Shown: in pieces, positions 1 to 64,000 of the stretch
Numbering within the stretch: the first letter of the stretch is position 1
Layout: each line of letters starts with the position of its first letter
Origin: Natronohydrobacter sp.
GTDB taxonomy: Bacteria; Pseudomonadota; Alphaproteobacteria; Rhodobacterales; Rhodobacteraceae
Length of the DNA stretch: 64,000 nucleotides
Assembly: GCA_020832585.1 (NCBI GenBank)
Contig: JAFIEL010000002.1
Span: 1-64,000 of the forward strand
Direction of reading: 5' to 3'
The notes under the pieces: model-generated
What the model saw: the letters and a program-made list of their open reading frames with translations, nothing else
Told to the model about the DNA's origin: nothing
The model's database searches: none
Program-made: the position numbers and the translations under genes

Positions 1-553
1 CATGGATGCGCTTGCCCATTGTCTGGAAGCCTATTGCAGCCCGCATTATCACCCAATGAGCCACGGCATTGCGCTGGAAGGGATGCGCTTGGTGATGGAA
101 AACCTGCCGCGCGTCTATGCCACCCCGGATGATCTGGAGGCGCGCGCTCAGATGATGTCTGCCGCTGCGATGGGCGCTGTCGCCTTCCAGAAAGGTCTGG
201 GCGCGATCCACAGCCTCAGCCACCCGATTGGTGCGGTGTATAACACCCATCACGGCACCACCAATGCCGTGGTCATGCCGATGGTGCTGGAGTTCAACCG
301 CCCCGCCATCGAGGACCGCATCACGCGTGCCGCCGCCTATCTGGGCATCACAGGCGGGTTTGACGGATTTGCCGCGCATATCATGGACCTGCGCGCGGCG
401 CTCTCGATCCCTGCCAATCTGGCTGCGATGGGGGTCGAGGCCAACCGTCTGGACGAGTTGACCGACATGGCACTGCTCGATCCGTCCTGTGGGGGCAATC
501 CAATTGAAATGACGCGCGAGAACACCCGCGCCCTATTCGCGGCATGCCTTTAA
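1..553 (+). CDS. Iron-containing alcohol dehydrogenase, C-terminal part (5' end outside window)
   Basis: Only the last 183 or so residues are present; the gene enters from the left edge, so the ATG at base 2 is probably an internal Met. The fragment has the metal-binding helices of the group III (iron-dependent) alcohol dehydrogenase family: DALAHCLEAY near its start, and KGLGAIHSLSHPIGAVYNTHHG-type sequence about residues 64-85, whose histidines are the usual Fe(II) ligands. The family reduces or oxidises alcohols and aldehydes with NAD(P). The substrate cannot be told from this part. It is transcribed convergently with the amide operon that ends at 706, with hairpins between them. Confidence 0.85.
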   Translation, partial: MDALAHCLEAYCSPHYHPMSHGIALEGMRLVMENLPRVYATPDDLEARAQMMSAAAMGAVAFQKGLGAIHSLSHPIGAVYNTHHGTTNAVVMPMVLEFNRPAIEDRITRAAAYLGITGGFDGFAAHIMDLRAALSIPANLAAMGVEANRLDELTDMALLDPSCGGNPIEMTRENTRALFAACL

Positions 554-591
554 GCAGCACGCTGGGCGGATGTAACTGATTGCCACAATAT

Positions 592-620
592 ATCGCGCCC
601 TTGATCATAAAGGGCGCGAT
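592..620. terminator. Hairpin between convergent genes
   Basis: Perfect 11-bp inverted repeat, ATCGCGCCCTT at 592-602 and AAGGGCGCGAT at 610-620, with a 7-nt loop. It lies between the converging alcohol dehydrogenase and SDR genes and could serve both strands. No T-run follows on either side, so factor-independent termination is not certain. Confidence 0.55.
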
Positions 621-658
621 CAGCCCCTGTCATGATTTCCTGAGTATCGCAGGGGCTG
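621..658. terminator. Second hairpin between convergent genes
   Basis: Inverted repeat CAGCCCCTG (621-629) and CAGGGGCTG (650-658) around a 20-nt loop, directly after the first hairpin. The tandem arrangement in a convergent gap fits a bidirectional terminator region, again without a T-run. Confidence 0.4.
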
Positions 659-705
659 TGCGGGCGTCCATGCGCAGCCCCTGAACGCGTTTCAGACGAT
701 CCACC

Positions 706-1461
706 TTAGAGCTGGACGCCCTTGGTCAGCGCGCCATCGATCACAAGATTTGTGCCGCTGGTGAAACTGGATGCCGGGCTTGCAAGAAAGACCACACCGC
801 GCGCGATTTCTTCAGGGGTGGCCATGCGTCCCATAGGGTTCAGGCCAAGGGCGGTTGCGAACAGGTCCGGATTCCCCGTTTCGATCTGGTTCCAGATACC
901 ACCTGCGAAATAGGTGTTGCCCGGCGACACGGAATTGGCACGAATGCCCTGCGGTGCCAGCTTGTAAGCCAAGCCCTGCGCATAATGCACAAGTGCGGCC
1001 TTGAAAGCCCCGTAGGCTGCGCCTGTGAAGTCGATCTCGCGGCCCGACACCGACGACACCAGCGTGATCGAGGCCGCGTCTGACTTCTCAAGCCAGGGCA
1101 TGGAGGCATTCACCAGACGGACGGAATGCATCATGTCCACGTCAAAGCCGGCTTGCCACGCGGCCTCGTCATCGGACACAGCCAGAGCAGAGACATTTGC
1201 AATCACGATGTCGATGCCGCCCATCGCGTCGGCGCTGGATTTCACCCAGCTTTCCAGCGCGGCCTTGTCGGATACATCAACCGCGGTTCCAAGCACGCCC
1301 AGTTCCGAGGCAGTCGCGGATACCTCCGCTTGCGTGCGTGCGCAGATTGCTACCTGCGCGCCTTCGGCAGCAAGGATTTCGGCGCAGCGCCGCCCGATCC
1401 CCTTGCTGCCGCCCGTTACAAGTGCCCGAAGGCCCTTCAATCCAAGGTCCATGTTACCCAT
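706..1461 (-). CDS. Short-chain dehydrogenase/reductase (SDR), last gene of the amide operon
   Basis: A 251-residue classical SDR. It has the TGGSKGIGR nucleotide-binding motif near the N-terminus, NVSALA in place of the usual NNAG, an SSVSG serine segment, and the YGAFK active-site Tyr-x3-Lys about residue 150. It starts 16 nt after the formamidase gene on the same strand and is probably the last gene of the operon that begins at amiC. SDRs interconvert alcohols and carbonyls with NAD(P). A link to amide breakdown (for example handling an amide-derived aldehyde or alcohol) is inference from position only. A second in-frame ATG at 1452 is an alternative start. Confidence 0.85.
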   Translation of the reverse strand: MGNMDLGLKGLRALVTGGSKGIGRRCAEILAAEGAQVAICARTQAEVSATASELGVLGTAVDVSDKAALESWVKSSADAMGGIDIVIANVSALAVSDDEAAWQAGFDVDMMHSVRLVNASMPWLEKSDAASITLVSSVSGREIDFTGAAYGAFKAALVHYAQGLAYKLAPQGIRANSVSPGNTYFAGGIWNQIETGNPDLFATALGLNPMGRMATPEEIARGVVFLASPASSFTSGTNLVIDGALTKGVQL

Positions 1462-1477
1462 TCCCCGATTTGTGTGA

Positions 1478-2464
1478 TCACTTCAGATAGCGTTTTGCGA
1501 TCGATGCACCGACACTGTATTTCGGGTCCACCATGTTCCCAAGACGCACCTTGCCGCACATCGTCAGCAACATATAGGCGTCGATTTCGCTTTGTCCGGT
1601 TTCCTGTGCAACCCAGCGCACCAGTTCACGGTAAGCAATGCGTGTTGCGTCTTCCAGCGGGCGGGCGGATCCGATGAACATCATCATGTCCTCGGTTTCC
1701 AGTTGCGGCCAAGTGTTGCCATGCCCCTTGATAAGGTCGATCTGCAGTTCCACCGTGGCGGGTATTTCCAGTGCAACACCGCATAATTCCCCGTCCCCCT
1801 GAATTGCATGGCAATCACCAAGATACAGATACCCCCCCTCGCGATTCACGGGCAGATAGATGATCGCGCCGGGTGCCACATCGGGCATGTCCATGTTGCC
1901 GCCGTAGTAGTCGGGCTGAAGGGACGAGATCGCCTCGATTTCCGGCGAGGTGCCGATGGTTCCGATGAAGGGCTCATAGGGTAGCGTGACAGCATCAGAC
2001 CAATAGACGCCGTCCTTGTCGACATTGATCTTTTTCACCACTTCGGCCAGCGGCGCGTTCAGCATGGCGGTGTTTCCCGTGCCCACCAGACCGCCGAATT
2101 CGGGGATCAGGCAGGTGGTGCCAACAGGCTGCGCACCGCGCGGGGTGATGGAAATGATCCGCACGGCCAAAGCATCGCCCTTCTCCGCACCTTCCACATA
2201 AATCGGTCCGGTCTGCGGGTTGAGATAAGGAAAATTCAGGATCTCGGAGGGTTTGTCGCTTTCGCTGGTGATCTTGCCCTCGAACGCATCATGCGTTTCC
2301 ACCGAGACCACAGCGCCGGGTGCAACCTTGAGGACCGGGTCTACATAGGGTCCGTAGACATAGTGAAACTCACCCTGATCGGCGATGGTGATGGTGTGGC
2401 TTGCACCTGGCTTGCCTTTTGCCACACCCTTGCGCGCCATTAATGTCTGTTCCAGCCAGCTCAT
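1478..2464 (-). CDS. fmdA: Acetamidase/formamidase
   Basis: A 328-residue member of the FmdA_AmdA family, which hydrolyses formamide, acetamide and related short amides to ammonia and the acid in the cytoplasm. The family pattern is clear: SVETHDAFEG near residue 60, YYGGNMDMPD about residue 190, and LGDCHAIQGDGE about residue 220. The length is slightly above half that of fungal amidases and normal for this bacterial clade. It lies 33 nt after urtE in a run that also encodes an ABC importer and AmiC/AmiR-type regulators, which strongly suggests that the imported solute is a short-chain amide rather than, or as well as, urea. Confidence 0.85.
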   Translation of the reverse strand: MSWLEQTLMARKGVAKGKPGASHTITIADQGEFHYVYGPYVDPVLKVAPGAVVSVETHDAFEGKITSESDKPSEILNFPYLNPQTGPIYVEGAEKGDALAVRIISITPRGAQPVGTTCLIPEFGGLVGTGNTAMLNAPLAEVVKKINVDKDGVYWSDAVTLPYEPFIGTIGTSPEIEAISSLQPDYYGGNMDMPDVAPGAIIYLPVNREGGYLYLGDCHAIQGDGELCGVALEIPATVELQIDLIKGHGNTWPQLETEDMMMFIGSARPLEDATRIAYRELVRWVAQETGQSEIDAYMLLTMCGKVRLGNMVDPKYSVGASIAKRYLK

Positions 2465-2497
2465 GTGTCTAATCCTTCCCGGTTGGTCGTTTTGCGT

Positions 2498-3211
2498 TCA
2501 AATCGTCAGATAGCGCCGCACTTCGTCACGCGACGTGATTTCGCGTTGATCAAGACTGGCGACGATGCGGCCCTTTTCCATCACATAGCCCCGTTGTGCC
2601 ATAGACACGATCAAATCCAGATTCTGTTCGACCAGCAAGACCGCAACGCCGGTCTGTGCATTCAGGGCGCGCACATTGCGCGAGATGTCCTTGATGATCG
2701 ATGGCTGAATCCCTTCTGACGGTTCGTCCAGCAACATCAGGCGGGGATGGCCCATCATGGCGCGCGCGATGGCAAGTTGCTGTTGCTGGCCGCCAGACAA
2801 GGTGCCTGCACGCTGTCGGGCGCGTTCTTTCAGGATCGGAAAAAAGCGATGGACCATGTCGTAATCAGGCGCCCCGCGTGTGCGGCCTGCGACTTCGCCC
2901 ACCATCAGGTTTTCGCGCACGGTCAGCTCGGGGAAGACCTCTCGGCCCTGCGGAATGTACCCGACCCCGCGCAATGCGCGCTGGTTGGCGGGCAGGCCGG
3001 TCACGTCCTCGCCGAAAAGTCGGATCGTTCCGGCACTGGGTGCCAGCAATCCGGTCAGGGTACGGATCAAGGTGGATTTGCCGACACCATTGCGCCCGAT
3101 CACGGCAACGATCTCGCCCGCATCAATGGTCAGGTCCACGCCTTGCAGGACTTGCTCACCCCCGTAGCCGCTGAACAGGCCTTCGGTTTGCAACAGGGCA
3201 GGTTCACTCAT
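2498..3211 (-). CDS. urtE: Amide/urea ABC transporter ATP-binding protein (UrtE/LivF type)
   Basis: A 237-residue ATPase of the branched-chain amino acid/urea group. It has Walker A GRNGVGKST, signature LSGGQQQQLAIAR, Walker B LMLLDEPSEGI and the H-loop region VLLVEQN that is typical of LivF/UrtE. The start is taken at the ATG at 3211, which overlaps the end of urtD by 8 nt; an upstream in-frame Met lies inside urtD and is unlikely. It powers import together with UrtD. Confidence 0.88.
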   Translation of the reverse strand: MSEPALLQTEGLFSGYGGEQVLQGVDLTIDAGEIVAVIGRNGVGKSTLIRTLTGLLAPSAGTIRLFGEDVTGLPANQRALRGVGYIPQGREVFPELTVRENLMVGEVAGRTRGAPDYDMVHRFFPILKERARQRAGTLSGGQQQQLAIARAMMGHPRLMLLDEPSEGIQPSIIKDISRNVRALNAQTGVAVLLVEQNLDLIVSMAQRGYVMEKGRIVASLDQREITSRDEVRRYLTI

Positions 3212-3923
3212 CGGCGGCCCCCAGATAGATTTCCTGCACACCGGGATGCGCCGTCATTTCGTCGATACTGCCCTCTGCGAAGATGCTGCCCATATGCAGC
3301 ACGGTCACGCTTTGCGAAATCTGCTGCACGAAGGCCATGTCATGTTCTACCGCGAGAATGGTGATGCCACGGGCGTTCAGGTCATGCAGCATCTCGCCTG
3401 TCTTGCGCGTTTCATCGGGGGACATGCCGGCTGTCGGTTCGTCAAGCAGCAGCAGTTTCGGCTCTACGCCCACAGCCATGCCGATTTCCAGCCATTGCTG
3501 TTGCCCATGCGACAGCACGCCCGCGGCCGTTGTGGCCTCGTTGGACAGGTTTGTGAAATCCAGAACACGCCGGACAGTTTCACTCAGGCTGGCACCGTGC
3601 AGATGATGTTGGAATGCGACCTCGAGGTTTTGTCGCACGCTGAGCGCCTTGAAGATGCCGGGAACCTGAAACTTCACGCTTATGCCTTTGCGAATACGCT
3701 GGAAGGACCGCAAATGCGTGATGTCGTCACCGCCAAAGTAGATGGTGCCACTTTCAGGCGTGTGTTCGCCCAGCAGCAATCGGAAGAACGTTGATTTCCC
3801 TGCGCCGTTGGGCCCGATCAGACAATGCATTGCGCCCGCCTGCAGCGTAAAATCAATATTCCGGGCCACCGTTACGCCGCCAAAGCTCTTGTTCAGCTTT
3901 CTGACTTCGAGGATGGTCGTCAT
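3204..3923 (-). CDS. urtD: Amide/urea ABC transporter ATP-binding protein (UrtD/LivG type)
   Basis: A 239-residue ATPase with Walker A GPNGAGKST, signature LSHGQQQWLEIGMA (the LSHG form typical of UrtD) and Walker B LLLLDEPTAGM followed by AVEHDM. The start is the ATG at 3923, which overlaps the end of urtC in ATGA; the longer open frame upstream lies inside urtC in another frame. It pairs with UrtE in the inner-membrane importer. Confidence 0.88.
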   Translation of the reverse strand: MTTILEVRKLNKSFGGVTVARNIDFTLQAGAMHCLIGPNGAGKSTFFRLLLGEHTPESGTIYFGGDDITHLRSFQRIRKGISVKFQVPGIFKALSVRQNLEVAFQHHLHGASLSETVRRVLDFTNLSNEATTAAGVLSHGQQQWLEIGMAVGVEPKLLLLDEPTAGMSPDETRKTGEMLHDLNARGITILAVEHDMAFVQQISQSVTVLHMGSIFAEGSIDEMTAHPGVQEIYLGAADE

Positions 3924-5017
3924 TCGCGCCCCTTTCCGAAGATGCGTCCGATCTGACTCATCACTGTGAAAACCAGACCGTTGGGCGTGACCAGAACCGT
4001 GAACACCAGAAGCGCGCCCATGACCACAAGGGCATATTGGCTGCCGTAGATGGTCAGGGACTGAAAGCCTGCGATTACAATAAGGGTCCCCAGAAGCGTG
4101 GCCGTGATATCGCGCCTGCCACCGACGGCGACCCAGACGATGGGCAGGGCTGCCGCGGTCAGCCCCATGCTGGAGGGTGTGATATACTGCCCCCATGCCG
4201 TGTAGAGCACCCCGGACAGCCCCGCCAGCGCCCCGCCCAGCCCAAATGCCAGCATCTGATAAAGCCGGATGCCATAGCCCAGCATTTCGGTGCGTTCGGG
4301 GTTCTCGCGGATGGCCACCAGAACATTTCCGAACGGCGCGTTCAGCAACATGCGCAGCCCAAGATAGACCAGCACAACCATGCCAAGCAGGACGTAATAC
4401 AGTGTCGTGCCTGCATAGAGCAGGATTTCGCCGCCGAACCATGGCACTGTCAGCGGGGGCATGCCGGACATGCCGTTGAACCCGTTGAGCCGTGCCTCAC
4501 CGATGCGCCATTGCGGCCCTGCCGTCTGCGCCATGAAAGTTTCAAGAACCAGCGTCACCGACAGGGTCACGATCCCGATGAACACACCCTTGATGCGTCC
4601 GTAGAACATGAAATATCCGATCAGCAGCGCAAATGCGCCGCCCAGGGCAACAGCAAGCACAAGTGCCAGCCATGTCGCGCCAAAGGCCGAGCCGATATTG
4701 ATTGTGATCACACCATAGGCATACCCTGCCAGCCCGAAAAAGGCCGTTTGGCCGAAGCTGAGCGCGCCACAATATCCCCAGACCAGGCCCAGACCCATTG
4801 CCATGAAGGTCCAGACCAGAAAATAGGCCGCGTTGCCAACAGTATAATCGTTGTTGAAAGCCGGATAGAGGATCGCGGCCAAGAGCACCAGCGCGGCTGC
4901 AATCCAGAAACCGAGCCCACGTCCCATGGTTTGCGGCCCTTCCAGCCGCGAGAGCCACAAGCGCGGCCCTCTGCGCCCCGGCGCTTCGGTTGCATCAGGA
5001 AGTCTGATCTCGTTCAT
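3920..5017 (-). CDS. urtC: Amide/urea ABC transporter permease (UrtC/LivM type)
   Basis: A 365-residue integral membrane permease with about nine hydrophobic segments. It has the family core YCGALSFGQTAFFGLAGYAY about residue 80 and a conserved cytoplasmic stretch (IRENPERTEMLGY) about residues 240-255. I place the start at the ATG at 5017, which overlaps the urtB stop in ATGA; a GTG at 5026 is the longer option. It forms the channel with UrtB. Confidence 0.88.
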   Translation of the reverse strand: MNEIRLPDATEAPGRRGPRLWLSRLEGPQTMGRGLGFWIAAALVLLAAILYPAFNNDYTVGNAAYFLVWTFMAMGLGLVWGYCGALSFGQTAFFGLAGYAYGVITINIGSAFGATWLALVLAVALGGAFALLIGYFMFYGRIKGVFIGIVTLSVTLVLETFMAQTAGPQWRIGEARLNGFNGMSGMPPLTVPWFGGEILLYAGTTLYYVLLGMVVLVYLGLRMLLNAPFGNVLVAIRENPERTEMLGYGIRLYQMLAFGLGGALAGLSGVLYTAWGQYITPSSMGLTAAALPIVWVAVGGRRDITATLLGTLIVIAGFQSLTIYGSQYALVVMGALLVFTVLVTPNGLVFTVMSQIGRIFGKGRE

Positions 5018-5886
5018 TTCTGCCACCGCTTGATGAACGCCGACAGCCCGCCCGGCATGACCCGGATCACGATGATGACGGCGACCAGAAGTCCGATCTG
5101 GCCAAAAAGCTGCCCATACCAGGCCGTCAGCGCAGCCTTGATCACGGCAAGGATTGCCGCCGCAGGCGCTGCCCCAAGGAAAATATCGGCACCGCCCACA
5201 ACCACGGTGACGAAGCTTTCCACGATGAAGGTTGAGCCCATCGTGGGCACCATTGTCATTGTGGGTGCGTAAAGCCCACCCGCCAGACCTGCCAATCCTG
5301 CGCCCAGCCCGAAGGTCAGCGCGTATACGCGTCGTGTATCAACGCCCAAGGCGCGCGCTGTATCTGGTCGCTGAATGGTAGCGCGGGAAATGACACCGAA
5401 TCGGGTGCGATAGAACAACAGATACAGACCCAGAAGCAGCCCGATCGATGTTGCGAACAGCACCAGCCGGTAGATCGAGTAGGAGCGATCCCCGATGAGT
5501 GTGCTGCCGAGCGGCGTGCCGATGCCTTGCATCGTTGGCCCCAACAGGATCAGGACGCCCTGTGTTGCGATCAGGCTGATGCCCCATGTTGCGATGATGG
5601 AGTCCAGGGGCCTGTGATAGAGGTGGCGGATCACCGTGCGTTCGAGCGCCATTCCGATGATGGCTGCCGCGAGCGCGCCACAGGCGATCGCCATAGGTAA
5701 CGGCAGGCCGGCGCGCGCGGATGCGGCTGTGACATAGGCCCCGCACATGATGAATTCCCCATGCGCCAGATTGATAATCCCCATCATCCCGAAAATGACC
5801 GCAAGACCGGCACAGGAGATGACAAGAAACGCAAAGGCATCGCCAAACTGGTAAGAGATGGAAAAGATCGCCAGCAAGAATTCCAC
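5014..5886 (-). CDS. urtB: Amide/urea ABC transporter permease (UrtB/LivH type)
   Basis: A 290-residue inner-membrane permease. It has the LivH/UrtB signature GIINLAHGEFIMCGAY about residue 36 and a RATIQRPDTARALGVDT cytoplasmic loop about residue 170. The first codon is GTG at 5886, with a purine-rich GGGGGCG upstream. It follows urtA after 66 nt that contain a stable hairpin. Confidence 0.88.
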   Translation of the reverse strand: MEFLLAIFSISYQFGDAFAFLVISCAGLAVIFGMMGIINLAHGEFIMCGAYVTAASARAGLPLPMAIACGALAAAIIGMALERTVIRHLYHRPLDSIIATWGISLIATQGVLILLGPTMQGIGTPLGSTLIGDRSYSIYRLVLFATSIGLLLGLYLLFYRTRFGVISRATIQRPDTARALGVDTRRVYALTFGLGAGLAGLAGGLYAPTMTMVPTMGSTFIVESFVTVVVGGADIFLGAAPAAAILAVIKAALTAWYGQLFGQIGLLVAVIIVIRVMPGGLSAFIKRWQK

Positions 5887-5921
5887 GAACTGCGCCCCCG
5901 ATTGCGACAGTGGTTGGTCCA

Positions 5922-5940
5922 GGCAGGGTTTGTCCCTGCC
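5922..5940 (-). terminator. Intercistronic hairpin between urtA and urtB
   Basis: Inverted repeat GGCAGGG (5922-5928) and CCCTGCC (5934-5940) with a 5-nt loop, placed just after the stop codon of the binding-protein gene. On the coding strand there is no T-run, so partial attenuation or 3'-end stabilisation of the urtA message is more likely than full termination. Confidence 0.5.
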
Positions 5941-5952
5941 CGGAAGCGAAGG

Positions 5953-7191
5953 TTACTGTGCCGGTGGCGGGTTTGACGGCGTGTACTGTGCGCTGGGATC
6001 GTTCTGGGTCAGATCGCAGCCTGCATCGCCTAGCCAATAGGGGGTGATGTTTTCCCAGACCTCTGGAAAGGTGATCGAATGATCGCTTTCGACACGGGCC
6101 AGATAGATCGTGTGCGACATATGCTGACTTTTCGGGTCCAGACAGACATTGCCCGACGGGCCGTCAAAACACACATCCCCTTCGGCGATAACCGCGCGGA
6201 TCGCATCGTGATCGGTGCTTCCGGCGCGCTCCACCAGTTGCTTGTAGAGGTTGATCCCGATGTAGGAATTTGCGGCCTCCTGATTGATGTAGGGCTCATT
6301 GGGGAACATCGCCCGGAACCGTTCGACGAAATCGTTTGATTCGGGCGTGTCGATCTCTTCGATGTAGTTGGTCGTGACATACATGTTTGCCAGACTTGGG
6401 GGCGTGAAGCGCTTGTGCTCGTAGCCTTGCCCGACATTGACGGAGGATGCCATCGGCAACCCGACACTGGCCGAATTCGCCTGCTCATAGTAGGACGCCT
6501 GCGCGGCACCCACCAGAAGCGTCACGACAAAATCCGCGTCGGATTGCTGGATATTCTGGATCGTCTGCGAGAATTGCGACACGCCCAGCGGGATGAATTC
6601 CTCGCCGACCATCGTACCGCCCTGTTCGGCAACGATCTGGCGCACCCATTCGGCCGAAATCTGGCCAAAATTGTAGTCAGCGGCCAGCGTGTAGACATTC
6701 GGTCCATAGGTTTCCATCATCCATGGGATCAGCGTTGAAAACTGCTGTTCAGGCACAGCGCCCGTAACAATCATGTTTGCGTCGCACACACCGCCTTCGT
6801 ACTGGTTATTGTAGAAGGCCAGACCGTTGAACTGGTTCACGATAGGGCGATACGCTTCGCGTGATGCAGATGAGAACCCGGCAAAGACCACATCTACCTG
6901 ATCCTGCTGAAGCACCCGGCGCATGAATTCCTGATAACGGCGGTTGTCCGACTGGGTGTCATAGATCACCAGTTCGATCGGTCGCCCAGCGATCCCGCCT
7001 GCATCGTTGATTTCCTGCGTTGCAAGCCGGATCGCATTGACCTTGACGTTGGTCGCGGCGGCAAAATCGCCTGACTGATCTTCAAGCACGCCGATCTTGA
7101 TCGGACCATCCTGCGCCAACACTGGCCCAGAGGCCAGACAAGTGCCTGCAAGCAGTGCGGCGATAAGAGTACGATTATGATGTATTCTCAT
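5953..7191 (-). CDS. urtA: Amide/urea ABC transporter periplasmic binding protein (UrtA type)
   Basis: A 412-residue periplasmic type I binding protein with an N-terminal signal peptide of about 26 residues cleaved after VLAQ. The mature part begins IKIGVLEDQSGDFA, the usual start of the Peripla_BP_6/LivK fold. The start ATG overlaps the amiR stop (ATGA). It captures the amide or urea for the UrtBCDE importer. The adjacent formamidase favours a short amide as ligand. I could not determine specificity from sequence alone. Confidence 0.87.
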   Translation of the reverse strand: MRIHHNRTLIAALLAGTCLASGPVLAQDGPIKIGVLEDQSGDFAAATNVKVNAIRLATQEINDAGGIAGRPIELVIYDTQSDNRRYQEFMRRVLQQDQVDVVFAGFSSASREAYRPIVNQFNGLAFYNNQYEGGVCDANMIVTGAVPEQQFSTLIPWMMETYGPNVYTLAADYNFGQISAEWVRQIVAEQGGTMVGEEFIPLGVSQFSQTIQNIQQSDADFVVTLLVGAAQASYYEQANSASVGLPMASSVNVGQGYEHKRFTPPSLANMYVTTNYIEEIDTPESNDFVERFRAMFPNEPYINQEAANSYIGINLYKQLVERAGSTDHDAIRAVIAEGDVCFDGPSGNVCLDPKSQHMSHTIYLARVESDHSITFPEVWENITPYWLGDAGCDLTQNDPSAQYTPSNPPPAQ

Positions 7192-7844
7192 TTGGTCAGT
7201 CTCCTGTTGGTGGTGGTGGTTTGACTTCTATGGACATTGTTTTCGGCCCCCAGGCACTGTGCTGTCCCCGCTGCGCACGGATCTTGGGCCAGATATTCGC
7301 GCGCGATTTCTTCAACCGGAATGCGCCGGGTCATGGCGTCGGCACGCAGGCGTTGATAGGCTGCATCCAGATCGATTCCTTCGGTTGTTGTCAGCTTCAG
7401 CAACGCGGCAGTCACAGTGCGGCGCCCGGCAAGGCGCTGGCGCAGGCCCGTGATCTCGCGTTCGATCTGCTGGCGTCTTTCATATTCGTTCACCGCAAGA
7501 AGAAGCGCGGTGAACACACCTGAATTTCGCACAGGCTTCAGGATGTGACTTATGCAGCCCTGACGGACAACGCGTGTGAGCTGGCTGGGGGCCTCTGTCC
7601 CGATCAGCGCGATGCAGGGCAGCTTGCAGTAGCGTGTTGCATTGTGGTTGTTCAGGTCGGCATCGACGAAAACAACGTCATATTGCGAAAGATCGTGATC
7701 AGTGTGATCCTCGTGGTGATCGATCAGGTCAACGATCAACCCAAGCTTTCTCAGAACGCTTGCAAGAACCTGACGGTTGATGTCATCGGCATGCACGACA
7801 AGCGCACGCAGGCCGCGGAAATTCGTTTTCACCGCACTCTTCAT
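7188..7844 (-). CDS. amiR: ANTAR-domain antitermination regulator (AmiR/NasT-like)
   Basis: A 218-residue protein. The N-terminal pseudo-receiver (about 1-125) lacks a clear phosphorylatable Asp site. A short coiled coil rich in Arg, Gln and Glu follows (about 125-150), then a C-terminal ANTAR domain (about 150-205) with LKLTTTEGIDLDAAYQRLRA. This is the domain order of Pseudomonas AmiR, which binds paired hexaloop hairpins in leader RNA and prevents termination. The start ATG at 7844 overlaps the amiC stop (ATGA), so the two products are probably translationally coupled, as expected for an AmiC-AmiR complex. Its likely target is the leader at 9019-9129. Confidence 0.87.
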   Translation of the reverse strand: MKSAVKTNFRGLRALVVHADDINRQVLASVLRKLGLIVDLIDHHEDHTDHDLSQYDVVFVDADLNNHNATRYCKLPCIALIGTEAPSQLTRVVRQGCISHILKPVRNSGVFTALLLAVNEYERRQQIEREITGLRQRLAGRRTVTAALLKLTTTEGIDLDAAYQRLRADAMTRRIPVEEIAREYLAQDPCAAGTAQCLGAENNVHRSQTTTTNRRLTK

Positions 7845-9004
7845 GGCACCACCCGCAGATGATCCGGGCCGAGTCTGGTGTCGCTTTGCGTTGCGCTTGC
7901 CCATACAAGGTAGGGGTCAGGTCTGACCGGGCCGCGCTCTTCATAGAGAATGTCGAAGGTTCCAGCTGACGTCGATCTGCCAATGCGCGGCCGCATGCAG
8001 CAGTGCAGATTTTCCGGGTCGATTGTGACCAGACCCTGAGGGGCGGAAAACTTCAGCCCGCGCGACGCCGCGCGCACATCGGCAAAGGCAACGGACCCCG
8101 CCCTTGCGATAGAGCCAGCCAGCATATGAATGGCGATGTAGGCGGCTTCGGCATCTGCACAGGCATGCCCCAGATGGCCAAAACGCTGTTCCCAACTGGC
8201 GGTGAAACGGGCGTTTTCCTGAGACTTGATCGTCGAGAAATAGACCGAAGACGACAAATGCCCGGCGGCCGCATCACCGATAAGCGGCAGTTCGGCTTCG
8301 GACAGGCTGCAACTTGCGATAGGCAGTTCGGCGGGCTGGTCGATCCCGGCGGCTTCGGCGGCAGCGCGCAAAAGCCGAAAAAATGTATAGCAGCTATCGC
8401 CGATCAGAGTGTTGAATACAAAGTCGGGCCTATCGCGCACGATCTGCTCTGCCAGCAGCCCCAGATCGGTTTCGCCAACCGGAAAATATCGTTCACCCAG
8501 CACAGCGCCGCCAGAGTCCATCAGTGCTTCGCGCAGGATGCGATTGTTTTCCCATGCCCAGATGTAATTGGATCCGACCAGCCATCCGCGATTGCCGTGA
8601 TGGTTCAGCAAGTGGCGCGCAAGGGGAACGATATGCTGGTTGGGTGCCGCGCCAGTGTAGATGACATTGTCGCTGGTCTCGAACCCTTCATAATGCGAGG
8701 GATACCACAGAAGTGCGTCGTATTTTTCAAAGAGCGGAAGCACCTCCTTGCGGCTGGAGGAGGTATAGCAGCCCAGAATATGGGTCAGCTTCTGATCGAC
8801 AATCAAAGATTGAACCGCATCGCTATAGGCCGTTGTGACGCCGCCCGGATCCTTCATGACGGCGCGGAGTTTGAACGGAGTTGCCGGGTCAGTGTTAACC
8901 TCGTCCATGGCGAGCTGCGCACCTGCACAGATGGACTGCCCAATCGCGCCATAAGACCCTGTAGTCGAGATCACGATGCCGATGTCGAGCGCTTGTTTTT
9001 CCAT
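7841..9004 (-). CDS. amiC: AmiC-like amide sensor, cytoplasmic periplasmic-binding-fold protein
   Basis: A 387-residue protein with the Peripla_BP fold but no signal peptide (it begins MEKQALDIGIVISTTGSYG), so it is probably cytoplasmic. Segments CYTSSSRKEVLPLFEKYD and LLWYPSHYEGFE resemble AmiC and the urea-binding group. In Pseudomonas, AmiC holds AmiR inactive until an amide binds; the same role is inferred here because amiR overlaps it directly. The start is taken as the ATG at 9004, preceded by GGAAG five bases away; a GTG at 9007 is the alternative. It is the first gene of the operon, just downstream of the leader terminator. Confidence 0.85.
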   Translation of the reverse strand: MEKQALDIGIVISTTGSYGAIGQSICAGAQLAMDEVNTDPATPFKLRAVMKDPGGVTTAYSDAVQSLIVDQKLTHILGCYTSSSRKEVLPLFEKYDALLWYPSHYEGFETSDNVIYTGAAPNQHIVPLARHLLNHHGNRGWLVGSNYIWAWENNRILREALMDSGGAVLGERYFPVGETDLGLLAEQIVRDRPDFVFNTLIGDSCYTFFRLLRAAAEAAGIDQPAELPIASCSLSEAELPLIGDAAAGHLSSSVYFSTIKSQENARFTASWEQRFGHLGHACADAEAAYIAIHMLAGSIARAGSVAFADVRAASRGLKFSAPQGLVTIDPENLHCCMRPRIGRSTSAGTFDILYEERGPVRPDPYLVWASATQSDTRLGPDHLRVVP

Positions 9005-9018
9005 CACCGCTTCCGATC

Positions 9019-9065
9019 AAAAACAAAAAAACCCCCTGTGGCGACATCGTTGTCGCCAAAGGGGG
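9019..9065 (-). terminator. Leader intrinsic terminator with ANTAR-type hexaloop
   Basis: Read on the minus strand: CCCCC, then TTT, then the hairpin GGCGAC-AACGAT-GTCGCC (9057 to 9040), then GGGGG-type closing pairs and a run of T (seven T, G, five T). It is a textbook rho-independent terminator, yet it ends only about 15 nt before the amiC start. The 6-nt loop AACGAT has A at position 1 and G at position 4, the bases recognised by ANTAR proteins. Release by AmiR would allow the operon to be read. Confidence 0.85.
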
Positions 9066-9113
9066 CTATGCTGCCACGCGTATCATACGCTATATGGAAC
9101 GTTGAATTCAGGA

Positions 9114-9129
9114 GTAGCACTGTTGCTAC
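9114..9129 (-). ncRNA. Candidate first hairpin (P1) of the ANTAR leader
   Basis: Minus-strand GTAGC-AACAGT-GCTAC forms a 5-bp stem with a 6-nt loop, about 48 nt upstream of the terminator hairpin. Paired hairpins are expected for ANTAR targets. The loop has A at position 1 but A, not G, at position 4 (G is at 5), so the match is imperfect. A GCGTA-TGA-TACGC hairpin lies between the two elements. Confidence 0.5.
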
Positions 9130-9136
9130 GATGCCA

Positions 9137-9165
9137 AGGTGCTTTACGCTGCCGCAGCTTGTCAA
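9137..9165 (-). promoter_or_regulatory. Possible promoter of the amide operon
   Basis: Minus-strand TTGACA (9165-9160) matches the -35 consensus. Seventeen bases on, the -10 position reads GCACCT, a poor match, so an activator or other sigma factor would be needed. Transcription from here would begin just before the P1 hairpin, which is where an ANTAR leader should start. Confidence 0.3.
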
Positions 9166-9601
9166 GATAATTTGACCTGAACGTTGGCGCGCTTCCGACA
9201 TGACGCAAAAATTTGCGGAACAGATTCAAATTTAAGCAATCTGCCTTTTGGCAAGGAAGGGCGATCCGGGCACTTGGCGGGGTTTACGCCGAATCAGACG
9301 CAACACATTTCCTTGCCCGGAATGTCCAGACATTGCGCAATAGACAGGTTGCCATGTGTTGACTGCTTTTCAACGAAATCCCCTGCTTCCGGTTGACTTG
9401 CAGTGGCCCAAATGTTCCTCAAGAGGCTTTTGCTCTCGGATTTATGATGATTTAACAGGGACTTCTCTACAGTGATCACCAGATCTGCTGAAGGATATCG
9501 TCGCGATCAGCCTTTGGCGACAATCCGGTTTGACGACCGCGCCTCCGTCGCAAGATGGATGGAACCGGTCGGGGCCGAAAGCGGATCGTGATTGCGATCG
9601 G
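9166..9601. other. Intergenic stretch upstream of the amide operon
   Basis: No convincing gene. It holds two small palindromes that could be regulator sites: CGCAAA-AA-TTTGCG at 9204-9217, and CAGATT/AATCTG arms at 9221-9243. The short minus-strand frame at 9294-9479 has no recognisable features. The right part separates the amide operon from the enoyl-CoA hydratase operon. Confidence 0.5.
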
Positions 9602-10363
9602 TCAGAAGGCCTTCAGCAAGCGAGAGGTTTCCGGATCCAGAAAACCTGCGATGGTTGCCTCGGTCTCGAGGTCAAGGGCCCGGCGCAGCGTATCGGCTGT
9701 CGTCTGGTTCAGAACGCGCTTCATCGCGCGAATCGAGAGCGTCGGAAGCGCCGCGAGTTGAGCCGCGACCTGACCTGCCTCGGCCATCAGGTCGCTGTCG
9801 GGCACGACCCGCCATGCGACACCGCAGGTCTTCAACTCTGCGGCAGTGTAGCGTTGGCCAAGGTAGAGCATCTCGCGCGCCTTGACGGGCCCCACGATGG
9901 CAGGCAGCAGGGCTGTCACCGCGCCAGTGACGAAGAGGTTGAGCGAGACTTCGGGGAAGAAGGCCCCGGCACTTTCGGCCCAGATTGGAAAATCACAGTT
10001 GATCGCCCATTCGAAACCGCCACCGACCGCCCAGCCATTGATGGCCCCCACGACAGGCTTTGCGCCGAACATGATCTTCACCGTGGCCCGCTGGATCGCT
10101 TCGACGAGGTCGCGCGCGTCATCCTCGGTCGCCGGGTGGACATGTTCGCGACGGTCGTCCCCGGCACAGAAGGCGCGCCCTTCGCCGGTGAAGATGATGG
10201 CACGGGTGGCCGGATCGCGATTGGCATCACCAAAGGCCGCGGCCACATCTTCGATCAACTGGCGGTTCATGGCGTTCAGCGATTTCGGACGGTTCAGCGC
10301 AATGGTCCGCACCCCCTCGGCAGTCATGCTGGACAGAACGGTGTCATAGCTGAATTCGGTCAT
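9602..10363 (-). CDS. Enoyl-CoA hydratase/isomerase family protein
   Basis: A 253-residue crotonase-fold enzyme. The oxyanion-hole segments are GRAFCAGDD about residue 63 and AINGWAVGGGFEWAINCD about residue 105; the Glu of GGGFE and the Glu of FFPEVSL occupy the two usual catalytic Glu positions. It acts on an acyl-CoA thioester, adding water to or isomerising a double bond. Its start overlaps the stop of the CoA ligase gene in ATGA, so it most likely handles the CoA ester made by that ligase. Confidence 0.82.
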   Translation of the reverse strand: MTEFSYDTVLSSMTAEGVRTIALNRPKSLNAMNRQLIEDVAAAFGDANRDPATRAIIFTGEGRAFCAGDDRREHVHPATEDDARDLVEAIQRATVKIMFGAKPVVGAINGWAVGGGFEWAINCDFPIWAESAGAFFPEVSLNLFVTGAVTALLPAIVGPVKAREMLYLGQRYTAAELKTCGVAWRVVPDSDLMAEAGQVAAQLAALPTLSIRAMKRVLNQTTADTLRRALDLETEATIAGFLDPETSRLLKAF

Positions 10364-11664
10364 GGGTGTGTCCTGATCACGCGCCGGGTTTTGCCTTCGG
10401 TCACTGGGAGGGTTCCGCTTGGAAGGATGCTCACCGACGCGGTAGCGCCCAGCCGCGCCTTGATCGCGCGCTGCAATCGCGCGACCAATGTGCCATCATC
10501 GTTGCGCCCTTTCGCAAGCTCGGCCTGCACTGGCAAGACATCATGCGGCGGGGGGCTGTCCAGCACGATGCGATAATCGCCCGACAGTTCCGCAAACTCG
10601 GCCACAACACCCGCCACCATGGTCGGGAACATGTTCAGCCCACGGACCACGACCATGTCATCCGACCGCCCGACGACGCGAAACCGGAACCCGGTGCAGC
10701 CGCAGCGGCAGGGGTCTGTGGCGCTGACAGCGATGATGTCGCCGGTGCGGAAGCGCACCAGCGGCTGGCAGTCCCGGACCAGATGGGTCAGCACCAGTTC
10801 ACCCTCGCCACCCGCCTGCAGCGCGCGGGTGGTGCCGGTGTCGGGATCGATCAGTTCGGCATGCAGCACGTCATGAGCGACGAAATGCAGATCGGTGTCG
10901 TCCGGGCACTGTGCGGCGAAATTGCAGAACACATCAGAGACACCGTAATTGGCGTTGCGTGGCTCCATCCCCCAGGTGTCGCGGAAACGCTGGCGGATGG
11001 CGGGATCGTCAAGCCCCGGCTCGCCGCCGAACAGCCCCAGTTTCAGGCCCAGGTCAGTGGGCTTCAGGTCAGGGAATTTCTCTGCCAGGACACGCTCCAG
11101 CACGGCCGGATAGGACGGCGTGCAGGAAATCGCGCTGATTCCAGTCTCCAGGATCGTGCGAATGAGCAGTTCGGTAGAACCTACGCCGAAGGGGACCACT
11201 GTGGCGCCCGTCCGCTCCAGTGTCATGTGATCGGTCAGGCCGCCCATCCACATCTGATAGTTCAGGCAATGCACGACAGTCATTCCCGGCCCCAGCCCGG
11301 CCAGCGCCTGCGCCCGGCCGCCGACAATCTCGGTCACTGTGCAGTCGCGCGCACTCAGCGCAAGATTCATGGCCTGCCCCGTTGTGCCCGAGGTCCGGTG
11401 AAGACGCGACACGGTGGCACGCGGTGCAGCAAGGTAATCTCCGAAGGGCGGATACGCTTCTTGCGACAGACGCAGTGCTGCCTTGTCCGACAGCGGCAAT
11501 TCCGGCAAATCCGCCAGCAGGGCGGGGGTCTGGGTTCCGTCCGACAGGCGCTGATACAAGCTGGAGTGCGCAGCGACATGGGCGCGCTGGTCTTCCCATA
11601 GCGCTTGCCGGTGGGCGGCCAGATCTGCAAGCGGGATCATATGGGCTTTGTCGATCAAGCTCAT
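10360..11664 (-). CDS. AMP-forming acid-CoA ligase (phenylacetate-CoA ligase-like)
   Basis: A 434-residue adenylate-forming enzyme, about the size of PaaK and shorter than typical acyl-CoA synthetases. It has the P-loop-like RTSGTTGQAMN about residue 97, a central NYGVSDVFC motif about residue 240 and FRTGDI about residue 323. A Cys-rich DPCRCGCTGFR segment follows, as seen in many PaaK relatives. It activates an unknown, possibly aromatic or small, carboxylic acid to its CoA ester. The start ATG at 11664 overlaps the TetR stop (ATGA). Confidence 0.8.
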   Translation of the reverse strand: MSLIDKAHMIPLADLAAHRQALWEDQRAHVAAHSSLYQRLSDGTQTPALLADLPELPLSDKAALRLSQEAYPPFGDYLAAPRATVSRLHRTSGTTGQAMNLALSARDCTVTEIVGGRAQALAGLGPGMTVVHCLNYQMWMGGLTDHMTLERTGATVVPFGVGSTELLIRTILETGISAISCTPSYPAVLERVLAEKFPDLKPTDLGLKLGLFGGEPGLDDPAIRQRFRDTWGMEPRNANYGVSDVFCNFAAQCPDDTDLHFVAHDVLHAELIDPDTGTTRALQAGGEGELVLTHLVRDCQPLVRFRTGDIIAVSATDPCRCGCTGFRFRVVGRSDDMVVVRGLNMFPTMVAGVVAEFAELSGDYRIVLDSPPPHDVLPVQAELAKGRNDDGTLVARLQRAIKARLGATASVSILPSGTLPVTEGKTRRVIRTHP

Positions 11665-12287
11665 GGTGCCATTCCCTTTCGCCAGAGGTCGGTCAACATT
11701 TCCAGCACGGCTTCGCGATCCTGCGACAGATCGGCAATCCAGGGGTCGCGGGTCAGGAACAGTGCGGTCAGATACTGATCCACCATGCCGCCCAACGCAT
11801 ATGCACGCCGCATCAGATCGGCTTCCGGACGCGCTGCAGCACCCGCGTCCCGCTGCGTGGCCCGAACCACGGTGACGATCCATTCGCGATTGAGTTCCTG
11901 AAACACTCGGCGTGCTTGCGGAACGGCATCGCCCCCGACGATCAGGCAATTCATCAGGCCTGCATTCTCTTCGAAGTGGCGCATATAGGCCGCTGTGGTA
12001 TTGCGGATTGCATCCCCGCCCGCGCGTGCAGCGGCCCGCATGTCAGCCTGCAGATAATCGGCAAGTGCGCGCAGCACTTCGCCAACCAGCACGTTGCGAT
12101 CGGCGAAATAACGATAGAACGTCCCATGCGCCACGCCTGCCTGTTTGCAGATCGCAGCGACTGTCAGCCGATCAGGCGGAGTTGAACGGAGCAGGCCCGC
12201 ACCGGATTGAAGAAGCGCGGTGCGCGTGCGTTCGGCCTTGCGCGCGTCCGGGTGCGTCTGCCCCAGCCAATCGATGAAGCCGGTCAT
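11661..12287 (-). CDS. TetR-family transcriptional regulator
   Basis: A 208-residue protein. The N-terminal helix-turn-helix (about residues 35-60) reads LTVAAICKQAGVAHGTFYRYFADRN, a typical TetR DNA-binding unit; the rest is a helical ligand domain. I start it at the ATG at 12287, which has AGGAAAAGG upstream; ATGs at 12329 and 12371 lack a ribosome site. It is the first gene of a three-gene operon with the CoA ligase and hydratase, so it probably represses them and responds to the acid or its CoA ester. Confidence 0.85.
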   Translation of the reverse strand: MTGFIDWLGQTHPDARKAERTRTALLQSGAGLLRSTPPDRLTVAAICKQAGVAHGTFYRYFADRNVLVGEVLRALADYLQADMRAAARAGGDAIRNTTAAYMRHFEENAGLMNCLIVGGDAVPQARRVFQELNREWIVTVVRATQRDAGAAARPEADLMRRAYALGGMVDQYLTALFLTRDPWIADLSQDREAVLEMLTDLWRKGMAP

Positions 12288-12355
12288 TGCTGCCTTTTCC
12301 TGAGTGCTTGCAAATGCGGGGTTTGGCATGTCTCGACAGCCTATAAAATATGAAT

Positions 12356-12371
12356 ATGATATCAGTGTCAT
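12356..12371. promoter_or_regulatory. Possible TetR operator
   Basis: Imperfect palindrome ATGATATCAGTGTCAT in an AT-rich stretch about 70 nt upstream of the TetR start. The arms ATGA/TCAT are exact and the centre is imperfect. The location suits autoregulation of the TetR-ligase-hydratase operon. Confidence 0.3.
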
Positions 12372-12465
12372 AAAATGATGTGAGTTTCAAGCATCCTTCG
12401 GGACGCGTGGCAATTCGCATATCGCCTATCAAGCGCATGCCAAGTCCAGTCGTCAAAGCGAACGT

Positions 12466-13518
12466 TCACCGCCGCCGCATCAACGCCGCCATCCGGTAGA
12501 AGCCGTGCACCATCTTGGTATAAGGGGTCAGCACGAAGAACGCGAACACCGCACCCAGATGGATCGCCAGAAGCGCAGGCACAGCCGCAGTGCCTGTCGC
12601 CGCATAGAGTGCCAGTCCCGTGGCCGAGACTGTGAACAGCAACAGCACGAAAGCCATTTCACCACCCCAGACCCGTGCCGCGCCGAGTTCCGGGTCAGCA
12701 CGCAGTTTCAGCCAGGCCAGCGCGCCTGTGCCAAGGCAGAGCAATATCCCCCCCGGCACCCCCAGCAGTTTCGGCGGCGACCAGAATGGATAGGGCGCTT
12801 CCCAGCCAAGCCCGTAATGCATCAGTGTCGCGACCGATGTCGCGGCAAAGCACATGAGGAACCCCCAGAGCGTTGCCTGATGCGCGTGGCGACGCGCATT
12901 GGAGTAGCGCGACCCTTTCTCGAAATTGCAGCCTTGCCCTGCACCACCCGACAGGTTCTTCATCCGCGCGACCGATCCGCCCATGCGCGTCAGGTCCGCC
13001 AATGTGACCCAGCCGCCGCCAATCTCGCGCCAATAGCTGCGCAGCGACAGCGCCAGCCCCAGCAGCGGCAACACAAAGGCCGGGGCGAAGATCAACACCA
13101 TCGCATTATGGCTAAGATAGGCATAAAAGCCTTCGCCCGCTTCCGGTCGTAGTGCTGCCATAGCAAAGAACAGAAGCGCAAAGCCCGCGATCAGCGCGGC
13201 AGCAACAGCCACGCCATGCGCATGAAAGACCCGTGCAAGCGCCTGCGGGAGGGCATGCCGTTCCCATGTGTCCTGACGCAACTCTGCCAGCACAGCAGGC
13301 AGGTTCAGATCGAACTCATGCGGCGGGGCATATTGGCAGGCATAGTAGCAGCCCCGGCAGTTATGGCACAGATTGGCCAGATGCGTGGCCTGCGCGGCAC
13401 TCATCTCTGGCAAGGAAAACAGCTGCGGAAACACATCGCAATACCCCTCGCAATAGCGGCAGGAATTGCAGATCTGGAACTGGCGCGTGGCTTCGTCCGA
13501 AAGAGAGTTATCCAACAT
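12466..13518 (-). CDS. tcuB: Tricarballylate utilisation protein TcuB (membrane Fe-S/heme protein)
   Basis: A 350-residue protein. Two ferredoxin-like Cys clusters lie near the N-terminus, CNSCRYCEGYC about residue 18 and CHNCRGCYYAC about residue 52. They are followed by about six membrane segments with spaced histidines, the CitB/TcuB layout. TcuB reoxidises the flavin of TcuA and passes electrons to the quinone pool. The start ATG at 13518 has AGGAGG nine bases upstream and overlaps the end of tcuA by 11 nt. Confidence 0.88.
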   Translation of the reverse strand: MLDNSLSDEATRQFQICNSCRYCEGYCDVFPQLFSLPEMSAAQATHLANLCHNCRGCYYACQYAPPHEFDLNLPAVLAELRQDTWERHALPQALARVFHAHGVAVAAALIAGFALLFFAMAALRPEAGEGFYAYLSHNAMVLIFAPAFVLPLLGLALSLRSYWREIGGGWVTLADLTRMGGSVARMKNLSGGAGQGCNFEKGSRYSNARRHAHQATLWGFLMCFAATSVATLMHYGLGWEAPYPFWSPPKLLGVPGGILLCLGTGALAWLKLRADPELGAARVWGGEMAFVLLLFTVSATGLALYAATGTAAVPALLAIHLGAVFAFFVLTPYTKMVHGFYRMAALMRRR

Positions 13519-14878
13519 AGGCTGCGGCCTCCTGTCCTGCGATACGTCCGAATACGGTGCCAATGGTCATCCCGAACCCTGCCAGATAGCCCTGGCCGAG
13601 GATCGAGCCTGCCATGATCTCGCCCGCTGCCCAGACATTCGGCAACAGACCATGCGCGCCCTGCACCTGCGCGCGTTCGGTGACCTTCAGCCCCAGATAG
13701 GTGAAGGTCACACCGGGGCGCAGCATGTAGCCGTAATAGGGCGGCGTATCGAGCGGACGCGCCCAGTTGGTCTTGGGCGGGTCCAGCCCGTCGGTGGCCA
13801 GCCCGTCCAGCACCCCCGGCGTGAAGGTGCCATCGCGGCAGGCAGCGTTATACTCTGCAACTGTCTGGCGTAGCGAATCCCCCGACAGCCCCAGCAGTTG
13901 CGCCACGCCTTCGATCGTGTCGGCCTTCACCGGGGCGAAAACCGGCGGCATGAACAGCCCCTGCGCTTTCTGGTCTGTGATGGCATAAGCGATCTGATCG
14001 GGTTGCCTCGCGACCAGCCGACCCCAGATCGCATAGCGCTTGGGCCAGACATCTTCGCCTTCGTCATAGAAGCGGGCGCCATCGCGATTGACCACCAGCG
14101 CATAGGGCACGCAATCCAGCCGGGTCACGATACCGCCGTCGAATTTGGGGGCGCGCCCGTCAATGGCGACGCAGTGGCATTGCGTGGGATCGCCCACCGA
14201 TACCGCGCCCTGATCCAGCACATCGCGCAGAACGACGCCGCGATTATAGGGCGTGCCACGGATCAGGAAATTCGCGGCCTCTGGCCCCCAGGCGCGGGTC
14301 AGCCAGTCCAGATCGGCCTGAAACCCGCCAGAGGCCAGCACCACGGCCCGCCCCTCGACCCTTGTGCCATCAGCGAGAACCGCCGCCGAAAACCGCCCCT
14401 CGCTCAGATCGATATGGCGCACTTCAGCATTGTAGCGGATGGTGACGCCCAGATCTTCGGCGCAGGCGTAATAGGCATTGACCAGCGCCTTGCCACCCCC
14501 AAGGAAAAACGCATTGGTCCGGTCCAGCGACAGTGTGCCAGAGAGCGAGCCCTGAAAGATCACACCATGCCGCTCCATCCAGGGCAGGCAGGTTTCACTT
14601 TCGCGAATGGCCAGCCGCGCAAGTTCCGGGTCGGTCTGGCCCTTGGTCACGCGCAGCAGATCTTCGTAATATTCGGCCTCATCATAAGTGTCCGTCAGGA
14701 CGGATAACGGCCCCTGATGCATGCAGCGGAAATTCCGCGTATGGCGTGAATTGCCGCCGCGCATGTGCTCGGGCGCCGATTCCAGAATCACCACATCCGC
14801 GCCCGCTTCTGCGGCCTCTATCGCAGCGCAGAGCGCCGCATTACCGCCGCCGATGACCACCACATCATATTGCGACAT
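13508..14878 (-). CDS. tcuA: FAD-dependent tricarballylate dehydrogenase TcuA
   Basis: A 456-residue flavoprotein of the fumarate reductase/succinate dehydrogenase FAD family. It has the dinucleotide motif VVIGGGNAALCAAIEAAEAG at the N-terminus, a GGNSRHTRN substrate-side segment about residue 46 and a C-terminal GEIMAGSILGQGYLAGFGM FAD-binding stretch. It oxidises tricarballylate to cis-aconitate. The start at 14878 is preceded by GGAGG and overlaps the GntR stop; an ATG at 14893 is less likely. Confidence 0.88.
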   Translation of the reverse strand: MSQYDVVVIGGGNAALCAAIEAAEAGADVVILESAPEHMRGGNSRHTRNFRCMHQGPLSVLTDTYDEAEYYEDLLRVTKGQTDPELARLAIRESETCLPWMERHGVIFQGSLSGTLSLDRTNAFFLGGGKALVNAYYACAEDLGVTIRYNAEVRHIDLSEGRFSAAVLADGTRVEGRAVVLASGGFQADLDWLTRAWGPEAANFLIRGTPYNRGVVLRDVLDQGAVSVGDPTQCHCVAIDGRAPKFDGGIVTRLDCVPYALVVNRDGARFYDEGEDVWPKRYAIWGRLVARQPDQIAYAITDQKAQGLFMPPVFAPVKADTIEGVAQLLGLSGDSLRQTVAEYNAACRDGTFTPGVLDGLATDGLDPPKTNWARPLDTPPYYGYMLRPGVTFTYLGLKVTERAQVQGAHGLLPNVWAAGEIMAGSILGQGYLAGFGMTIGTVFGRIAGQEAAAYVG

Positions 14879-15569
14879 CGCTGCCTCCGTCATGGTCCGA
14901 GAGTTCCATCAATCCTGCCTCGCGCAACTGACGCAGGCGGATGCGGTGCGCCGCTTCGATATGGGCGCGCATCATCGTTTCCGCCTGTGCGCCATCCCGC
15001 GCCCCAAGCGCCTGAAGCAGCGCCGCATGCTCTTGCGCTGCGATCTTGCTGCGCGCAGGATCATGGAGCGTGGAAGGTCCGAGTATCAGAAGCGTGCGGG
15101 CCATCGCGCCGATCGCGCGCCTGAGATAGCGGTTCTTCGCAGCATTGATCAGTGCTGCGTGAAACTGCCGGTTCAGGCGCGCAATGTCGGCAGGATCAAC
15201 GCTAGCGGTCATCTCGGCATTGATTTCGGTCAGTTCACGCAATTCCAGATCCGAGGCCGAGCGCGCCGCAAGCCGCGCGGCGGTGCCTTCCAGCACTGCG
15301 CGCATCTCGTATAATTCCATCACTTCAGCATAGCTCAGACGCCGCAGACTGGCCCCCTGACGCGGCAGATGTTCGACCAGACCATCCGCTTCCAGACGAC
15401 GGATGGCTTCGCGGATCGGGGTTCTGGAAATGCCCAGCCTTTCGGCAAGTTCAACCTCCCGCAACCGCGCACCGGGAGGAAGCGCTCCGAGGCGGATATC
15501 TTCCAGCAATCGATCATAGGCGCTCTGGCCTTGCGGCAAGTCGGAGGGGGCGTCAGACGGATTGCGCAT
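14865..15569 (-). CDS. GntR-family (FadR subfamily) regulator of the tcu genes
   Basis: A 234-residue regulator with an N-terminal winged helix (about 25-85) that includes LREVELAERLGISRTPIREAIRRLEADG. A C-terminal FCD all-helical ligand domain follows, with its metal-binding His residues in the later helices (for example NRQFHAAL and EHAALL). It overlaps tcuA and is divergent from the AbrB-type membrane protein. This arrangement predicts that it controls both directions from the shared 88-nt gap in response to a tricarboxylate. Confidence 0.86.
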   Translation of the reverse strand: MRNPSDAPSDLPQGQSAYDRLLEDIRLGALPPGARLREVELAERLGISRTPIREAIRRLEADGLVEHLPRQGASLRRLSYAEVMELYEMRAVLEGTAARLAARSASDLELRELTEINAEMTASVDPADIARLNRQFHAALINAAKNRYLRRAIGAMARTLLILGPSTLHDPARSKIAAQEHAALLQALGARDGAQAETMMRAHIEAAHRIRLRQLREAGLMELSDHDGGSDVAI

Positions 15570-15613
15570 ATCTGCCTCTTTGGGGGCGGGAGGTTGATTT
15601 TTATTGAATACAC

Positions 15614-15633
15614 TTGGATACAATAGTATGCAA
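15614..15633. promoter_or_regulatory. GntR operator candidate
   Basis: Near-perfect inverted repeat TTGGATAC-AATA-GTATGCAA in the gap between the divergent GntR and AbrB-type genes. One base breaks the symmetry. Adjacent partial copies of TGTATnCAA suggest more than one binding site. The form resembles FadR-subfamily operators. Confidence 0.6.
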
Positions 15634-15657
15634 GAAGTATCGTATGAGGGACATGAC

Positions 15658-16695
15658 ATGCTGACGCGCGCCCGCCTGCTGACCTTTGCCATCGCTGCCC
15701 TTGGCGTTGCGGTGTTCCATGCGCTGAACCTGCCGTTGCCATTTCTGTTCGGGCCGATGTTCGCCTGTCTTGCAGCCGCGCTCGCCGGTGTAAGGATGCA
15801 GGGCGCTGGTCAAATCTCGGTCGCCGCGCGCACTGTGCTGGGGGTGGCGGTCGGGGCCTCGATCACACCGGCGATTCTGGGGCAAGTGCCGCTGATGGCC
15901 GTCACATTGGCGATGATGCCCGTCTATATCGCGATCATCGGGCTGATCGGCGTGCCGTTTTTTCAGCGCATATGCGGTTTTGACCGGGTGACAAGCTATT
16001 ACGCTGCCATGCCCGGCGGATTTCAGGACATGGTGCTGTTCGGACAAGAGGCAGGAGGAAACCCGCGCGCCCTGTCACTGATCCACGCCACGCGGGTTCT
16101 GGTGATCGTGACGCTGGTGCCGATCCTGCTGACCGGACATTTCGGCCTGAGCCTCGACCAGCCGATCGGTGCGCCCGCGCGCAACCTGCCATTGCATGAA
16201 ATGGGCATCATGGTTGCAATTGCCGCGATAGGTTGGAAAGGCGGAGAGCGTATCGGACTGTTTGGCGCGGCGATCCTTGGACCGATGATCCTGGCTGCGG
16301 TCTTGTCGCTGGGTGATATCATCCACCATCGCCCCCCTGCCGAAGCCATCATGGCTGCGCAATTCTTTATCGGCATGGGGATCGGGATGCAGTTTCGGGG
16401 CGTTACCTTTACGGAGCTGCGCCATGATGTTGCCGCCGGGGCAGCCTTTGCCCTGATTTTAGCGGTATTGGCCGGGGGCTTCACCTTTCTCGCGCATACA
16501 TACGGGAATGTCCCGATACTGGAGGCTTTCTTGTCCTTTGCCCCCGGTGGTCAGGCGGAAATGACGGTTCTGGCCATTGTGGCCGGGGCTGATCTGGGCT
16601 TTATCGTCATTCACCACCTTATGCGCCTGATTGTGGTCATCACCGGCGCACCGATCATGGCGCGGCTGATCTGGGGAAAAGCGGGCCGATCCTAG
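15658..16695 (+). CDS. AbrB-family integral membrane protein, candidate transporter
   Basis: A 345-residue, very hydrophobic protein with about ten membrane segments arranged as two similar halves (AbrB_dup type; often misnamed ammonia monooxygenase or AbrB regulator). Repeated PFLFGPM- and PGGFQDM/PGGQAEM-like segments mark the two halves. The start is taken at the ATG at 15658; an in-frame ATG at 15604 would overlap the operator. It is divergent from the GntR-tcuAB operon, and no TcuC-type symporter is present, so it may be the tricarballylate carrier. That role is inference. Confidence 0.75.
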   Translation: MLTRARLLTFAIAALGVAVFHALNLPLPFLFGPMFACLAAALAGVRMQGAGQISVAARTVLGVAVGASITPAILGQVPLMAVTLAMMPVYIAIIGLIGVPFFQRICGFDRVTSYYAAMPGGFQDMVLFGQEAGGNPRALSLIHATRVLVIVTLVPILLTGHFGLSLDQPIGAPARNLPLHEMGIMVAIAAIGWKGGERIGLFGAAILGPMILAAVLSLGDIIHHRPPAEAIMAAQFFIGMGIGMQFRGVTFTELRHDVAAGAAFALILAVLAGGFTFLAHTYGNVPILEAFLSFAPGGQAEMTVLAIVAGADLGFIVIHHLMRLIVVITGAPIMARLIWGKAGRS

Positions 16696-16707
16696 CAGGC
16701 CCAGCTC

Positions 16708-17706
16708 TCAGGGCTGGCTCGTCACAAGCCGGGTCGGTTGCCCATTCAGCCAGGCATCAAGGTTTTCAACGGTTTGGCGATAGAAGACCTCGAACGTTTC
16801 CTGCACAGCATATCCAAGATGCGGGGTTGCCAGCAGGCGCGGCAAATGCCGTTCCGGGGCGTTGGCGGGCAAAGGTTCGTGATCAAATACATCAATCCCC
16901 GCCCCGCCTATCCGTCCGTTTATCAGCGCATCATGCAACGCTGCCTGATCGACAAGCGGACCGCGTGACGTATTGATCAACAGAGCATGGGACGGCATTG
17001 CCGCGATGTCCGATGCCGTGACGATCCCCCGCGTTGTCGGCCCAAGCACCAGATGCAGCGAGACAATATCGGCCGCATGAAAAAGCGCCTGTTTCTCCAC
17101 CATTTCCGCGCCGACAGCGGTTGCGCGCTCCGGGGTCAGATTGGGGCTCCAGGCGATCACTTTCATGCCGAAAGCCTGTGCTACAAGTGACATACGACTG
17201 CCGAGCCTGCCAAGACCCACAAGCCCGAGAGTGCGGCCGTAGAGAGCATTTCCCAGCCGCGTCTGCCACGCACCTGTTCGGATCGCCTCTGCCTCGGCCG
17301 GGATATGGCGCATCAGGCCCAGGATAAGCCCCCAGGCCAGTTCCACAGTCGCAAAGGCACCGTTGCCACTGCCATCGGTGGACATGACAGCTATGCCCAG
17401 CTCCGCCGCAGCCGCGCTGTCGAGCGTGCGGTTCTGACGCCCCGTGGCGGCAATCGCCTTGAGATTGGGCAGATTGCGCAACACCTCTGCGGGGAAGTCC
17501 GTCCGCTCACGCAGCAGGCAGAGGGCATCATATCCCGCAAGTTCCGTCGCTAGCCGTTCCGGGGGGATGCTTTGGGTCAGGAATGTCACCTCTGCACGAT
17601 CCGACAGGATTGACCAGTCAGCAAGACGGTGCGCAACGCCCATGTAATCGTCGAGAACGGCAATCCGGGCCTTGCGCGCATGTGTCAGCGGACGAAAATT
17701 CTGCAT
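16708..17706 (-). CDS. D-isomer-specific 2-hydroxyacid dehydrogenase
   Basis: A 332-residue NAD(P)-dependent oxidoreductase. It has the Rossmann motif GLVGLGRLGSR about residue 160 and the catalytic triad in its usual places: Arg in INTSRGPLVDQ, Glu in IDVFDHEPLP and His in TPHLGY. It resembles the phosphoglycerate dehydrogenase-like subgroup without the C-terminal regulatory domain. It ends 12 nt from the converging AbrB-type gene and has no operon partner apart from a small DUF1653 gene upstream. The substrate is unknown. Confidence 0.83.
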   Translation of the reverse strand: MQNFRPLTHARKARIAVLDDYMGVAHRLADWSILSDRAEVTFLTQSIPPERLATELAGYDALCLLRERTDFPAEVLRNLPNLKAIAATGRQNRTLDSAAAAELGIAVMSTDGSGNGAFATVELAWGLILGLMRHIPAEAEAIRTGAWQTRLGNALYGRTLGLVGLGRLGSRMSLVAQAFGMKVIAWSPNLTPERATAVGAEMVEKQALFHAADIVSLHLVLGPTTRGIVTASDIAAMPSHALLINTSRGPLVDQAALHDALINGRIGGAGIDVFDHEPLPANAPERHLPRLLATPHLGYAVQETFEVFYRQTVENLDAWLNGQPTRLVTSQP

Positions 17707-17746
17707 TCATGTCTCTCCAATTGAGATCTGAGCCGATCAATCTGCG

Positions 17747-17971
17747 TCAGAAAGCATTCGTGCCGTTGTCGATTGCAAAGCGACGTACTTCTTTCCCGTC
17801 ACTTATGACTGTGTCGAAAAACAACTCTCGGGGCCGCGCCCACATCTCTGCAGAGGTCGCAGAACGGTAGATCACCAGTTCACTGTGATCCTCCGAATGC
17901 TTCGCGAACCCGACAATATAGTATCGTCCACCCTTGAAATGTGTGCATGGCTTTCCGATCAACTCGTCCAT
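17747..17971 (-). CDS. DUF1653 small protein
   Basis: A 74-residue soluble protein. The sequence HFKGGRYYIVGFAKHSEDHSELVIYR and the later WARPRELFFDTV match the conserved core of DUF1653 domain proteins. The family's biochemical role is not established. It lies 40 nt upstream of the hydroxyacid dehydrogenase gene on the same strand, possibly co-transcribed. Confidence 0.8.
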   Translation of the reverse strand: MDELIGKPCTHFKGGRYYIVGFAKHSEDHSELVIYRSATSAEMWARPRELFFDTVISDGKEVRRFAIDNGTNAF

Positions 17972-18385
17972 CGCCTCATTCCCTTTGTCACGCCTGTCAT
18001 AAACCCTGAACTAGACTGAACCAAAACCCGATGCTACCCGTGATTGCCATGAAATGGAGAACACGGAAAGCCAGCGGAAACTGGGATATGAATGCGAATC
18101 AATCCTGATTTTTGGGAGATCTGTTTATGTTCCTTCCGGATGCAATGACTGCATCTCGCGTGACGACCTTTGCCAAAACCTTTGGCGTGGAGATCAGTCG
18201 CGTGGCCTTGGTTTGCAGGGATCATGACCAATGTTGCGGCATAAGCGCAGATCACAGCGGATTTTCTGGCAAGGAAGTCACTTGATTGGATGGCAATGAC
18301 AGGCGAACTTGGTTAAGGTAGAATCTTCTTATAGTTGTGCGATCCTCGCATTAGACATTGGCCAACATGCTGGAAGGAGCCTGGC
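17972..18385. other. Intergenic stretch upstream of the nrdJ-like gene
   Basis: About 410 bases without a credible gene; the short open frames lack ribosome sites and family features. A TATAGT at 18330-18335 could be a -10 element for the nrdJ-like gene, but the -35 match is weak. I looked for and did not find the conserved parts of a cobalamin riboswitch. Confidence 0.5.
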
Positions 18386-20110
18386 ATGTACTTTGAAGAA
18401 ATCAAAGAGATCGGCAGAGACCGTTTCGATGTGCCGATCGCGCATCAGATCTGGGATATGAAGTATCGCTTTCGCCGTGGCGGGATAAACCTCGATGACA
18501 CGGTCGACGATACCTGGCAACGCGTTGCAAAGGCAATTGCGCAGCCGGAGGGCGTGGAAAGCGCCCTATTTTGGGAGTCGCAATTTCTTGGGATCCTTGA
18601 TGATTTTCAATTCCTGCCCGCTGGACGTATCCTCGCAGGTGCGGGAACTGGCCGAAAAGTCACCCTGATCAACACTTTCGTCATGCAGACGATCCCCGAC
18701 TCGATCGAAGGGATCTGCGATACACTCAAGAATGCTGCGCTGACAATGAAGATGGGGGGCGGTCTCGGATACGACTTCTCGACCATCCGCCCGAAAGGCA
18801 CTCTCGTGGCCGGGCTCGACTGCCCGGCAGCCGGGCCGCTCTCTGCCATGGATATCTGCGATGCCATGTGCCGCATGCTGGTCGAGGGTAGCGGACGGGG
18901 TGCGATGATGGGGACCCTGCGCTGCGACCACCCTGACATCGAAGCATTCATTGATGCCAAGACCGACCGCACGCGGCTGCGCAATTTCAACCTGTCGGTT
19001 CTTGTGACCGATGCGTTCATGGCAGCGCTCGAAGCCGATTCAGACTGGCCGCTGATCTGGCAGGGAGAGACCGTGCGCGTCGTCAGGGCCAAAGCACTCT
19101 GGCGGCAGATCATGGAGCGCACCTATGCCAGCGCTGAACCTGGTGTGTTGTTCATCGACCGCATGAACGCGCGCAATCCGATGGTCTGGACGGAAACCTT
19201 GTGCACAACGAATTCCTGCGCCGAGCAACCGCTGCCACCGAACGGAAGCTGCCCGCTGGGATCGATCAATCTTGCGCAGCTGGTCACGGATCCCTTCACG
19301 TCGATGGCACGGCTTGATCTCGACCGGTTGCGTCAGATCGTGCCTGTCGCTGTGCGGTTCATGGACAATGTCATTGATGTCTCTGGCTACCCGATAGAGG
19401 CGCAGCGGGTTGAGGCGTTGGCAAAACGTCGGATCGGTCTTGGCGTGACCGGCGTTGCCGACGCACTTGCGATGATCGGACTTGTCTATGGCGAACCAGA
19501 GGCGGCGGCGGCACTCGAGACATGGGTTTCAGAAATCCAGCGCTGCGCACTTGAGGCCTCAACCGCACTCGCACGGGAGAAAGGTCCCTTTCCTGCTTTC
19601 GAGGCAGAGCCATATCTGGCTACCGAGGCGATGGCATGGATCGACGACGGCCTGAGAAGCGACATCGCAACCCACGGGTTGCGCAACGCCGTGCTGACCA
19701 CAATCGCGCCGACAGGAACGACGTCAATGTTCGCAAACAATGTATCCTCTGGTATCGAGCCGATTTTTGCGGCCTCTTATTTCCGTCGCGTCACGCAGCC
19801 CGATGGATCACACACAACCGAAGAAGTGGTGGATTATGCGGTATCACTGTGGCGTCAACTGAAAGGCCAATGCACTCCGCTACCCCCGGCTTTCGTGACA
19901 GCAATGGATCTCGACCCAGAGGCACATATCCGCATGCAGGCAGCCGCCCAACGTCACATCGACAGCGCCATTTCCAAGACCGTCAATTGTCCGGAGGATA
20001 TATCCTTCGAAGACTTTGAGAATGTCTATCTCTCGGCTTATCGGACCGGGTGCAAGGGATGCACGACGTATCGACCGAATGATGTGACCGGTTCGGTGCT
20101 CAACACATGA
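18386..20110 (+). CDS. nrdJ: Short class II (adenosylcobalamin-dependent) ribonucleotide reductase homologue
   Basis: A 574-residue homologue of the NrdJ catalytic barrel. Conserved parts include LPAGRILAGAGTG, GGGLGYDFSTIRPKG, RGAMMGTLRCDHPDIEAF, the radical-site segment NSCAEQPLPPNGSCPLGSIN (Asn, Cys and Glu kept, and the second redox Cys kept) and the late PTGTTSMFANN. Two things are unusual. The N-terminal redox cysteine, normally in an NCFV motif, is Thr (INTFVMQTIPDS, about residue 98). The protein also stops just after GCTTYRPNDVTGSVL, without the usual C-terminal thiol tail. The start ATG at 18386 has AAGGAG upstream. Normal turnover by thioredoxin-coupled reduction is therefore doubtful. 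Confidence 0.82.
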   Translation: MYFEEIKEIGRDRFDVPIAHQIWDMKYRFRRGGINLDDTVDDTWQRVAKAIAQPEGVESALFWESQFLGILDDFQFLPAGRILAGAGTGRKVTLINTFVMQTIPDSIEGICDTLKNAALTMKMGGGLGYDFSTIRPKGTLVAGLDCPAAGPLSAMDICDAMCRMLVEGSGRGAMMGTLRCDHPDIEAFIDAKTDRTRLRNFNLSVLVTDAFMAALEADSDWPLIWQGETVRVVRAKALWRQIMERTYASAEPGVLFIDRMNARNPMVWTETLCTTNSCAEQPLPPNGSCPLGSINLAQLVTDPFTSMARLDLDRLRQIVPVAVRFMDNVIDVSGYPIEAQRVEALAKRRIGLGVTGVADALAMIGLVYGEPEAAAALETWVSEIQRCALEASTALAREKGPFPAFEAEPYLATEAMAWIDDGLRSDIATHGLRNAVLTTIAPTGTTSMFANNVSSGIEPIFAASYFRRVTQPDGSHTTEEVVDYAVSLWRQLKGQCTPLPPAFVTAMDLDPEAHIRMQAAAQRHIDSAISKTVNCPEDISFEDFENVYLSAYRTGCKGCTTYRPNDVTGSVLNT

Positions 20111-20220
20111 CAGCGATTCAGCAAAGGAAGCGCCCCGACCGTGGTTCTGGTCTGTTAGAAGAATGTTAGCAATCACGCGAATAGTATTCCAGTCAAGTGA
20201 CAAGTGGGAGCATGTTCGAC

Positions 20221-20669
20221 ATGAAACTTTGCGCCTGTGCCGGGTCAGGAAACTGGGTGAGACACTGGATGGCGCTCAAACAGCTTCCAGCGGACCAGAA
20301 ACTGATCGTGATCAATGCACTTCAAGGTCAACAGACCGGATTGGACGTTTCATATCGCCCGCAAGGTTCCTTACCATGATCCCGCCAAGGGAACGCAAAA
20401 CGCGGTCAATCGGTATCGCAACATGGCCAGACCGCGCGCGCTCTGGCCATGACCGCCCGAATCGCCACCTGACAGACAGGGAGTTTGTTCTACGCTCAGG
20501 GTATTCCATTGCGGAGATTGCCAATTTCGGATACCGTCATGCTGCTGGTGACGCCGGGATAGACTACATGGATTATCCGCAAATCACACGCTGGGATGAG
20601 TGCGCCTTGCTGACGCCGGATTTGCAGCCTCACAAAGCGCTTGGTCAATTTGCTGCTTATCCCGCATGA
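20221..20669 (+). pseudogene. Decayed glutathione S-transferase gene
   Basis: A 52-codon frame at 20221-20379 (MKLCACAGSGNWVRHWMALK, ending YRPQGSLP then stop) looks like the thioredoxin-fold start of a glutathione transferase, where NPxGxLP is expected. Further on, in another frame, YSIAEIANFGYRHAAGDAGI and DYMDYPQITRWDE resemble the C-terminal helical domain (typically YSIADIA...FPxVxxW). The middle is missing. The region thus appears to be a truncated, frameshifted relic between nrdJ and the histidine kinase gene. This rests on motif memory, not on an alignment. Confidence 0.5.
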
Positions 20670-20696
20670 TGTTCGCAAGCCCAAGGCGTGGCAGAG

Positions 20697-22619
20697 ATGA
20701 TAGCCAAAAGTGAAGTAGCCGAAAGCGACCTGTCATCTGGAAACGTGCAACCAGATGGTGGTTTCGACATCATTCGTCGCTTGCGGGTGCCGGTCTGGGT
20801 TTTCGATATCGACAGATCCCGCATCGCATTTGCCAATGACGCCGCCTGCGCACTTTGGAGCGCGCCCGACGAGGAGGCGCTAAGAGCGCGTGATCTTGGT
20901 TCCGACATGTCTGTGACAGTGGCCAAGCGTCTGAAGCAGTATCAATCTGATTTCACCGCCTCGGACGCCACTTTTTCTGAACTCTGGACGCTTTATCCCG
21001 GCGGTGTTCCCAAAAGTGTCATGGTGGAATATAGTGGCTTTGTATTGCCCGACGGACGGATGGGCATGTTATGCGAGGTCACGGCCGAGGCCGGGGTTGA
21101 AACGGAGCCGCATAACCTGCGCAGCGCAGAGGCCGTGCTGCATACCGACGTGATCATCGCTCTTTTCAGCGCACAGGGCGATCCCCTCTACCTGAACCCC
21201 GCTGCCAGAAGCGCCTTGCCGACTGGCGTGCAAACGCTCGCTTCGCTTTTTTTCGATATGTCGGATTTTGACCTGTTGGAAAGCCAGATGCGAAATAATG
21301 GCGAGGTTCGGTTCGTCACGCGGATACGTCTTTCCGCTGGCGTGCGCTGGATCGATCTCTCCGCCAGATCCTGTCTTGATGCTGCAACAGGCAGCCCGGC
21401 CATTCTATTGACGGCCATTGATGTGACAGAACTGATGTATGCGCGCGAAGCGGCAGAGGCCGCGAACCATGCAAAATCCAAATTCCTTGCGAATATGAGC
21501 CATGAAATCCGCACGCCCCTGAACGGCGTTCTGGGCATGGCTGATCTGATGGCGGAAACAAGGCTGGACGACGACCAGAAGACCATGCTGGCTACTATCC
21601 GGGAGTCCGGCTGGAGCCTGTTGACCTTGCTCAATGACATACTTGATCTGGCGCGTGTCGAATCCGGTAAACTCGGCCTTGAACAAAGTCCGTTTGACCT
21701 GTCTAGCCTGATTGACCGCCTTGCCTCTTTGCATGGACCGAACGCACGCGCCAAGGGAGTCGATCTGACTATTCACCACACTCAGGACTTGGGCGCGCTG
21801 CGCCTGGGGGATGAAACCCGCGTCATGCAAATCCTGCACAATCTGATCGGCAATGCAGTCAAGTTCACCGAACATGGTACTGTATCGCTCTGGGTCCATG
21901 CCAATGATCCACAGGCGTTAAGCTTCACGATCTCTGACACTGGCATCGGCATGTCTCAGGAGCAGGTAGACCGCATATTCAACGAGTTCGAACAAGCCGA
22001 GGCAGGAACAGCCAGACGCTACGGCGGTAGCGGGCTGGGAATGACCATCGTGCGAAAACTGCTGGAACTGATGGATGGCGAAATACGCATCGAAAGCACG
22101 CCGGGAAAAGGTACGGTCGTCGAAATAAGTGCTCAACTGCCTGTCATTTCGAACCCGGTCAATCCACTTCCACACCTATCCACCAACAGCCCCTGGGAAA
22201 TTGCCGGCCTTCGCGGACGACGCGTGCTGGCCGCTGATGACAATGCCACAAATCGATTGATTCTGGCAGCCATGCTGGCAAGGCTCGGCATGGATGTTCG
22301 TTTGGCAGAGAACGGCGTAGAGGCGTGCAATCTCTGGCGCTCGGAGACATTCGATGTGATGCTGCTCGACATTTCGATGCCGGTGATGGACGGGCTTGAA
22401 GCGCTGCGTGTGATGCGCGCCGAATCGCTTGAATCCGGTCGACCGCTTCCTGTTGCCATTGCGGCAACGGCCAATGTCATGACAGATCACGTTGCTCAGT
22501 ATTTCGCCGAAGGCTTTGCCGATACGCTTCCCAAACCGCTCAATCGCCAGCAGCTTGAAGATGTGATGATTCACCGTCTGGCGTCAAAAAACGAGGATTA
22601 TCCTGGCTGGGACGCATAA
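20697..22619 (+). CDS. Hybrid sensor histidine kinase with two PAS-like domains and a receiver
   Basis: A protein of about 640 residues with no clear membrane segment. Two PAS-like regions (about 20-125 and 140-250) come first, then HisKA with the phosphoacceptor in [17 protein letters not shown] (His about 269). The HATPase domain has [17 protein letters not shown] and GGSGLGMTI, and the C-terminal receiver has the phospho-Asp in [11 protein letters not shown] (about 558). No Hpt domain or separate response regulator is adjacent, so phosphate must pass to a partner elsewhere. The start is taken at the ATG at 20697 with AAGG upstream; a GTG at 20688 is possible. Confidence 0.88.
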
Positions 22620-22633
22620 AAGATGGCGGCAAC

Positions 22634-23428
22634 CTACATCATCCCTTCGACTTCTGGGGCGGTGACAAAACGCCATTTGCGCAAAGGGCCAGCCATCACG
22701 TTGAGATAGTAAAGTTCAAAACCATGAGGCGCGCCGCAAGGGTGATGGCCGCGCGGGACAAGAGCGACATCGTGATCCTCGACGGCCAAGGTCTCGTTCA
22801 GGCTGCCATCATCAGTGTAGACCCGTTGCAGCGCCCAGCCATTCGCGGGATTCACGCGGTGGTAATAGGTTTCTTCCAGATAAGTGATGCGCGGAAAGTC
22901 GTCTTCGTCATGGCGGTGGCTAGGATAGCTGGACCAGTTGCCCGCAGGGGTGAACACTTCTGTCACCAGCAGACTGTCGCAATAATCTTCATTCTCCATT
23001 GCGATATTGTTGATCCAGCGCGTATTGGACCCTTCGCCACGCTGTGTGAGAGAAATGCCATCCGGGCCAATCCGCCGCGCAGCGTGCCCGCCATGGCCCG
23101 GTGCAGAACATACCGCGATGGTGCAATCGGTCTGCGCCACGGCCTGCCAATCCTTGCCTGCCGGCACATAAAGGCAATGCGGCGGGGACTTTTCGAACAC
23201 ATTCATCCGGTCGCCCAAGGTACCCCAGTCCCGCCCTGCGGCCGAAATAGCAGCCTTGCCCTCTACCATGACCACAACCACCTCGCGCGCGCCAGTGGCC
23301 TCATGCACGTCTTCGCCAGCGCGCAGGCGATAAAGGCTGAAACCAACATACCGCCAGCCAGCGGATTGGGGCGTGATCTCGTGCACCTTGCCATGCGTGC
23401 CGAAGGGTTTGCGCAGAAGATATGACAT
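22634..23428 (-). CDS. iolB: 5-deoxy-glucuronate isomerase IolB
   Basis: A 264-residue bicupin of the KduI/IolB family. YPSHRHDEDDFPRITYLEETYYHRVNP (about residues 165-190, quoted here in overlapping pieces YPSHRHDEDD and LEETYYHRV) carries the metal-binding His and Glu residues. It converts 5-deoxy-D-glucuronate to 5-dehydro-2-deoxy-D-gluconate in myo-inositol breakdown. It is the last gene of the iol run and ends 14 nt from the converging histidine kinase gene. Confidence 0.92.
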   Translation of the reverse strand: MSYLLRKPFGTHGKVHEITPQSAGWRYVGFSLYRLRAGEDVHEATGAREVVVVMVEGKAAISAAGRDWGTLGDRMNVFEKSPPHCLYVPAGKDWQAVAQTDCTIAVCSAPGHGGHAARRIGPDGISLTQRGEGSNTRWINNIAMENEDYCDSLLVTEVFTPAGNWSSYPSHRHDEDDFPRITYLEETYYHRVNPANGWALQRVYTDDGSLNETLAVEDHDVALVPRGHHPCGAPHGFELYYLNVMAGPLRKWRFVTAPEVEGMM

Positions 23429-23439
23429 GGGCGTAACCT

Positions 23440-23634
23440 CTATTCCGGGTCTTTGGGGTCAAATGCGATGAAGAACTGATGTGCACAATAAATGCCGACC
23501 GCGCCAAAAAGGATCGCAAAGAACGGGCTGCCGGTGGCAAGCTCATAGACTGCCCAGCCAAGGCAGAAGACCACCACGGCGACACGCCGCCAGACCGGGC
23601 GGAAGAAAGAATGTTGCACATCGATCAGTTTCAT
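23440..23634 (-). CDS. Small membrane protein inside the iol operon
   Basis: A 64-residue protein with two hydrophobic segments (about 16-33 and 37-54) between charged ends. The start ATG overlaps the iolE stop in ATGA, and it lies 11 nt before iolB, so it is almost surely expressed. I do not recognise a family. The tight coupling hints at a role tied to the inositol pathway, but none can be stated. Confidence 0.65.
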   Translation of the reverse strand: MKLIDVQHSFFRPVWRRVAVVVFCLGWAVYELATGSPFFAILFGAVGIYCAHQFFIAFDPKDPE

Positions 23635-24533
23635 GAGGCGCCGACCAATCCTGTCTTTGCGGCCAGACGTCTGAGCGTGTGCAAACCAAGTGTCTGATAC
23701 AGAAGCGGATTATGGATTGCTGGATCCTGTTCAGCTTCGATCACGATCCACCCATCATAGCTGCTCTCGGCGAGGATGGCCAAAAGCGGTTCGAAATCTA
23801 TCGCGCCATCCTGATCGCCCGGAACCGTAAAGACGCCTGACCGCACGCCATCCATGAAAGACAGATTGTCGGCCTCGATCCGGGCCTTGATCTTGGCGCG
23901 GACGTTTTTTGCATGGAAATGACGCACCCGGCCTACATGCTGCCGCAGCACAGTTTCGGGATCACCCCCGCCAAACCAGCAATGGCCCGCATCGAAGAGG
24001 AGTTTTGTATGTGGTCCCGTCGCGCCCATGAAGGCGTCAATATCCTCGGGCGTCTGAACGACAGTTCCCATGTGATGATGATAGACAAGATCGATCCCCT
24101 GCCCTGCACAATATGCAGCAACGGCCTCAACCTTCGCCCCGAAATCGCGCATGGCCGTCGCGTCCAGCACCGGGCGGGTGGACAGAGGTTGCGCGAGACC
24201 CTGAACGGAATTCGAGGTCTCGCAGACAATCGCGACCGTGCAGCCATTATGTGCAAGTTTGTCCAGATGGGGTTGAATCGCGCGGATTTCATCCTTGACG
24301 GAATGGGCCAGCAGGTTCATCGAATGCCAGCCCGAGATGAAGGCCAGACCATAGCTTGCCAGCAGCGCGCGCAATGCTTCTGGATCATCCGGCCAGCGGT
24401 GGCCATTCTCGATCCCGTCAAAACCGATCAGCACGCCCGCTTCATGCAGGATACGCTCGGTCGGGATATCCGCGCCAAGGGTCTGGTCATCATCATTGGC
24501 CCAGGCAATAGGGTTGGTGCCGAAGCGGATCAT
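23631..24533 (-). CDS. iolE: myo-inosose-2 dehydratase IolE
   Basis: A 300-residue TIM-barrel enzyme of the AP endonuclease family 2 fold. It has the family opening RFGTNPIAWANDDD, YHHHMGTVVQTPEDI about residue 145, FDAGHCWFGGGDP about residue 175 and RVRHFHAKNVR about residue 205, giving the metal-binding Glu, Asp, His and Glu set. It dehydrates 2-keto-myo-inositol. The ATG at 24533 is preceded by GAGGA and overlaps the end of iolD. Its relative MocC belongs to rhizopine catabolism in rhizobia. Confidence 0.92.
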   Translation of the reverse strand: MIRFGTNPIAWANDDDQTLGADIPTERILHEAGVLIGFDGIENGHRWPDDPEALRALLASYGLAFISGWHSMNLLAHSVKDEIRAIQPHLDKLAHNGCTVAIVCETSNSVQGLAQPLSTRPVLDATAMRDFGAKVEAVAAYCAGQGIDLVYHHHMGTVVQTPEDIDAFMGATGPHTKLLFDAGHCWFGGGDPETVLRQHVGRVRHFHAKNVRAKIKARIEADNLSFMDGVRSGVFTVPGDQDGAIDFEPLLAILAESSYDGWIVIEAEQDPAIHNPLLYQTLGLHTLRRLAAKTGLVGAS

Positions 24534-24541
24534 GGGCGTCC

Positions 24542-26398
24542 TCAATTGCTCTGCCGCACATTCGCGGCATGGGTGATATAGGTCTCAAATGCGTCGCGCA
24601 GCCGATCTGTCGTGCCGATTTCCGGCACCGCGACATCCCACCAGTGACCTGCGCCCTCCAAGCCTTCGCCGGGGCCGGTGGCTGCAGTGGTGTCAATCAC
24701 GATAACCGTAGGGATGGCGCGGGTCCGGGCGGCGATGATTTCTACTTTCAGCGCGGCCAAATCACGCGCTTTCACTGCATGCGCGCCCATACTGGCGGCA
24801 TGGGCCACATAGTCGATCTGCGGTTGGTCCTGAACCGTACAATCGGCGTATAGGTTGTTGAAGGGCACGCCGCCTGTGCCCCGTTGCAGCCGGTTGATGC
24901 AGCCATAGCCGCGATTGTCGGTCAGGATCACCGTGAAAGGGATGCGCCGCATGACCGCAGTCGCAAGTTCGGAATTGGCCATCATGTAGCTGCCATCCCC
25001 CACGAAACACAGCACTTCGCGCGCTGGCTGGGCCAGTTTCAGCCCCATTGCGCCCGCGATCTCATAGCCCATGCAGCTATAGCCATATTCCATGTGATAG
25101 CCGCCAGCGCTGGGTTGCCAAAGCAGCTTCAATGCGCCGGGCATCGTGCCTGCTGCGCACATGGCGATACTGGCCTCTGTCGCGACAGCCTGCACCGCCC
25201 CGATGACCTGCGCATCGTTTGGCAGATCACCCGCTGCGACAGGGGCTCCGCATTTGCCATCCACTGCCGCCAGCCATGTGGCGCGGGCGTCCGTATCAGG
25301 CTTGGCGCGGTAATCGCCCAAATGCGCAGACAAGGACTCAAGCGCGACAAGCGCATCGGCCACCAGGCTGATGGCCCCATGCTTGGCTGCATCATAGCCC
25401 TGGATATTGATCGAAACGAGTTTTGCATCTAGCGCGAATAGCGACCGCGACCCGGTGGTGAAATCCTGCAACCGCGTGCCAATCCCGATCACCAGATCGG
25501 CCGCAGCGAGTGCCGCATTGGCCGCAGCCGACCCATCCACCCCCGCCGCGCCGAAATTCATCGGATGCGCTTGCGCCAGCGCGGATTTGCCCGCCTGGGT
25601 CTCCGTCACAGCAATCTGGTGGCGGTTTGCGAAGTCCCCCAGCGCCGCTTCCGCGCCCGAGTAGATCACGCCACCACCACAGATAATCACAGGGCGCTTG
25701 GCATGCGCGATCATCCCCGCTACCTCCTCCAACTCGCGCGCATCAGGCGCGGGGCGGCGGATATGCCATGTGCGGGGGGCAAAGAAATCCTCCGGCCAGT
25801 CATACGCCTCGGCCTGCACATCCTGACAGAAACTCAGGCAGACCGGCCCGCAATTGGCCGGATCCGTCATCACCCGTAGCGCGCGCGGCAAGGCGCTCAG
25901 AAGTTGTTCAGGGCGCGTGATCCGGTCGAAATAGCGCACAACAGGACGGAAACAATCATTGGCGCTGACCGTGCCATCGTCGAAATCCTCGACCTGCTGC
26001 AAGACCGGATCGGGGCGGCGATTGGCAAATACATCGCCCGCAATGATCAGCAGCGGCAGGCGGTTCACATGCGCCAGCGCCGCCGCCGTCACCAGATTGG
26101 TCGCCCCCGGCCCGATGCTCGATGTTACGGCCATCGCCTGACGCCGCGCCCGCCCCTTGGCAAAGGCAATCGCCGCATGCGCCATGGTCTGCTCATTCTG
26201 GCCGCGCCATGTCGGAAAAGGCGTCGCGCATAAATCACCATGCTGCGCGCGGTGCAGCGCCTCGCCCAGACCCGCGACATTGCCGTGGCCGAAAATCGCC
26301 CAGATGCCGGGAATGAAACGGTCTCCTTCGGCATTGTGTTGCGCGCCCAGCCAGCGCACCAGTGCCTGTGCGGCAGTCAAACGAATTGTCTTGCTCAT
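24542..26398 (-). CDS. iolD: 3D-(3,5/4)-trihydroxycyclohexane-1,2-dione acylhydrolase IolD
   Basis: A 618-residue thiamine diphosphate enzyme. It has the N-terminal PYR domain with TSSIGPGATNLVTAAALAH, a central domain, and the C-terminal PP domain with the cofactor motif VGDGSYMMANSELATAV followed by VILTDN. It opens the ring of the inositol-derived dione to give 5-deoxy-D-glucuronate. It lies 21 nt after iolC and overlaps the iolE start. Confidence 0.93.
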   Translation of the reverse strand: MSKTIRLTAAQALVRWLGAQHNAEGDRFIPGIWAIFGHGNVAGLGEALHRAQHGDLCATPFPTWRGQNEQTMAHAAIAFAKGRARRQAMAVTSSIGPGATNLVTAAALAHVNRLPLLIIAGDVFANRRPDPVLQQVEDFDDGTVSANDCFRPVVRYFDRITRPEQLLSALPRALRVMTDPANCGPVCLSFCQDVQAEAYDWPEDFFAPRTWHIRRPAPDARELEEVAGMIAHAKRPVIICGGGVIYSGAEAALGDFANRHQIAVTETQAGKSALAQAHPMNFGAAGVDGSAAANAALAAADLVIGIGTRLQDFTTGSRSLFALDAKLVSINIQGYDAAKHGAISLVADALVALESLSAHLGDYRAKPDTDARATWLAAVDGKCGAPVAAGDLPNDAQVIGAVQAVATEASIAMCAAGTMPGALKLLWQPSAGGYHMEYGYSCMGYEIAGAMGLKLAQPAREVLCFVGDGSYMMANSELATAVMRRIPFTVILTDNRGYGCINRLQRGTGGVPFNNLYADCTVQDQPQIDYVAHAASMGAHAVKARDLAALKVEIIAARTRAIPTVIVIDTTAATGPGEGLEGAGHWWDVAVPEIGTTDRLRDAFETYITHAANVRQSN

Positions 26399-26419
26399 GC
26401 TTGTTCCCCGTTCAACGCG

Positions 26420-28339
26420 TCAGGCCGCATCCTTTGCGCGCAACCGCGCCTTGTCCCAAACGCTGCACAGACGTGCGTAGCGCGCGCGCATCTCCGCCAC
26501 GGCCTGCGCGTCATCACAGGCCCCCGCGAACCAGCGCCGCGCTACATCGCCGAAAATCGTGCGCCCCACGGCGAACCCCTTGACCAGCGGGAATTGTGCG
26601 GCCGTGGCAAAGCTTGCCGCCAGCGCATCCTCTGGCGCGTCCAGCCCCAGAACCACAATCCCGCGCGTGTAGCGGTCATGCGTTTCAATCGCGGCAATGG
26701 CATTGGCCCAGGCGGCCTGCGTGGTCAGCGGCTCCAGCTTCCACCAGTCGGGGTAGATGCCCGCGTCGTAGAACCGCGCGATCACCTGCGCCGTGGTCTG
26801 GTCACTGACCGCGCCGACCTTGGACGGGATCACTTCCAGCAGGAATTCCAGCCCGTTGCGGCGCGAGGATGTGAAAAGCCGCCTGACCGTTGCGATCTGA
26901 TCGGCCCACAGACTTTCCGCGTCATCGGGATGGCAGAAGCACAGTACCTTGACCACATTGCCGCGCGCCCAAGTCTCAAGCCCGCCGCAGTCAGGGCCAA
27001 GGGCCGGTTCCAGCGTCAGCGGGCGCGATCCCGGCCATTCCGCAGGCCGCCCGACCCATAGCCCCGTGCCAGAGGCCGCATGCAGCGCCCGCCGCCCGAT
27101 CCGGTCATCACACAGGATGCCATAACCCGCGCGCCCGCCCTGCACCGCCAGTGCTGCTTCAAGGCACAACTCCTTGAACGCCGCGCCGCGTTCGGGCGTG
27201 TAACCCGCCATTTCCTCCAGTTGCATGCGGTGGTCGAAGGCAAAGATGCGGTAGTCGTTCCAATCCGGCCCGTGATTGCGCGCTCGGTTGGTGGACCAGT
27301 GTATCTGCTCCAGTGCCGCGTCATTGCGCAGATCAGGCCGCACCACGCCGCGCTTCAGAAAGAATTCCAGTTCCGCGAGCGAGGGATAGGCCGGTGTGCA
27401 GCCATGGCGCGACACCGCAAAGGCCCCGCAGGCATTCGCGTATTCCAGCGCGGTCGGCCAATCCGCCCCATCGAGCCAGCCCTTCATCAGCCCCGAGAAG
27501 AACCCGTCCCCCGCGCCCAGCACATTGAACACCTCGATAGGAAAGCCCGGACCGCTTTCGCCGTCATCCAGCCTGTCAGGGATCGCGCCACCGAAGGCCA
27601 CCGCGCCTGCGGCACCGCGCTTGCACACCAGCGTGGCGTCCGACACCGCACGGACGGCGCGCAGCGCCGCAATCGTGTCGGTACTTCCACCTGCAATGTG
27701 GAATTCTTCCTCCGTGCCCACGATCAGGTCGAAGAAATGCAGATGCGATTGCAGCTTGGCGGTCACTGCCACCGATTCCACAAACCGGCTTTCGCCATCG
27801 CCATGCCCTGCCACCCCCCACAGGTTGGGGCGGTAGTCGATGTCGAGCGCGGTCTTGACCCCGTGCTGCCGCGCCAGCCGCAGCGCTTTGAGCACTGCCG
27901 CCTCTGTCCGCGGGTGGGACAAATGCGTACCCGTGGGCAATAGCGCACGGGCCGAGGCGATGAAATCCTCGTCAATGTCGTCTTCACTCAGCGCCATATC
28001 CGCGCAATTCTCGCGGTAGAAAATCAGCGGAAACTGATCCTCGTCGCGTATGCCCAGCAACACCAACGCGGTCAGGCGGTCAGGGTCCGTCACCACACCA
28101 TCAGTGCACACCCCTTCCCGCGCCAGTTGCTCGCGTATGAAGCGCCCCATATGCTCATCGCCGACCCGCGTGATCACTGCAGAGCGCAAACCAAGCCGCG
28201 CAGTCCCACAGGCGATATTCGTGGGACTGCCGCCGATATATTTGGCGAAAGACCCCATATCCTCCAACCGCCCGCCGACTTGCGTGCCGTAAAGATCAAC
28301 CGACGAGCGGCCAATGGTGATCAGATCAAGTTTCTTCAA
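26420..28339 (-). CDS. iolC: Fused 5-dehydro-2-deoxygluconokinase and phosphogluconate aldolase (IolC-DUF2090)
   Basis: A 639-residue fusion. Residues about 1-325 form a PfkB sugar kinase, with GGSPTNIACGTARLGL near the start and the catalytic Asp in NVLGAGDGFFSGLMKGWLDG about residue 275. Residues about 335-635 form a DUF2090 domain with an aldolase-like barrel (FAFDHRMQLEEM, KVLCFCHPDD, VLGLDAPEDALAASF). Together they phosphorylate the deoxy-ketogluconate and probably cleave it to DHAP and malonate semialdehyde, which explains why no separate iolJ is seen. The start codon is TTG at 28339 with AGGAG seven bases upstream. Confidence 0.9.
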   Translation of the reverse strand: MKKLDLITIGRSSVDLYGTQVGGRLEDMGSFAKYIGGSPTNIACGTARLGLRSAVITRVGDEHMGRFIREQLAREGVCTDGVVTDPDRLTALVLLGIRDEDQFPLIFYRENCADMALSEDDIDEDFIASARALLPTGTHLSHPRTEAAVLKALRLARQHGVKTALDIDYRPNLWGVAGHGDGESRFVESVAVTAKLQSHLHFFDLIVGTEEEFHIAGGSTDTIAALRAVRAVSDATLVCKRGAAGAVAFGGAIPDRLDDGESGPGFPIEVFNVLGAGDGFFSGLMKGWLDGADWPTALEYANACGAFAVSRHGCTPAYPSLAELEFFLKRGVVRPDLRNDAALEQIHWSTNRARNHGPDWNDYRIFAFDHRMQLEEMAGYTPERGAAFKELCLEAALAVQGGRAGYGILCDDRIGRRALHAASGTGLWVGRPAEWPGSRPLTLEPALGPDCGGLETWARGNVVKVLCFCHPDDAESLWADQIATVRRLFTSSRRNGLEFLLEVIPSKVGAVSDQTTAQVIARFYDAGIYPDWWKLEPLTTQAAWANAIAAIETHDRYTRGIVVLGLDAPEDALAASFATAAQFPLVKGFAVGRTIFGDVARRWFAGACDDAQAVAEMRARYARLCSVWDKARLRAKDAA

Positions 28340-28413
28340 GGTTCAGCTCCTCATGCCGGACTGAATCGCCACAGATGTCGAGATCGCATCAATGGTCATC
28401 AATCGAGCCTGGA

Positions 28414-29409
28414 TTAAGCATCCTGCACGCGCACAGCAGCGCCGATTTGCGCAGATTTCAGCGCGGCGTCCGCAAGTTCCAACGCGCGCAACCCGTCAAG
28501 CGTCGTAGTAGGCATTGGGGTGTTGTCCCGCAGCGCCGCGACAAAAGCCGCGATTTCGGCAGCATAAGCTGCGGTATAGCGCGTCATGAAGAAATTCAGC
28601 AAAGGCGCGTCATGAAAACCCTGCGCATCGGCAATCTGGATATTCCCTTCATGCTGGTTCTTGGCCGACAGCATCCCGGCCTCGCCAAGCACCTCGATGC
28701 GCTGGTCATAGCCATAGGTCGCCCGGCGAGAGTTGGTGATGATCGCCTGTTTGCCACTGGCGGTGCGCAGGATCACGTTCACGCTGTCATAATCGCCCAG
28801 CTTGCCGATTTCAGGATCGGTCAGGACAGAGGCCTGTGCCATCACGGTTTCGACCTCTTCGCCAAGCAGCCAGCGCGCCATGTCGAAATCATGGATGGTC
28901 ATATCACGGAAAATTCCGCCCGAGCGTGTGATATAGTCTGCCGGCGGGGCACCAGGGTCGCGGCTGGTGATCGTGATCATCTCCACCTTGCCAATACGGC
29001 CCGCATCCAGGGCGGCCTTTAGGGCGGCGAAATCAGGATCAAACCGGCGGTTGAACCCCAGCATGACGCGGCCATGTGTGTCTTCGACCACTTTCAGGCA
29101 TGCGCGCACCCGCGCGGAATCCAGATCGACCGGTTTTTCGCAGAAGACCGCCTTACCCACACGGCAGAAACGCTCGATCAGATCTGCATGCGTGTCAGTG
29201 GGTGTGCAGATCACCACCGCATCCACATCCACCGAAGCTTCGATCGCTTCAATCGTGCGGATGTCGCAGCCATATTTCGTGGCCACACTTTCTGCGGCAG
29301 CCGCGACGGGGTCCGCAATCGCCACAAGACCTGCGCCATCGACAGAAGCAATCGCGCGGGCATGGACCTGGCCGATACGGCCTGCGCCCAGAACGGCAAA
29401 ACGTGTCAT
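28414..29409 (-). CDS. iolG: Inositol 2-dehydrogenase IolG
   Basis: A 331-residue Gfo/Idh/MocA-family dehydrogenase. It has the N-terminal Rossmann motif VLGAGRIGQVHARAI, the Lys of FCEKPVDLD about residue 98, FNRRFD about residue 122, and the catalytic GGIFRDMTIHDFDMA about residues 160-175. It oxidises myo-inositol, or a related inositol, to the 2-inosose with NAD. The start ATG at 29409 is chosen because the longer frame begins with an unrelated leader. It shares a strand and likely a transcript with the ABC genes upstream. Confidence 0.9.
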   Translation of the reverse strand: MTRFAVLGAGRIGQVHARAIASVDGAGLVAIADPVAAAAESVATKYGCDIRTIEAIEASVDVDAVVICTPTDTHADLIERFCRVGKAVFCEKPVDLDSARVRACLKVVEDTHGRVMLGFNRRFDPDFAALKAALDAGRIGKVEMITITSRDPGAPPADYITRSGGIFRDMTIHDFDMARWLLGEEVETVMAQASVLTDPEIGKLGDYDSVNVILRTASGKQAIITNSRRATYGYDQRIEVLGEAGMLSAKNQHEGNIQIADAQGFHDAPLLNFFMTRYTAAYAAEIAAFVAALRDNTPMPTTTLDGLRALELADAALKSAQIGAAVRVQDA

Positions 29410-29446
29410 GTTTGGTATCCTTCTTCTGTCCATATTCAGGGCTTTG

Positions 29447-30214
29447 TCACTCAGGATAGGCGCCTGCAACATTCTGATCAAAATCGACCAGAGCGCCTGT
29501 CATCACGCCAGAGTCGGCACTTAGCATATAGCTTGCCAGACCCGCTACATGCGTAGGTTTGACGAGCGTACCAAAAGGTTGCGCAGCCTCTGCGCGCGCA
29601 AGCCAGTCGTCACCCGCCCCATGATACCTGCGCTGGGTTGCGTCTTCGCCCGGCGTATCCATCCAGCCGCAATTGATGCCATTCACGCGGATATGCTGAC
29701 TGCGCAAAGCTTGCGCGGCATTGCGCGTCACATTGGCCAGCGCGGCCTTCGAGGCCGAATAGGGCGCAAGGAAGGACTGCCCGCAATGCACCACCATCGA
29801 CAGGATATTGACAACACTGGCACCGTGCCCCGCGGCGATCGCGCGCTGCGCGACACGCTGCAAGACGAAAAAGGGCGTTCTGGCATTTGCGGTCATCATC
29901 CGGTCCCACAGTTCGGGCGTTGTGTCGAGCACAGAGCCACGATCCGTCAACGCGCCTGCCACGACAAGGGCATCAATTCGGCCCAGATGGTCGGCTGCCT
30001 GATCGACAGCCGCGACAGTTGCCGCCGTGTCACACAGATCGGTCACGGCAAAACGCGCGCCAAGCTCTGCCGCAATGGACGTGCCTTTCGCACTGTCGCG
30101 CCCCGTGATCACCAGCTTTGTGCAGCCTTGCGCGACAAGCTTTCGCGCAATGGCAAGCCCCAAGCCCTGCGTGCCGCCAAGGATAAGCGCATGTGTCTGG
30201 CTGTGCTGCATCAT
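29447..30214 (-). CDS. SDR oxidoreductase of the inositol locus
   Basis: A 255-residue SDR with LILGGTQGLGLAIARKL at the N-terminus, LVVAGAL in place of NNAG, and the active-site YSASK about residue 153. It starts at 30214, overlapping the ABC ATPase stop (ATGA). In this operon it may oxidise an inositol isomer or an amino- or methyl-inositol derivative, but the substrate is unknown. Confidence 0.83.
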   Translation of the reverse strand: MMQHSQTHALILGGTQGLGLAIARKLVAQGCTKLVITGRDSAKGTSIAAELGARFAVTDLCDTAATVAAVDQAADHLGRIDALVVAGALTDRGSVLDTTPELWDRMMTANARTPFFVLQRVAQRAIAAGHGASVVNILSMVVHCGQSFLAPYSASKAALANVTRNAAQALRSQHIRVNGINCGWMDTPGEDATQRRYHGAGDDWLARAEAAQPFGTLVKPTHVAGLASYMLSADSGVMTGALVDFDQNVAGAYPE

Positions 30215-30990
30215 GTAGCGCCTTCGGTGGAATAGTCGGGTTGCGTCTTGGCACCTGTGATATAGGCAACGACCTCTTCGCCTGTGACATCGCGGGCGAT
30301 CAGGTTCGCGCAGATCCGCCCCCGGCGAAACACCACAATCCGGTCGCACAGATCCATCACCTGTCGCATGTTGTGACTGATCAGGATCAGCGGCTCGCCC
30401 TGTTCCTTCAACGTGCGCACGATGTTTTCGACCTGCGCAGTTTCCTGCACGCCAAGGGCGGCAGTCGGTTCATCCATGATCGTCAGTTTGGAATGAAATG
30501 TCGCCGTGCGCGCAATTGCGACGCATTGCCGCTGTCCGCCTGACATAAACTGGATCGTGTTGCGAATGGACGGGATCTTGACGCCGGTTTTTTCCAGTGC
30601 CGCCAGTGTTTCGGCGTGCATCGCCTTGTAATCCAGCCGCCGGAACGGGCCCAGCCAGTTCCATTTTGTCTTTTCGCGCCCCAGAAACAGATTGTCCGGC
30701 ACATCCAGATGATCGGCCAGTGCCAATGTCTGAAACACGGCTTCGATCCCGGCTTCGCGAGCGGCAAGCGGACCGGAGAACTCGACCTTCGTGCCGTCAA
30801 AATGGATCTCGCCGCGTGTCGGCTGTTCAACCCCCGTAATCTGGCGCACGAAGGTCGACTTGCCCGCGCCATTGTCGCCCATGATCGCGACATGCTCGCC
30901 CTTGCGCAGGGCGAAACTGGCGTCTTCCAGCGCGTGCACACCGCCGTAATGCTTGGTCAGACTGCGGGTTTCGAGAATGTACTCGCTCAT
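30211..30990 (-). CDS. Ribose-type ABC importer ATP-binding protein (inositol locus)
   Basis: A 259-residue single-domain ATPase. It has Walker A GDNGAGKSTFVRQ, signature MSGGQRQCVAIAR and Walker B LTIMDEPTAALG. RbsA relatives usually carry two ATPase domains; this one carries one, as in the FrcA/MocB-linked transporters. It begins 10 nt after the permease gene and energises uptake through the adjacent permease. Confidence 0.88.
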   Translation of the reverse strand: MSEYILETRSLTKHYGGVHALEDASFALRKGEHVAIMGDNGAGKSTFVRQITGVEQPTRGEIHFDGTKVEFSGPLAAREAGIEAVFQTLALADHLDVPDNLFLGREKTKWNWLGPFRRLDYKAMHAETLAALEKTGVKIPSIRNTIQFMSGGQRQCVAIARTATFHSKLTIMDEPTAALGVQETAQVENIVRTLKEQGEPLILISHNMRQVMDLCDRIVVFRRGRICANLIARDVTGEEVVAYITGAKTQPDYSTEGAT

Positions 30991-31000
30991 TTCTGTCCCC

Positions 31001-32086
31001 TTACATCCGATGGGCCGCGCGGCGCTGGCGCCACTGGTCCAGGACAACCGCGCCAACGATAATCGCGCCCTTGGCCATTTCCTGGTAATAGGCATCCAGC
31101 CGCAGGAACGTGAAACCAGAAATGATCACACCGAAGATCAACGCCCCAAGACAAGTGCCGATGATGGAGCCGCGCCCGCCCTGCAAGGAAATGCCGCCGA
31201 TCACCGCCATTGCGATGGCATCGAGTTCATACATCACGCCCATCCCGGCCTGTGCAGTCAGGTTCTTGGAACTCAAGACGATGGCGGCAATTGCTGCCAA
31301 CCCCCCGGCAATGGTGTAGACCAGCGTCAGATGGCGCTGCACATTGATCCCCGACATGCGCGCGGCATCCATGTTCGAGCCGATGGCATAGGTGTGCTTG
31401 CCATAAACCGTATGACGCATGATCAGGTAAAACAGCACAGCCAGACCGATGAAGATATAGACCGGCATCATGCCTGCACCGATGGCAGCATAGCTTTCCG
31501 TCGGGAACGACACGGGTTGGCCCTTGGTCCACCATTTTGCCACGCCGCGCGCAGCCACCATCATGCCCAAAGTCGCGATAAAGGGCGGGATGCGCGTATA
31601 GGCGATCAGAAGTCCATTGATCAAACCCGCCAGCAACCCGCAACCAAGACCCACCAGGACCGGCACGATGATTGGCAGATCCAGCCAACCCTGCTCGAAG
31701 AAAACCGCGCGTGTGTGGGGGTTTCCATTGACTTCTGCCACTTGCGCAAAACTCATGGCGATCATTGCCGTGGCCCCGACGATAGAGCCGGAGGACAGAT
31801 CGATCCCGCCTGTGATGATCACCTGCGTCACACCAAGTGCAATGATGCCGATGATCGCCACCTGCAGGATGATGATCTGCAGACGCGCTTCATTGAAGAT
31901 CGAGTTGAAGCGGCCCTGCGTGTCGAACAGGAAGCTTTGGCCGTTCATATAGGGCATTGTCTGCCCCAGTAGCTCGAAGACGCCGACAATCAGGACAAGC
32001 GCCAGAAACACGTTCAGTTCCGGCGGTCGGTAGCGCTTTCTGTGGTCGTATTTCAGACCACCAATTCCCACTGTTGCCTCTGCCAT
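31001..32086 (-). CDS. Ribose-type ABC importer permease (inositol locus)
   Basis: A 361-residue RbsC-family permease with about ten membrane segments. The cytoplasmic coupling region GLINGLLIAYTRIPPFIATL lies about residue 150. The ATG at 32086 is used; the frame extends six codons upstream. It lies between the binding protein and ATPase genes, and a hairpin in the upstream gap may set relative expression. Confidence 0.88.
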   Translation of the reverse strand: MAEATVGIGGLKYDHRKRYRPPELNVFLALVLIVGVFELLGQTMPYMNGQSFLFDTQGRFNSIFNEARLQIIILQVAIIGIIALGVTQVIITGGIDLSSGSIVGATAMIAMSFAQVAEVNGNPHTRAVFFEQGWLDLPIIVPVLVGLGCGLLAGLINGLLIAYTRIPPFIATLGMMVAARGVAKWWTKGQPVSFPTESYAAIGAGMMPVYIFIGLAVLFYLIMRHTVYGKHTYAIGSNMDAARMSGINVQRHLTLVYTIAGGLAAIAAIVLSSKNLTAQAGMGVMYELDAIAMAVIGGISLQGGRGSIIGTCLGALIFGVIISGFTFLRLDAYYQEMAKGAIIVGAVVLDQWRQRRAAHRM

Positions 32087-32121
32087 GCTCTCACTCCCGC
32101 GCATCGTCGCTCTCCGAGGGT

Positions 32122-32145
32122 GGGGCGACGAAACAGCGTCGCCCC
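32122..32145 (-). terminator. Intercistronic hairpin after the inositol-locus binding-protein gene
   Basis: Inverted repeat GGGGCGAC (32122-32129) and GTCGCCCC (32138-32145) with an 8-nt loop, between the binding-protein stop and the permease start. No T-run follows. It is probably a partial terminator or a barrier to 3' exonucleases that keeps binding-protein mRNA abundant. Confidence 0.5.
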
Positions 32146-32174
32146 TTCGTCAGCCAGTCCGATCTTGTGTCCGA

Positions 32175-33122
32175 TCAGTTGGCACTCAGGAAGTCACCAA
32201 GGTTTGCCGGGGTGACAAGTTCAAAGGGAACATAGACTTTGGACGCGACTGTCTCGCCAGCAGCAAGCGCAATCGCGGCGTCCAATGCCCCCGACCCTTG
32301 CCCGGCGGCGTTCTGGAACACCGTGACATTCAAATCACCGGCCTGCATGGAGGCCAGCGCATCCTGTGTGGCATCGATCCCGGTGACAATCACATCATCC
32401 ATCGAAATTCCCGCCGATTTCATGGCTTGGATCGCCCCCAGAGCCATTTCATCATTATTGGCCAGCACTGCATCGAACTGATCGCCCGATGAGAGCCAGT
32501 TCGTCATGAGATTGCGCGCCTCGTCGCGCGACCAGTTGGCAGTCTGGCGGTCGATGACGTTCATGAAGTTGCACATGTCCATGCCGATGACATCATCGAA
32601 ATCCTTGGTGCGCTGGATCGCCGCCTGGTTCGACAATTCGCCCATCATGATATAGATATTTGCCCCGTCGCTCTTGCCTGCCGCGCGCAGCAGCTTGCAG
32701 GCCTCGAAAGCGGCCAGGGTGCCGGATTCGATCTCGTTCGATGCAACGAAAGCCTGGTTTTCGGGCAGTTCATCCACATTGATCGGCTGACGGTTCACAT
32801 AGACCAGCGGCACACCGGCGCTGGCAGCGGCATTGCTCATGGCGACAGTAGCCGAGGTGTCCACCGGGTTCACGATGATCGCGTCCACCCCGGAGGCCAC
32901 GAAATTGTTGATCTGGTCAAGCTGGCGCGCGACGTCATTTTGCGCATCCTCGACCTGCAGGGTGACGCCGTCCATGCCCGCAGCCATGTCGATCATACCA
33001 TTGCGCAGCACAGTCAGGAAGTTGTCGTCAAACAGCGCCATGCTGACGCCAATGTTCTGCGCATGAGCTGCAGAGGCCATGAGAGCAGTAGCCGCTGTCG
33101 CGGCGAGAAGGGTCTTCTTCAT
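32175..33122 (-). CDS. Sugar/inositol periplasmic binding protein (MocB/RbsB-like)
   Basis: A 315-residue periplasmic type I binding protein with a signal peptide ending SAAHA-QN (about residue 22). It has the family segments VEDAQNDVARQLDQINNF, VASGVDAIIVNPVDT and, near the C-terminus, VTGIDATQDALASM. A GGGAGG ribosome site precedes the ATG. Placement among iol and MocDE-like genes suggests an inositol, methyl-inositol or rhizopine ligand. Confidence 0.86.
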   Translation of the reverse strand: MKKTLLAATAATALMASAAHAQNIGVSMALFDDNFLTVLRNGMIDMAAGMDGVTLQVEDAQNDVARQLDQINNFVASGVDAIIVNPVDTSATVAMSNAAASAGVPLVYVNRQPINVDELPENQAFVASNEIESGTLAAFEACKLLRAAGKSDGANIYIMMGELSNQAAIQRTKDFDDVIGMDMCNFMNVIDRQTANWSRDEARNLMTNWLSSGDQFDAVLANNDEMALGAIQAMKSAGISMDDVIVTGIDATQDALASMQAGDLNVTVFQNAAGQGSGALDAAIALAAGETVASKVYVPFELVTPANLGDFLSAN

Positions 33123-33187
33123 TTGTCTGGTTCCTCCCAGTGATGGTGTCCGGCGCACCTTGCTCCTCTGCCGGAATTTCTTTCCGC

Positions 33188-34012
33188 TCAGGCAGCCTTG
33201 GCCCGAAGTTGCGCGGAAATGAAATCGAATGACTGGCGCAGCGCGGTCGCTGGATCGTCCAGTGACTGGGTCTCTGGCGAGAAACACTCATAGCTGAATG
33301 CCCCTGTGTACCCCCCCGCGATCAAGGCCGCGATCTGGTCAATATTTCCCAGCCGGTCGTCAGCATCAATCAAGACCCGATGTTCGTCTTCCATCTGATC
33401 CACACTCAGACCCGGTTCGACAACAGCCGAAATATGGACAATTCCTGTTTGTGCGGCGAAGATCGGGCCACCATCCGCAAGCGTGTGGTGGAAGGTGTCA
33501 TGCACGATCAGGAAACGGTCGGCCATATCCAGCGCAGTGATCATCTCGACCAGTTCCTGCTTGGATCGAAGTGACGAGCGCCCGAAGCCCAGGGGCTCGA
33601 CCAGAGCGACCATATCAGCCGCGACAAGCATCGGATAGCACGCCTTGAGCGCAACGCGCAGATTGGCCTGGCGTTCGCCCTCTGCCCCCCCGGTGCCGTC
33701 ATTGCGCGGGATCAGGCTGATTGTCTCTGCCCCCGCGCGTCTGGCGATCTCGATCAGCGAGGCCACTTCTGCTGCGCGCATGTCATCCCAACTGTTGAAC
33801 GGATAGACCTGGCTCAGCCCGAGAAACCGAAGCCCGCGTTCCCGCACCATTTCCCCGACCTGCTCAGCCGACAGGCCATCGAATATCGGGCGGCCAATAC
33901 CGTCCATATCATTGCGCAATTCGACCCCGATGCACCCCAGATCGCGCGCCAGATCAAGAAACGCCACAAGGCTCATGCGAGGCGCGGTCATCTGGTTCAG
34001 GGCGAAGTGCAT
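33188..34012 (-). CDS. TIM-barrel sugar isomerase/epimerase (IolI/IolH-like)
   Basis: A 274-residue member of the AP endonuclease 2/xylose isomerase-like fold. LGCIGVELRND, VEPLGFGRSSLR, IVHDTFHHTL and YECFSPETQ carry the expected metal-binding Glu, Asp, His and Glu residues. The ATG at 34012 is favoured because AAGGA lies eight bases upstream; the ATG at 34021 has it too close. It is the first gene of the operon running into the ABC importer and iolG, downstream of LacI-type operators. It may interconvert inososes. Confidence 0.8.
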   Translation of the reverse strand: MHFALNQMTAPRMSLVAFLDLARDLGCIGVELRNDMDGIGRPIFDGLSAEQVGEMVRERGLRFLGLSQVYPFNSWDDMRAAEVASLIEIARRAGAETISLIPRNDGTGGAEGERQANLRVALKACYPMLVAADMVALVEPLGFGRSSLRSKQELVEMITALDMADRFLIVHDTFHHTLADGGPIFAAQTGIVHISAVVEPGLSVDQMEDEHRVLIDADDRLGNIDQIAALIAGGYTGAFSYECFSPETQSLDDPATALRQSFDFISAQLRAKAA

Positions 34013-34092
34013 CTGCGTCATCCTTGGTGGCTTGATCTGGATGAACGGTGCTTGCTATCGCGGATTCGGTCAATCCGGGACTCATGTTTTTG

Positions 34093-34142
34093 CGTCACAA
34101 ATGACGTTTTTCTGCAGGTGCATTATGACGTTATTACGTCAT
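34093..34142. promoter_or_regulatory. LacI operator pair upstream of the inositol transport operon
   Basis: ATGACGT-TATT-ACGTCAT at 34125-34142 matches the arms of the palindrome upstream of the LacI gene (TGACGT/ACGTCA). It overlaps the lacI stop codon and lies about 110 nt before the TIM-barrel gene. A further CGTCA-CAAA-TGACG element at 34093-34106 has the same half sites. Repression of the transport operon by this LacI protein is the likely meaning. Confidence 0.6.
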
Positions 34143-35165
34143 TTCCGGAAGGATGATCCTTGGCTCCAGAAAGTGCTGGCCCGTGATCTTGTCGGACCCG
34201 TCTTGCAAGGCATGCAACATCAGATCGACCAGATCCGTGCACAGTTCGGCAAGGGGTGTACAAATGGCCATGGTCGCATACCCATCCGCCAGCGCTGCAC
34301 GACTATCGGCAGTCAATTCATTGACCACCAGTGCCACGCGTGGACTGGCATGTACCTCGCGAAGCGCGGCAATCGCGCCCTCCATGCCACCACCTGCACA
34401 ATATATGCCAACAAGGTCGGGATGCCGACGCAAGAGATCCAGTGTCGCCTCATAGGTCAACTGGCGCGTCTCCAGATTCACCAGTGTTTCAAGCACAGTG
34501 CACCCTGGCACATTCTCTCGCACATAGGACCGGAAACCGACCTCGCGCAGATCATGGCCATGCCAGCGATTGCCCCCTACAAAGACCGCAAGTTTGCCCG
34601 GACGCCTGATGCGGCCGGTGATCATCCATGCTGCAACACGGCCTACTTTCATGTTGTTAAGGCCAATATAGTTGCGCCGAACACCTTGGGCAAAATCGTT
34701 GAGAAGCGAAAAGACCGGGACACCCTTGTCCTGCAGATCCTGAACGGCCTGAGTCAGTCTTTGATGATTGACCGCCGCTGCGGCGACAGCGTCGCATCGT
34801 GCGCCCAGACCACGCAACGCATCGGCAAAATCGTCCGGGGACTGGGACGAGGCATATCGAATGATCGCCCGTCCCCGCACATCCCTGCGCGCAGTGACCG
34901 CCACTTCCAGCTCACGGGCAAAGTTCTGATAGAACTCCTGCGATTTCTTGATCAGGACAAACCCGAACGTGACCTCTGGCTTGGCCGCATCCACATTCTG
35001 CGCAAGCAACCCGCGCGCATGATAGCCCACACGATGCGCAGCATCCGCAATCTTGCGCAACGTTTCTTCGCGAACTGTCGCGCGGCCATTCAGCGCTCGG
35101 TCTACAGTCGTTACACTTACCCCCGCTGCACGGGCAACATCCTGTGTTGTCGGGCGCTTAACCAT
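34134..35165 (-). CDS. LacI-family regulator of the inositol/MocDE locus
   Basis: A 343-residue regulator. The N-terminal HTH reads TTQDVARAAGVSVTTVDRAL with the LacI hinge after it, then a periplasmic-binding-type ligand domain. It is clearly paralogous to the regulator at 37642: both share FVGGNRWHGH and LVNLETRQ followed by TYEATL. It starts at the ATG at 35165, and a long perfect palindrome sits just upstream. It probably senses an inositol-like ligand. Confidence 0.87.
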   Translation of the reverse strand: MVKRPTTQDVARAAGVSVTTVDRALNGRATVREETLRKIADAAHRVGYHARGLLAQNVDAAKPEVTFGFVLIKKSQEFYQNFARELEVAVTARRDVRGRAIIRYASSQSPDDFADALRGLGARCDAVAAAAVNHQRLTQAVQDLQDKGVPVFSLLNDFAQGVRRNYIGLNNMKVGRVAAWMITGRIRRPGKLAVFVGGNRWHGHDLREVGFRSYVRENVPGCTVLETLVNLETRQLTYEATLDLLRRHPDLVGIYCAGGGMEGAIAALREVHASPRVALVVNELTADSRAALADGYATMAICTPLAELCTDLVDLMLHALQDGSDKITGQHFLEPRIILPEMT

Positions 35166-35178
35166 GTTGTTTTCCGAA

Positions 35179-35204
35179 CATGATGACGTAATTACGTCAT
35201 CATG
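35179..35204. promoter_or_regulatory. Perfect 26-bp palindrome, LacI operator
   Basis: The sequence is fully self-complementary over 26 bases, centred on TGACGTAATTACGTCA. It lies 14 bp upstream of the LacI start, between lacI and the panB-like gene on the same strand. The half sites recur upstream of the transport operon. Autoregulation is likely. Confidence 0.75.
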
Positions 35205-35230
35205 ACAGAATCTCACTCCGCGTTCAACTC

Positions 35231-36034
35231 TCAGGTGGTGGCAAGCTCGCCCAGAAACCGCTCATACTCGCAATCGGCAATCGGTACGGCGTGTTCCGGT
35301 CCGGGATACGTCCCGCGCTCCACATCCTGGCGAAAAGCCTCGAAAGCGCTGATCCGTTTTTGCTGCAACCGCTCATACTCCGTCGCGAAATCGGCATATG
35401 TCCTGGCGTGACGGGGCTTGTGACCGCGCGTACACCCCAGCACGTCCTCCGCAAACAGATATTGCGCATCCGCGCCGGACCCGGCCCCCATACCAAGCAT
35501 GACAAGCGATGTGCGCCGAGAAATCTCTGCGGCCACCCGGTCCGGCACCACTTCGAGTTCGGCCCCGAATGCGCCGACGGCTTCAAGCGCCCGCACATGG
35601 CGCCAGACCGCGAGGGCCGACTCTGCTGTCTTGCCCACGGCCTTGAACCCACCGGTCCAGGTTGCTTTCGAGGGGATGAGCCCCACATGGCCGACCACAG
35701 GTATGCCATCATCGGCCAGCGCCTTGATCGTGCCGAGCGCTGACGCACAATAAACGCAATCGCCGCCAGCCTGCATCGCTGCATGTGCTGCGCGCTGATA
35801 GTCTTCCATCGTGACCAACTGGCCGTAGAGAAGACCGACCTGCACGAAGCAATCACCCGCTGCATCGCGCATCTCGGGCGTCCAGAGCGGGCCAATGATC
35901 GACAACATGTCGATCCCCGCCTCTGCTGCTGCCGCAGCTTCTTCGACGCTCTCGACATACAGCATCGTCAGTTGGCGCTTTCCTTTCAGCGCGCGAATAT
36001 CTGCCACCGTAGGCCGTGTAGATCTGAGGCTCAT
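35231..36034 (-). CDS. PanB-like (ketopantoate hydroxymethyltransferase family) protein lacking metal ligands
   Basis: A 267-residue protein of the PanB fold. DGIPVVGHVGLIPSKATWTGGFKAVGK (quoted as GIPVVGHVGL and GGFKAVGK) and ELEVVPDRVA match the second half of the family well. The first-half metal-binding motifs are changed: GDSLGM is replaced by IIGPLW, and KLEGG by VYCASA. Classical PanB chemistry with Mg and methylene-tetrahydrofolate is therefore doubtful. It lies between the Rieske ferredoxin and LacI genes, suggesting a role in the inositol-derivative pathway rather than in pantothenate synthesis. Confidence 0.72.
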   Translation of the reverse strand: MSLRSTRPTVADIRALKGKRQLTMLYVESVEEAAAAAEAGIDMLSIIGPLWTPEMRDAAGDCFVQVGLLYGQLVTMEDYQRAAHAAMQAGGDCVYCASALGTIKALADDGIPVVGHVGLIPSKATWTGGFKAVGKTAESALAVWRHVRALEAVGAFGAELEVVPDRVAAEISRRTSLVMLGMGAGSGADAQYLFAEDVLGCTRGHKPRHARTYADFATEYERLQQKRISAFEAFRQDVERGTYPGPEHAVPIADCEYERFLGELATT

Positions 36035-36105
36035 GAATTGTCCTTCGTGTTCAGACGGGCTTTATGTGCCGCAACAGCGCCGATACGCACAATGCACGCC
36101 AGTGT

Positions 36106-36414
36106 TCAGACCTCGATCAGGACACGCCCGGCTTCGGTTTTCACAGGGTAGGTGTTCAGGTTGACGCAGGCGGGCGCGCGCTTGGCCTCGCCCGTGCGGT
36201 AATCAAAGGTCGCGTTATGCTTGGGACATTCGATTTCATAATCCATCACCAGCCCGTCTGCGAGATGCACCTGTTCATGCGTGCAAAGTCCATCAGTGCA
36301 GAAAAACTCGTCATCAGGGCTGCGATAGATCGCGAAGGTTCGACCGTCATGGTCAAAACGGATCAGGTCTTCACTCTCGATATCATTGGTGGCGCAGGCA
36401 TCAATCCAGGGCAT
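36106..36414 (-). CDS. mocE: Rieske [2Fe-2S] ferredoxin (MocE-like)
   Basis: A 102-residue soluble Rieske protein. The cluster ligands are in CTHEQVHL (C-x-H) and CPKHNATF (C-x2-H), with the usual 17-18 residue spacing. It follows the di-iron oxygenase gene by 24 nt and should donate electrons to it. MocE has this role next to MocD in rhizobial rhizopine catabolism. No dedicated ferredoxin reductase (MocF) gene is seen nearby. Confidence 0.85.
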   Translation of the reverse strand: MPWIDACATNDIESEDLIRFDHDGRTFAIYRSPDDEFFCTDGLCTHEQVHLADGLVMDYEIECPKHNATFDYRTGEAKRAPACVNLNTYPVKTEAGRVLIEV

Positions 36415-36438
36415 TTGTCTTTCCTCGCAAATCAGGTG

Positions 36439-37518
36439 TCATTCAGCCGCTGTCCCAAGCGCGGCATGGTGGAAATCTTCGCGATAGGGCTTTGCCGTCG
36501 CAGGTAGGGCGCGCTTGAGAAAGAAATCCTCGTTCTTCAACTGACGCCGCAAGGCAGGCCACATCTCTGCGAAAGCTTGCGGAATCGACCGATTGGGTGC
36601 CGGCAGATCGTGCTTGATCGCTTCATGCAACTCCGGAAGTCGATGATAGGGCACCATGGGGAACATGTGGTGTTCGACATGGTAGTTCATGTTCCAGTAG
36701 ATGAAGCGGCTGATCGGGTTCATATAGACGGTACGCGAATTCAGCCGGTGATCGATCACATTGTCGGCCAACCCGCCATGCTGCAACAGTCCGGTCATCA
36801 CATGGTGCCAGGCCCCGTAAAGCCGCGGAAAACCGATCACCATCAACGGCAGGATTGACCCCAGTCCAATGGCAAGCGCGATAACCGTCGCATAGATCAG
36901 AACCCAGATGCGCGCCACCCGAACGACCTTGTATTGCTCAGCGTCAGGGATGTAGGTGGCTTCCTCTGGATGGATCTTGCCCCCCGCATTGTAAAGCATC
37001 CGACCCAACCCATTCCAGGCATCGACCAGCCCGAAGAAATTGGCGATCAGGCGTGCAAATTCCGGCGGGCGCATGATCGCGATTTCCGGGTCGCGGCCCA
37101 CAATGATGGTATCGGTATGGTGGCGCGCATGGCTCCAGCGCCAGGTATGGGGATTGCGGATCATGCAGAAACTGGCAACCTGATAGATGAAATCATTCAT
37201 CCAGCGCGTCTTGAAAGCTGTGCCGTGGCTGCATTCGTGCCAGCGCGAATCCATCGCCGAGCCGTAAAGCACCCCATAAGCCAGCCAGAAAGGCAGCGAC
37301 CAAAGGGATGGCCAAAGCGCGATGCCGACACCCGCAAGACCCAACATCGACCCGAATAGAAGGATCGTATCGCGAATGGCGGGCCCATCTTCACGACGCA
37401 TGAGGTCTTTCATCTGCTTGCGGGAAATTTCCGTGTGATACCATTGAGCAGCGGCAAGACCTGTCTCGACCGCGCATTTCGCATCCGGTCCCAACATCGA
37501 GTAATCTCTTCGTGCCAT
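36439..37518 (-). CDS. mocD: Membrane di-iron oxygenase of the fatty acid desaturase fold (MocD-like)
   Basis: A 359-residue membrane protein with four or more hydrophobic segments and three histidine boxes: HECSHG about residue 93, HARHH about residue 130, and HVEHH about residue 280. These bind a di-iron centre as in alkane and acyl desaturases and hydroxylases. Its pairing with a Rieske ferredoxin inside an inositol locus matches MocD/MocE, which demethylate the rhizopine 3-O-methyl-scyllo-inosamine. The exact substrate here (rhizopine, pinitol, other O-methyl inositol) is not shown by sequence. Confidence 0.83.
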   Translation of the reverse strand: MARRDYSMLGPDAKCAVETGLAAAQWYHTEISRKQMKDLMRREDGPAIRDTILLFGSMLGLAGVGIALWPSLWSLPFWLAYGVLYGSAMDSRWHECSHGTAFKTRWMNDFIYQVASFCMIRNPHTWRWSHARHHTDTIIVGRDPEIAIMRPPEFARLIANFFGLVDAWNGLGRMLYNAGGKIHPEEATYIPDAEQYKVVRVARIWVLIYATVIALAIGLGSILPLMVIGFPRLYGAWHHVMTGLLQHGGLADNVIDHRLNSRTVYMNPISRFIYWNMNYHVEHHMFPMVPYHRLPELHEAIKHDLPAPNRSIPQAFAEMWPALRRQLKNEDFFLKRALPATAKPYREDFHHAALGTAAE

Positions 37519-37599
37519 TAGATTCCTCCAAACCCGAATCTTGAAATCAGATTATGCGCTTCTTGCTCATGCACCAGATTTCTCGCTTGAAGAAACCTC

Positions 37600-37637
37600 A
37601 AAACACGTCAAAATCACTGACAGAATTGAGGTGTTTT
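37600..37637. promoter_or_regulatory. Inverted repeat upstream of the second LacI gene
   Basis: AAAACACGTCAA (37600-37611) and TTGAGGTGTTTT (37626-37637) are inverted copies with one mismatch and a 14-nt spacer. They lie in the divergent gap between mocD and the LacI gene, directly before its start codon. A binding site for the LacI protein controlling both directions is plausible. Confidence 0.5.
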
Positions 37638-37641
37638 CATC

Positions 37642-38667
37642 ATGGCGCGCAAACCGACGTTGACGGATCTGGCGCAGGCCGCAGGGGTCAGTCTGGCCAC
37701 AGTCGACCGTGCACTTCATGGGCGGGGTCATGTCTCGGCCCGCACCTTGGCACGGATTCAGGCCGCAGCTTCACAGACAGGCTTTCATGCGCCTGGGTTC
37801 CTGCCTGCAGCCGCGTCACCTGCCCCGGTTCGGCTGGGGTTCGTTCTGCACAAGGGCAATCAGGAATTCTATCGCAATCTGACCCTTGCCCTTGAGCGCG
37901 CGTGTCATGCGCGCAGCGATTTCGACATCACACCTGAATTCCGCTATGCGGCTTCGCAGGCACCAGATGATTTCTGCGCTGAACTGGCTGTCGTCAGCGA
38001 GACCTGTGCAGCCTTGGCGACTTCGGCGATCACGCATGCAAAAGTGGCAAAGTTCGGCGCGCGGCTGATGCAATGTGACCTGCCGATCTTTGCTCTGCTG
38101 AACGACTTTGGCCGCGATGCTCATTTCGGATACTTCGGACTGGACAATTTGCGTGTCGGTCGGATCGCAGGCTGGATGATGGCGCAACGACTGCAAGCGG
38201 GCGGGCGCGCGGCTGTCTTTGTCGGCGGCAACCGCTGGCATGGTCACGCCCTGCGCGAAACCGGATTTCGGAGCGCATTGCGCGAATATGCACCACAAAT
38301 GGATGTGCTGGACACATTGGTCAATCTGGAGACCCGGCAAGTGACCTATGAGGCGACACTCAATCTGCTCGACCGACATCCGGACCTGCGCGGTATCTAT
38401 GTCGCCGGGGGCGGAATGGAGGGGGCGATTGCCGCCCTCAGAGAAGTGCGCCCGGCGGACAAGGTGGCGTTGATCGTCAATGAACTGACTTCGGAAAGTC
38501 GCGCGGCGCTTGCGGATCGCTATGCAATGTTGGCCATCGCGACCCCTGTCGATACGCTGGCCACGTCACTGGTCGAGGCCATGCTGCGCGCAACACAAGA
38601 CCCGAAGACAGCACCACGCCGCGCCATCGTGTTCGAGCCCGCACTTTGGGTGCCGGAGTCATTTTGA
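37642..38667 (+). CDS. LacI-family regulator, paralogue of the 34134 regulator
   Basis: A 341-residue LacI protein with HTH LTDLAQAAGVSLATVDRAL. It shares most of its ligand domain sequence with the neighbouring regulator at 34134-35165, so the two arose by duplication. It is divergent from mocD, and an inverted repeat unlike that of its paralogue lies in the gap. Changed DNA specificity and perhaps a different inositol derivative as ligand are inferred. Confidence 0.86.
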   Translation: MARKPTLTDLAQAAGVSLATVDRALHGRGHVSARTLARIQAAASQTGFHAPGFLPAAASPAPVRLGFVLHKGNQEFYRNLTLALERACHARSDFDITPEFRYAASQAPDDFCAELAVVSETCAALATSAITHAKVAKFGARLMQCDLPIFALLNDFGRDAHFGYFGLDNLRVGRIAGWMMAQRLQAGGRAAVFVGGNRWHGHALRETGFRSALREYAPQMDVLDTLVNLETRQVTYEATLNLLDRHPDLRGIYVAGGGMEGAIAALREVRPADKVALIVNELTSESRAALADRYAMLAIATPVDTLATSLVEAMLRATQDPKTAPRRAIVFEPALWVPESF

Positions 38668-38830
38668 CCGGTGCGGACGATACGGCCGCGTCGCTTTGTG
38701 GGCTATCCAAGCGGGGGCGAGGCAGATCCGTTATGACATCGATGCCCTGACAACTGGCCTGCAATCCCGATTCCTTGCCCATGGGATTGGTGATATTGCG
38801 GCAAGGCTGGCAGAATGTGCGTATTCGGGT

Positions 38831-39865
38831 TCAGTAGCGGAGCGCCATCTCGGCCAATGACCGCACCCGGATGTGTTCTGCCTGCCCTGCCGTGCCGAAT
38901 GCTTCGAATTTCAGGACGCATTGCGCCTGCATCGCCGCCATTGCGGGCTTGAGATATTTGCGTGGATCAAATTCCGATGGCGACCCGGCAAAGACCTGAC
39001 GGATTGCCGCTGTCGCGGCCAGACGCAGATCGGTGTCGATATTCACCTTGCGCACACCGTGTCGGATCCCGCGCTGGATCTCCTCGATCGGCACGCCCCA
39101 GGTTGGTTTGATGTCGCCGCCGAACTGGTTGATTTTCAAGCAAAGCTCTTCCGGCACACTCGACGAGCCATGCATCACAAGATGCGTATCCGGCAGGCGC
39201 TTGTGAATGGCTTCGATAACATCCATCGCCAGCACATCGCCGTCGGGTTTTCGGGTAAACTTGTAGGCCCCGTGACTGGTGCCCATCGCGACGGCCAGGG
39301 CATCGACACATGTTTGCGCGACGAAACGCTCGGCTTCGTCCGGGTCGGTCAGAAGCTGTTCGTGGCTCAGCTTTCCGGTCGCGCCATGCCCGTCTTCCTG
39401 ATCGCCCATTCCGGTTTCCAGCGACCCCAGAACGCCCAGTTCCCCCTCGACCGAAACCCCGGCGGCATGGGCCATCCTGACCACCTCGCGTGTGACCGCA
39501 ACATTATAGGCATAGTCCGCAGGCGTCGTGCCATCTTCGCGCAACGAGCCATCCATCATCACCGAAGTGAAACCATGCTGGATGGCGGTGGCGCAGGTGC
39601 CCAGATTATTGCCGTGATCAAGATGCATGCACAGGGGGATATGCGGATACAGTTCGGTCAGCGCATCGATGAGCTTTGCCAGAACGATATCATTGGCATA
39701 GGCGCGCGCACCCCGGCTGGCCTGCAAGATGACAGGCGATCCGGTGGCATCGGCAGCGGCCATGATGGCAAGCCCCTGTTCCATGTTCGACATGTTGAAA
39801 GCCGGAACCGCATAGCCGTTTTCGGCGGCATGGTCGAGCAATTGGCGCAGGGTGATGCGGGGCAT
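38831..39865 (-). CDS. fba: Class II fructose/sedoheptulose-bisphosphate aldolase
   Basis: A 344-residue zinc aldolase. [10 protein letters not shown] about residue 82 carries the catalytic Asp and first Zn His; [18 protein letters not shown] and VMHGSSSVP supply the remaining metal and phosphate contacts. Length and motifs fit the Calvin-cycle (CbbA-like) subtype, which also makes sedoheptulose 1,7-bisphosphate from DHAP and erythrose 4-phosphate. It starts 3 nt after the phosphatase stop, in a two-gene operon next to the tetritol genes. Confidence 0.9.
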
Positions 39866-39867
39866 GA

Positions 39868-40890
39868 TCAGGGCTCCTGATGTCCGGTTTGAGAAAGATA
39901 GTCGCCAAGGGTCGCAACTTCCGCGCGTGCCCCGAAATACAGCGGAACGCGCTGATGCGGATGGTCGGGAATCATATCGAGGATGGGTATCGCCCCGTCC
40001 GTTGCGGCACCCCCGGCCTGTTCGATCAGAAACGCGATCGGGCTGGCTTCGTAGCACAGCCGAAGAACGCCGTTTTCATATCCGGGACGGCGATCTGCGG
40101 GGTAGAAGAAAACCCCGCCTTTGTGCAGGATGCGGTTCAGATCCCCAACCGCTGCCGCAATCCAGCGCATGTTGAAATCACGCGCCCGAGGCCCCTCGGC
40201 CCCATGCAGGAGATCAGCAACATAGCGTTGCAGGCCAACTGGCCAATGACGCTGGTTGGACGCGTTGAAAGCAATGGTCGCAGAGTCTGGTGCAAGCACC
40301 GCACGCGGTATTCCGACATGGAACTGACCCGAGACCGGATCGAGTGTCGCAATGCTGACCCCATCCCCCAGGCTGAAGCCGAAATCGACCGAATGCCCGA
40401 AGGACAGATAGGCGGCGGCGATGGCCTGACGACCGGGCCGCAGGAAGGACTCGCCGCGTGGGAAGATGCAGAACAAGGCCCCGAGCGGGGCTCCGATCCC
40501 GATACTGCCCGATCCGTCGATGGGGTCCATCGCAATATCAAACAGCCCATCGGGATCCAGCTCGACCACGGCATCGGCCTCTTCTGACAGAACCTTGGCG
40601 ACAGGCAAATCCCGGAACAACGCAAGAAAATGTTGATGTGCGCCAAGATCGAGGGCCTTTTGTGCATCGCCAGAGCTGTTTTCCCCGATCCGCGCCGCAG
40701 GATCACCGGGCAACCGCCCTTGCGCCAGCCGCCGGGAAAGCGGAATACCTGCCTGTGCGATCCGCAAAACAAGTTCTGCAAGCGCCAGGGACTGTTGATC
40801 CGTGCCTGCGGCTGCTTTCAGAAACTCCTGAAGCGACGGGTCGGTGATCTTCGCGTCCGACCCAAGCACAAGACTTGCAACTGCCATCAT
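39868..40890 (-). CDS. fbp: Class I fructose-1,6-bisphosphatase
   Basis: A 340-residue inositol-phosphatase-fold enzyme. VLSEEAD about residue 100 and [12 protein letters not shown] about residue 120 bind the catalytic metals, as in the FBPase class I/SBPase family. It removes phosphate from fructose 1,6- or sedoheptulose 1,7-bisphosphate. The gene pairs with the aldolase gene, and the pair is divergent from the DeoR-tpi-rpiB operon, so it probably serves carbon from erythritol-type sugars. Confidence 0.87.
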
Positions 40891-41004
40891 GACACCCAGC
40901 TTCGCAAGCGGCGGGCGGGCTGCACCATGTCAATCATCGTCCGACTCCTGCGCTGGGTAAGGCATTGGCCAAAGTTCCGCAGCAATTACTGCACCGCTTT
41001 TCAA

Positions 41005-41053
41005 ATCACAATATATAATCTCATTTTAACATTGATAGCGTTATTTTTGTGAT
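41005..41053. promoter_or_regulatory. Inverted repeat upstream of DeoR, possible operator
   Basis: ATCACAA (41005-41011) and TTGTGAT (41047-41053) are exact inverted copies in the AT-rich gap between the divergent fbp and DeoR genes. A further GTGTGAT follows at 41059-41065. The wide spacing suits DeoR-type repressors, which often bind several half sites, but the assignment is tentative. Confidence 0.35.
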
Positions 41054-41081
41054 ATAGGGTGTGATAGTGGGGAGGCGCAGC

Positions 41082-41861
41082 ATGAAACGCGAAGAACGGC
41101 ACCAAGAGATCATGGATCTGCTGGTTGCAGAGGGAGAGGTCGAGCTGGACGCCCTCGCCGTTCATTTTGCCGTATCGCGCATGACCATTCACCGTGATCT
41201 TGACGAGCTGGAAGCGGCGGGGCTGTTGCGCAAGATCAGGGGCGGGGCGACCATTCGTTCCGGAACCCGGTTCGAAAGCGACTTCCGCTTCCGCGAAAGG
41301 CGCGACGCACAGGCCAAGGCCCTGATGGCCCAGACCGCTGCCGACCTGGTGGAGCCGGGGATGACCGTCATCATCAATGACGGCTCCATGGCGGCGGTCC
41401 TTGGTCAGCACCTGGTCAGGAAGCGCCCGCTGACCGTGATCACGAATAACGCAGCGGTCATCGACATGCTCCGCAGTGAAGCCGGGATCACCCTGATCGC
41501 GCTGGGGGGCGTGTATTCGGTGAAATTCAATGCCTTCTTCGGCAAGGTGACGGAAGACGCCTTGACGCAATTGCGGGCCGACATTGCCTTCATTTCCTCG
41601 CCTGCCGTTTCGGGGCTTGACGTTTTTCACATGGATGACAGCGTGGTCAGATCAAAGCGGGCGATGATGATGGCCGCTGCGCATTCTGTGCTGCTGGTCA
41701 ATCACACGCGCTTTGGTCAGATCGCGCTGCATCGTCTGGCCAGCCTGTCGGAATTTTCCCGGATCATCACGGACCGCTGTCCGGGCCCTGATTTTGTCGC
41801 GGAATTGTCAGGCAAGGGTCTGGCGTTGACCGTTGCGACAGCCACAGAGGATGACACATGA
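41082..41861 (+). CDS. DeoR-family regulator of the tetrose isomerase operon
   Basis: A 259-residue DeoR protein. It begins MKREERHQEIMDLL, with HTH VELDALAVHFAVSRMTIHRDLDELE and the usual R-x-G-G-A turn (RKIRGGATI). A sugar-phosphate sensing domain of the ribose isomerase fold follows. GGAG lies upstream of the ATG at 41082. It overlaps the triose isomerase-like gene in ATGA. Erythritol loci of Brucella and rhizobia have the same DeoR, tpi, rpiB order. Confidence 0.87.
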   Translation: MKREERHQEIMDLLVAEGEVELDALAVHFAVSRMTIHRDLDELEAAGLLRKIRGGATIRSGTRFESDFRFRERRDAQAKALMAQTAADLVEPGMTVIINDGSMAAVLGQHLVRKRPLTVITNNAAVIDMLRSEAGITLIALGGVYSVKFNAFFGKVTEDALTQLRADIAFISSPAVSGLDVFHMDDSVVRSKRAMMMAAAHSVLLVNHTRFGQIALHRLASLSEFSRIITDRCPGPDFVAELSGKGLALTVATATEDDT

Positions 41862-42631
41862 CGCAACCGCATGTCTGGATCGGCACAAGCTGGAAGATGA
41901 ACAAGACGCTGGCAGAAGCGGAAGAATTCGCACAGCGGCTGGCACAGGCCGATGGCGCGCGTGACAGGCGCATCCAGCGCTTTGTCATTCCGCCCTTTAC
42001 CATGCTGCGCGAAGTGCGGAAGAGTCTGGACGCAACCTCGGTGAAGGTCGGCGCGCAGAACATGCACTGGGCCGATCACGGCGCCTGGACGGGCGAGGTG
42101 TCCCCGGTGATGCTGACCGACTGCGCGCTGCACATGGTCGAACTGGGTCACTCCGAAAGGCGCAGGCATTTTGGCGAAACCGACGAAACCGTAGGTCTGA
42201 AAACAGCCGCTGCCCTGCGCCATGGGCTGATACCGCTCATCTGCATCGGGGAAACGCTAGCCGAACGTGAAAGCGGTCGGGCTGCTGACGTGCTGGCACA
42301 GCAGGTTCGCGCGGCGCTGTCGTCCATTCCTGAAGTGCTACGATCAGCGCAGATCCTGCTCGCATATGAACCTGTTTGGGCTATTGGCGAGGGCGGAATC
42401 CCTGCAACATCAGACTATGCGGACGCGCGTCACGCAGAGATCATCGACATCGCCTGTCAGGTTCTGGGACGACGCATTCCTTGCCTCTATGGGGGCTCGG
42501 TCAATGCCCAGAACTGCGCCGAGTTGATCACCTGTCCACATATCGACGGGTTGTTCATCGGGCGCGCCGCCTGGGCTGTGGAAGGCTATCTTGACATTCT
42601 GGACCGCTGTTCGGCGGCACTACAAACCTGA
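41858..42631 (+). CDS. tpiA: Triosephosphate isomerase-like enzyme, probable EryH/LerI
   Basis: A 257-residue TIM family enzyme with the substrate-binding WKMNK near the N-terminus, the catalytic His in ELGHSERR about residue 95, the catalytic Glu in [10 protein letters not shown] about residue 168 and the phosphate-loop GGSVNAQN about residue 212. In erythritol and erythrulose pathways, homologues in the same gene order convert L-erythrulose 1-phosphate to D-erythrulose 4-phosphate. That role is more likely here than housekeeping glycolysis, given the neighbours. Confidence 0.87.
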
Positions 42632-42644
42632 AAGGACCAACCTG

Positions 42645-43103
42645 ATGAAGATTGCAGTTGCAGGCGACAGCGCTGGCGAGGGATTGGCGAAGATGCTCGC
42701 CGACCATCTGAAAGCCACCCATGAAGTGGCCGAGATCTCGCGCCAAGCCGATCTGCCCGATGATTTCTACGCCAACCTGTCCGAGCGCGTGGCCCTTGCG
42801 GTCCTGCAGGGGCAGTATGACCGCGCAATACTGGTTTGCGGGACGGGGATCGGGGTGTGCATGTCCGCGAACAAGGTGCCGGGCATCCGTGCGGCCCAGT
42901 GCCATGACACCTATTCCGCCGAACGCGCGGCCCTGTCAAACAATGCGCAAATCATCACCATGGGCGCGCGAGTGATCGGGGTGGAACTGGCCAAGGCGAT
43001 TGCCGACGCCTATCTCGCGCAATCCTTCGACCCAGAGGGCCGATCAGCCAGCAATGTCCGCGCCATTGACGATGTCGACGCAAAATACCGCAATGCGGGA
43101 TGA
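42645..43103 (+). CDS. rpiB: RpiB-like isomerase, probable D-erythrulose 4-phosphate isomerase (EryI/DerI)
   Basis: A 152-residue RpiB/LacA/LacB family protein. It begins [14 protein letters not shown] and has the active-site [20 protein letters not shown] about residues 65-85, with the catalytic Cys at its start. The sequence AGGA lies upstream of the ATG. In the erythritol pathway the homologue makes D-erythrose 4-phosphate. It ends 4 nt from the converging SorC-DhaK gene. Confidence 0.87.
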
Positions 43104-43107
43104 AAGC

Positions 43108-45186
43108 TCACGACCGGGTCCAGGAAAACCCGTCGCAGGGCGCGTCCAGCAAGCTGGCGAGTTCCTCGTCCAGCGACATCAGTGTGATCGAGGCCCCAAC
43201 CATATCGAGCGATGTGCAGTAATGCCCGACAAGGGTCATATGTGTGCTGGCCCCGCGCGCGGCCAGACGTTGCTGCAACCGTCTGTTCAGGACCATCAAC
43301 TCGATCATCGGCGTTCCGCCCAATGAGTTGACGAGCACCGCCACTCGATGACCAGACTGCAAATCCATCGCAGCGAAAAGCTGGTCGCAGATCTGATCGA
43401 CGATGCGATCTGCTGTCAAAAGCTTCTGGCGCTGCACGCCGGGTTCTCCATGCACGCCAACGCCGAATTCCAGATCATCCTCGGCCAGTGTGAAACTCGG
43501 GCGGCGCGTCTCTGGCATCGAACACGGTTCCAGCGCGACACCGATGGTGTGACAGGCAGCGTTGGCCTTGCGCGCAAGCCGCTCACATTCGTCCAGACTG
43601 TCCATGCGTGCGCTGGCAGCCCCTGCGACCTTGAACACAAACACATTTCCGGCAGTGCCGCGGCGCGCATCGCGGTCTTCGAACCCGCTCGAGGCAATGT
43701 CATCGGTTGTGCGGATTGTCCGCACCCGTATCCCTTCGGCGGCGGCCAGTTCAGAGGCCATGTCGAAATTCATCACATCGCCGGTATAATTTCCGTAGAT
43801 ATAGAGCACCCCCTGCCCCTGATCTGCAAACCGCGTGCAGGTCAGGATCCGATCCGGCGGCGGGCTGGAAAACACGTTTCCGATGGCCACGGCATCTGCA
43901 AGCCCCTGTCCGACAAAGCCCAGAAAGGCAGGCTCGTGCCCCGCACCGCCGCCGATGACGATACCGACCTTGCCCGCTTTGCGTGGCGCACTGGCCCCAA
44001 TGGCGCGTGCTGATCCGTCGATTGACCGGATATGCCCCGGATAGGCAGCGCATGCGCCTTCCATTGCCTCATTGACCACATCACGCGGATCGTTGAGGAA
44101 CTTCTTGATCTGCGTGCGCCCCGGTGCCGGGGTTGTGCCATCGGTCAGGGGCGCGTCCTTGGTGCGCGTGGTGCTGACATATCGGCCCAGCCGGATATCT
44201 AGCGTGCGCAGGATACCTTCTGCCGTGTCCGAATCGATGACCAGCGTGGTGACATAGCCGCCGCGCAAACCGGCAAGGATGGGCTGCACCTTGTCGAACC
44301 CTGCCGCGACCAGCAAGCGTGTCGGCACTTTGCGCAAATCCTCCAGCGACAGGCCGATGAAACGCTCGGACAATGGTCCCGCAACAGGCGCACCGTGCGC
44401 GTCTATGAATTGCCCTGCCAGCGATCCAACGGCCTGATCGTAGAAATCGTGCTGTTGCAGCGCATTGTCGAAGAAGCCGCTGCTATGGATTGTCGACTTG
44501 GGGCGCAGCGAGGACACACCGAACAACACCCGATCAAGTCGCGAGAGATATTGCAACTGCTCTGCCACCACCGTCTCGCCCAACAGCAGATCGCGTGCCT
44601 GCGCCGACGAGACGATGGCGGGTGCCGAAATCGGAACGCAGCGCGCACCAATATTGTCGGCAAGCCGGGTCGCACAGGATTCGGGCGAATACGGGATCTT
44701 GGCAGTGGTGCCGCCAGTTGCCTGAACCACCGTCACATCGCGCAATCCGTCCAGCCTTGCGGCCTGTGCAAGGGCCAGCATCGTGCGCCCCCAAGTGATC
44801 GCAAGTGTATCGCCAGCATGCACAAGGGTTGGCAAGATGCCTGCAGCAGCGTGGCCCACGCGCTCGATCAGCGATCGCCCTTCGCCTTGCGAGGGCACCA
44901 CAAGGCAGTTTTCCAGTCCAAACTGATCTTCCAGCGCGCGCGCCAGCGTGACCGAGCGCATATGTTCATGCGAGATCGAGATATTGACGATCCCGCGCGC
45001 CCGCGCGTCGGCCAGATAGGCATTGACCGTCGGACGAGACGCCCCCATTGCATCCGCGATTTCGCTCTGGGTCAGCCCTTCCTGATAATACAGCCAGCTT
45101 GCCCAGAGCAGAGGATCATCTCCGAAGCGCATCGGCGGACGGATGGTTCCGGCCTCGCGCAAGGGGCGCCCGCGCGTGCCCGCCAT
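43108..45186 (-). CDS. SorC-type sugar regulator fused to a DhaK kinase domain
   Basis: A 692-residue fusion. Residues about 15-340 are a SorC/EryD-type regulator: HTH GLTQSEIADAMGASRPTVNA, then a sugar-binding domain with ITWGRTMLALAQAA and VQATGGTTA. Residues about 360-692 are a complete DhaK domain with GGGAGHEPAFLGFVG and GVGVHGEPGV, including the His that bonds the ketose carbonyl. The start ATG at 45186 overlaps the DhaL stop in TGATG. It probably senses a tetrulose or its phosphate and also phosphorylates, or has adapted the kinase pocket as a sensor. It stands where eryD is expected. Confidence 0.85.
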   Translation of the reverse strand: MAGTRGRPLREAGTIRPPMRFGDDPLLWASWLYYQEGLTQSEIADAMGASRPTVNAYLADARARGIVNISISHEHMRSVTLARALEDQFGLENCLVVPSQGEGRSLIERVGHAAAGILPTLVHAGDTLAITWGRTMLALAQAARLDGLRDVTVVQATGGTTAKIPYSPESCATRLADNIGARCVPISAPAIVSSAQARDLLLGETVVAEQLQYLSRLDRVLFGVSSLRPKSTIHSSGFFDNALQQHDFYDQAVGSLAGQFIDAHGAPVAGPLSERFIGLSLEDLRKVPTRLLVAAGFDKVQPILAGLRGGYVTTLVIDSDTAEGILRTLDIRLGRYVSTTRTKDAPLTDGTTPAPGRTQIKKFLNDPRDVVNEAMEGACAAYPGHIRSIDGSARAIGASAPRKAGKVGIVIGGGAGHEPAFLGFVGQGLADAVAIGNVFSSPPPDRILTCTRFADQGQGVLYIYGNYTGDVMNFDMASELAAAEGIRVRTIRTTDDIASSGFEDRDARRGTAGNVFVFKVAGAASARMDSLDECERLARKANAACHTIGVALEPCSMPETRRPSFTLAEDDLEFGVGVHGEPGVQRQKLLTADRIVDQICDQLFAAMDLQSGHRVAVLVNSLGGTPMIELMVLNRRLQQRLAARGASTHMTLVGHYCTSLDMVGASITLMSLDEELASLLDAPCDGFSWTRS

Positions 45187-45866
45187 CAGCTTGCACGCTC
45201 GAGCACAGTGTCGCAAATCGCGCAGATGACTTCGACACTCGACACTGCGCCGGGGTCCAGATGCCCGATGCTGCGCTCTTGCAGACGGGCCGCGCGCCCC
45301 CTTGCCGACATGAGTGCTGCAGTTTCCGCGCAGGCATTGCGCGCGGCGTCACAGGTCTGACGGGCGATGTCAGAAGCCGGTAGCCCTGCACGCGCTGCAC
45401 GCTGCGCGGCCTGTGACGCGGGCAACCAGACATCGAGCATGGTCTTGTCGCCCGGCTGCGCCTGACCGCGTTTGCGGATACCCTCGGCACAGGCCGACAG
45501 CATCAACCCCAACTGGTCCAGTGTCAGGGGGGCGTTCTTTTCCAGACAGGTCGCGGCTTCAAGAAAGGCAGAGGCATAAAGCGGGCCGACCGTCGCGCCG
45601 ACCTCGCCCAGAAAGGCTTGCGCGGCGAGGCGCATCAACTCGGGCGGCGCTGCCGGGCCGCGTTTGCGCAGCATCCGGTCAATCGCGGCAAAACCATTCG
45701 CCATGGAGATGCCGTGGTCGCCGTCGCCGATTTCGCCATCAAGCTGGCACAGCGCCTGCCGCTTGCCTTCCAGCCGCACGGTGGCGAGCCGGAACATATC
45801 CGCGATGAATGGCGCATCGATCCCTGTCATGGCGCTATGGTTGGCGCTTTCGACAGGGGTTTTCAA
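45186..45866 (-). CDS. dhaL: DhaL-type ADP/ATP-binding kinase subunit (first of two)
   Basis: A 226-residue helical-barrel protein with the metal-nucleotide motif EIGDGDHGISMANGF about residues 43-57, and GAVSSV and DKTML segments of the DhaL family. The frame opens with TTG at 45866, overlapping the preceding dhaL stop; an ATG at 45830 lacks a ribosome site. It should supply the phosphoryl donor site for a DhaK domain, perhaps the one fused to SorC, which it adjoins. Confidence 0.82.
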   Translation of the reverse strand: MKTPVESANHSAMTGIDAPFIADMFRLATVRLEGKRQALCQLDGEIGDGDHGISMANGFAAIDRMLRKRGPAAPPELMRLAAQAFLGEVGATVGPLYASAFLEAATCLEKNAPLTLDQLGLMLSACAEGIRKRGQAQPGDKTMLDVWLPASQAAQRAARAGLPASDIARQTCDAARNACAETAALMSARGRAARLQERSIGHLDPGAVSSVEVICAICDTVLERAS

Positions 45867-46510
45867 GCGCTTTCCAGCCTGCGGCTCAACCCCTCTGCGA
45901 AACCGGCCAGGATCAGGGCGCAGGAACTTGCACCCGCGTCCAGCACCCCGCGCGAGCGTTCGCCCAGCCGGGCCGATCGCCCGATCTTCGCCACCATGTC
46001 CACTGTGCTGTCGCGCCCGTTTTCGGCGGCGGCGCGCATCGCGGCAAGCGCGGTGCCAAACGCCGCGCCGCGCGCCTGTTCAAGCTCGAACGCCTCTACC
46101 GCCGGAACCAGCGCATCCAGCAGCGTCTTGTCGCCGACCTTGGCCGCGCCAATATCCTGCACCCCGTCCAAGCCTGCCCGGATCATCCGGCCAAAAGCGG
46201 CGCTGTCTATCGCATCAGCCCCGGACAGCGCATCGGCCATGTCGGAAAACATCATCCCGTAAAGCGGCCCCATCGACCCGCCGATTTCCGACATCAACAC
46301 ATCGGACAGGGTTTCCATCGCCTCGGTCAGCGTTGCTTCGGGGCTGATCCGTTCGGCAGCCCGGCCAAAGCCCTTGGCCATGTTGATCCCGTGATCACCA
46401 TCACCGATCTTGCCGTCGATCTCGGACAGCCAGGCCTTGTTCGCGACGATCACAGACGCAATTTCACGCAGGATTTCGCCCGCCCCGGCATTTGGAATGG
46501 CATCCATCAT
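45863..46510 (-). CDS. dhaL: DhaL-type kinase subunit (second of two)
   Basis: A 215-residue DhaL protein with KIGDGDHGINMAKGFGRAA about residues 38-56 and GDKTLLDALVPAVEAF later. It starts 9 nt after the stand-alone dhaK gene and probably forms an ATP-dependent ketose kinase with it. No PTS component (DhaM) is seen, which supports ATP rather than phosphoenolpyruvate as donor, as in the erythrulose kinases of Mycobacterium. Confidence 0.85.
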   Translation of the reverse strand: MMDAIPNAGAGEILREIASVIVANKAWLSEIDGKIGDGDHGINMAKGFGRAAERISPEATLTEAMETLSDVLMSEIGGSMGPLYGMMFSDMADALSGADAIDSAAFGRMIRAGLDGVQDIGAAKVGDKTLLDALVPAVEAFELEQARGAAFGTALAAMRAAAENGRDSTVDMVAKIGRSARLGERSRGVLDAGASSCALILAGFAEGLSRRLESA

Positions 46511-46519
46511 CCTGTCCTT

Positions 46520-47512
46520 TCAGAAGCCAGGGCAAGCGCAATCGAGATCGAGAAGCGCCTTCAACTCATCATCCAGCGCCATCACGGTCAGTGTGGCCCC
46601 CACCATGTCCAGCGAGGTGAAGTAATTTCCGACATAGGGCCGCCAGACCTTCAGCCCCCGCGCTTCAATCTGCTGCGCCATTCGGTCATACAGGACATAG
46701 AGTTCATTGACCGGCGTCGCCCCGAGGCCCGAGACCAGCACCGCGACCTCGGCACCTGCAGGCAGGTCGTGATCGTCAAGCACGATCCGCACCATGTCAT
46801 CGGCCACATCATTGGCCCGGCCAAGCGCCTCGACCCGCACACCGGGTTCGCCGTGATGGCCGATGCCGACCTCCATCTTTCCGGGCTCGATCTGGAAATT
46901 CGGATGCCCGACTGCAGGCAGCGTGCATGGCCCCAAACCCACACCCACCGAACGGCAATTATCGATGGCCTTCTGTGCGGCCGCAATCACGCCCGCCAGA
47001 TCGGCACCCTCTGCCGCCTTGGCCGCGCCTATTTTCCACATGAATATCTCACCAGCGACACCGCGTCGTTTTTCGCGTTCGTCCGGCGGGGCCGAGCAGA
47101 CATCATCATTGGCAACCACGGTTTCCACTGTGATGTTGTCCTTGGTGGCCATCTTGCGGGCCATTTTCACATTCATGTTGTCGCCAGCATAATTGCCATA
47201 CAACACCGCGACGCCCGCCCCGCCATCCGCCGCCCGGATCGCATCGTGAAAGGTCTTGGCCGTGGGCGAGGAAAACAGCTCGCCAACCGCGACCGCATCG
47301 AGCATGTTGCGCCCGGCATAGCCAATGAAGGCAGGTTCATGCCCGGACCCGCCGCCTGTGATGACGCCAACCCGACCCGGCGTCGCCGCCCAGTTCGACA
47401 CGACCACGCGCGGATTATCCGGCGACAAATGCACCATGTCACGATGGGCGCGCACGAAACCGGCAACGGTTTCATCGACGATATCATCGGGATTGTTGAA
47501 AAAACGTTGCAT
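46520..47512 (-). CDS. dhaK: DhaK-type ketose kinase, probable erythrulose kinase subunit
   Basis: A 330-residue DhaK protein with GGGSGHEPAFIGYAG about residue 51, YGNYAGDNMN about residue 105 and the substrate-binding His in GIGHHGEPGV about residue 215. It begins MQRFFNNPDDIVDE, typical of the family. It binds the ketose covalently, and the DhaL partner delivers phosphate. The SDR and tetritol importer upstream suggest erythrulose rather than dihydroxyacetone as substrate. Confidence 0.86.
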   Translation of the reverse strand: MQRFFNNPDDIVDETVAGFVRAHRDMVHLSPDNPRVVVSNWAATPGRVGVITGGGSGHEPAFIGYAGRNMLDAVAVGELFSSPTAKTFHDAIRAADGGAGVAVLYGNYAGDNMNVKMARKMATKDNITVETVVANDDVCSAPPDEREKRRGVAGEIFMWKIGAAKAAEGADLAGVIAAAQKAIDNCRSVGVGLGPCTLPAVGHPNFQIEPGKMEVGIGHHGEPGVRVEALGRANDVADDMVRIVLDDHDLPAGAEVAVLVSGLGATPVNELYVLYDRMAQQIEARGLKVWRPYVGNYFTSLDMVGATLTVMALDDELKALLDLDCACPGF

Positions 47513-47522
47513 GTTTCTGTCC

Positions 47523-48290
47523 TTATTTGACTGTAAAGCCGCCATCGACGATCAGATCAGCCCCATTGATCATACCCGCCGCATCAGAGGCCAGAAACAC
47601 CGCAGCCGCAGCGATTTCACAAGGTTCGGCGAAACGGCCGGTCGGGATCTGTGCCTTCATGGCCTCTCCTTTTGGACCGGCCCAGGCGGATTTGCCCAAT
47701 TCGGTCAGAACCACAGTGGGCGAAACCGAATTGACCGTGATCCCATACTGTCCCCATTCCAGCGCAAGCGTCTTGGTCAGCCCGATTACACCGAATTTCG
47801 AGGCACAATAGGCAACATGCTGGTCAATCGCCACGCTACCTGCCTGCGAGGCAAGATTGATGATCCGCCCGGACCGCTGAGCGATCATCACACGGCCCAC
47901 TTCCTGTGCGACCAGAAAGCTGCCGGTCAGATTGACATCCAGCGTGCGCTGCCATGCCTCAAACGAAATATCCTCGGCTGGTGCCAGATCGACGATGCCC
48001 GCGCTGTTGACAAGAATATCGATGCGCCCAAACCCGGCGCGCACCTGTGCCACAGCCTTCGCGACCGAAGCCGGATCGGCGACGTTGCAGGCGCAGGCGA
48101 TAGCATCCTGAAGTGCGGCAGCGCGCGCGGTCGCGGCCTCTGCATTCAGATCGACAACCGCAACGCGCACGCCCTTGGCCGCCAGCGCCCCGGCGATTGC
48201 CGCACCGATGCCCGAAGCCGCGCCCGTCACAAGCGCCGTCTTGCCCCGCAACGGAAAATCATAATCGAGAGTGTCTGGACCTGCTGTCAT
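47523..48290 (-). CDS. SDR, probable D-threitol/tetritol dehydrogenase
   Basis: A 255-residue classical SDR. It has VTGAASGIGAAIAGAL, NSAGIV about residue 100, NLASQAG with the catalytic Ser, and YCASK about residue 163; the C-terminal VDGGFTVK is usual. It lies 10 nt before dhaK and after the importer genes. In mycobacterial threitol loci an SDR in this position oxidises D-threitol to D-erythrulose. The same role is inferred here. Confidence 0.82.
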   Translation of the reverse strand: MTAGPDTLDYDFPLRGKTALVTGAASGIGAAIAGALAAKGVRVAVVDLNAEAATARAAALQDAIACACNVADPASVAKAVAQVRAGFGRIDILVNSAGIVDLAPAEDISFEAWQRTLDVNLTGSFLVAQEVGRVMIAQRSGRIINLASQAGSVAIDQHVAYCASKFGVIGLTKTLALEWGQYGITVNSVSPTVVLTELGKSAWAGPKGEAMKAQIPTGRFAEPCEIAAAAVFLASDAAGMINGADLIVDGGFTVK

Positions 48291-48319
48291 ACCGGGCCTC
48301 CTGTCATTGTCTGGTACAG

Positions 48320-48350
48320 CCCGCCCGGCTGGCGATGCCAGCCGGGCGGG
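48320..48350 (-). terminator. Strong intercistronic hairpin after the tetritol binding-protein gene
   Basis: Perfect 14-bp stem, CCCGCCCGGCTGGC at 48320-48333 and its complement at 48337-48350, with a 3-nt loop, 13 nt after the binding-protein stop on the coding strand. No T-run follows. It should stabilise the upstream message or cut read-through into the SDR and kinase genes. Confidence 0.65.
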
Positions 48351-48363
48351 TTGGCGCAGTGCA

Positions 48364-49350
48364 TTACTGACGCATCTCCAGCAATGCGTCCACGTTTTCA
48401 AGCGTTACCGGCGTCCATGGCACGTTATATTGGGCATCCGCGCCACCGTTCCACGGCATGTCAGGATACTGTTCCCAGATGCTTGACATCGGCTCATACC
48501 CATCGATCACTGCGGCAAGCGCGACATCGAGCGCACCTTGCGCCTGCGCCGCACCATCTTGCAGGATCGACGCCATGTCCCCGGCCTTCACCGCCAGCAG
48601 CGCATCCGTCACACCGTCAATCCCGGCAATGGCGAAATCTGCAACATCCAGACCGGCAGCACGGATCGCTTCAATCGCACCAAGCGCCATCTCGTCATTC
48701 TGGCCAATCACGCCTTTGATATTGTCGCCATGCCGCGTCAGCCAGTTTTCCATCAGCGTCTGCGCCTCGGCGCGCGACCAGTTGGCGGTCTGCTGCTCCA
48801 GCACTGTCACATTCGGACATTCGGCCAAAGCTTTCTGGTTGCCTTCCAGACGCTCGATCTGCGCCGACTGGCCGATCGGGCCTTCGATGATCACGACGCC
48901 ACCTTCGCAGCCGATCTGGTCAAGCACATAGCGCGCTTCCATATAACCCGATTCGACATCGTTCGATCCGACATAGGACAACAACAGATCGCTGTTGACG
49001 CGTGTGTTCGACCCGACGACCGGAATGCCCGCGTCATGCGCAGCCTGAACAGCAGTGGCCCCGGCCTCGATGTCGATGGGAACAAAGATGATCGCATCGA
49101 AACCCTGCGTGATCATTGTCTCGAACTGTTCCTGCTGGACCAGCGCATCATAGCGCCCGTCGAAGACAGTCACATTCACCTTGCCCTCGACAACGGCAGG
49201 ATGCTGTGCCAGCGCGGCCGCCCAGAGCTGCATGAACTCTGCATTCAGGCCGTAGACCGCGGCACCGACGCGCGGCACGTCCTGCGCCATTGCGGATGTG
49301 CTGCCCAGCAGTGCAGCGGCGATAGTCATGGTTCTCAGAAGTTTCGTCAT
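48364..49350 (-). CDS. eryG: Tetritol ABC importer periplasmic binding protein (EryG-like)
   Basis: A 328-residue RbsB-type periplasmic protein with a signal peptide ending TSAMAQ (about residue 23). It has QEQFETMITQGFDAIIFVPID about residue 75 (overlapping pieces EQFETMITQG and DAIIFVPID) and DFAIAGIDGVTDALLAVKAG about residue 245. The permease and ATPase genes lie immediately upstream, matching the EryEFG erythritol importer of rhizobia and Brucella, which lies beside the same enzymes. Confidence 0.83.
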   Translation of the reverse strand: MTKLLRTMTIAAALLGSTSAMAQDVPRVGAAVYGLNAEFMQLWAAALAQHPAVVEGKVNVTVFDGRYDALVQQEQFETMITQGFDAIIFVPIDIEAGATAVQAAHDAGIPVVGSNTRVNSDLLLSYVGSNDVESGYMEARYVLDQIGCEGGVVIIEGPIGQSAQIERLEGNQKALAECPNVTVLEQQTANWSRAEAQTLMENWLTRHGDNIKGVIGQNDEMALGAIEAIRAAGLDVADFAIAGIDGVTDALLAVKAGDMASILQDGAAQAQGALDVALAAVIDGYEPMSSIWEQYPDMPWNGGADAQYNVPWTPVTLENVDALLEMRQ

Positions 49351-49435
49351 CGTGCGTGTCCTCCCTTGGATTTGGCACAGTTTCTCTGTCCACCCACATG
49401 CAAGTGGGTGCCAGAACTCTTGAAGGGCTCAGATG

Positions 49436-50428
49436 TCAGGCGTGCTTGTGACGCGCCTGATCCAGCATCACGGCTGCCACGATCAGCATCCCCTTGATGA
49501 CCTGCTGGTAGTAGGATTCCACCCCCATCAGATCGAGCCCGTTATTCACAACCGAAATCAGCAATGCCCCGATCAATGTCCCGGTGACGCGCCCTACCCC
49601 GCCCGAAAGCGACGTGCCGCCGATCACCACTGCCGCGATGGCATCAAGCTCATAGGCGACCCCGGCCTGCGGCAGCGCCGAGCCCGTCCGCGCAGCCAGC
49701 ACCATTCCCGCGAGGCCGGCCAGCGCACCTGATATGACATAGACCACCATGCGGACGCGTTTGACATTGATCCCCGACACCCGCGCTGCATGCGGGTTGC
49801 CCCCGGCCGCATAGACATGACGGCCAAAACGGGAGGATGACAGGACGAAATAGGCCAGCACGAAGACCAGTGCGAATAGGGCGATGGGCATGGGAACCCC
49901 GAACAGGTCGCCCGTGCCGATGAAGCGGTATTCCGGCGTCAGTGACGGAACCGGACGCCCCCCGGAATAGAGCAGGGTCAGACCGCGGGCCGCCGACAAC
50001 ATGCCAAGTGTCGTCACGAATGCCGGAACGTTGAAATAGGCCACCAGAATCCCGTTGATCCAGCCCGCGGCCATGCCCACAAGGATGCCGACAGCGAAAG
50101 CGATATAGAACGCATATGGTGCCCCCGCGACGGCCGCAGTACTGGAGGTGGTGGCCATTGACGCTGACACAACCCCGGCCAAGGCCACGACCGATCCAAC
50201 TGACAGGTCAATGCCGCGCGTCAGGATCACGAAGGTCATGCCAATGGCAAGGATCCCGTTGATCGAGGCCTGGCGCAGCACATTGATGATGTTGCGCTGG
50301 GTCAGGAAAAACTCATTGACCACCGACAACGCGACACAGACCAGCAAAAGCGCGATCAGGATGCCGTATTTCTGGCCATATTGCACGGCCATGGTCTTGA
50401 TGTCGCGATCCGCTGCAGTGGTGTTCAT
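49436..50428 (-). CDS. eryF: Tetritol ABC importer permease (EryF-like)
   Basis: A 330-residue RbsC-family permease with about nine membrane segments. The coupling region GWINGILVAYFNVPAFVTTL lies about residue 125, and RGIDLSVGSVVAL about residue 70 is characteristic of the family. It follows the ATPase gene by 27 nt. Confidence 0.87.
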   Translation of the reverse strand: MNTTAADRDIKTMAVQYGQKYGILIALLLVCVALSVVNEFFLTQRNIINVLRQASINGILAIGMTFVILTRGIDLSVGSVVALAGVVSASMATTSSTAAVAGAPYAFYIAFAVGILVGMAAGWINGILVAYFNVPAFVTTLGMLSAARGLTLLYSGGRPVPSLTPEYRFIGTGDLFGVPMPIALFALVFVLAYFVLSSSRFGRHVYAAGGNPHAARVSGINVKRVRMVVYVISGALAGLAGMVLAARTGSALPQAGVAYELDAIAAVVIGGTSLSGGVGRVTGTLIGALLISVVNNGLDLMGVESYYQQVIKGMLIVAAVMLDQARHKHA

Positions 50429-50455
50429 TCCCCAAGTCTCCTTTCGCGGCGCGGG

Positions 50456-51937
50456 TTACGCGGCCAGATTCAGCAAAGCGGCGGCAGACAGTTCCGAACG
50501 CCCGACTTCGCCACTGATGCGCCCGTCGCGCAGCACGATCACGCGGTCGGCCATGCCCAGCACCTCGTCCGTTTCCGAACTGATCATGATCACGGCCCCA
50601 CCGCCTTGGGCGAATTCCGACATCACCCGGTAGATTTCACGCTTGGCGCCCACATCCACCCCGCGTGTCGGTTCATCCAGCAACAGGATATGCGGACGGG
50701 TCAGAAACCATTTGCCAAGCACCACTTTCTGCTGATTGCCCCCGGACAGCCCCGAGACATCCAGCCGGTCGGTCGGTGTCTTGATCCCGAAAGCTTCGAT
50801 CATCTGGCGCGCGGCGCTGGCTTCGCGCTTGCGGCTCATCAACCCGGCGCGCGACAGGTCTTCCAGTCGCGCCATGCAGATATTGTCGCGTACATCGGCC
50901 ATCAGGTTCAGACCCGAGCCCTTGCGATCCTCGGTCACGAAGGCCAGTCCTGCGTCAATCGCCTGTTTTGGCGCAGCAAGGGAAACACGCTTGCCCATCA
51001 AGGTGATCTCGCCACCTTCGTCAGGTAGCAGACCGAAAAGGCGCTCGAAAATCTCGCTACGCCCCGAGCCCATCAACCCGTAGAAAGCCAGGATTTCGCC
51101 ACGCCTCAGATCGAAACTCACATCACGCACGAAACCGGCGGAATTCAGCCCTGTGACTGTCATCACCGTCTCGTCGGTCGGGGTATTGGTCTTGGCGAAT
51201 TCCTCGGTCAGCGGGCGGCCCACGATCATCTCGATCAGGCGCTCGCGCGAGACATCTGCCATCGCGCCGCTTTGAACGAAGCGCCCATCGCGAAACACTG
51301 TGTATCTGTCAGCAATTCCGAAAATCTCGGACAGGCGGTGGGTGACATAGATGATGCCCTTGCCCTGCGCCTTCAGTCGCGCAATCGCCGCAAAAAGCTC
51401 ATCAGCCTGCGCTTCGCCCAAGGCGCTTGTCGGCTCATCCATGATGATGATCTCGGCGTTGTAGGACAGCGCCTTTGCGATCTCGACAAGCTGCAATTCC
51501 GCGACGGTCAGATCCATCATCAGGCTGCGGGCAGAAATGCGGAAATGCAGATCGTCAAGTAATGCCTGGGCGTCACGGTTCATCTTGCGGAAATCAACCC
51601 GCCCGAAGCGCCCGACAGGTTCCCGGCCCAGATAGATATTCTCGGCAACGCTCATCGCCGGAACCGGGCTCAGCTCTTGCTCGATAATCGAGATGCCCGC
51701 CGTCAACGCATCGGAGGGACGTGAGAAAACAGCGGCCTTCCCCATCACATTGACCGTGCCATTGTCGCGCTGCTCAATCCCCATGACGATTTTCAGAAAT
51801 GTCGATTTACCCGCGCCATTGCCCCCGCAAAGCGCATGGACCGAGCCGGGCATCAGCGTGAACTGACCGTCCGACAGCGCTGCAACGCCCCCGAAACTCT
51901 TGGTCAGACCACGCACCTCCAGTAGCGGCTGGGTCAT
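50456..51937 (-). CDS. eryE: Tetritol ABC importer double-domain ATPase (EryE/RbsA-like)
   Basis: A 493-residue protein with two ABC domains, the RbsA layout. The first has Walker A GGNGAGKSTFLK and Walker B IIIMDEPTSALGEA. The second has GLMGSGRSEIFE in place of a full P-loop, the signature LSGGNQQKVVLGKW and LLLDEPTRGVD. A degenerate second Walker A is normal for this family. The start ATG is at 51937 with GAGGAG upstream; the gene opens the eryEFG-SDR-dhaK-dhaL-dhaL-sorC operon. Confidence 0.88.
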   Translation of the reverse strand: MTQPLLEVRGLTKSFGGVAALSDGQFTLMPGSVHALCGGNGAGKSTFLKIVMGIEQRDNGTVNVMGKAAVFSRPSDALTAGISIIEQELSPVPAMSVAENIYLGREPVGRFGRVDFRKMNRDAQALLDDLHFRISARSLMMDLTVAELQLVEIAKALSYNAEIIIMDEPTSALGEAQADELFAAIARLKAQGKGIIYVTHRLSEIFGIADRYTVFRDGRFVQSGAMADVSRERLIEMIVGRPLTEEFAKTNTPTDETVMTVTGLNSAGFVRDVSFDLRRGEILAFYGLMGSGRSEIFERLFGLLPDEGGEITLMGKRVSLAAPKQAIDAGLAFVTEDRKGSGLNLMADVRDNICMARLEDLSRAGLMSRKREASAARQMIEAFGIKTPTDRLDVSGLSGGNQQKVVLGKWFLTRPHILLLDEPTRGVDVGAKREIYRVMSEFAQGGGAVIMISSETDEVLGMADRVIVLRDGRISGEVGRSELSAAALLNLAA

Positions 51938-52285
51938 CGTCTCCTCCTCGATCCTCCGTCCCGCTACAGGATGTATCAATCTGCCTTCATATGTCAAATA
52001 TTATTTGAATAATGTTATTTTATCTATTTTTATTATTATATTTCATTGGTTTGCATATTATACAATTTCCGATTTCAATCGCAATCACAACATTGCCCGG
52101 TCACAGGCATGTATCGTGGGGAAGACTCGGAAGTGGTTGGGAAGCAGGAAACCCGGCACCCCTGCATGCTGATCGCGCCAGCCTTGCGGATCGCTTGTCG
52201 GTCAGCGGCGCTGCCGGTCCAGCCCGCATCGGCCCAGGCGACACAGCGCCTGCCGCGATCAGTCAAGATCGCGCCGATATGCTGG
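51938..52285. other. Promoter region upstream of the tetritol importer operon
   Basis: No gene seen in about 350 bases. The part nearest eryE (about 51990-52080) is strikingly AT-rich against the local background and holds a perfect palindrome. The distal part, after the EryC-like stop, is ordinary in composition and holds a small hairpin GCGATC/GATCGC at 52255-52272 that might end the upstream transcript. Confidence 0.5.
51994..52008. promoter_or_regulatory. Palindrome upstream of eryE, possible operator
   Basis: TCAAATA-T-TATTTGA is a perfect 15-base palindrome 57 bp upstream of the eryE start, within the AT-rich promoter stretch. The SorC-DhaK regulator encoded at the end of the same operon is the likeliest binder; the DeoR protein is the alternative. 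Confidence 0.45.
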
Positions 52286-53215
52286 CTATTTCAGATCCTG
52301 TGCGCCCGTATCGATGAAAGGGGCCCAGAATGCCACGCTCTCGGCGATCTGTGCAATCACTGCACGGTCATCAGGTTCGCGTTCCTTGAAGCTCAGCTCA
52401 AGGCAGATTTCGTTGTCCAGCGCACCACCTTCGGCAAGCGCCGCCATCAACGGTTCGGGCTGGACGCGCCCGCGTGCATTGTGTTGCGCCGTGAAGGGGC
52501 GATGCCCGCCCTTGTCCATCATCGACTGCTTGATGTGAATGATCGGGCTGACCGCAGGCACAGCACGGGCCCAGGCATAAGGGTCCGTATCCGCAGGATC
52601 AGGGCTGGTGACATCCCCGTGGTCGATATCTGCCATCATCCACATCGGCAAGGCCATCGCGGTTGCTGACAGCCGATCCTGCAAGGCCAGGCTCGAGGCG
52701 ATCGTTTCGCCGAATTCGCGGCCAATGCTCATCGGCTCCCAGAACAGAAAGGACAGGCCCGCCGAGTTTGCGTGTTCCGCAACTTCAGCCCAGCACGCGA
52801 TCGCCACATCGATCAAGGCCTCGCGTCGCGCCAGATCGTCGAAATCGCGATAAGTGAAGATCGCAAACTGCGTGCCGATGCTCTTGCCGCCCAACTCGGC
52901 AATGATATCGGCAAAGGTCTTGAACCATTCCACATGATATCGTCGCACATCGGCATCGGGATGGCCGAAGTGATTGAGCCTGCCATAAGGTCCGGTCATC
53001 CCCGAAGTGATCCGCACCCCGGTCTGGTTCAGGGCCTGGGCCATCTGCCGGGTCAGACGCCGCACAACCGGAGCAGGCCAGGACGGATTGATGAACTCAT
53101 GGGTCAGTTGCAGGTCACGGATGCGCAAATCGCGCGCCACGGTCTGGATCAGGTCATCGGGTTGCGCAAAGCGATTGACCAGAGGATTGGTGTTCAACGA
53201 CAGCGTCAGTGCCAT
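52286..53215 (-). CDS. eryC: TIM-barrel sugar-phosphate isomerase/epimerase, probable EryC
   Basis: A 309-residue protein of the xylose isomerase-like barrel. LTHEFINPSW, LSFLFWEPMSIGREFG, MADIDHGDVT and CLELSFKERE carry the expected acidic and His metal ligands (Glu, Asp, His, Glu). It lies 2 nt after the EryB-like gene. In the Brucella erythritol pathway EryC, of this fold, epimerises L-erythrulose 1-phosphate. The assignment rests on fold plus neighbours. Confidence 0.72.
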   Translation of the reverse strand: MALTLSLNTNPLVNRFAQPDDLIQTVARDLRIRDLQLTHEFINPSWPAPVVRRLTRQMAQALNQTGVRITSGMTGPYGRLNHFGHPDADVRRYHVEWFKTFADIIAELGGKSIGTQFAIFTYRDFDDLARREALIDVAIACWAEVAEHANSAGLSFLFWEPMSIGREFGETIASSLALQDRLSATAMALPMWMMADIDHGDVTSPDPADTDPYAWARAVPAVSPIIHIKQSMMDKGGHRPFTAQHNARGRVQPEPLMAALAEGGALDNEICLELSFKEREPDDRAVIAQIAESVAFWAPFIDTGAQDLK

Positions 53216-53217
53216 GG

Positions 53218-54729
53218 TCACGCCGCCTGTGCCAAAGTGCGCTCGAACCAGTCCGCAAAGGCGGCTTGCTCCTGCGCGCTCAGATGCAGCCGGTGCTTGG
53301 TGCGCCGCCACAGGATATCCTCGGCGCTGAGCGCCCATTCATGCGCGACCAGATAGCGCACTTCCGCCTCATAGAGCAGGCCGCCGAAATGGCGCCCAAG
53401 CCCGGCCGTATCCTGTGCGCCATTGACCAGCTTGCGAAGGCGGGTGCCATAAAGCCGCGCATAATGCTCGCGCAGGGGGCGGGGCATCCAAGGATATTCC
53501 GCTTTCAGCGCGGCATGAAACAGATCGAAATCAGCCTGCGGCATGTCTCCTCCCGGCAGCGGTGCGGCGCGTGTCCAGACCTTGCCCATGTCAGGAAAAA
53601 ACCGCGAAATGCGGTTCAAACCGCGCTCGGCCAATTCGCGATAGGTCGTGATCTTGCCACCAAAGATATTCAGTATCGGCGCACCACCCGTCTCGTCGAT
53701 GTCGAATACATAATCCCGCGTGACAGCCGAAGGGTTGCCCTGACCGTCATCGAACAGCGGCCGCACCCCGGCAAAGCTCTCGACAACATCTGCCCGCGTC
53801 AGTTGTTCCTTGAAATAGCGGTTCACGGCGGACAGCAGATAGTCGATTTCCGACTCGTCTGGCGCCACATCCTCGGTGCGACCGTCATAGGCGATATCCG
53901 TTGTGCCGATCAGCGCCTTGTCGCCTTCGTAGGGATTTATGAAAATCACCCGCTTGTCATTGTTCTGCACCAGATAAGCATTCTGCCCGGTCCAGAATTT
54001 CGGCACGATGATGTGTGAACCCTTCACCAACCGCACATTGCGGGCCGAATTTGACCCTGCCACGCGCGTGATCACGTCACTGACCCAAGGCCCGGCGGCA
54101 TTGACCAGCATCCGTGCCATGAATTCACGGGTCTCGCCGGTCACAGTGCTGCGTGTGGTTACGCGCCAGAATGCACCGTCACGTCGGGCAGACATGCAGG
54201 CTGTGCGGGTCAGAACCTGCGCCCCGCGTTCGGCTGCATCCAGTGCATTCAGGATCACAAGCCGCGCATCGTCGACCCAGCAATCGGAATATTCGAAACC
54301 GCGCGCATACTTGTCCAGCAAGGCCGCGCCTTCTGGTGCCGTGCGCAGGTCAAGCACGCGCGTTCCAGGCAGTTTTCTGCGCCCACCCAGATGATCATAC
54401 AGAAACAGCCCCAACCGCACCAACCACGCAGGCCGGTCTTCGGGGGAATGGGGCAAGACGAAGCGCATCGGCCAGATGATATGCGGGGCCGCATTCATCA
54501 GCACCTCTCGCTCGATCAGCGCCTCGCGCACCAGCCGGAATTCGTAATATTCAAGATAGCGCAGCCCGCCATGCACCAGCTTTCCGGAACGCGACGATGT
54601 GCCTTCGGCCAGATCATCCTTCTCGCACAGCACAACACTAAGGCCACGGCCAGCCGCATCACGGGCAATCCCTGCCCCGTTGATGCCGCCTCCGATCACA
54701 AACAGATCAACCATGTTCTGTTCTGGCAT
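53218..54729 (-). CDS. eryB: GlpD-family FAD dehydrogenase, probable erythritol-phosphate dehydrogenase EryB
   Basis: About 503 residues. The FAD motif FVIGGGINGAGIARDAAGRG lies at the N-terminus, then GTSSRSGKLVHGGLRYLE about residue 45, FINPYEGDKALIGTTDIAYD about residue 265, and a C-terminal cap domain with EVRYLVAHEWALSAEDILWR. The family oxidises glycerol 3-phosphate at the membrane. The EryA- and EryC-like neighbours favour L-erythritol 4-phosphate. The ATG at 54729 follows GGGAAG; the frame can begin at TTG 54747 or ATG 54744 or 54714. Confidence 0.82.
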   Translation of the reverse strand: MPEQNMVDLFVIGGGINGAGIARDAAGRGLSVVLCEKDDLAEGTSSRSGKLVHGGLRYLEYYEFRLVREALIEREVLMNAAPHIIWPMRFVLPHSPEDRPAWLVRLGLFLYDHLGGRRKLPGTRVLDLRTAPEGAALLDKYARGFEYSDCWVDDARLVILNALDAAERGAQVLTRTACMSARRDGAFWRVTTRSTVTGETREFMARMLVNAAGPWVSDVITRVAGSNSARNVRLVKGSHIIVPKFWTGQNAYLVQNNDKRVIFINPYEGDKALIGTTDIAYDGRTEDVAPDESEIDYLLSAVNRYFKEQLTRADVVESFAGVRPLFDDGQGNPSAVTRDYVFDIDETGGAPILNIFGGKITTYRELAERGLNRISRFFPDMGKVWTRAAPLPGGDMPQADFDLFHAALKAEYPWMPRPLREHYARLYGTRLRKLVNGAQDTAGLGRHFGGLLYEAEVRYLVAHEWALSAEDILWRRTKHRLHLSAQEQAAFADWFERTLAQAA

Positions 54730-54797
54730 GTGTTCACTTCCCATCAAGGGGCGACTGCGCTTTGTGCGCCATCGCCGCGCCCAGCGTTTTCTGCTCT

Positions 54798-54857
54798 GAT
54801 TTTACCACAGTTTCAAGTTCTCAGTTGTATTTTATTACAGTAGCAGATATTTATTAC
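54798..54857. repeat. Three spaced TTTATTACA-type repeats upstream of eryB
   Basis: In the AT-rich gap before eryB, the motif occurs as TTTACCACA (ending 54808), TTTATTACA (ending 54838) and TTTATTACA (ending 54857). The spacings of 30 and 19 bases are close to whole helical turns. They may bind a regulator of a secondary promoter for eryB-eryC. Confidence 0.4.
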
Positions 54858-55729
54858 ACATCTAGAGCGGCATCAGACACCCCATCCGACCATTGAAATG
54901 CCGTCAGGTAATGGTCCGGCACTGCTCCTTGCTGCGCACATAGGTTTTCCAATGCGTCAGGCGCCAGCCCGGAATGCAGCCCTGTCCCTGTAACTAACGC
55001 AGTCGCCATGCCCGCATCACGCCCGCCGCGCACATCATGCGCCGGACTGTCTCCGATACATAGCACGCGCGCCGGATCGGCCTGTCCAAGATGCCGCAAC
55101 GCGACCTGATAGATCAGCGGCCATGGCTTGCCGATATAGCGCACCGGACCGCCAAGTTCAGCGTAGAGGGCTGCAATCGCGCCCGCGCCGAAATATCGCG
55201 CACCGCCGGACAGCATTTCAAGATCAGGATTGGTGCAATAGGCCGGAACACCGCGCTGCGCCGGGGCCAGAAGTCGTTCACGATACCACTCTAGCGCCAG
55301 TTGGTCGCCCTGACTGCCCGCAATCACGATCACCGCCGCCTTGTCCGGTTGCGACACCTGCACCAGATCAAGCCCATCGATTGCCGAGATATCGCCATCA
55401 CGGGCATGCAGCCAGACCGGGCTTCCAGCCGCGATGCGACCAGAGGCCAGATCATCAGCAATCTGGCGAAACGCCACTTCACCTGAAGACAGGACGCCGC
55501 GCGTGCCTTCGACAGCGAAGCCAAATTGCCCGAGACGTGCCATATTGGGCGCGGAACGCTTGCCCGAATTGGACAGCATCAGAACGGGCTTGCCCGTTGC
55601 CACGAGTGCAGCAAGAGCCGCAGGTGCAGCGGGATAGGCACCTTGGCCATCAAGCAACACACCGAACTGATCCACAAGAAAGGCGTCGTAGCGTCCGGCA
55701 AGCGCCATCAATGTCGTCCAGTCACCCAT
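54854..55729 (-). CDS. HAD-superfamily subclass IIA phosphatase
   Basis: A 291-residue HAD protein of the NagD/PGP type. Motif I is FLVDQFGVLLDG, with Gln where the second Asp (DxD) is expected. Motif II is LMLSNSGKRS and the C-terminal acid motif is CIGDSPAHDVRGGRDAG. The family dephosphorylates sugar phosphates or glycolytic by-products. The change of the general acid-base Asp to Gln may lower phosphatase activity. It overlaps the FGGY kinase gene by 8 nt. Confidence 0.78.
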   Translation of the reverse strand: MGDWTTLMALAGRYDAFLVDQFGVLLDGQGAYPAAPAALAALVATGKPVLMLSNSGKRSAPNMARLGQFGFAVEGTRGVLSSGEVAFRQIADDLASGRIAAGSPVWLHARDGDISAIDGLDLVQVSQPDKAAVIVIAGSQGDQLALEWYRERLLAPAQRGVPAYCTNPDLEMLSGGARYFGAGAIAALYAELGGPVRYIGKPWPLIYQVALRHLGQADPARVLCIGDSPAHDVRGGRDAGMATALVTGTGLHSGLAPDALENLCAQQGAVPDHYLTAFQWSDGVSDAALDV

Positions 55730-56972
55730 CTGCGACACTCCCCGCGCGCGCCAGAAGTGCCGCCCCGAAAGCGGCCTCTGACGAAAGCGATGCAGGCATG
55801 GACACATTCAGACGCTGCGCGCGGATTGCGGCAAGCACAGGGTTTTCCGCCCCACCACCCACGGAACGCACGGAACGCAGCACTGGCCCTCCCAGTTCCG
55901 CAAGTCGGCGATAGGCCAGATGCTCAACCGATGCGAGCCCTTCGAAAATCGCCTGCAGATGGCGATGATCGGCCGCGGGGCGCGGGCCAAGTCGCGGCAT
56001 CAGGCTGGCGTCATTGACCGGAAAACGCTCTCCCGGAGATGGCAGGGGATAGTAGTCAAGACCAGTGCTGACTGAGGGATCAATTCGCGCAGACAAGGCG
56101 GTCAGGTCGGCGCCGGGCAGTTCCCGCAGGATCACCGCGCCGCCAGTATTCGACGCCCCTCCTGCGAGCCATTTACCAAGAATCCGGTGGCTGTAGATCC
56201 CGTATTCGGGCGCAAAGATCGGCTGGTCGGACAGCAACTTGATCGTCATTGTCGTTCCAAGTGCCGTGACGCCCTCACCCGGTTCTTCGGCACCTGTCGC
56301 AAGGAATGAAGCGCAGCCATCTGTCGTGCCCGCAACGATCAGGCAGTCCGGCGGCAGACCGAACGGGGTCAGGCCGACAGGCCCCACAGGCGTTCCGGGG
56401 GCCACGACCGGGGGCAGGATATCGCCCGACGCCAAGGACAGCACCCAGTCGGGCCAGACTTCAGTCACGGGATCATAGCCGGTTTTCAGCGCGTTATTGG
56501 CATCACTCACCCAAGGGGCACCAAGCTGCATGGCGATCCAGTCGGCCTGATGCACAACGCGGCACGCCCCGGCGCGCGCCAGCACGATCGCGCGGGCCAA
56601 GGCAGAACTCGGACCACGCGCCGCAGTCTGCGCCGGAGAGGCGGCTGTGATCGTGGCCAAAAGCTCTGTGTCTGCGCAAGGATCGTTATACATGATCCCA
56701 TTGCCCATCGGTTGCCAATTCGCATCCAGCCCGAGCATGGTGCCAGAGGTTGCATCAACGGCCAGCGCCTTGACCTGACGGGCATCGATCTGCGCAAGGA
56801 CTGCGTGCAACGCGGTCGTGACAGCGGCCCACCAGATCGCAGGGTCACGATGATCCGCGCCATGCTCTGCAAGCGCGGATTTCGCCTCGGCCAATCTGCG
56901 CGCATGGGCATCGATCACACTGGCGCGCGCGCCGGATGTTCCCAGATCTATGCCCAGATACAAATCAGCCAT
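55722..56972 (-). CDS. FGGY-family carbohydrate kinase (second kinase of the locus)
   Basis: A 416-residue FGGY kinase, shorter than the usual 490-520. It has the N-terminal phosphate loop GIDLGTSGARASVIDA, a central VAGTTDGCASFLATGA and the C-terminal GGGAENPVLAAIRAQ segment. It probably phosphorylates a ketose or polyol whose product is cut by the class II aldolase encoded next to it (8-nt overlap). The substrate is unknown. Confidence 0.8.
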   Translation of the reverse strand: MADLYLGIDLGTSGARASVIDAHARRLAEAKSALAEHGADHRDPAIWWAAVTTALHAVLAQIDARQVKALAVDATSGTMLGLDANWQPMGNGIMYNDPCADTELLATITAASPAQTAARGPSSALARAIVLARAGACRVVHQADWIAMQLGAPWVSDANNALKTGYDPVTEVWPDWVLSLASGDILPPVVAPGTPVGPVGLTPFGLPPDCLIVAGTTDGCASFLATGAEEPGEGVTALGTTMTIKLLSDQPIFAPEYGIYSHRILGKWLAGGASNTGGAVILRELPGADLTALSARIDPSVSTGLDYYPLPSPGERFPVNDASLMPRLGPRPAADHRHLQAIFEGLASVEHLAYRRLAELGGPVLRSVRSVGGGAENPVLAAIRAQRLNVSMPASLSSEAAFGAALLARAGSVADG

Positions 56973-57966
56973 TGAGCTTCTGGCGGTATTTCTCCGCGTC
57001 CCAATTCACCAAAGCATCGTTTTCTTCTGCAGTCAGGTAGGACAGTCGCGCATCCGCCGGAACCCGCGCAAGCACATCGCCCAGACATTGCGCCAGGGCC
57101 CATGTCCCGGCGCTGGCACTCTGCGCGACCAGCACGCCACGCCCTCTCAGCAAGATGACAGGCGGCAATGTGCCTGCCTCAGCGGGGGGGGTATCGACTG
57201 CCACCATCCCGACACCGCAGAAAATCACATGATCCGGATAGAGGCTGCCGCCAAGTGCCAGTGACAGTCGCGCCGGATCGCATGCAATGCGCGACAGGCT
57301 GTCCGGACCTGGCCGCCATATCGGCGGCAAGTCATCCGGAAGATCAGGCGCTGGCAGATCGGCAGCCGCAATCGCCAGCGCGTCATGCACATCGGCCAGT
57401 AGTTGCGCTGTCTGCGCCAGATCATCGCCAGCAACGATCAGCCCGTGATTGCCCAGCAGGACGACATTCACCTGACCAGAGGCGACATGCTGTGCCACCT
57501 GAACGGCAAGGCGCGCCCCTGGCTTGGCATAGGGAACAAGGCACCAGCGAAACCCGTCGAGCCGCGTCCCGATGGCTGCGACCGGATCGGCCTGCACCAC
57601 ATGCGCCAGAGTGTGAACACAGTGCACATGCACAACAACCCGTTGCGTGAAAACGGCATGCAGTGATGTTTCGATGGAGGGGCGCAAACCTGCTTGCGAC
57701 AGGCCGAAATCCTGCGCGCGGTCTGCCTGATCCACGTCCTGCGCAAGCGCCGCGCGCATCGCTTCCAGATCGCAAGGCACGAAAATGTCGCGCTGCTCTG
57801 CCTCTGCGAGCAATGTGCCAGACGCCTTGATCCACAACACGCCAGCCGATTTGATGGATGTATTGCCACCTGCGGCCTGTATCAGCAGAGGGTCAGATCC
57901 GATCCGTGCCGATAACGCAGCCAGCGCTTGCAGATCCGGCGGTGGTGTCAGGTCAAGATCGCTCAT
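56965..57966 (-). CDS. Class II aldolase/adducin-family protein
   Basis: A 333-residue protein, longer than simple L-fuculose phosphate aldolases and like the aldolase half of RhaD/YuxG. It has IQAAGGNTSIKS about residue 27, WIKASGTLLAEA about residue 48, the zinc-binding VHVHCVHT about residue 130 and LLGNHGLIVAGDD about residue 190. It probably cleaves a ketose 1-phosphate to DHAP and an aldehyde. Start at the ATG at 57966. Confidence 0.8.
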   Translation of the reverse strand: MSDLDLTPPPDLQALAALSARIGSDPLLIQAAGGNTSIKSAGVLWIKASGTLLAEAEQRDIFVPCDLEAMRAALAQDVDQADRAQDFGLSQAGLRPSIETSLHAVFTQRVVVHVHCVHTLAHVVQADPVAAIGTRLDGFRWCLVPYAKPGARLAVQVAQHVASGQVNVVLLGNHGLIVAGDDLAQTAQLLADVHDALAIAAADLPAPDLPDDLPPIWRPGPDSLSRIACDPARLSLALGGSLYPDHVIFCGVGMVAVDTPPAEAGTLPPVILLRGRGVLVAQSASAGTWALAQCLGDVLARVPADARLSYLTAEENDALVNWDAEKYRQKLNG

Positions 57967-57967
57967 C

Positions 57968-59011
57968 TCAGCACGGGTTCCTCGGACTTTCACCGGCGAG
58001 ATAGCGCCGGACCTCTTCGGCGGCCTGTTCGGCAGCATAGGTCACTGTCCGCACAGAGGCTCCGGCAATATGCGGGGTCAGCGTGACATTCGGGAGCTGC
58101 AAGAGCGGCCAGTCGGCGGGCGCAGGTTCCACGGAAAAGGTCTCCAGCATCGCGCCCGCAATCTGTCCAGACACAAGCGCCTCATAGAGCGCTTCATAGT
58201 CACATAGCGGCCCGCGCGCCGTATTGATGAAAATCGCATCCGGCTTCATGCGTGCGAACGCGTCGCTGTCCATCATGCCGCGCGTTTCTTCGGTGACGCG
58301 CGCATGCATCGAAACTATGTCAGACTCCGTCAGAACCGTCTCCAGATCAACATGCGAGATTTCCGGGTCACGCGCATCTGCCTCGCTGAGCTGAACATAA
58401 GGATCACAGACCAGCACCTTGGTCCCGAAGGCCCGAAGCAGCCGCACGACGCGCGATCCGATCGCGCCATAGCCGATGACGCCCACGGTCATTTCACTCA
58501 ATTCGCGCCCTGTCACATCCGCCCGGTACAGATCGCCGCGCCATTCACCCGCGCGCAGGGCCTCGTGCCCGGCGCGGATGCGCCGTGTCTCGGACAGGAT
58601 CGCGCCCAAGGTGAACTCGGCCACGGCGGTCGAATTGCGCCCCGGCGTGTTCACCACCCGCACACCATGTGCACGCGCCGCAGCCATGTCGATATTGACC
58701 GGCCCGCCCCGCGACACTGCGATCATGCGCAGATCGGGCAATCGGGCGAACATCCCGCGCGACATTGGCGCGAGATGCGTCACAAGGATCTGTGCGTCGC
58801 CAATGAATTCCACCACATCATCGGCAGTGCCGAAATACTCTTTCAGCCCGTCCATGCCCTCGACCGCATAGCCATGTTCCATCGGCAAATCAGGCCAGGC
58901 ATCCTGTCGGCTGCGGATTTCCACACCGTTCGGGCATACGGCACGGATCGCCGTCTCGAAAGCCGAAGGCAGCATGAACAGATCGCCAATGATGGCAATT
59001 TTGACAGTCAT
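57968..59011 (-). CDS. D-isomer-specific 2-hydroxyacid dehydrogenase
   Basis: A 347-residue NAD-dependent dehydrogenase with the Rossmann motif GVIGYGAIGSRVVRLL about residue 175 and the catalytic set Arg in NTARGPLCDY, Glu in FSVEPAP, and His in LTPHIAGAS. The start at 59011 overlaps the EryA-like kinase stop (ATGA). It may oxidise or reduce a sugar acid formed from the polyol, or the aldehyde-derived acid from the aldolase step; this is inference from context. Confidence 0.82.
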   Translation of the reverse strand: MTVKIAIIGDLFMLPSAFETAIRAVCPNGVEIRSRQDAWPDLPMEHGYAVEGMDGLKEYFGTADDVVEFIGDAQILVTHLAPMSRGMFARLPDLRMIAVSRGGPVNIDMAAARAHGVRVVNTPGRNSTAVAEFTLGAILSETRRIRAGHEALRAGEWRGDLYRADVTGRELSEMTVGVIGYGAIGSRVVRLLRAFGTKVLVCDPYVQLSEADARDPEISHVDLETVLTESDIVSMHARVTEETRGMMDSDAFARMKPDAIFINTARGPLCDYEALYEALVSGQIAGAMLETFSVEPAPADWPLLQLPNVTLTPHIAGASVRTVTYAAEQAAEEVRRYLAGESPRNPC

Positions 59012-60579
59012 TCCAGTCTCTCCAGTGGATTGCTTGCCAGCCGCCGCCAGACCGGCGGGGCCGCTTCGCGCAGGGCCAGATAGGCGGGGAACAGATGCGC
59101 ATATCGCGCCTGCAATTCGGGACGCGGGGTTTCGGCAGGGCCAAGCTGGGGTTCGACCCAATCACGCAGGCAAGCGTCCATGTCATCATACACACCGATG
59201 GCGCAGGCTGCGATCATCGCGGCACCCGCAGCGCCCGCCTCTTCGCGGCCAGAGCTGCGCACAGGCGCACCGATTGCCGCGGCCATGATATCGCGCAGCC
59301 CCCGCGACCGCGCGGCACCGCCCGTCAGGCGGATCTCTGCCGGGATGGGGCTCATCGCCCGGTAACAGTCATGGGCCGAATATCCCAGACCCTCGATCAC
59401 AGCGCGCACCAGATCGCCAAAACGATGCGCCGACGCCAGACCGGCAAACCCCGCGCGCGCGGATCCATCGACAAAAGGACCGCGCTCGCCCGCTTCCGAG
59501 ATATAGGGATGATAAAGGATCTGTCCCGGTTTGCTTGCCGAAAGCCAGCCATCGATGCGGCCGACCAAATCCGCCTGGCTGACCTCATGACCGAATTCCG
59601 CCATCATCTCGGCGGCCAGTTTCAAAAGCCAGTCAATATTCAGCGTTGCGGCCATATTCGACTGGATCTGCGCCACAAGCCCCGGAACCGGCAGGATCAT
59701 CACATAGCCCGTGCGCGCCTCGTTGAGTGTGACATCGGCAATCGCTGTCGCGCGCATATGCATCCCGGTCGATCCGACGATGGTGCACCCCGCCAGCGCG
59801 CCGGGCGTATAGATCCCCGCACCCATCGCCGTGCAGACCACATCGACATACCCCAGACAGACCGGCGTTCCGGCCAGCAGGCCAGAGTCGCGCGCTGCGG
59901 CCTCGGTCAGAGGATGACTGGTTGTCACCCCGTCCAGCACCGGCGGCAGGATGTGGCGTTGCGCCGACAAGCCAAGCGCCTCGACCACGCTTTCGTCATA
60001 GGCGCGGTGACGGAAATTGCCGAAGGTAAACCCGACCTCGCTGGGATCGGTCGCGCGTATGCCGGTCAGGTTCAGATACAGCCAGTCCTTGCAATGCAAC
60101 GCAACCTCGGTCTGCGCCAGCCAATCGGGATGATGGCGCTGCATATGGGCCAGTTGCGTACCCATCTGACAGGCATTCAGCCCCGACCCGGTCGCCGCGA
60201 AGCGGGCGGGATCAGCGGGATCGGCCCGCAGGCGTGTGACCTCGTCATGCGCGCGCCCGTCCAGCCACAGCCAGGCTTCGGTCACAGGGCTGTTTTCCGC
60301 GCCGACAAGCCAGGTGCCATCCCCCTGCCCTGTCACCGAAATCGCCGCAACGCGCCCCGCCAGTCCGGGCAGTTTCCCAGCCAGCATGCGTAAGGTCTGG
60401 GCGCAGTCACGCCATGTCTGCGCCATATCCTGTACGGCCGCCCCATCGGGTCGCGTGGTGTAACTGTTGGGAACCGACGCCACGGCCAGTTGCGCGCCCG
60501 CCAGCGAGAAGGCCACGGATTTGATCACCGATGTTCCGGCATCGATCCCGATCAGGATATCACCGCCCGTAACACTCAT
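59008..60579 (-). CDS. eryA: FGGY-family polyol kinase, probable erythritol kinase EryA
   Basis: A 523-residue FGGY kinase with GIDAGTSVIKSVAFSL near the N-terminus, SVTGQGDGTWLV about residue 80, a central CTIVGSTGMHMRA about residue 265 and LTGGAARSRGLRDIMA about residue 415. Length and gene order (importer, kinase, then EryB- and EryC-like genes) fit EryA, which makes L-erythritol 4-phosphate. Its stop and start overlap both neighbours by 4 nt. Confidence 0.78.
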   Translation of the reverse strand: MSVTGGDILIGIDAGTSVIKSVAFSLAGAQLAVASVPNSYTTRPDGAAVQDMAQTWRDCAQTLRMLAGKLPGLAGRVAAISVTGQGDGTWLVGAENSPVTEAWLWLDGRAHDEVTRLRADPADPARFAATGSGLNACQMGTQLAHMQRHHPDWLAQTEVALHCKDWLYLNLTGIRATDPSEVGFTFGNFRHRAYDESVVEALGLSAQRHILPPVLDGVTTSHPLTEAAARDSGLLAGTPVCLGYVDVVCTAMGAGIYTPGALAGCTIVGSTGMHMRATAIADVTLNEARTGYVMILPVPGLVAQIQSNMAATLNIDWLLKLAAEMMAEFGHEVSQADLVGRIDGWLSASKPGQILYHPYISEAGERGPFVDGSARAGFAGLASAHRFGDLVRAVIEGLGYSAHDCYRAMSPIPAEIRLTGGAARSRGLRDIMAAAIGAPVRSSGREEAGAAGAAMIAACAIGVYDDMDACLRDWVEPQLGPAETPRPELQARYAHLFPAYLALREAAPPVWRRLASNPLERLE

Positions 60580-61700
60580 GCCATTTCCGTCCCGTGACTG
60601 ATGGCGCGGCCTGTTTCCGGGTCAAAAATATGCAGCGCATCCGCTGGCAGGGCGATCCCGATACTCTGGCCCACCTGAACATCCGCGCGGTCATGCTCGA
60701 CCAGAACCAATGTGCCCCCTGCAAAGCTTGCCGCGATATGGGTCTGATCGCCCAGCCATTGATTGGCCAGAACCTGGGCCGGGCTGCCCCCTGTGCGGCT
60801 CATGCGCACGGAATACGGTCGCAGCCCAAGCATCACGTCACCGCGCGACAGGATCGCGGCGCGCACCTCGGGTGCAAAATCCGTTGCAGGGTATCGCAGC
60901 ACCACGTTGTCCTCCAGACGCAGCACCAGCGCGTCGCCTTCAGTTACCGCTTTGGCCGCAAAGGTGTTCATCGGCGGCTCGCCAACAAAAGTGCCGGTGA
61001 ACAGGTTTGCGGGCGCTGTCTTGATCTGCTCGGGGCTGGCGAATTGTTGCAGCACACCCGCCTCCATGACCGCGATCTGGTCCGCCATCGCATTGGCTTC
61101 GGCCTGATCATGCGTCACAAGGATCGCGGTCAGGCCACGTTCCTTGATATAGAACTTGATCCGCCCGCGCAGCAGCGTGCGCAACTGCGGCTCTAGCTGC
61201 CCCATCGGTTCATCCAGCAGATAAAGATCCGCCTTGCGCACCAGTGCCCGCGCAAGCGAGGCGCGCTGCTGCTGTCCGCCCGAAATCGAGCTGGGGTAAC
61301 GGTCCAGAATGCCCGCGATTTCCAGCATCTCGGCCACGTCCTGCACCTTGGCGCGCACATCCGCATCGCTTTCCCGCTGGGCCTTGAGAGCAAAGGCGAT
61401 GTTCTCGCGAACGGTCACTGTCGGATAGAGCGAGTAGCCTTCAAACGCCATCGCGACATTGCGACGGACCGGGGGAAGCGCCTGAATCTCGCGCCCGGCC
61501 AGAATGATCTTGCCTTGCGAGACTTCCTCGAAACCGGCGACCATGCGCAGGGTCGAGGTCTTGCCACAGCCCGATGATCCCAGAAGGGCCACGATATCAC
61601 CTTGCCGGATCTCCATGTCCAGATCCTTGACCGCGTGAACACCGCGAAGAACCGGGCCATAATACTTGTTCAGGCCCTGAAGGCTGAGTTGCACTGTCAT
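60576..61700 (-). CDS. Polyol ABC importer ATPase with intact catalytic motifs (GlpT/GlpS-like)
   Basis: A 374-residue MalK-type ATPase with a C-terminal OB-like regulatory domain (about 240-374). Walker A GSSGCGKTSTLRM, signature SISGGQQQRASLAR, Walker B LYLLDEPMGQLE and H-loop VTHDQ are intact. The Q-loop Gln is Glu (MAFEGYSLYP). It is adjacent to a second, more degenerate ATPase, as in the two-ATPase GlpSTPQV glycerol importer of Rhizobium. Confidence 0.85.
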   Translation of the reverse strand: MTVQLSLQGLNKYYGPVLRGVHAVKDLDMEIRQGDIVALLGSSGCGKTSTLRMVAGFEEVSQGKIILAGREIQALPPVRRNVAMAFEGYSLYPTVTVRENIAFALKAQRESDADVRAKVQDVAEMLEIAGILDRYPSSISGGQQQRASLARALVRKADLYLLDEPMGQLEPQLRTLLRGRIKFYIKERGLTAILVTHDQAEANAMADQIAVMEAGVLQQFASPEQIKTAPANLFTGTFVGEPPMNTFAAKAVTEGDALVLRLEDNVVLRYPATDFAPEVRAAILSRGDVMLGLRPYSVRMSRTGGSPAQVLANQWLGDQTHIAASFAGGTLVLVEHDRADVQVGQSIGIALPADALHIFDPETGRAISHGTEMA

Positions 61701-62812
61701 TGCAGGGCTCCTTGCGGCACGGTCGCCTTGGCAGCACCAACAATCCGGCGGCCTGTCGCACGCTCGAACAGATGTAGCGATGAGGGATCAGGCAACACAT
61801 GTGCGACTCCCATGCTCGGAGCCTCCTGGGTCGCAGGGCGCGAAATCATGACCTCGCGGCCGTTTCTGGTCAGGGCTAGCGTGATGGTCTTTTCATTCAG
61901 GGGCGCTTCGGTCTCGATCGTGACCGGGATAGCCCCGGCCGTATCTGCGGGTACGAATTTCAGCGCCTCGGCACGGATGCCAAGCGTGCAGTCGCGCCCC
62001 ACGGCCTGTTCAAATGCCGCACCCAATGGCACCGCCACGCCGGAAAGCATCGCCTGCACCCGCCCGTCAACCATCTGGGGCGTGACATCCAGAAGATTGA
62101 TCACCGGATCACCGAAAAGCCGCGCGATCTCGACTGTTGCCGGGCGCAGATAGATGTCTTCGGGTGTGCCGATCTGATGGATCTGGCCCGCATCCAGCAC
62201 CGCGATCGTATCGCCAAGCGCCATCGCTTCCTTGTAGTCCTGCGTAACATAGATCACGGTCGCCCCCTGACTTTTCAGCAGGCGCGGTAATTCCAGTCGC
62301 ATCTCGAAGCGCAGTTTTGCATCGACATTGCGCAATGGATCATCCAGCAACAGAACATCGGGTGCCGCGGCAAGCGCACGGGCAAGCGACGTGCGCTGCT
62401 TCTGGCCATTGGACAATTCCTTGGGCTTGTGATGCAGCACATGCTCGATCTTGAGCATCCGCGCGACCCTGGACACGGTCTCGGCCATGCTGGCCTTGTC
62501 CATGCGCCGCGCAGTCAGGGGGGCGGCGATATTCTTGCGCGCGTCCATATGCGGAAACAACGCGAAGTTCTGAAACGCCATGCCCAGCCCGCGATCTTCC
62601 GGCTCGACCCCGGTCATGTCCTGCCCGCCAATCGCGATCCGGCCTTCATCCGGGTCGATCACACCCGCGATCAGCCGCAAGAGCACAGTCTTGCCCGCCC
62701 CGGACGGGCCGAACAGGACCAGCGTTTCCCCGCGCGCCACGTCCAGCGACACTCCGTCCAGAACAGTCTCGGACTTGTATCTTTTGACGATATTCTCAAG
62801 TGACAGGCTCAT
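61697..62812 (-). CDS. Polyol ABC importer ATPase with degenerate catalytic motifs (GlpS/GlpT-like)
   Basis: A 371-residue MalK-type ATPase with Walker A GPSGAGKTVLLRL and Q-loop MAFQNFALFP intact. The signature is LSNGQKQRTSLAR rather than LSGGQ, the catalytic Glu after Walker B is Asp (LLLDDPLRN), and the switch His is Gln (YVTQDYKEA). It should bind but poorly hydrolyse ATP, so the pair would work as an asymmetric heterodimer. It overlaps the next ATPase gene in ATGA. Confidence 0.85.
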   Translation of the reverse strand: MSLSLENIVKRYKSETVLDGVSLDVARGETLVLFGPSGAGKTVLLRLIAGVIDPDEGRIAIGGQDMTGVEPEDRGLGMAFQNFALFPHMDARKNIAAPLTARRMDKASMAETVSRVARMLKIEHVLHHKPKELSNGQKQRTSLARALAAAPDVLLLDDPLRNVDAKLRFEMRLELPRLLKSQGATVIYVTQDYKEAMALGDTIAVLDAGQIHQIGTPEDIYLRPATVEIARLFGDPVINLLDVTPQMVDGRVQAMLSGVAVPLGAAFEQAVGRDCTLGIRAEALKFVPADTAGAIPVTIETEAPLNEKTITLALTRNGREVMISRPATQEAPSMGVAHVLPDPSSLHLFERATGRRIVGAAKATVPQGALQ

Positions 62813-62815
62813 GTC

Positions 62816-63673
62816 TTACCCTTTCACCGCGCCAAGGCTCAGGCCTTCGACCAGATAGCGCTGCGCCAGAATGGCCAGAAGGAAGGTCGGCGTGATCGAC
62901 AGCACGATCCCTGCCGCGATCTGACCATATTGAATCCCGGATGCCGTGACGAAGGCGAGCGCGCCCACAGTCACCGGCTGCTTGTCCGCCGAAGCCAGAA
63001 CCAGCGCGAAGATGAAATTGTTCCACGCGAAGATGAAGGCCAGCAGTCCCGCCGCCGCAATACCGGGCATGGCAAGCGGCAGCGACACTTTCCAGAACGT
63101 CGCCCAGAAATCATGCCCGGCGATGCGATAGGCGTATTCGACATCCGCCGGGATATCCTCGAAATAACCGCGCACGATCCACAGGATCAGCGGCAGCACA
63201 ATCAACTGATACACCCAGATCAGGCCGCCATAGGTGTTGGACAGGCCAAGTTGCTGGAAATAGATCGTCAGCGGCAGCAACACCAGCAAAGGCGGGGCGA
63301 AACGGAACGACAGCAACGTGAAGGCGATATCCTCGGACCCGCGGAATTTCAGCCGGGCAAAGGCATAGGCCGCGGGCACCCCAAGCAACAGCCCCACCGC
63401 GACCGACGTCGCTGACAGGAAGAACGAGTTGTAGAGATTGCTCATGAAGCGGATCTCCAGCGTGCTGGTCTGGGTTTCCAGCCGCCCCGTGATCAGTGCC
63501 CGATAATTCTGCAAGGTTGGCTCGAACACCATAGAGGGCGGCACCCGCAGAATGGTTTCGTTCGTCTGGAAACTCATCAGAAGAATCCAGAAGATCGGGA
63601 ACATGAAGAACAAGATCACAAGGCTGATCGCGATACCGCGCAGCACACGTTCCACGGGTCCGGTGGTATCCAT
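62816..63673 (-). CDS. Polyol ABC importer permease (GlpQ/MalG-like)
   Basis: A 285-residue carbohydrate permease with six membrane segments. The EAA loop reads EYAYRIAGHDFWATFWKVSL (about residue 185) followed by PLAMPGIAA. The start is the ATG at 63673. It follows the other permease gene by 14 nt and precedes the ATPase gene by 3 nt. Confidence 0.86.
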   Translation of the reverse strand: MDTTGPVERVLRGIAISLVILFFMFPIFWILLMSFQTNETILRVPPSMVFEPTLQNYRALITGRLETQTSTLEIRFMSNLYNSFFLSATSVAVGLLLGVPAAYAFARLKFRGSEDIAFTLLSFRFAPPLLVLLPLTIYFQQLGLSNTYGGLIWVYQLIVLPLILWIVRGYFEDIPADVEYAYRIAGHDFWATFWKVSLPLAMPGIAAAGLLAFIFAWNNFIFALVLASADKQPVTVGALAFVTASGIQYGQIAAGIVLSITPTFLLAILAQRYLVEGLSLGAVKG

Positions 63674-63687
63674 GTCTCTCTCCTGGC

Positions 63688-64000
63688 TCAGGCTTCGCCG
63701 CGCTGCTTTTCGCGCAGTCGCAGCCAGTTCTTGATGAAAATGCTCGAAAGCACATAGGTGATGGCCCACAGGATCAGCAGCAGTGCCGCCGACCGGCCCA
63801 CATTGGTCGCCTGAAAGAAATTCAGATAGGCTTCGACCTGAAACACCATCAGCGTATTGCCCGGCCCGCCCTGGGTCATTGCATAGATGATGTCGAATTG
63901 CTGGATCGACTCGATCACCCGGAACAGGGTCGCGGTCAGCAGAAAGGGCATCAGCATCGGCAGGGTGATGCGCCAGAACACGAACAGACGCGGCACACCG
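63688..64000 (-). CDS. Polyol ABC importer permease, C-terminal part (GlpP/MalF-like; start outside window)
   Basis: The last 100 or so residues of a MalF-type permease; the gene runs off the right edge. The EAA-loop end FWRITLPMLMPFLLTATLFR is followed by QQFDIIYAMTQGGPGNTLM and a final membrane segment, the typical C-terminus of the family. The binding-protein gene is expected beyond the window. Confidence 0.83.
   Translation of the reverse strand, partial: GVPRLFVFWRITLPMLMPFLLTATLFRVIESIQQFDIIYAMTQGGPGNTLMVFQVEAYLNFFQATNVGRSAALLLILWAITYVLSSIFIKNWLRLREKQRGEA

Follow-up and report, generated by a model that had tools for sequence, protein, structure and literature searches.

An ANTAR-type antitermination leader upstream of amiC-amiR in which loop base 4 and AmiR residue 160 have probably changed together

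Canonical ANTAR target loops need adenine at position 1 and guanine at position 4 (A1 and G4), and SELEX with NasR returned a C-G closing pair together with A1 and G4 (PMC7496416). The EutV-RNA structure shows G4 stacked on Tyr164 and bonded to Arg142, Lys149 and Glu160, and the E160A substitution in EutV brings a 60-fold loss of affinity; the contact rests on one 3.8 Å structure, in which the RNA direction, unreadable from the density, was set via genetic data (PMC8934654). The locus described here raises the question of how an ANTAR protein would read a leader in which position 4 is adenine in both hexaloops. In our judgement the leader is probably (at about 0.75) an ANTAR antitermination switch acting in cis, in which base 4 of the loops and AmiR residue 160 (EutV numbering) changed together.

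The leader lies on the minus strand of the window, by which we mean the whole stretch of 64,000 nucleotides of Natronohydrobacter sp. (Rhodobacteraceae) that was analysed, as do all the features given below. It precedes an operon encoding amiC, amiR, a urea/amide transporter and a formamidase, and close relatives of its amiC are from Rhodobacteraceae. The amiC-like gene (7841-9004) encodes a Peripla_BP_5 protein with no signal peptide seen, presumed to be a cytosolic amide sensor, and a Shine-Dalgarno-like GGAAG (9014-9010) stands before its ATG at 9004. The second gene, amiR (7188-7904), for which the sequence-only reading had already named an ANTAR protein, encodes an AmiR-type pseudo-receiver (AmiR_N) joined to an ANTAR domain; such a protein beside a Peripla_BP_5 sensor is the arrangement that defines AmiC-AmiR pairs. 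The likely start of amiR is the ATG at 7844, and read from the coordinates this gives an ATGA overlap at 7844-7841 of the amiC stop with the likely amiR start, which suggests translational coupling of sensor and regulator. The remainder of the presumed operon (1478-7191) comprises a urtA-like binding protein, two permeases and two ATPases, which make up a urea/amide ABC transporter, and an FmdA/AmdA formamidase-acetamidase. A putative -35 element, TTGACA, lies at 9160-9165, upstream of the first hairpin (P1) of the leader; 82 of 95 relatives have a TTGAC 25-75 nt 5' of the P1 loop, usually at 41-50 nt, as against 4 of 95 shuffled sequences, and no clear -10 element was seen behind TTGACA in the window.

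The 131-nt leader folds with an energy of -48.6 kcal/mol (z = -4.45), and none of 200 shuffled sequences folded equally well. P1, GUAGC(AACAGU)GCUAC at 9129-9114, has A1 and a C-G closing pair, with A rather than G at loop position 4. The linker hairpin GCGUA(UGA)UACGC (9078-9090) lies directly 5' of the antiterminator hairpin P2, GGC(AGCAUA)GCC at 9075-9064, which likewise carries A1 and A4. The intrinsic terminator (9025-9067) consists of a hairpin, 9067-9030, with the tetraloop ACGA at its apex, and a U-tract, 9031-9025; this GC-rich hairpin and T-run begin about 46 nt past P1. The two elements that the sequence-only reading had recognised, a six-base-loop hairpin upstream and a GC-rich hairpin with a T-run just before amiC, were both recovered, the latter with a gap to amiC of about 20 nt instead of about 15. 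That reading had also remarked that the upstream loop departs from consensus at position 4; the departure is real, and holds equally for P2. The GCC at 9066-9064, the 3' arm of P2, sits inside the 5' arm of the terminator stem, and in the published model the distal stem of P2 overlaps the proximal stem of the terminator (PMC3369936). The window leader therefore presents two six-base-loop hairpins upstream of a gene, A1 in both and a P2 arm shared with the terminator, all of which define ANTAR dual-hexaloop RNAs; it departs from them in having A4 in both loops, G4 being the majority state of the family, and in the length of its linker.

The stems of P1 and P2 are 39 nt apart, beyond both the 5-12 nt of eut leaders and the 2-25 nt of a published search, and the distance is long in all 95 relatives. 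The linker hairpin was judged sequence by sequence, the register of the MAFFT alignment shifting in this region; each of the 17 close Rhodobacteraceae relatives tested has such a hairpin next to P2, its sequence varying from one to another, and in a few of these it was not clearly better than in shuffled linkers. In Rubrimonas (L009:3800-4000) the P1-P2 linker has grown, seemingly through a tandem duplication that took in the linker hairpin, with GTCCGGCTGCGCCGGA occurring twice. Published searches for ANTAR targets demanded G4 (PMC3369931) or short linkers (PMC8164766), so that leaders of this type can be missed. No Rfam family scored above its gathering threshold in the window, and the leader itself gave only chance-level matches.

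P2 was absent from the sequence-only reading, which had instead placed the recognition hairpin inside the terminator, as GGCGAC(AACGAT)GTCGCC. The letters do permit an A1/G4 hexaloop on a 6-bp stem there, but GGCGACA(ACGA)TGTCGCC, in which one more A-U pair closes a tetraloop, is the better fold. Among the close relatives listed the apical loop is anything from 3 to 6 nt long and differs in sequence as well, and an A1/G4 hexaloop stands at the terminator apex in 2 of 96 minimum-energy structures, whereas P2 is kept nearly invariant in practically every relative. AmiR bound at the apex would moreover be expected to stabilise the terminator rather than open it. Comparative folding led us to reject the nested hexaloop as the recognition site; given its variability we take it to be a coincidence, and hold recognition by AmiR of AACGAU at the apex to be very improbable.

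P1 and P2 were located in 95 leaders by stem rules blind to base 4, a few loci being placed by hand. A1 and the C-G closing pair were present in all 95 P1 hairpins, with compensatory changes at P1 pairs 2-4, and the P2 stem was GGC/GCC in at least 92 of the 95, a near-invariance to be expected where the same arm has to serve two pairing partners. RNAalifold predicted both P1 and P2 unprompted from 15 Rhodobacteraceae leaders, and neither any of 500 shuffles nor any slid register matched the P1/P2 covariation score. A covariance-model search matched the leader once in its own genome; a candidate further target at 17324-17427 of the window was a weak match (E 0.26) and is taken as chance. The leader was found in only 7 of 290 genomes of the family, every time directly upstream of an amiC orthologue. 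One could still suppose an ordinary terminator or attenuator free of AmiR control, its hexaloops arising by chance, the linker here being longer than that of the eut leaders; with dual hexaloops conserved and covarying in 95 leaders, and occurring strictly together with amiC-amiR, we give this idea almost no weight.

The proposed switch would place an operon that encodes its own sensor and regulator under the control of a leader in cis. Without inducer the terminator at 9067-9030 would form and transcription would stop before amiC. The ligand is assumed, by homology and from the operon content, to be an amide; its binding by AmiC would release AmiR, which would then bind the hexaloops of P1 and P2. 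As P2 takes the bottom of the 5' arm of the terminator, a stabilised P2 would shorten the terminator stem and detach it from the U-tract, and the opened terminator would allow read-through into amiC, amiR, the transporter and the formamidase. Gene content, the published AmiC-AmiR model, covariation in P1 and the strictly joint occurrence of leader and amiC support the general switch put forward by the sequence-only reading, while its nested A1/G4 site fell away. AmiR and its single RNA target would have changed together, base 4 being read differently or no longer as guanine, and the presence of one cis target per genome could make such drift or recoding possible.

An ungapped alignment of AmiR with EutV places Leu179 of the 238-residue AmiR frame (codon 7368-7370) at EutV Glu160, the contact of G4, and the window AmiR keeps the EutV-numbered residues Arg142, Tyr164, Arg168, Met172 and Arg175. 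Residue 160 and both loops were tabulated for 96 loci, the loops being assigned mostly by stem rules and some by eye. Where residue 160 is acidic, 66 of 78 P1 loops and 66 of 79 P2 loops have G4; where it is non-acidic, G4 occurs in 2 of 17 P1 loops and 1 of 17 P2 loops. Both loops lack G4 in 14 of the 17 non-acidic loci and in 3 acidic ones (L070, L092 and L093, which keep Glu160). Further exceptions are ten Bradyrhizobium-type loci that keep Glu160 with a P1 loop lacking G4, and four Rhodobacteraceae that keep Glu160 with A4 in P2 only. Lys149 was considered as the co-varying residue and rejected, being Ile or Val in most members of the family whether or not G4 is present.

Because related loci share ancestry, the association was also tested on trees. 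The AmiC tree implies three losses of the acidic residue (in the window clade, a Paracoccus group and a Mesorhizobium-type group), and parsimony on the AmiR N-terminal tree gave five state changes at residue 160. A sign test on independent pairs had no power with three events. A Pagel-type test of residue 160 against G4 gave likelihood ratios of 17.6 for P1 position 4 and 16.1 for P2 position 4, and in a parametric bootstrap, with null 95% points of 7.4 (P1) and 9.0 (P2), the observed values were reached in 0 of 120 and 0 of 100 simulations (p ≤ 0.01 each). Against the other loop positions the ratio for residue 160 was at most 6.1. On the AmiR N-terminal tree the values were 23.3 and 20.3, with other positions reaching up to 8.2, and they were weaker (13.6 and 12.4) when hand-placed or long-branch loci were dropped. 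In a scan of ANTAR columns 140-184, whose scores are to be read as single-column values, residue 160 was the top variable column for each loop, with residues 176 (P1) and 156 (P2) close behind. Position 4 of P1 and position 4 of P2 also co-vary with each other (19.7 and 22.7), strongly so, as a single protein reading the two loops would lead one to expect. Loss of the acidic residue and loss of G4 thus appear to be linked beyond shared ancestry, over few independent events. No report of co-variation between residue 160 and loop base 4 was found in the open-licence papers searched; reports elsewhere are possible.

What this linkage means for recognition can be read in several ways. Specificity may have switched in a coupled manner several times, leaving a natural ANTAR-RNA recognition code of orthogonal pairs; to this we give even odds. 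From sequence comparison the clade-specific pairs may be A4 with Leu or Gln, U4 with Pro, and U4, A4 or C4 with Tyr or His. Selection may on the other hand merely have been relaxed, AmiR binding the shape of the loop (A1, the closing C-G pair, Tyr164 and Met172) while base 4 and residue 160 drift to no new specificity. The replacing bases do vary between and within clades (A, U and C), as does residue 160 (L, Q, H, P, G and Y), and Tyr164, Arg168, Met172 and Arg175 are retained, all of which fits drift. It is harder to reconcile with drift that A4 stands in 8 of 8 loops of the window locus, L004, L005 and L009, and U4 in all 8 loops of the Pro160 group, in each case with other positions changing, or that the two loops co-vary so strongly at position 4; relaxation is accordingly the less probable account, if one with a real chance of being right.

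A shift of recognition by one base in these clades, with G5 as the flipped base at least in P1, seems unlikely to us. It would draw on the window P1 loop, AACAGU, and on the presence of G5 in 14 of the 15 G4-lacking P1 loops whose AmiR has a non-acidic residue 160, as against 18 of 68 G4 loops. In P2, however, G5 occurs in only 7 of 16 such loops and is missing from the window loop AGCAUA, and at position 5 the likelihood ratios, 6.1 and 5.6, are weak and lie inside the spread of the null simulations.

Relatives close to the window locus form a graded series, and they bear on the proposed joint change of base 4 and residue 160. L008 and L010 have Glu160 and A4 in P2 only, L006 and L149 have His160 with G4 and A4, and the relatives with Leu or Gln160 have A4 in both loops; near the Paracoccus group, L092 and L093 have non-G loops with Glu160 retained. 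This gradation suggests that the RNA changed before the protein. We also considered whether a need for insulation from paralogous ANTAR proteins drove the change. The window's own genome does encode two further ANTAR proteins, both with Glu160; the genomes of L005 and L009 encode one ANTAR protein each and show the same change, so that insulation from a paralogue is not required, and it was rejected. One of the further proteins belongs to a second AmiC-AmiR pair (L114:4876-6650, contig C114), whose ANTAR domain is canonical (Glu160, Lys149) and which is followed by another urea-type binding protein; a terminator-like hairpin lies upstream, and no clear dual hexaloop was seen there. The other (L115:3495-5269, contig C121) is NasT-like and lies beside NasS/NrtA-type proteins.

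The leader is homologous to canonical ANTAR antiterminators while lacking G4 and exceeding published linker lengths. It resembles the Pseudomonas aeruginosa AmiC-AmiR/amiE system in its amide-sensing AmiC homologue, its AmiR of pseudo-receiver and ANTAR domains, its hexaloop hairpins before a leader terminator and its link to amide metabolism. There the leader precedes amiE, whereas here it precedes amiC-amiR, the urea/amide-type ABC transporter and FmdA/AmdA; the loops of the amiE leader reportedly have A1 and G4 (PMC3369931) where this leader has A4 in both, and residue 160 is Glu in the AmiR of PDB 1QO0 and Leu here. With Enterococcus faecalis EutV/eutP it shares P1 and P2, a P2 that overlaps the terminator stem, A1, and the five contact residues retained in the window AmiR. 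Both G4 and Glu160 are missing, however, and the natural A4 is the very change that weakens induction when introduced into one or the other loop of eutP (PMC3369931). The linker here, 39 nt with a hairpin of its own, also differs from the 5-12 nt of eut, and control, presumed here to run via AmiC, is by phosphorylation in EutV. NasR/nasF likewise has two hexaloop hairpins and a terminator, with a nitrate-sensing NIT domain and canonical G4.

Co-variation of residue 160 with base 4, far above that with other loop positions, provides independent support for the G4 contact, and coupled switches, if true, would add evolutionary support for position 4, not 3, as the flipped base of the EutV-RNA structure. 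A contact by which a protein recognises its RNA appears to have been rewritten in evolution, the base in both hairpins changing in step with the amino acid that reads it. The natural A4, U4 and C4 pairs make the recognition code directly testable, and orthogonal ANTAR-RNA pairs, if real, would be tools for RNA-level gene control.

Other leaders in the collection show further variation. In Bradyrhizobium-type leaders (L040, L044, L047, L057, L059, L061 and others) the P2 loops start with G (GAGGGC, GAAAGC); these loci keep Glu160, most of their P1 loops lack G4, and they carry a long CCAAC...GTTGG linker hairpin. L030 (a Terriglobia MAG) and L122 have Leu instead of Tyr or Phe at AmiR residue 164, the position whose EutV counterpart stacks on base 4. 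A more distant AmiC-AmiR group (L100-L110) has GGC(N6)GCC upstream of an amiC-like gene, with loops such as AUUCGC and AUCCGC, that is with C4 and G5 though residue 160 is mostly Glu or Asp, possibly reflecting another recognition register.
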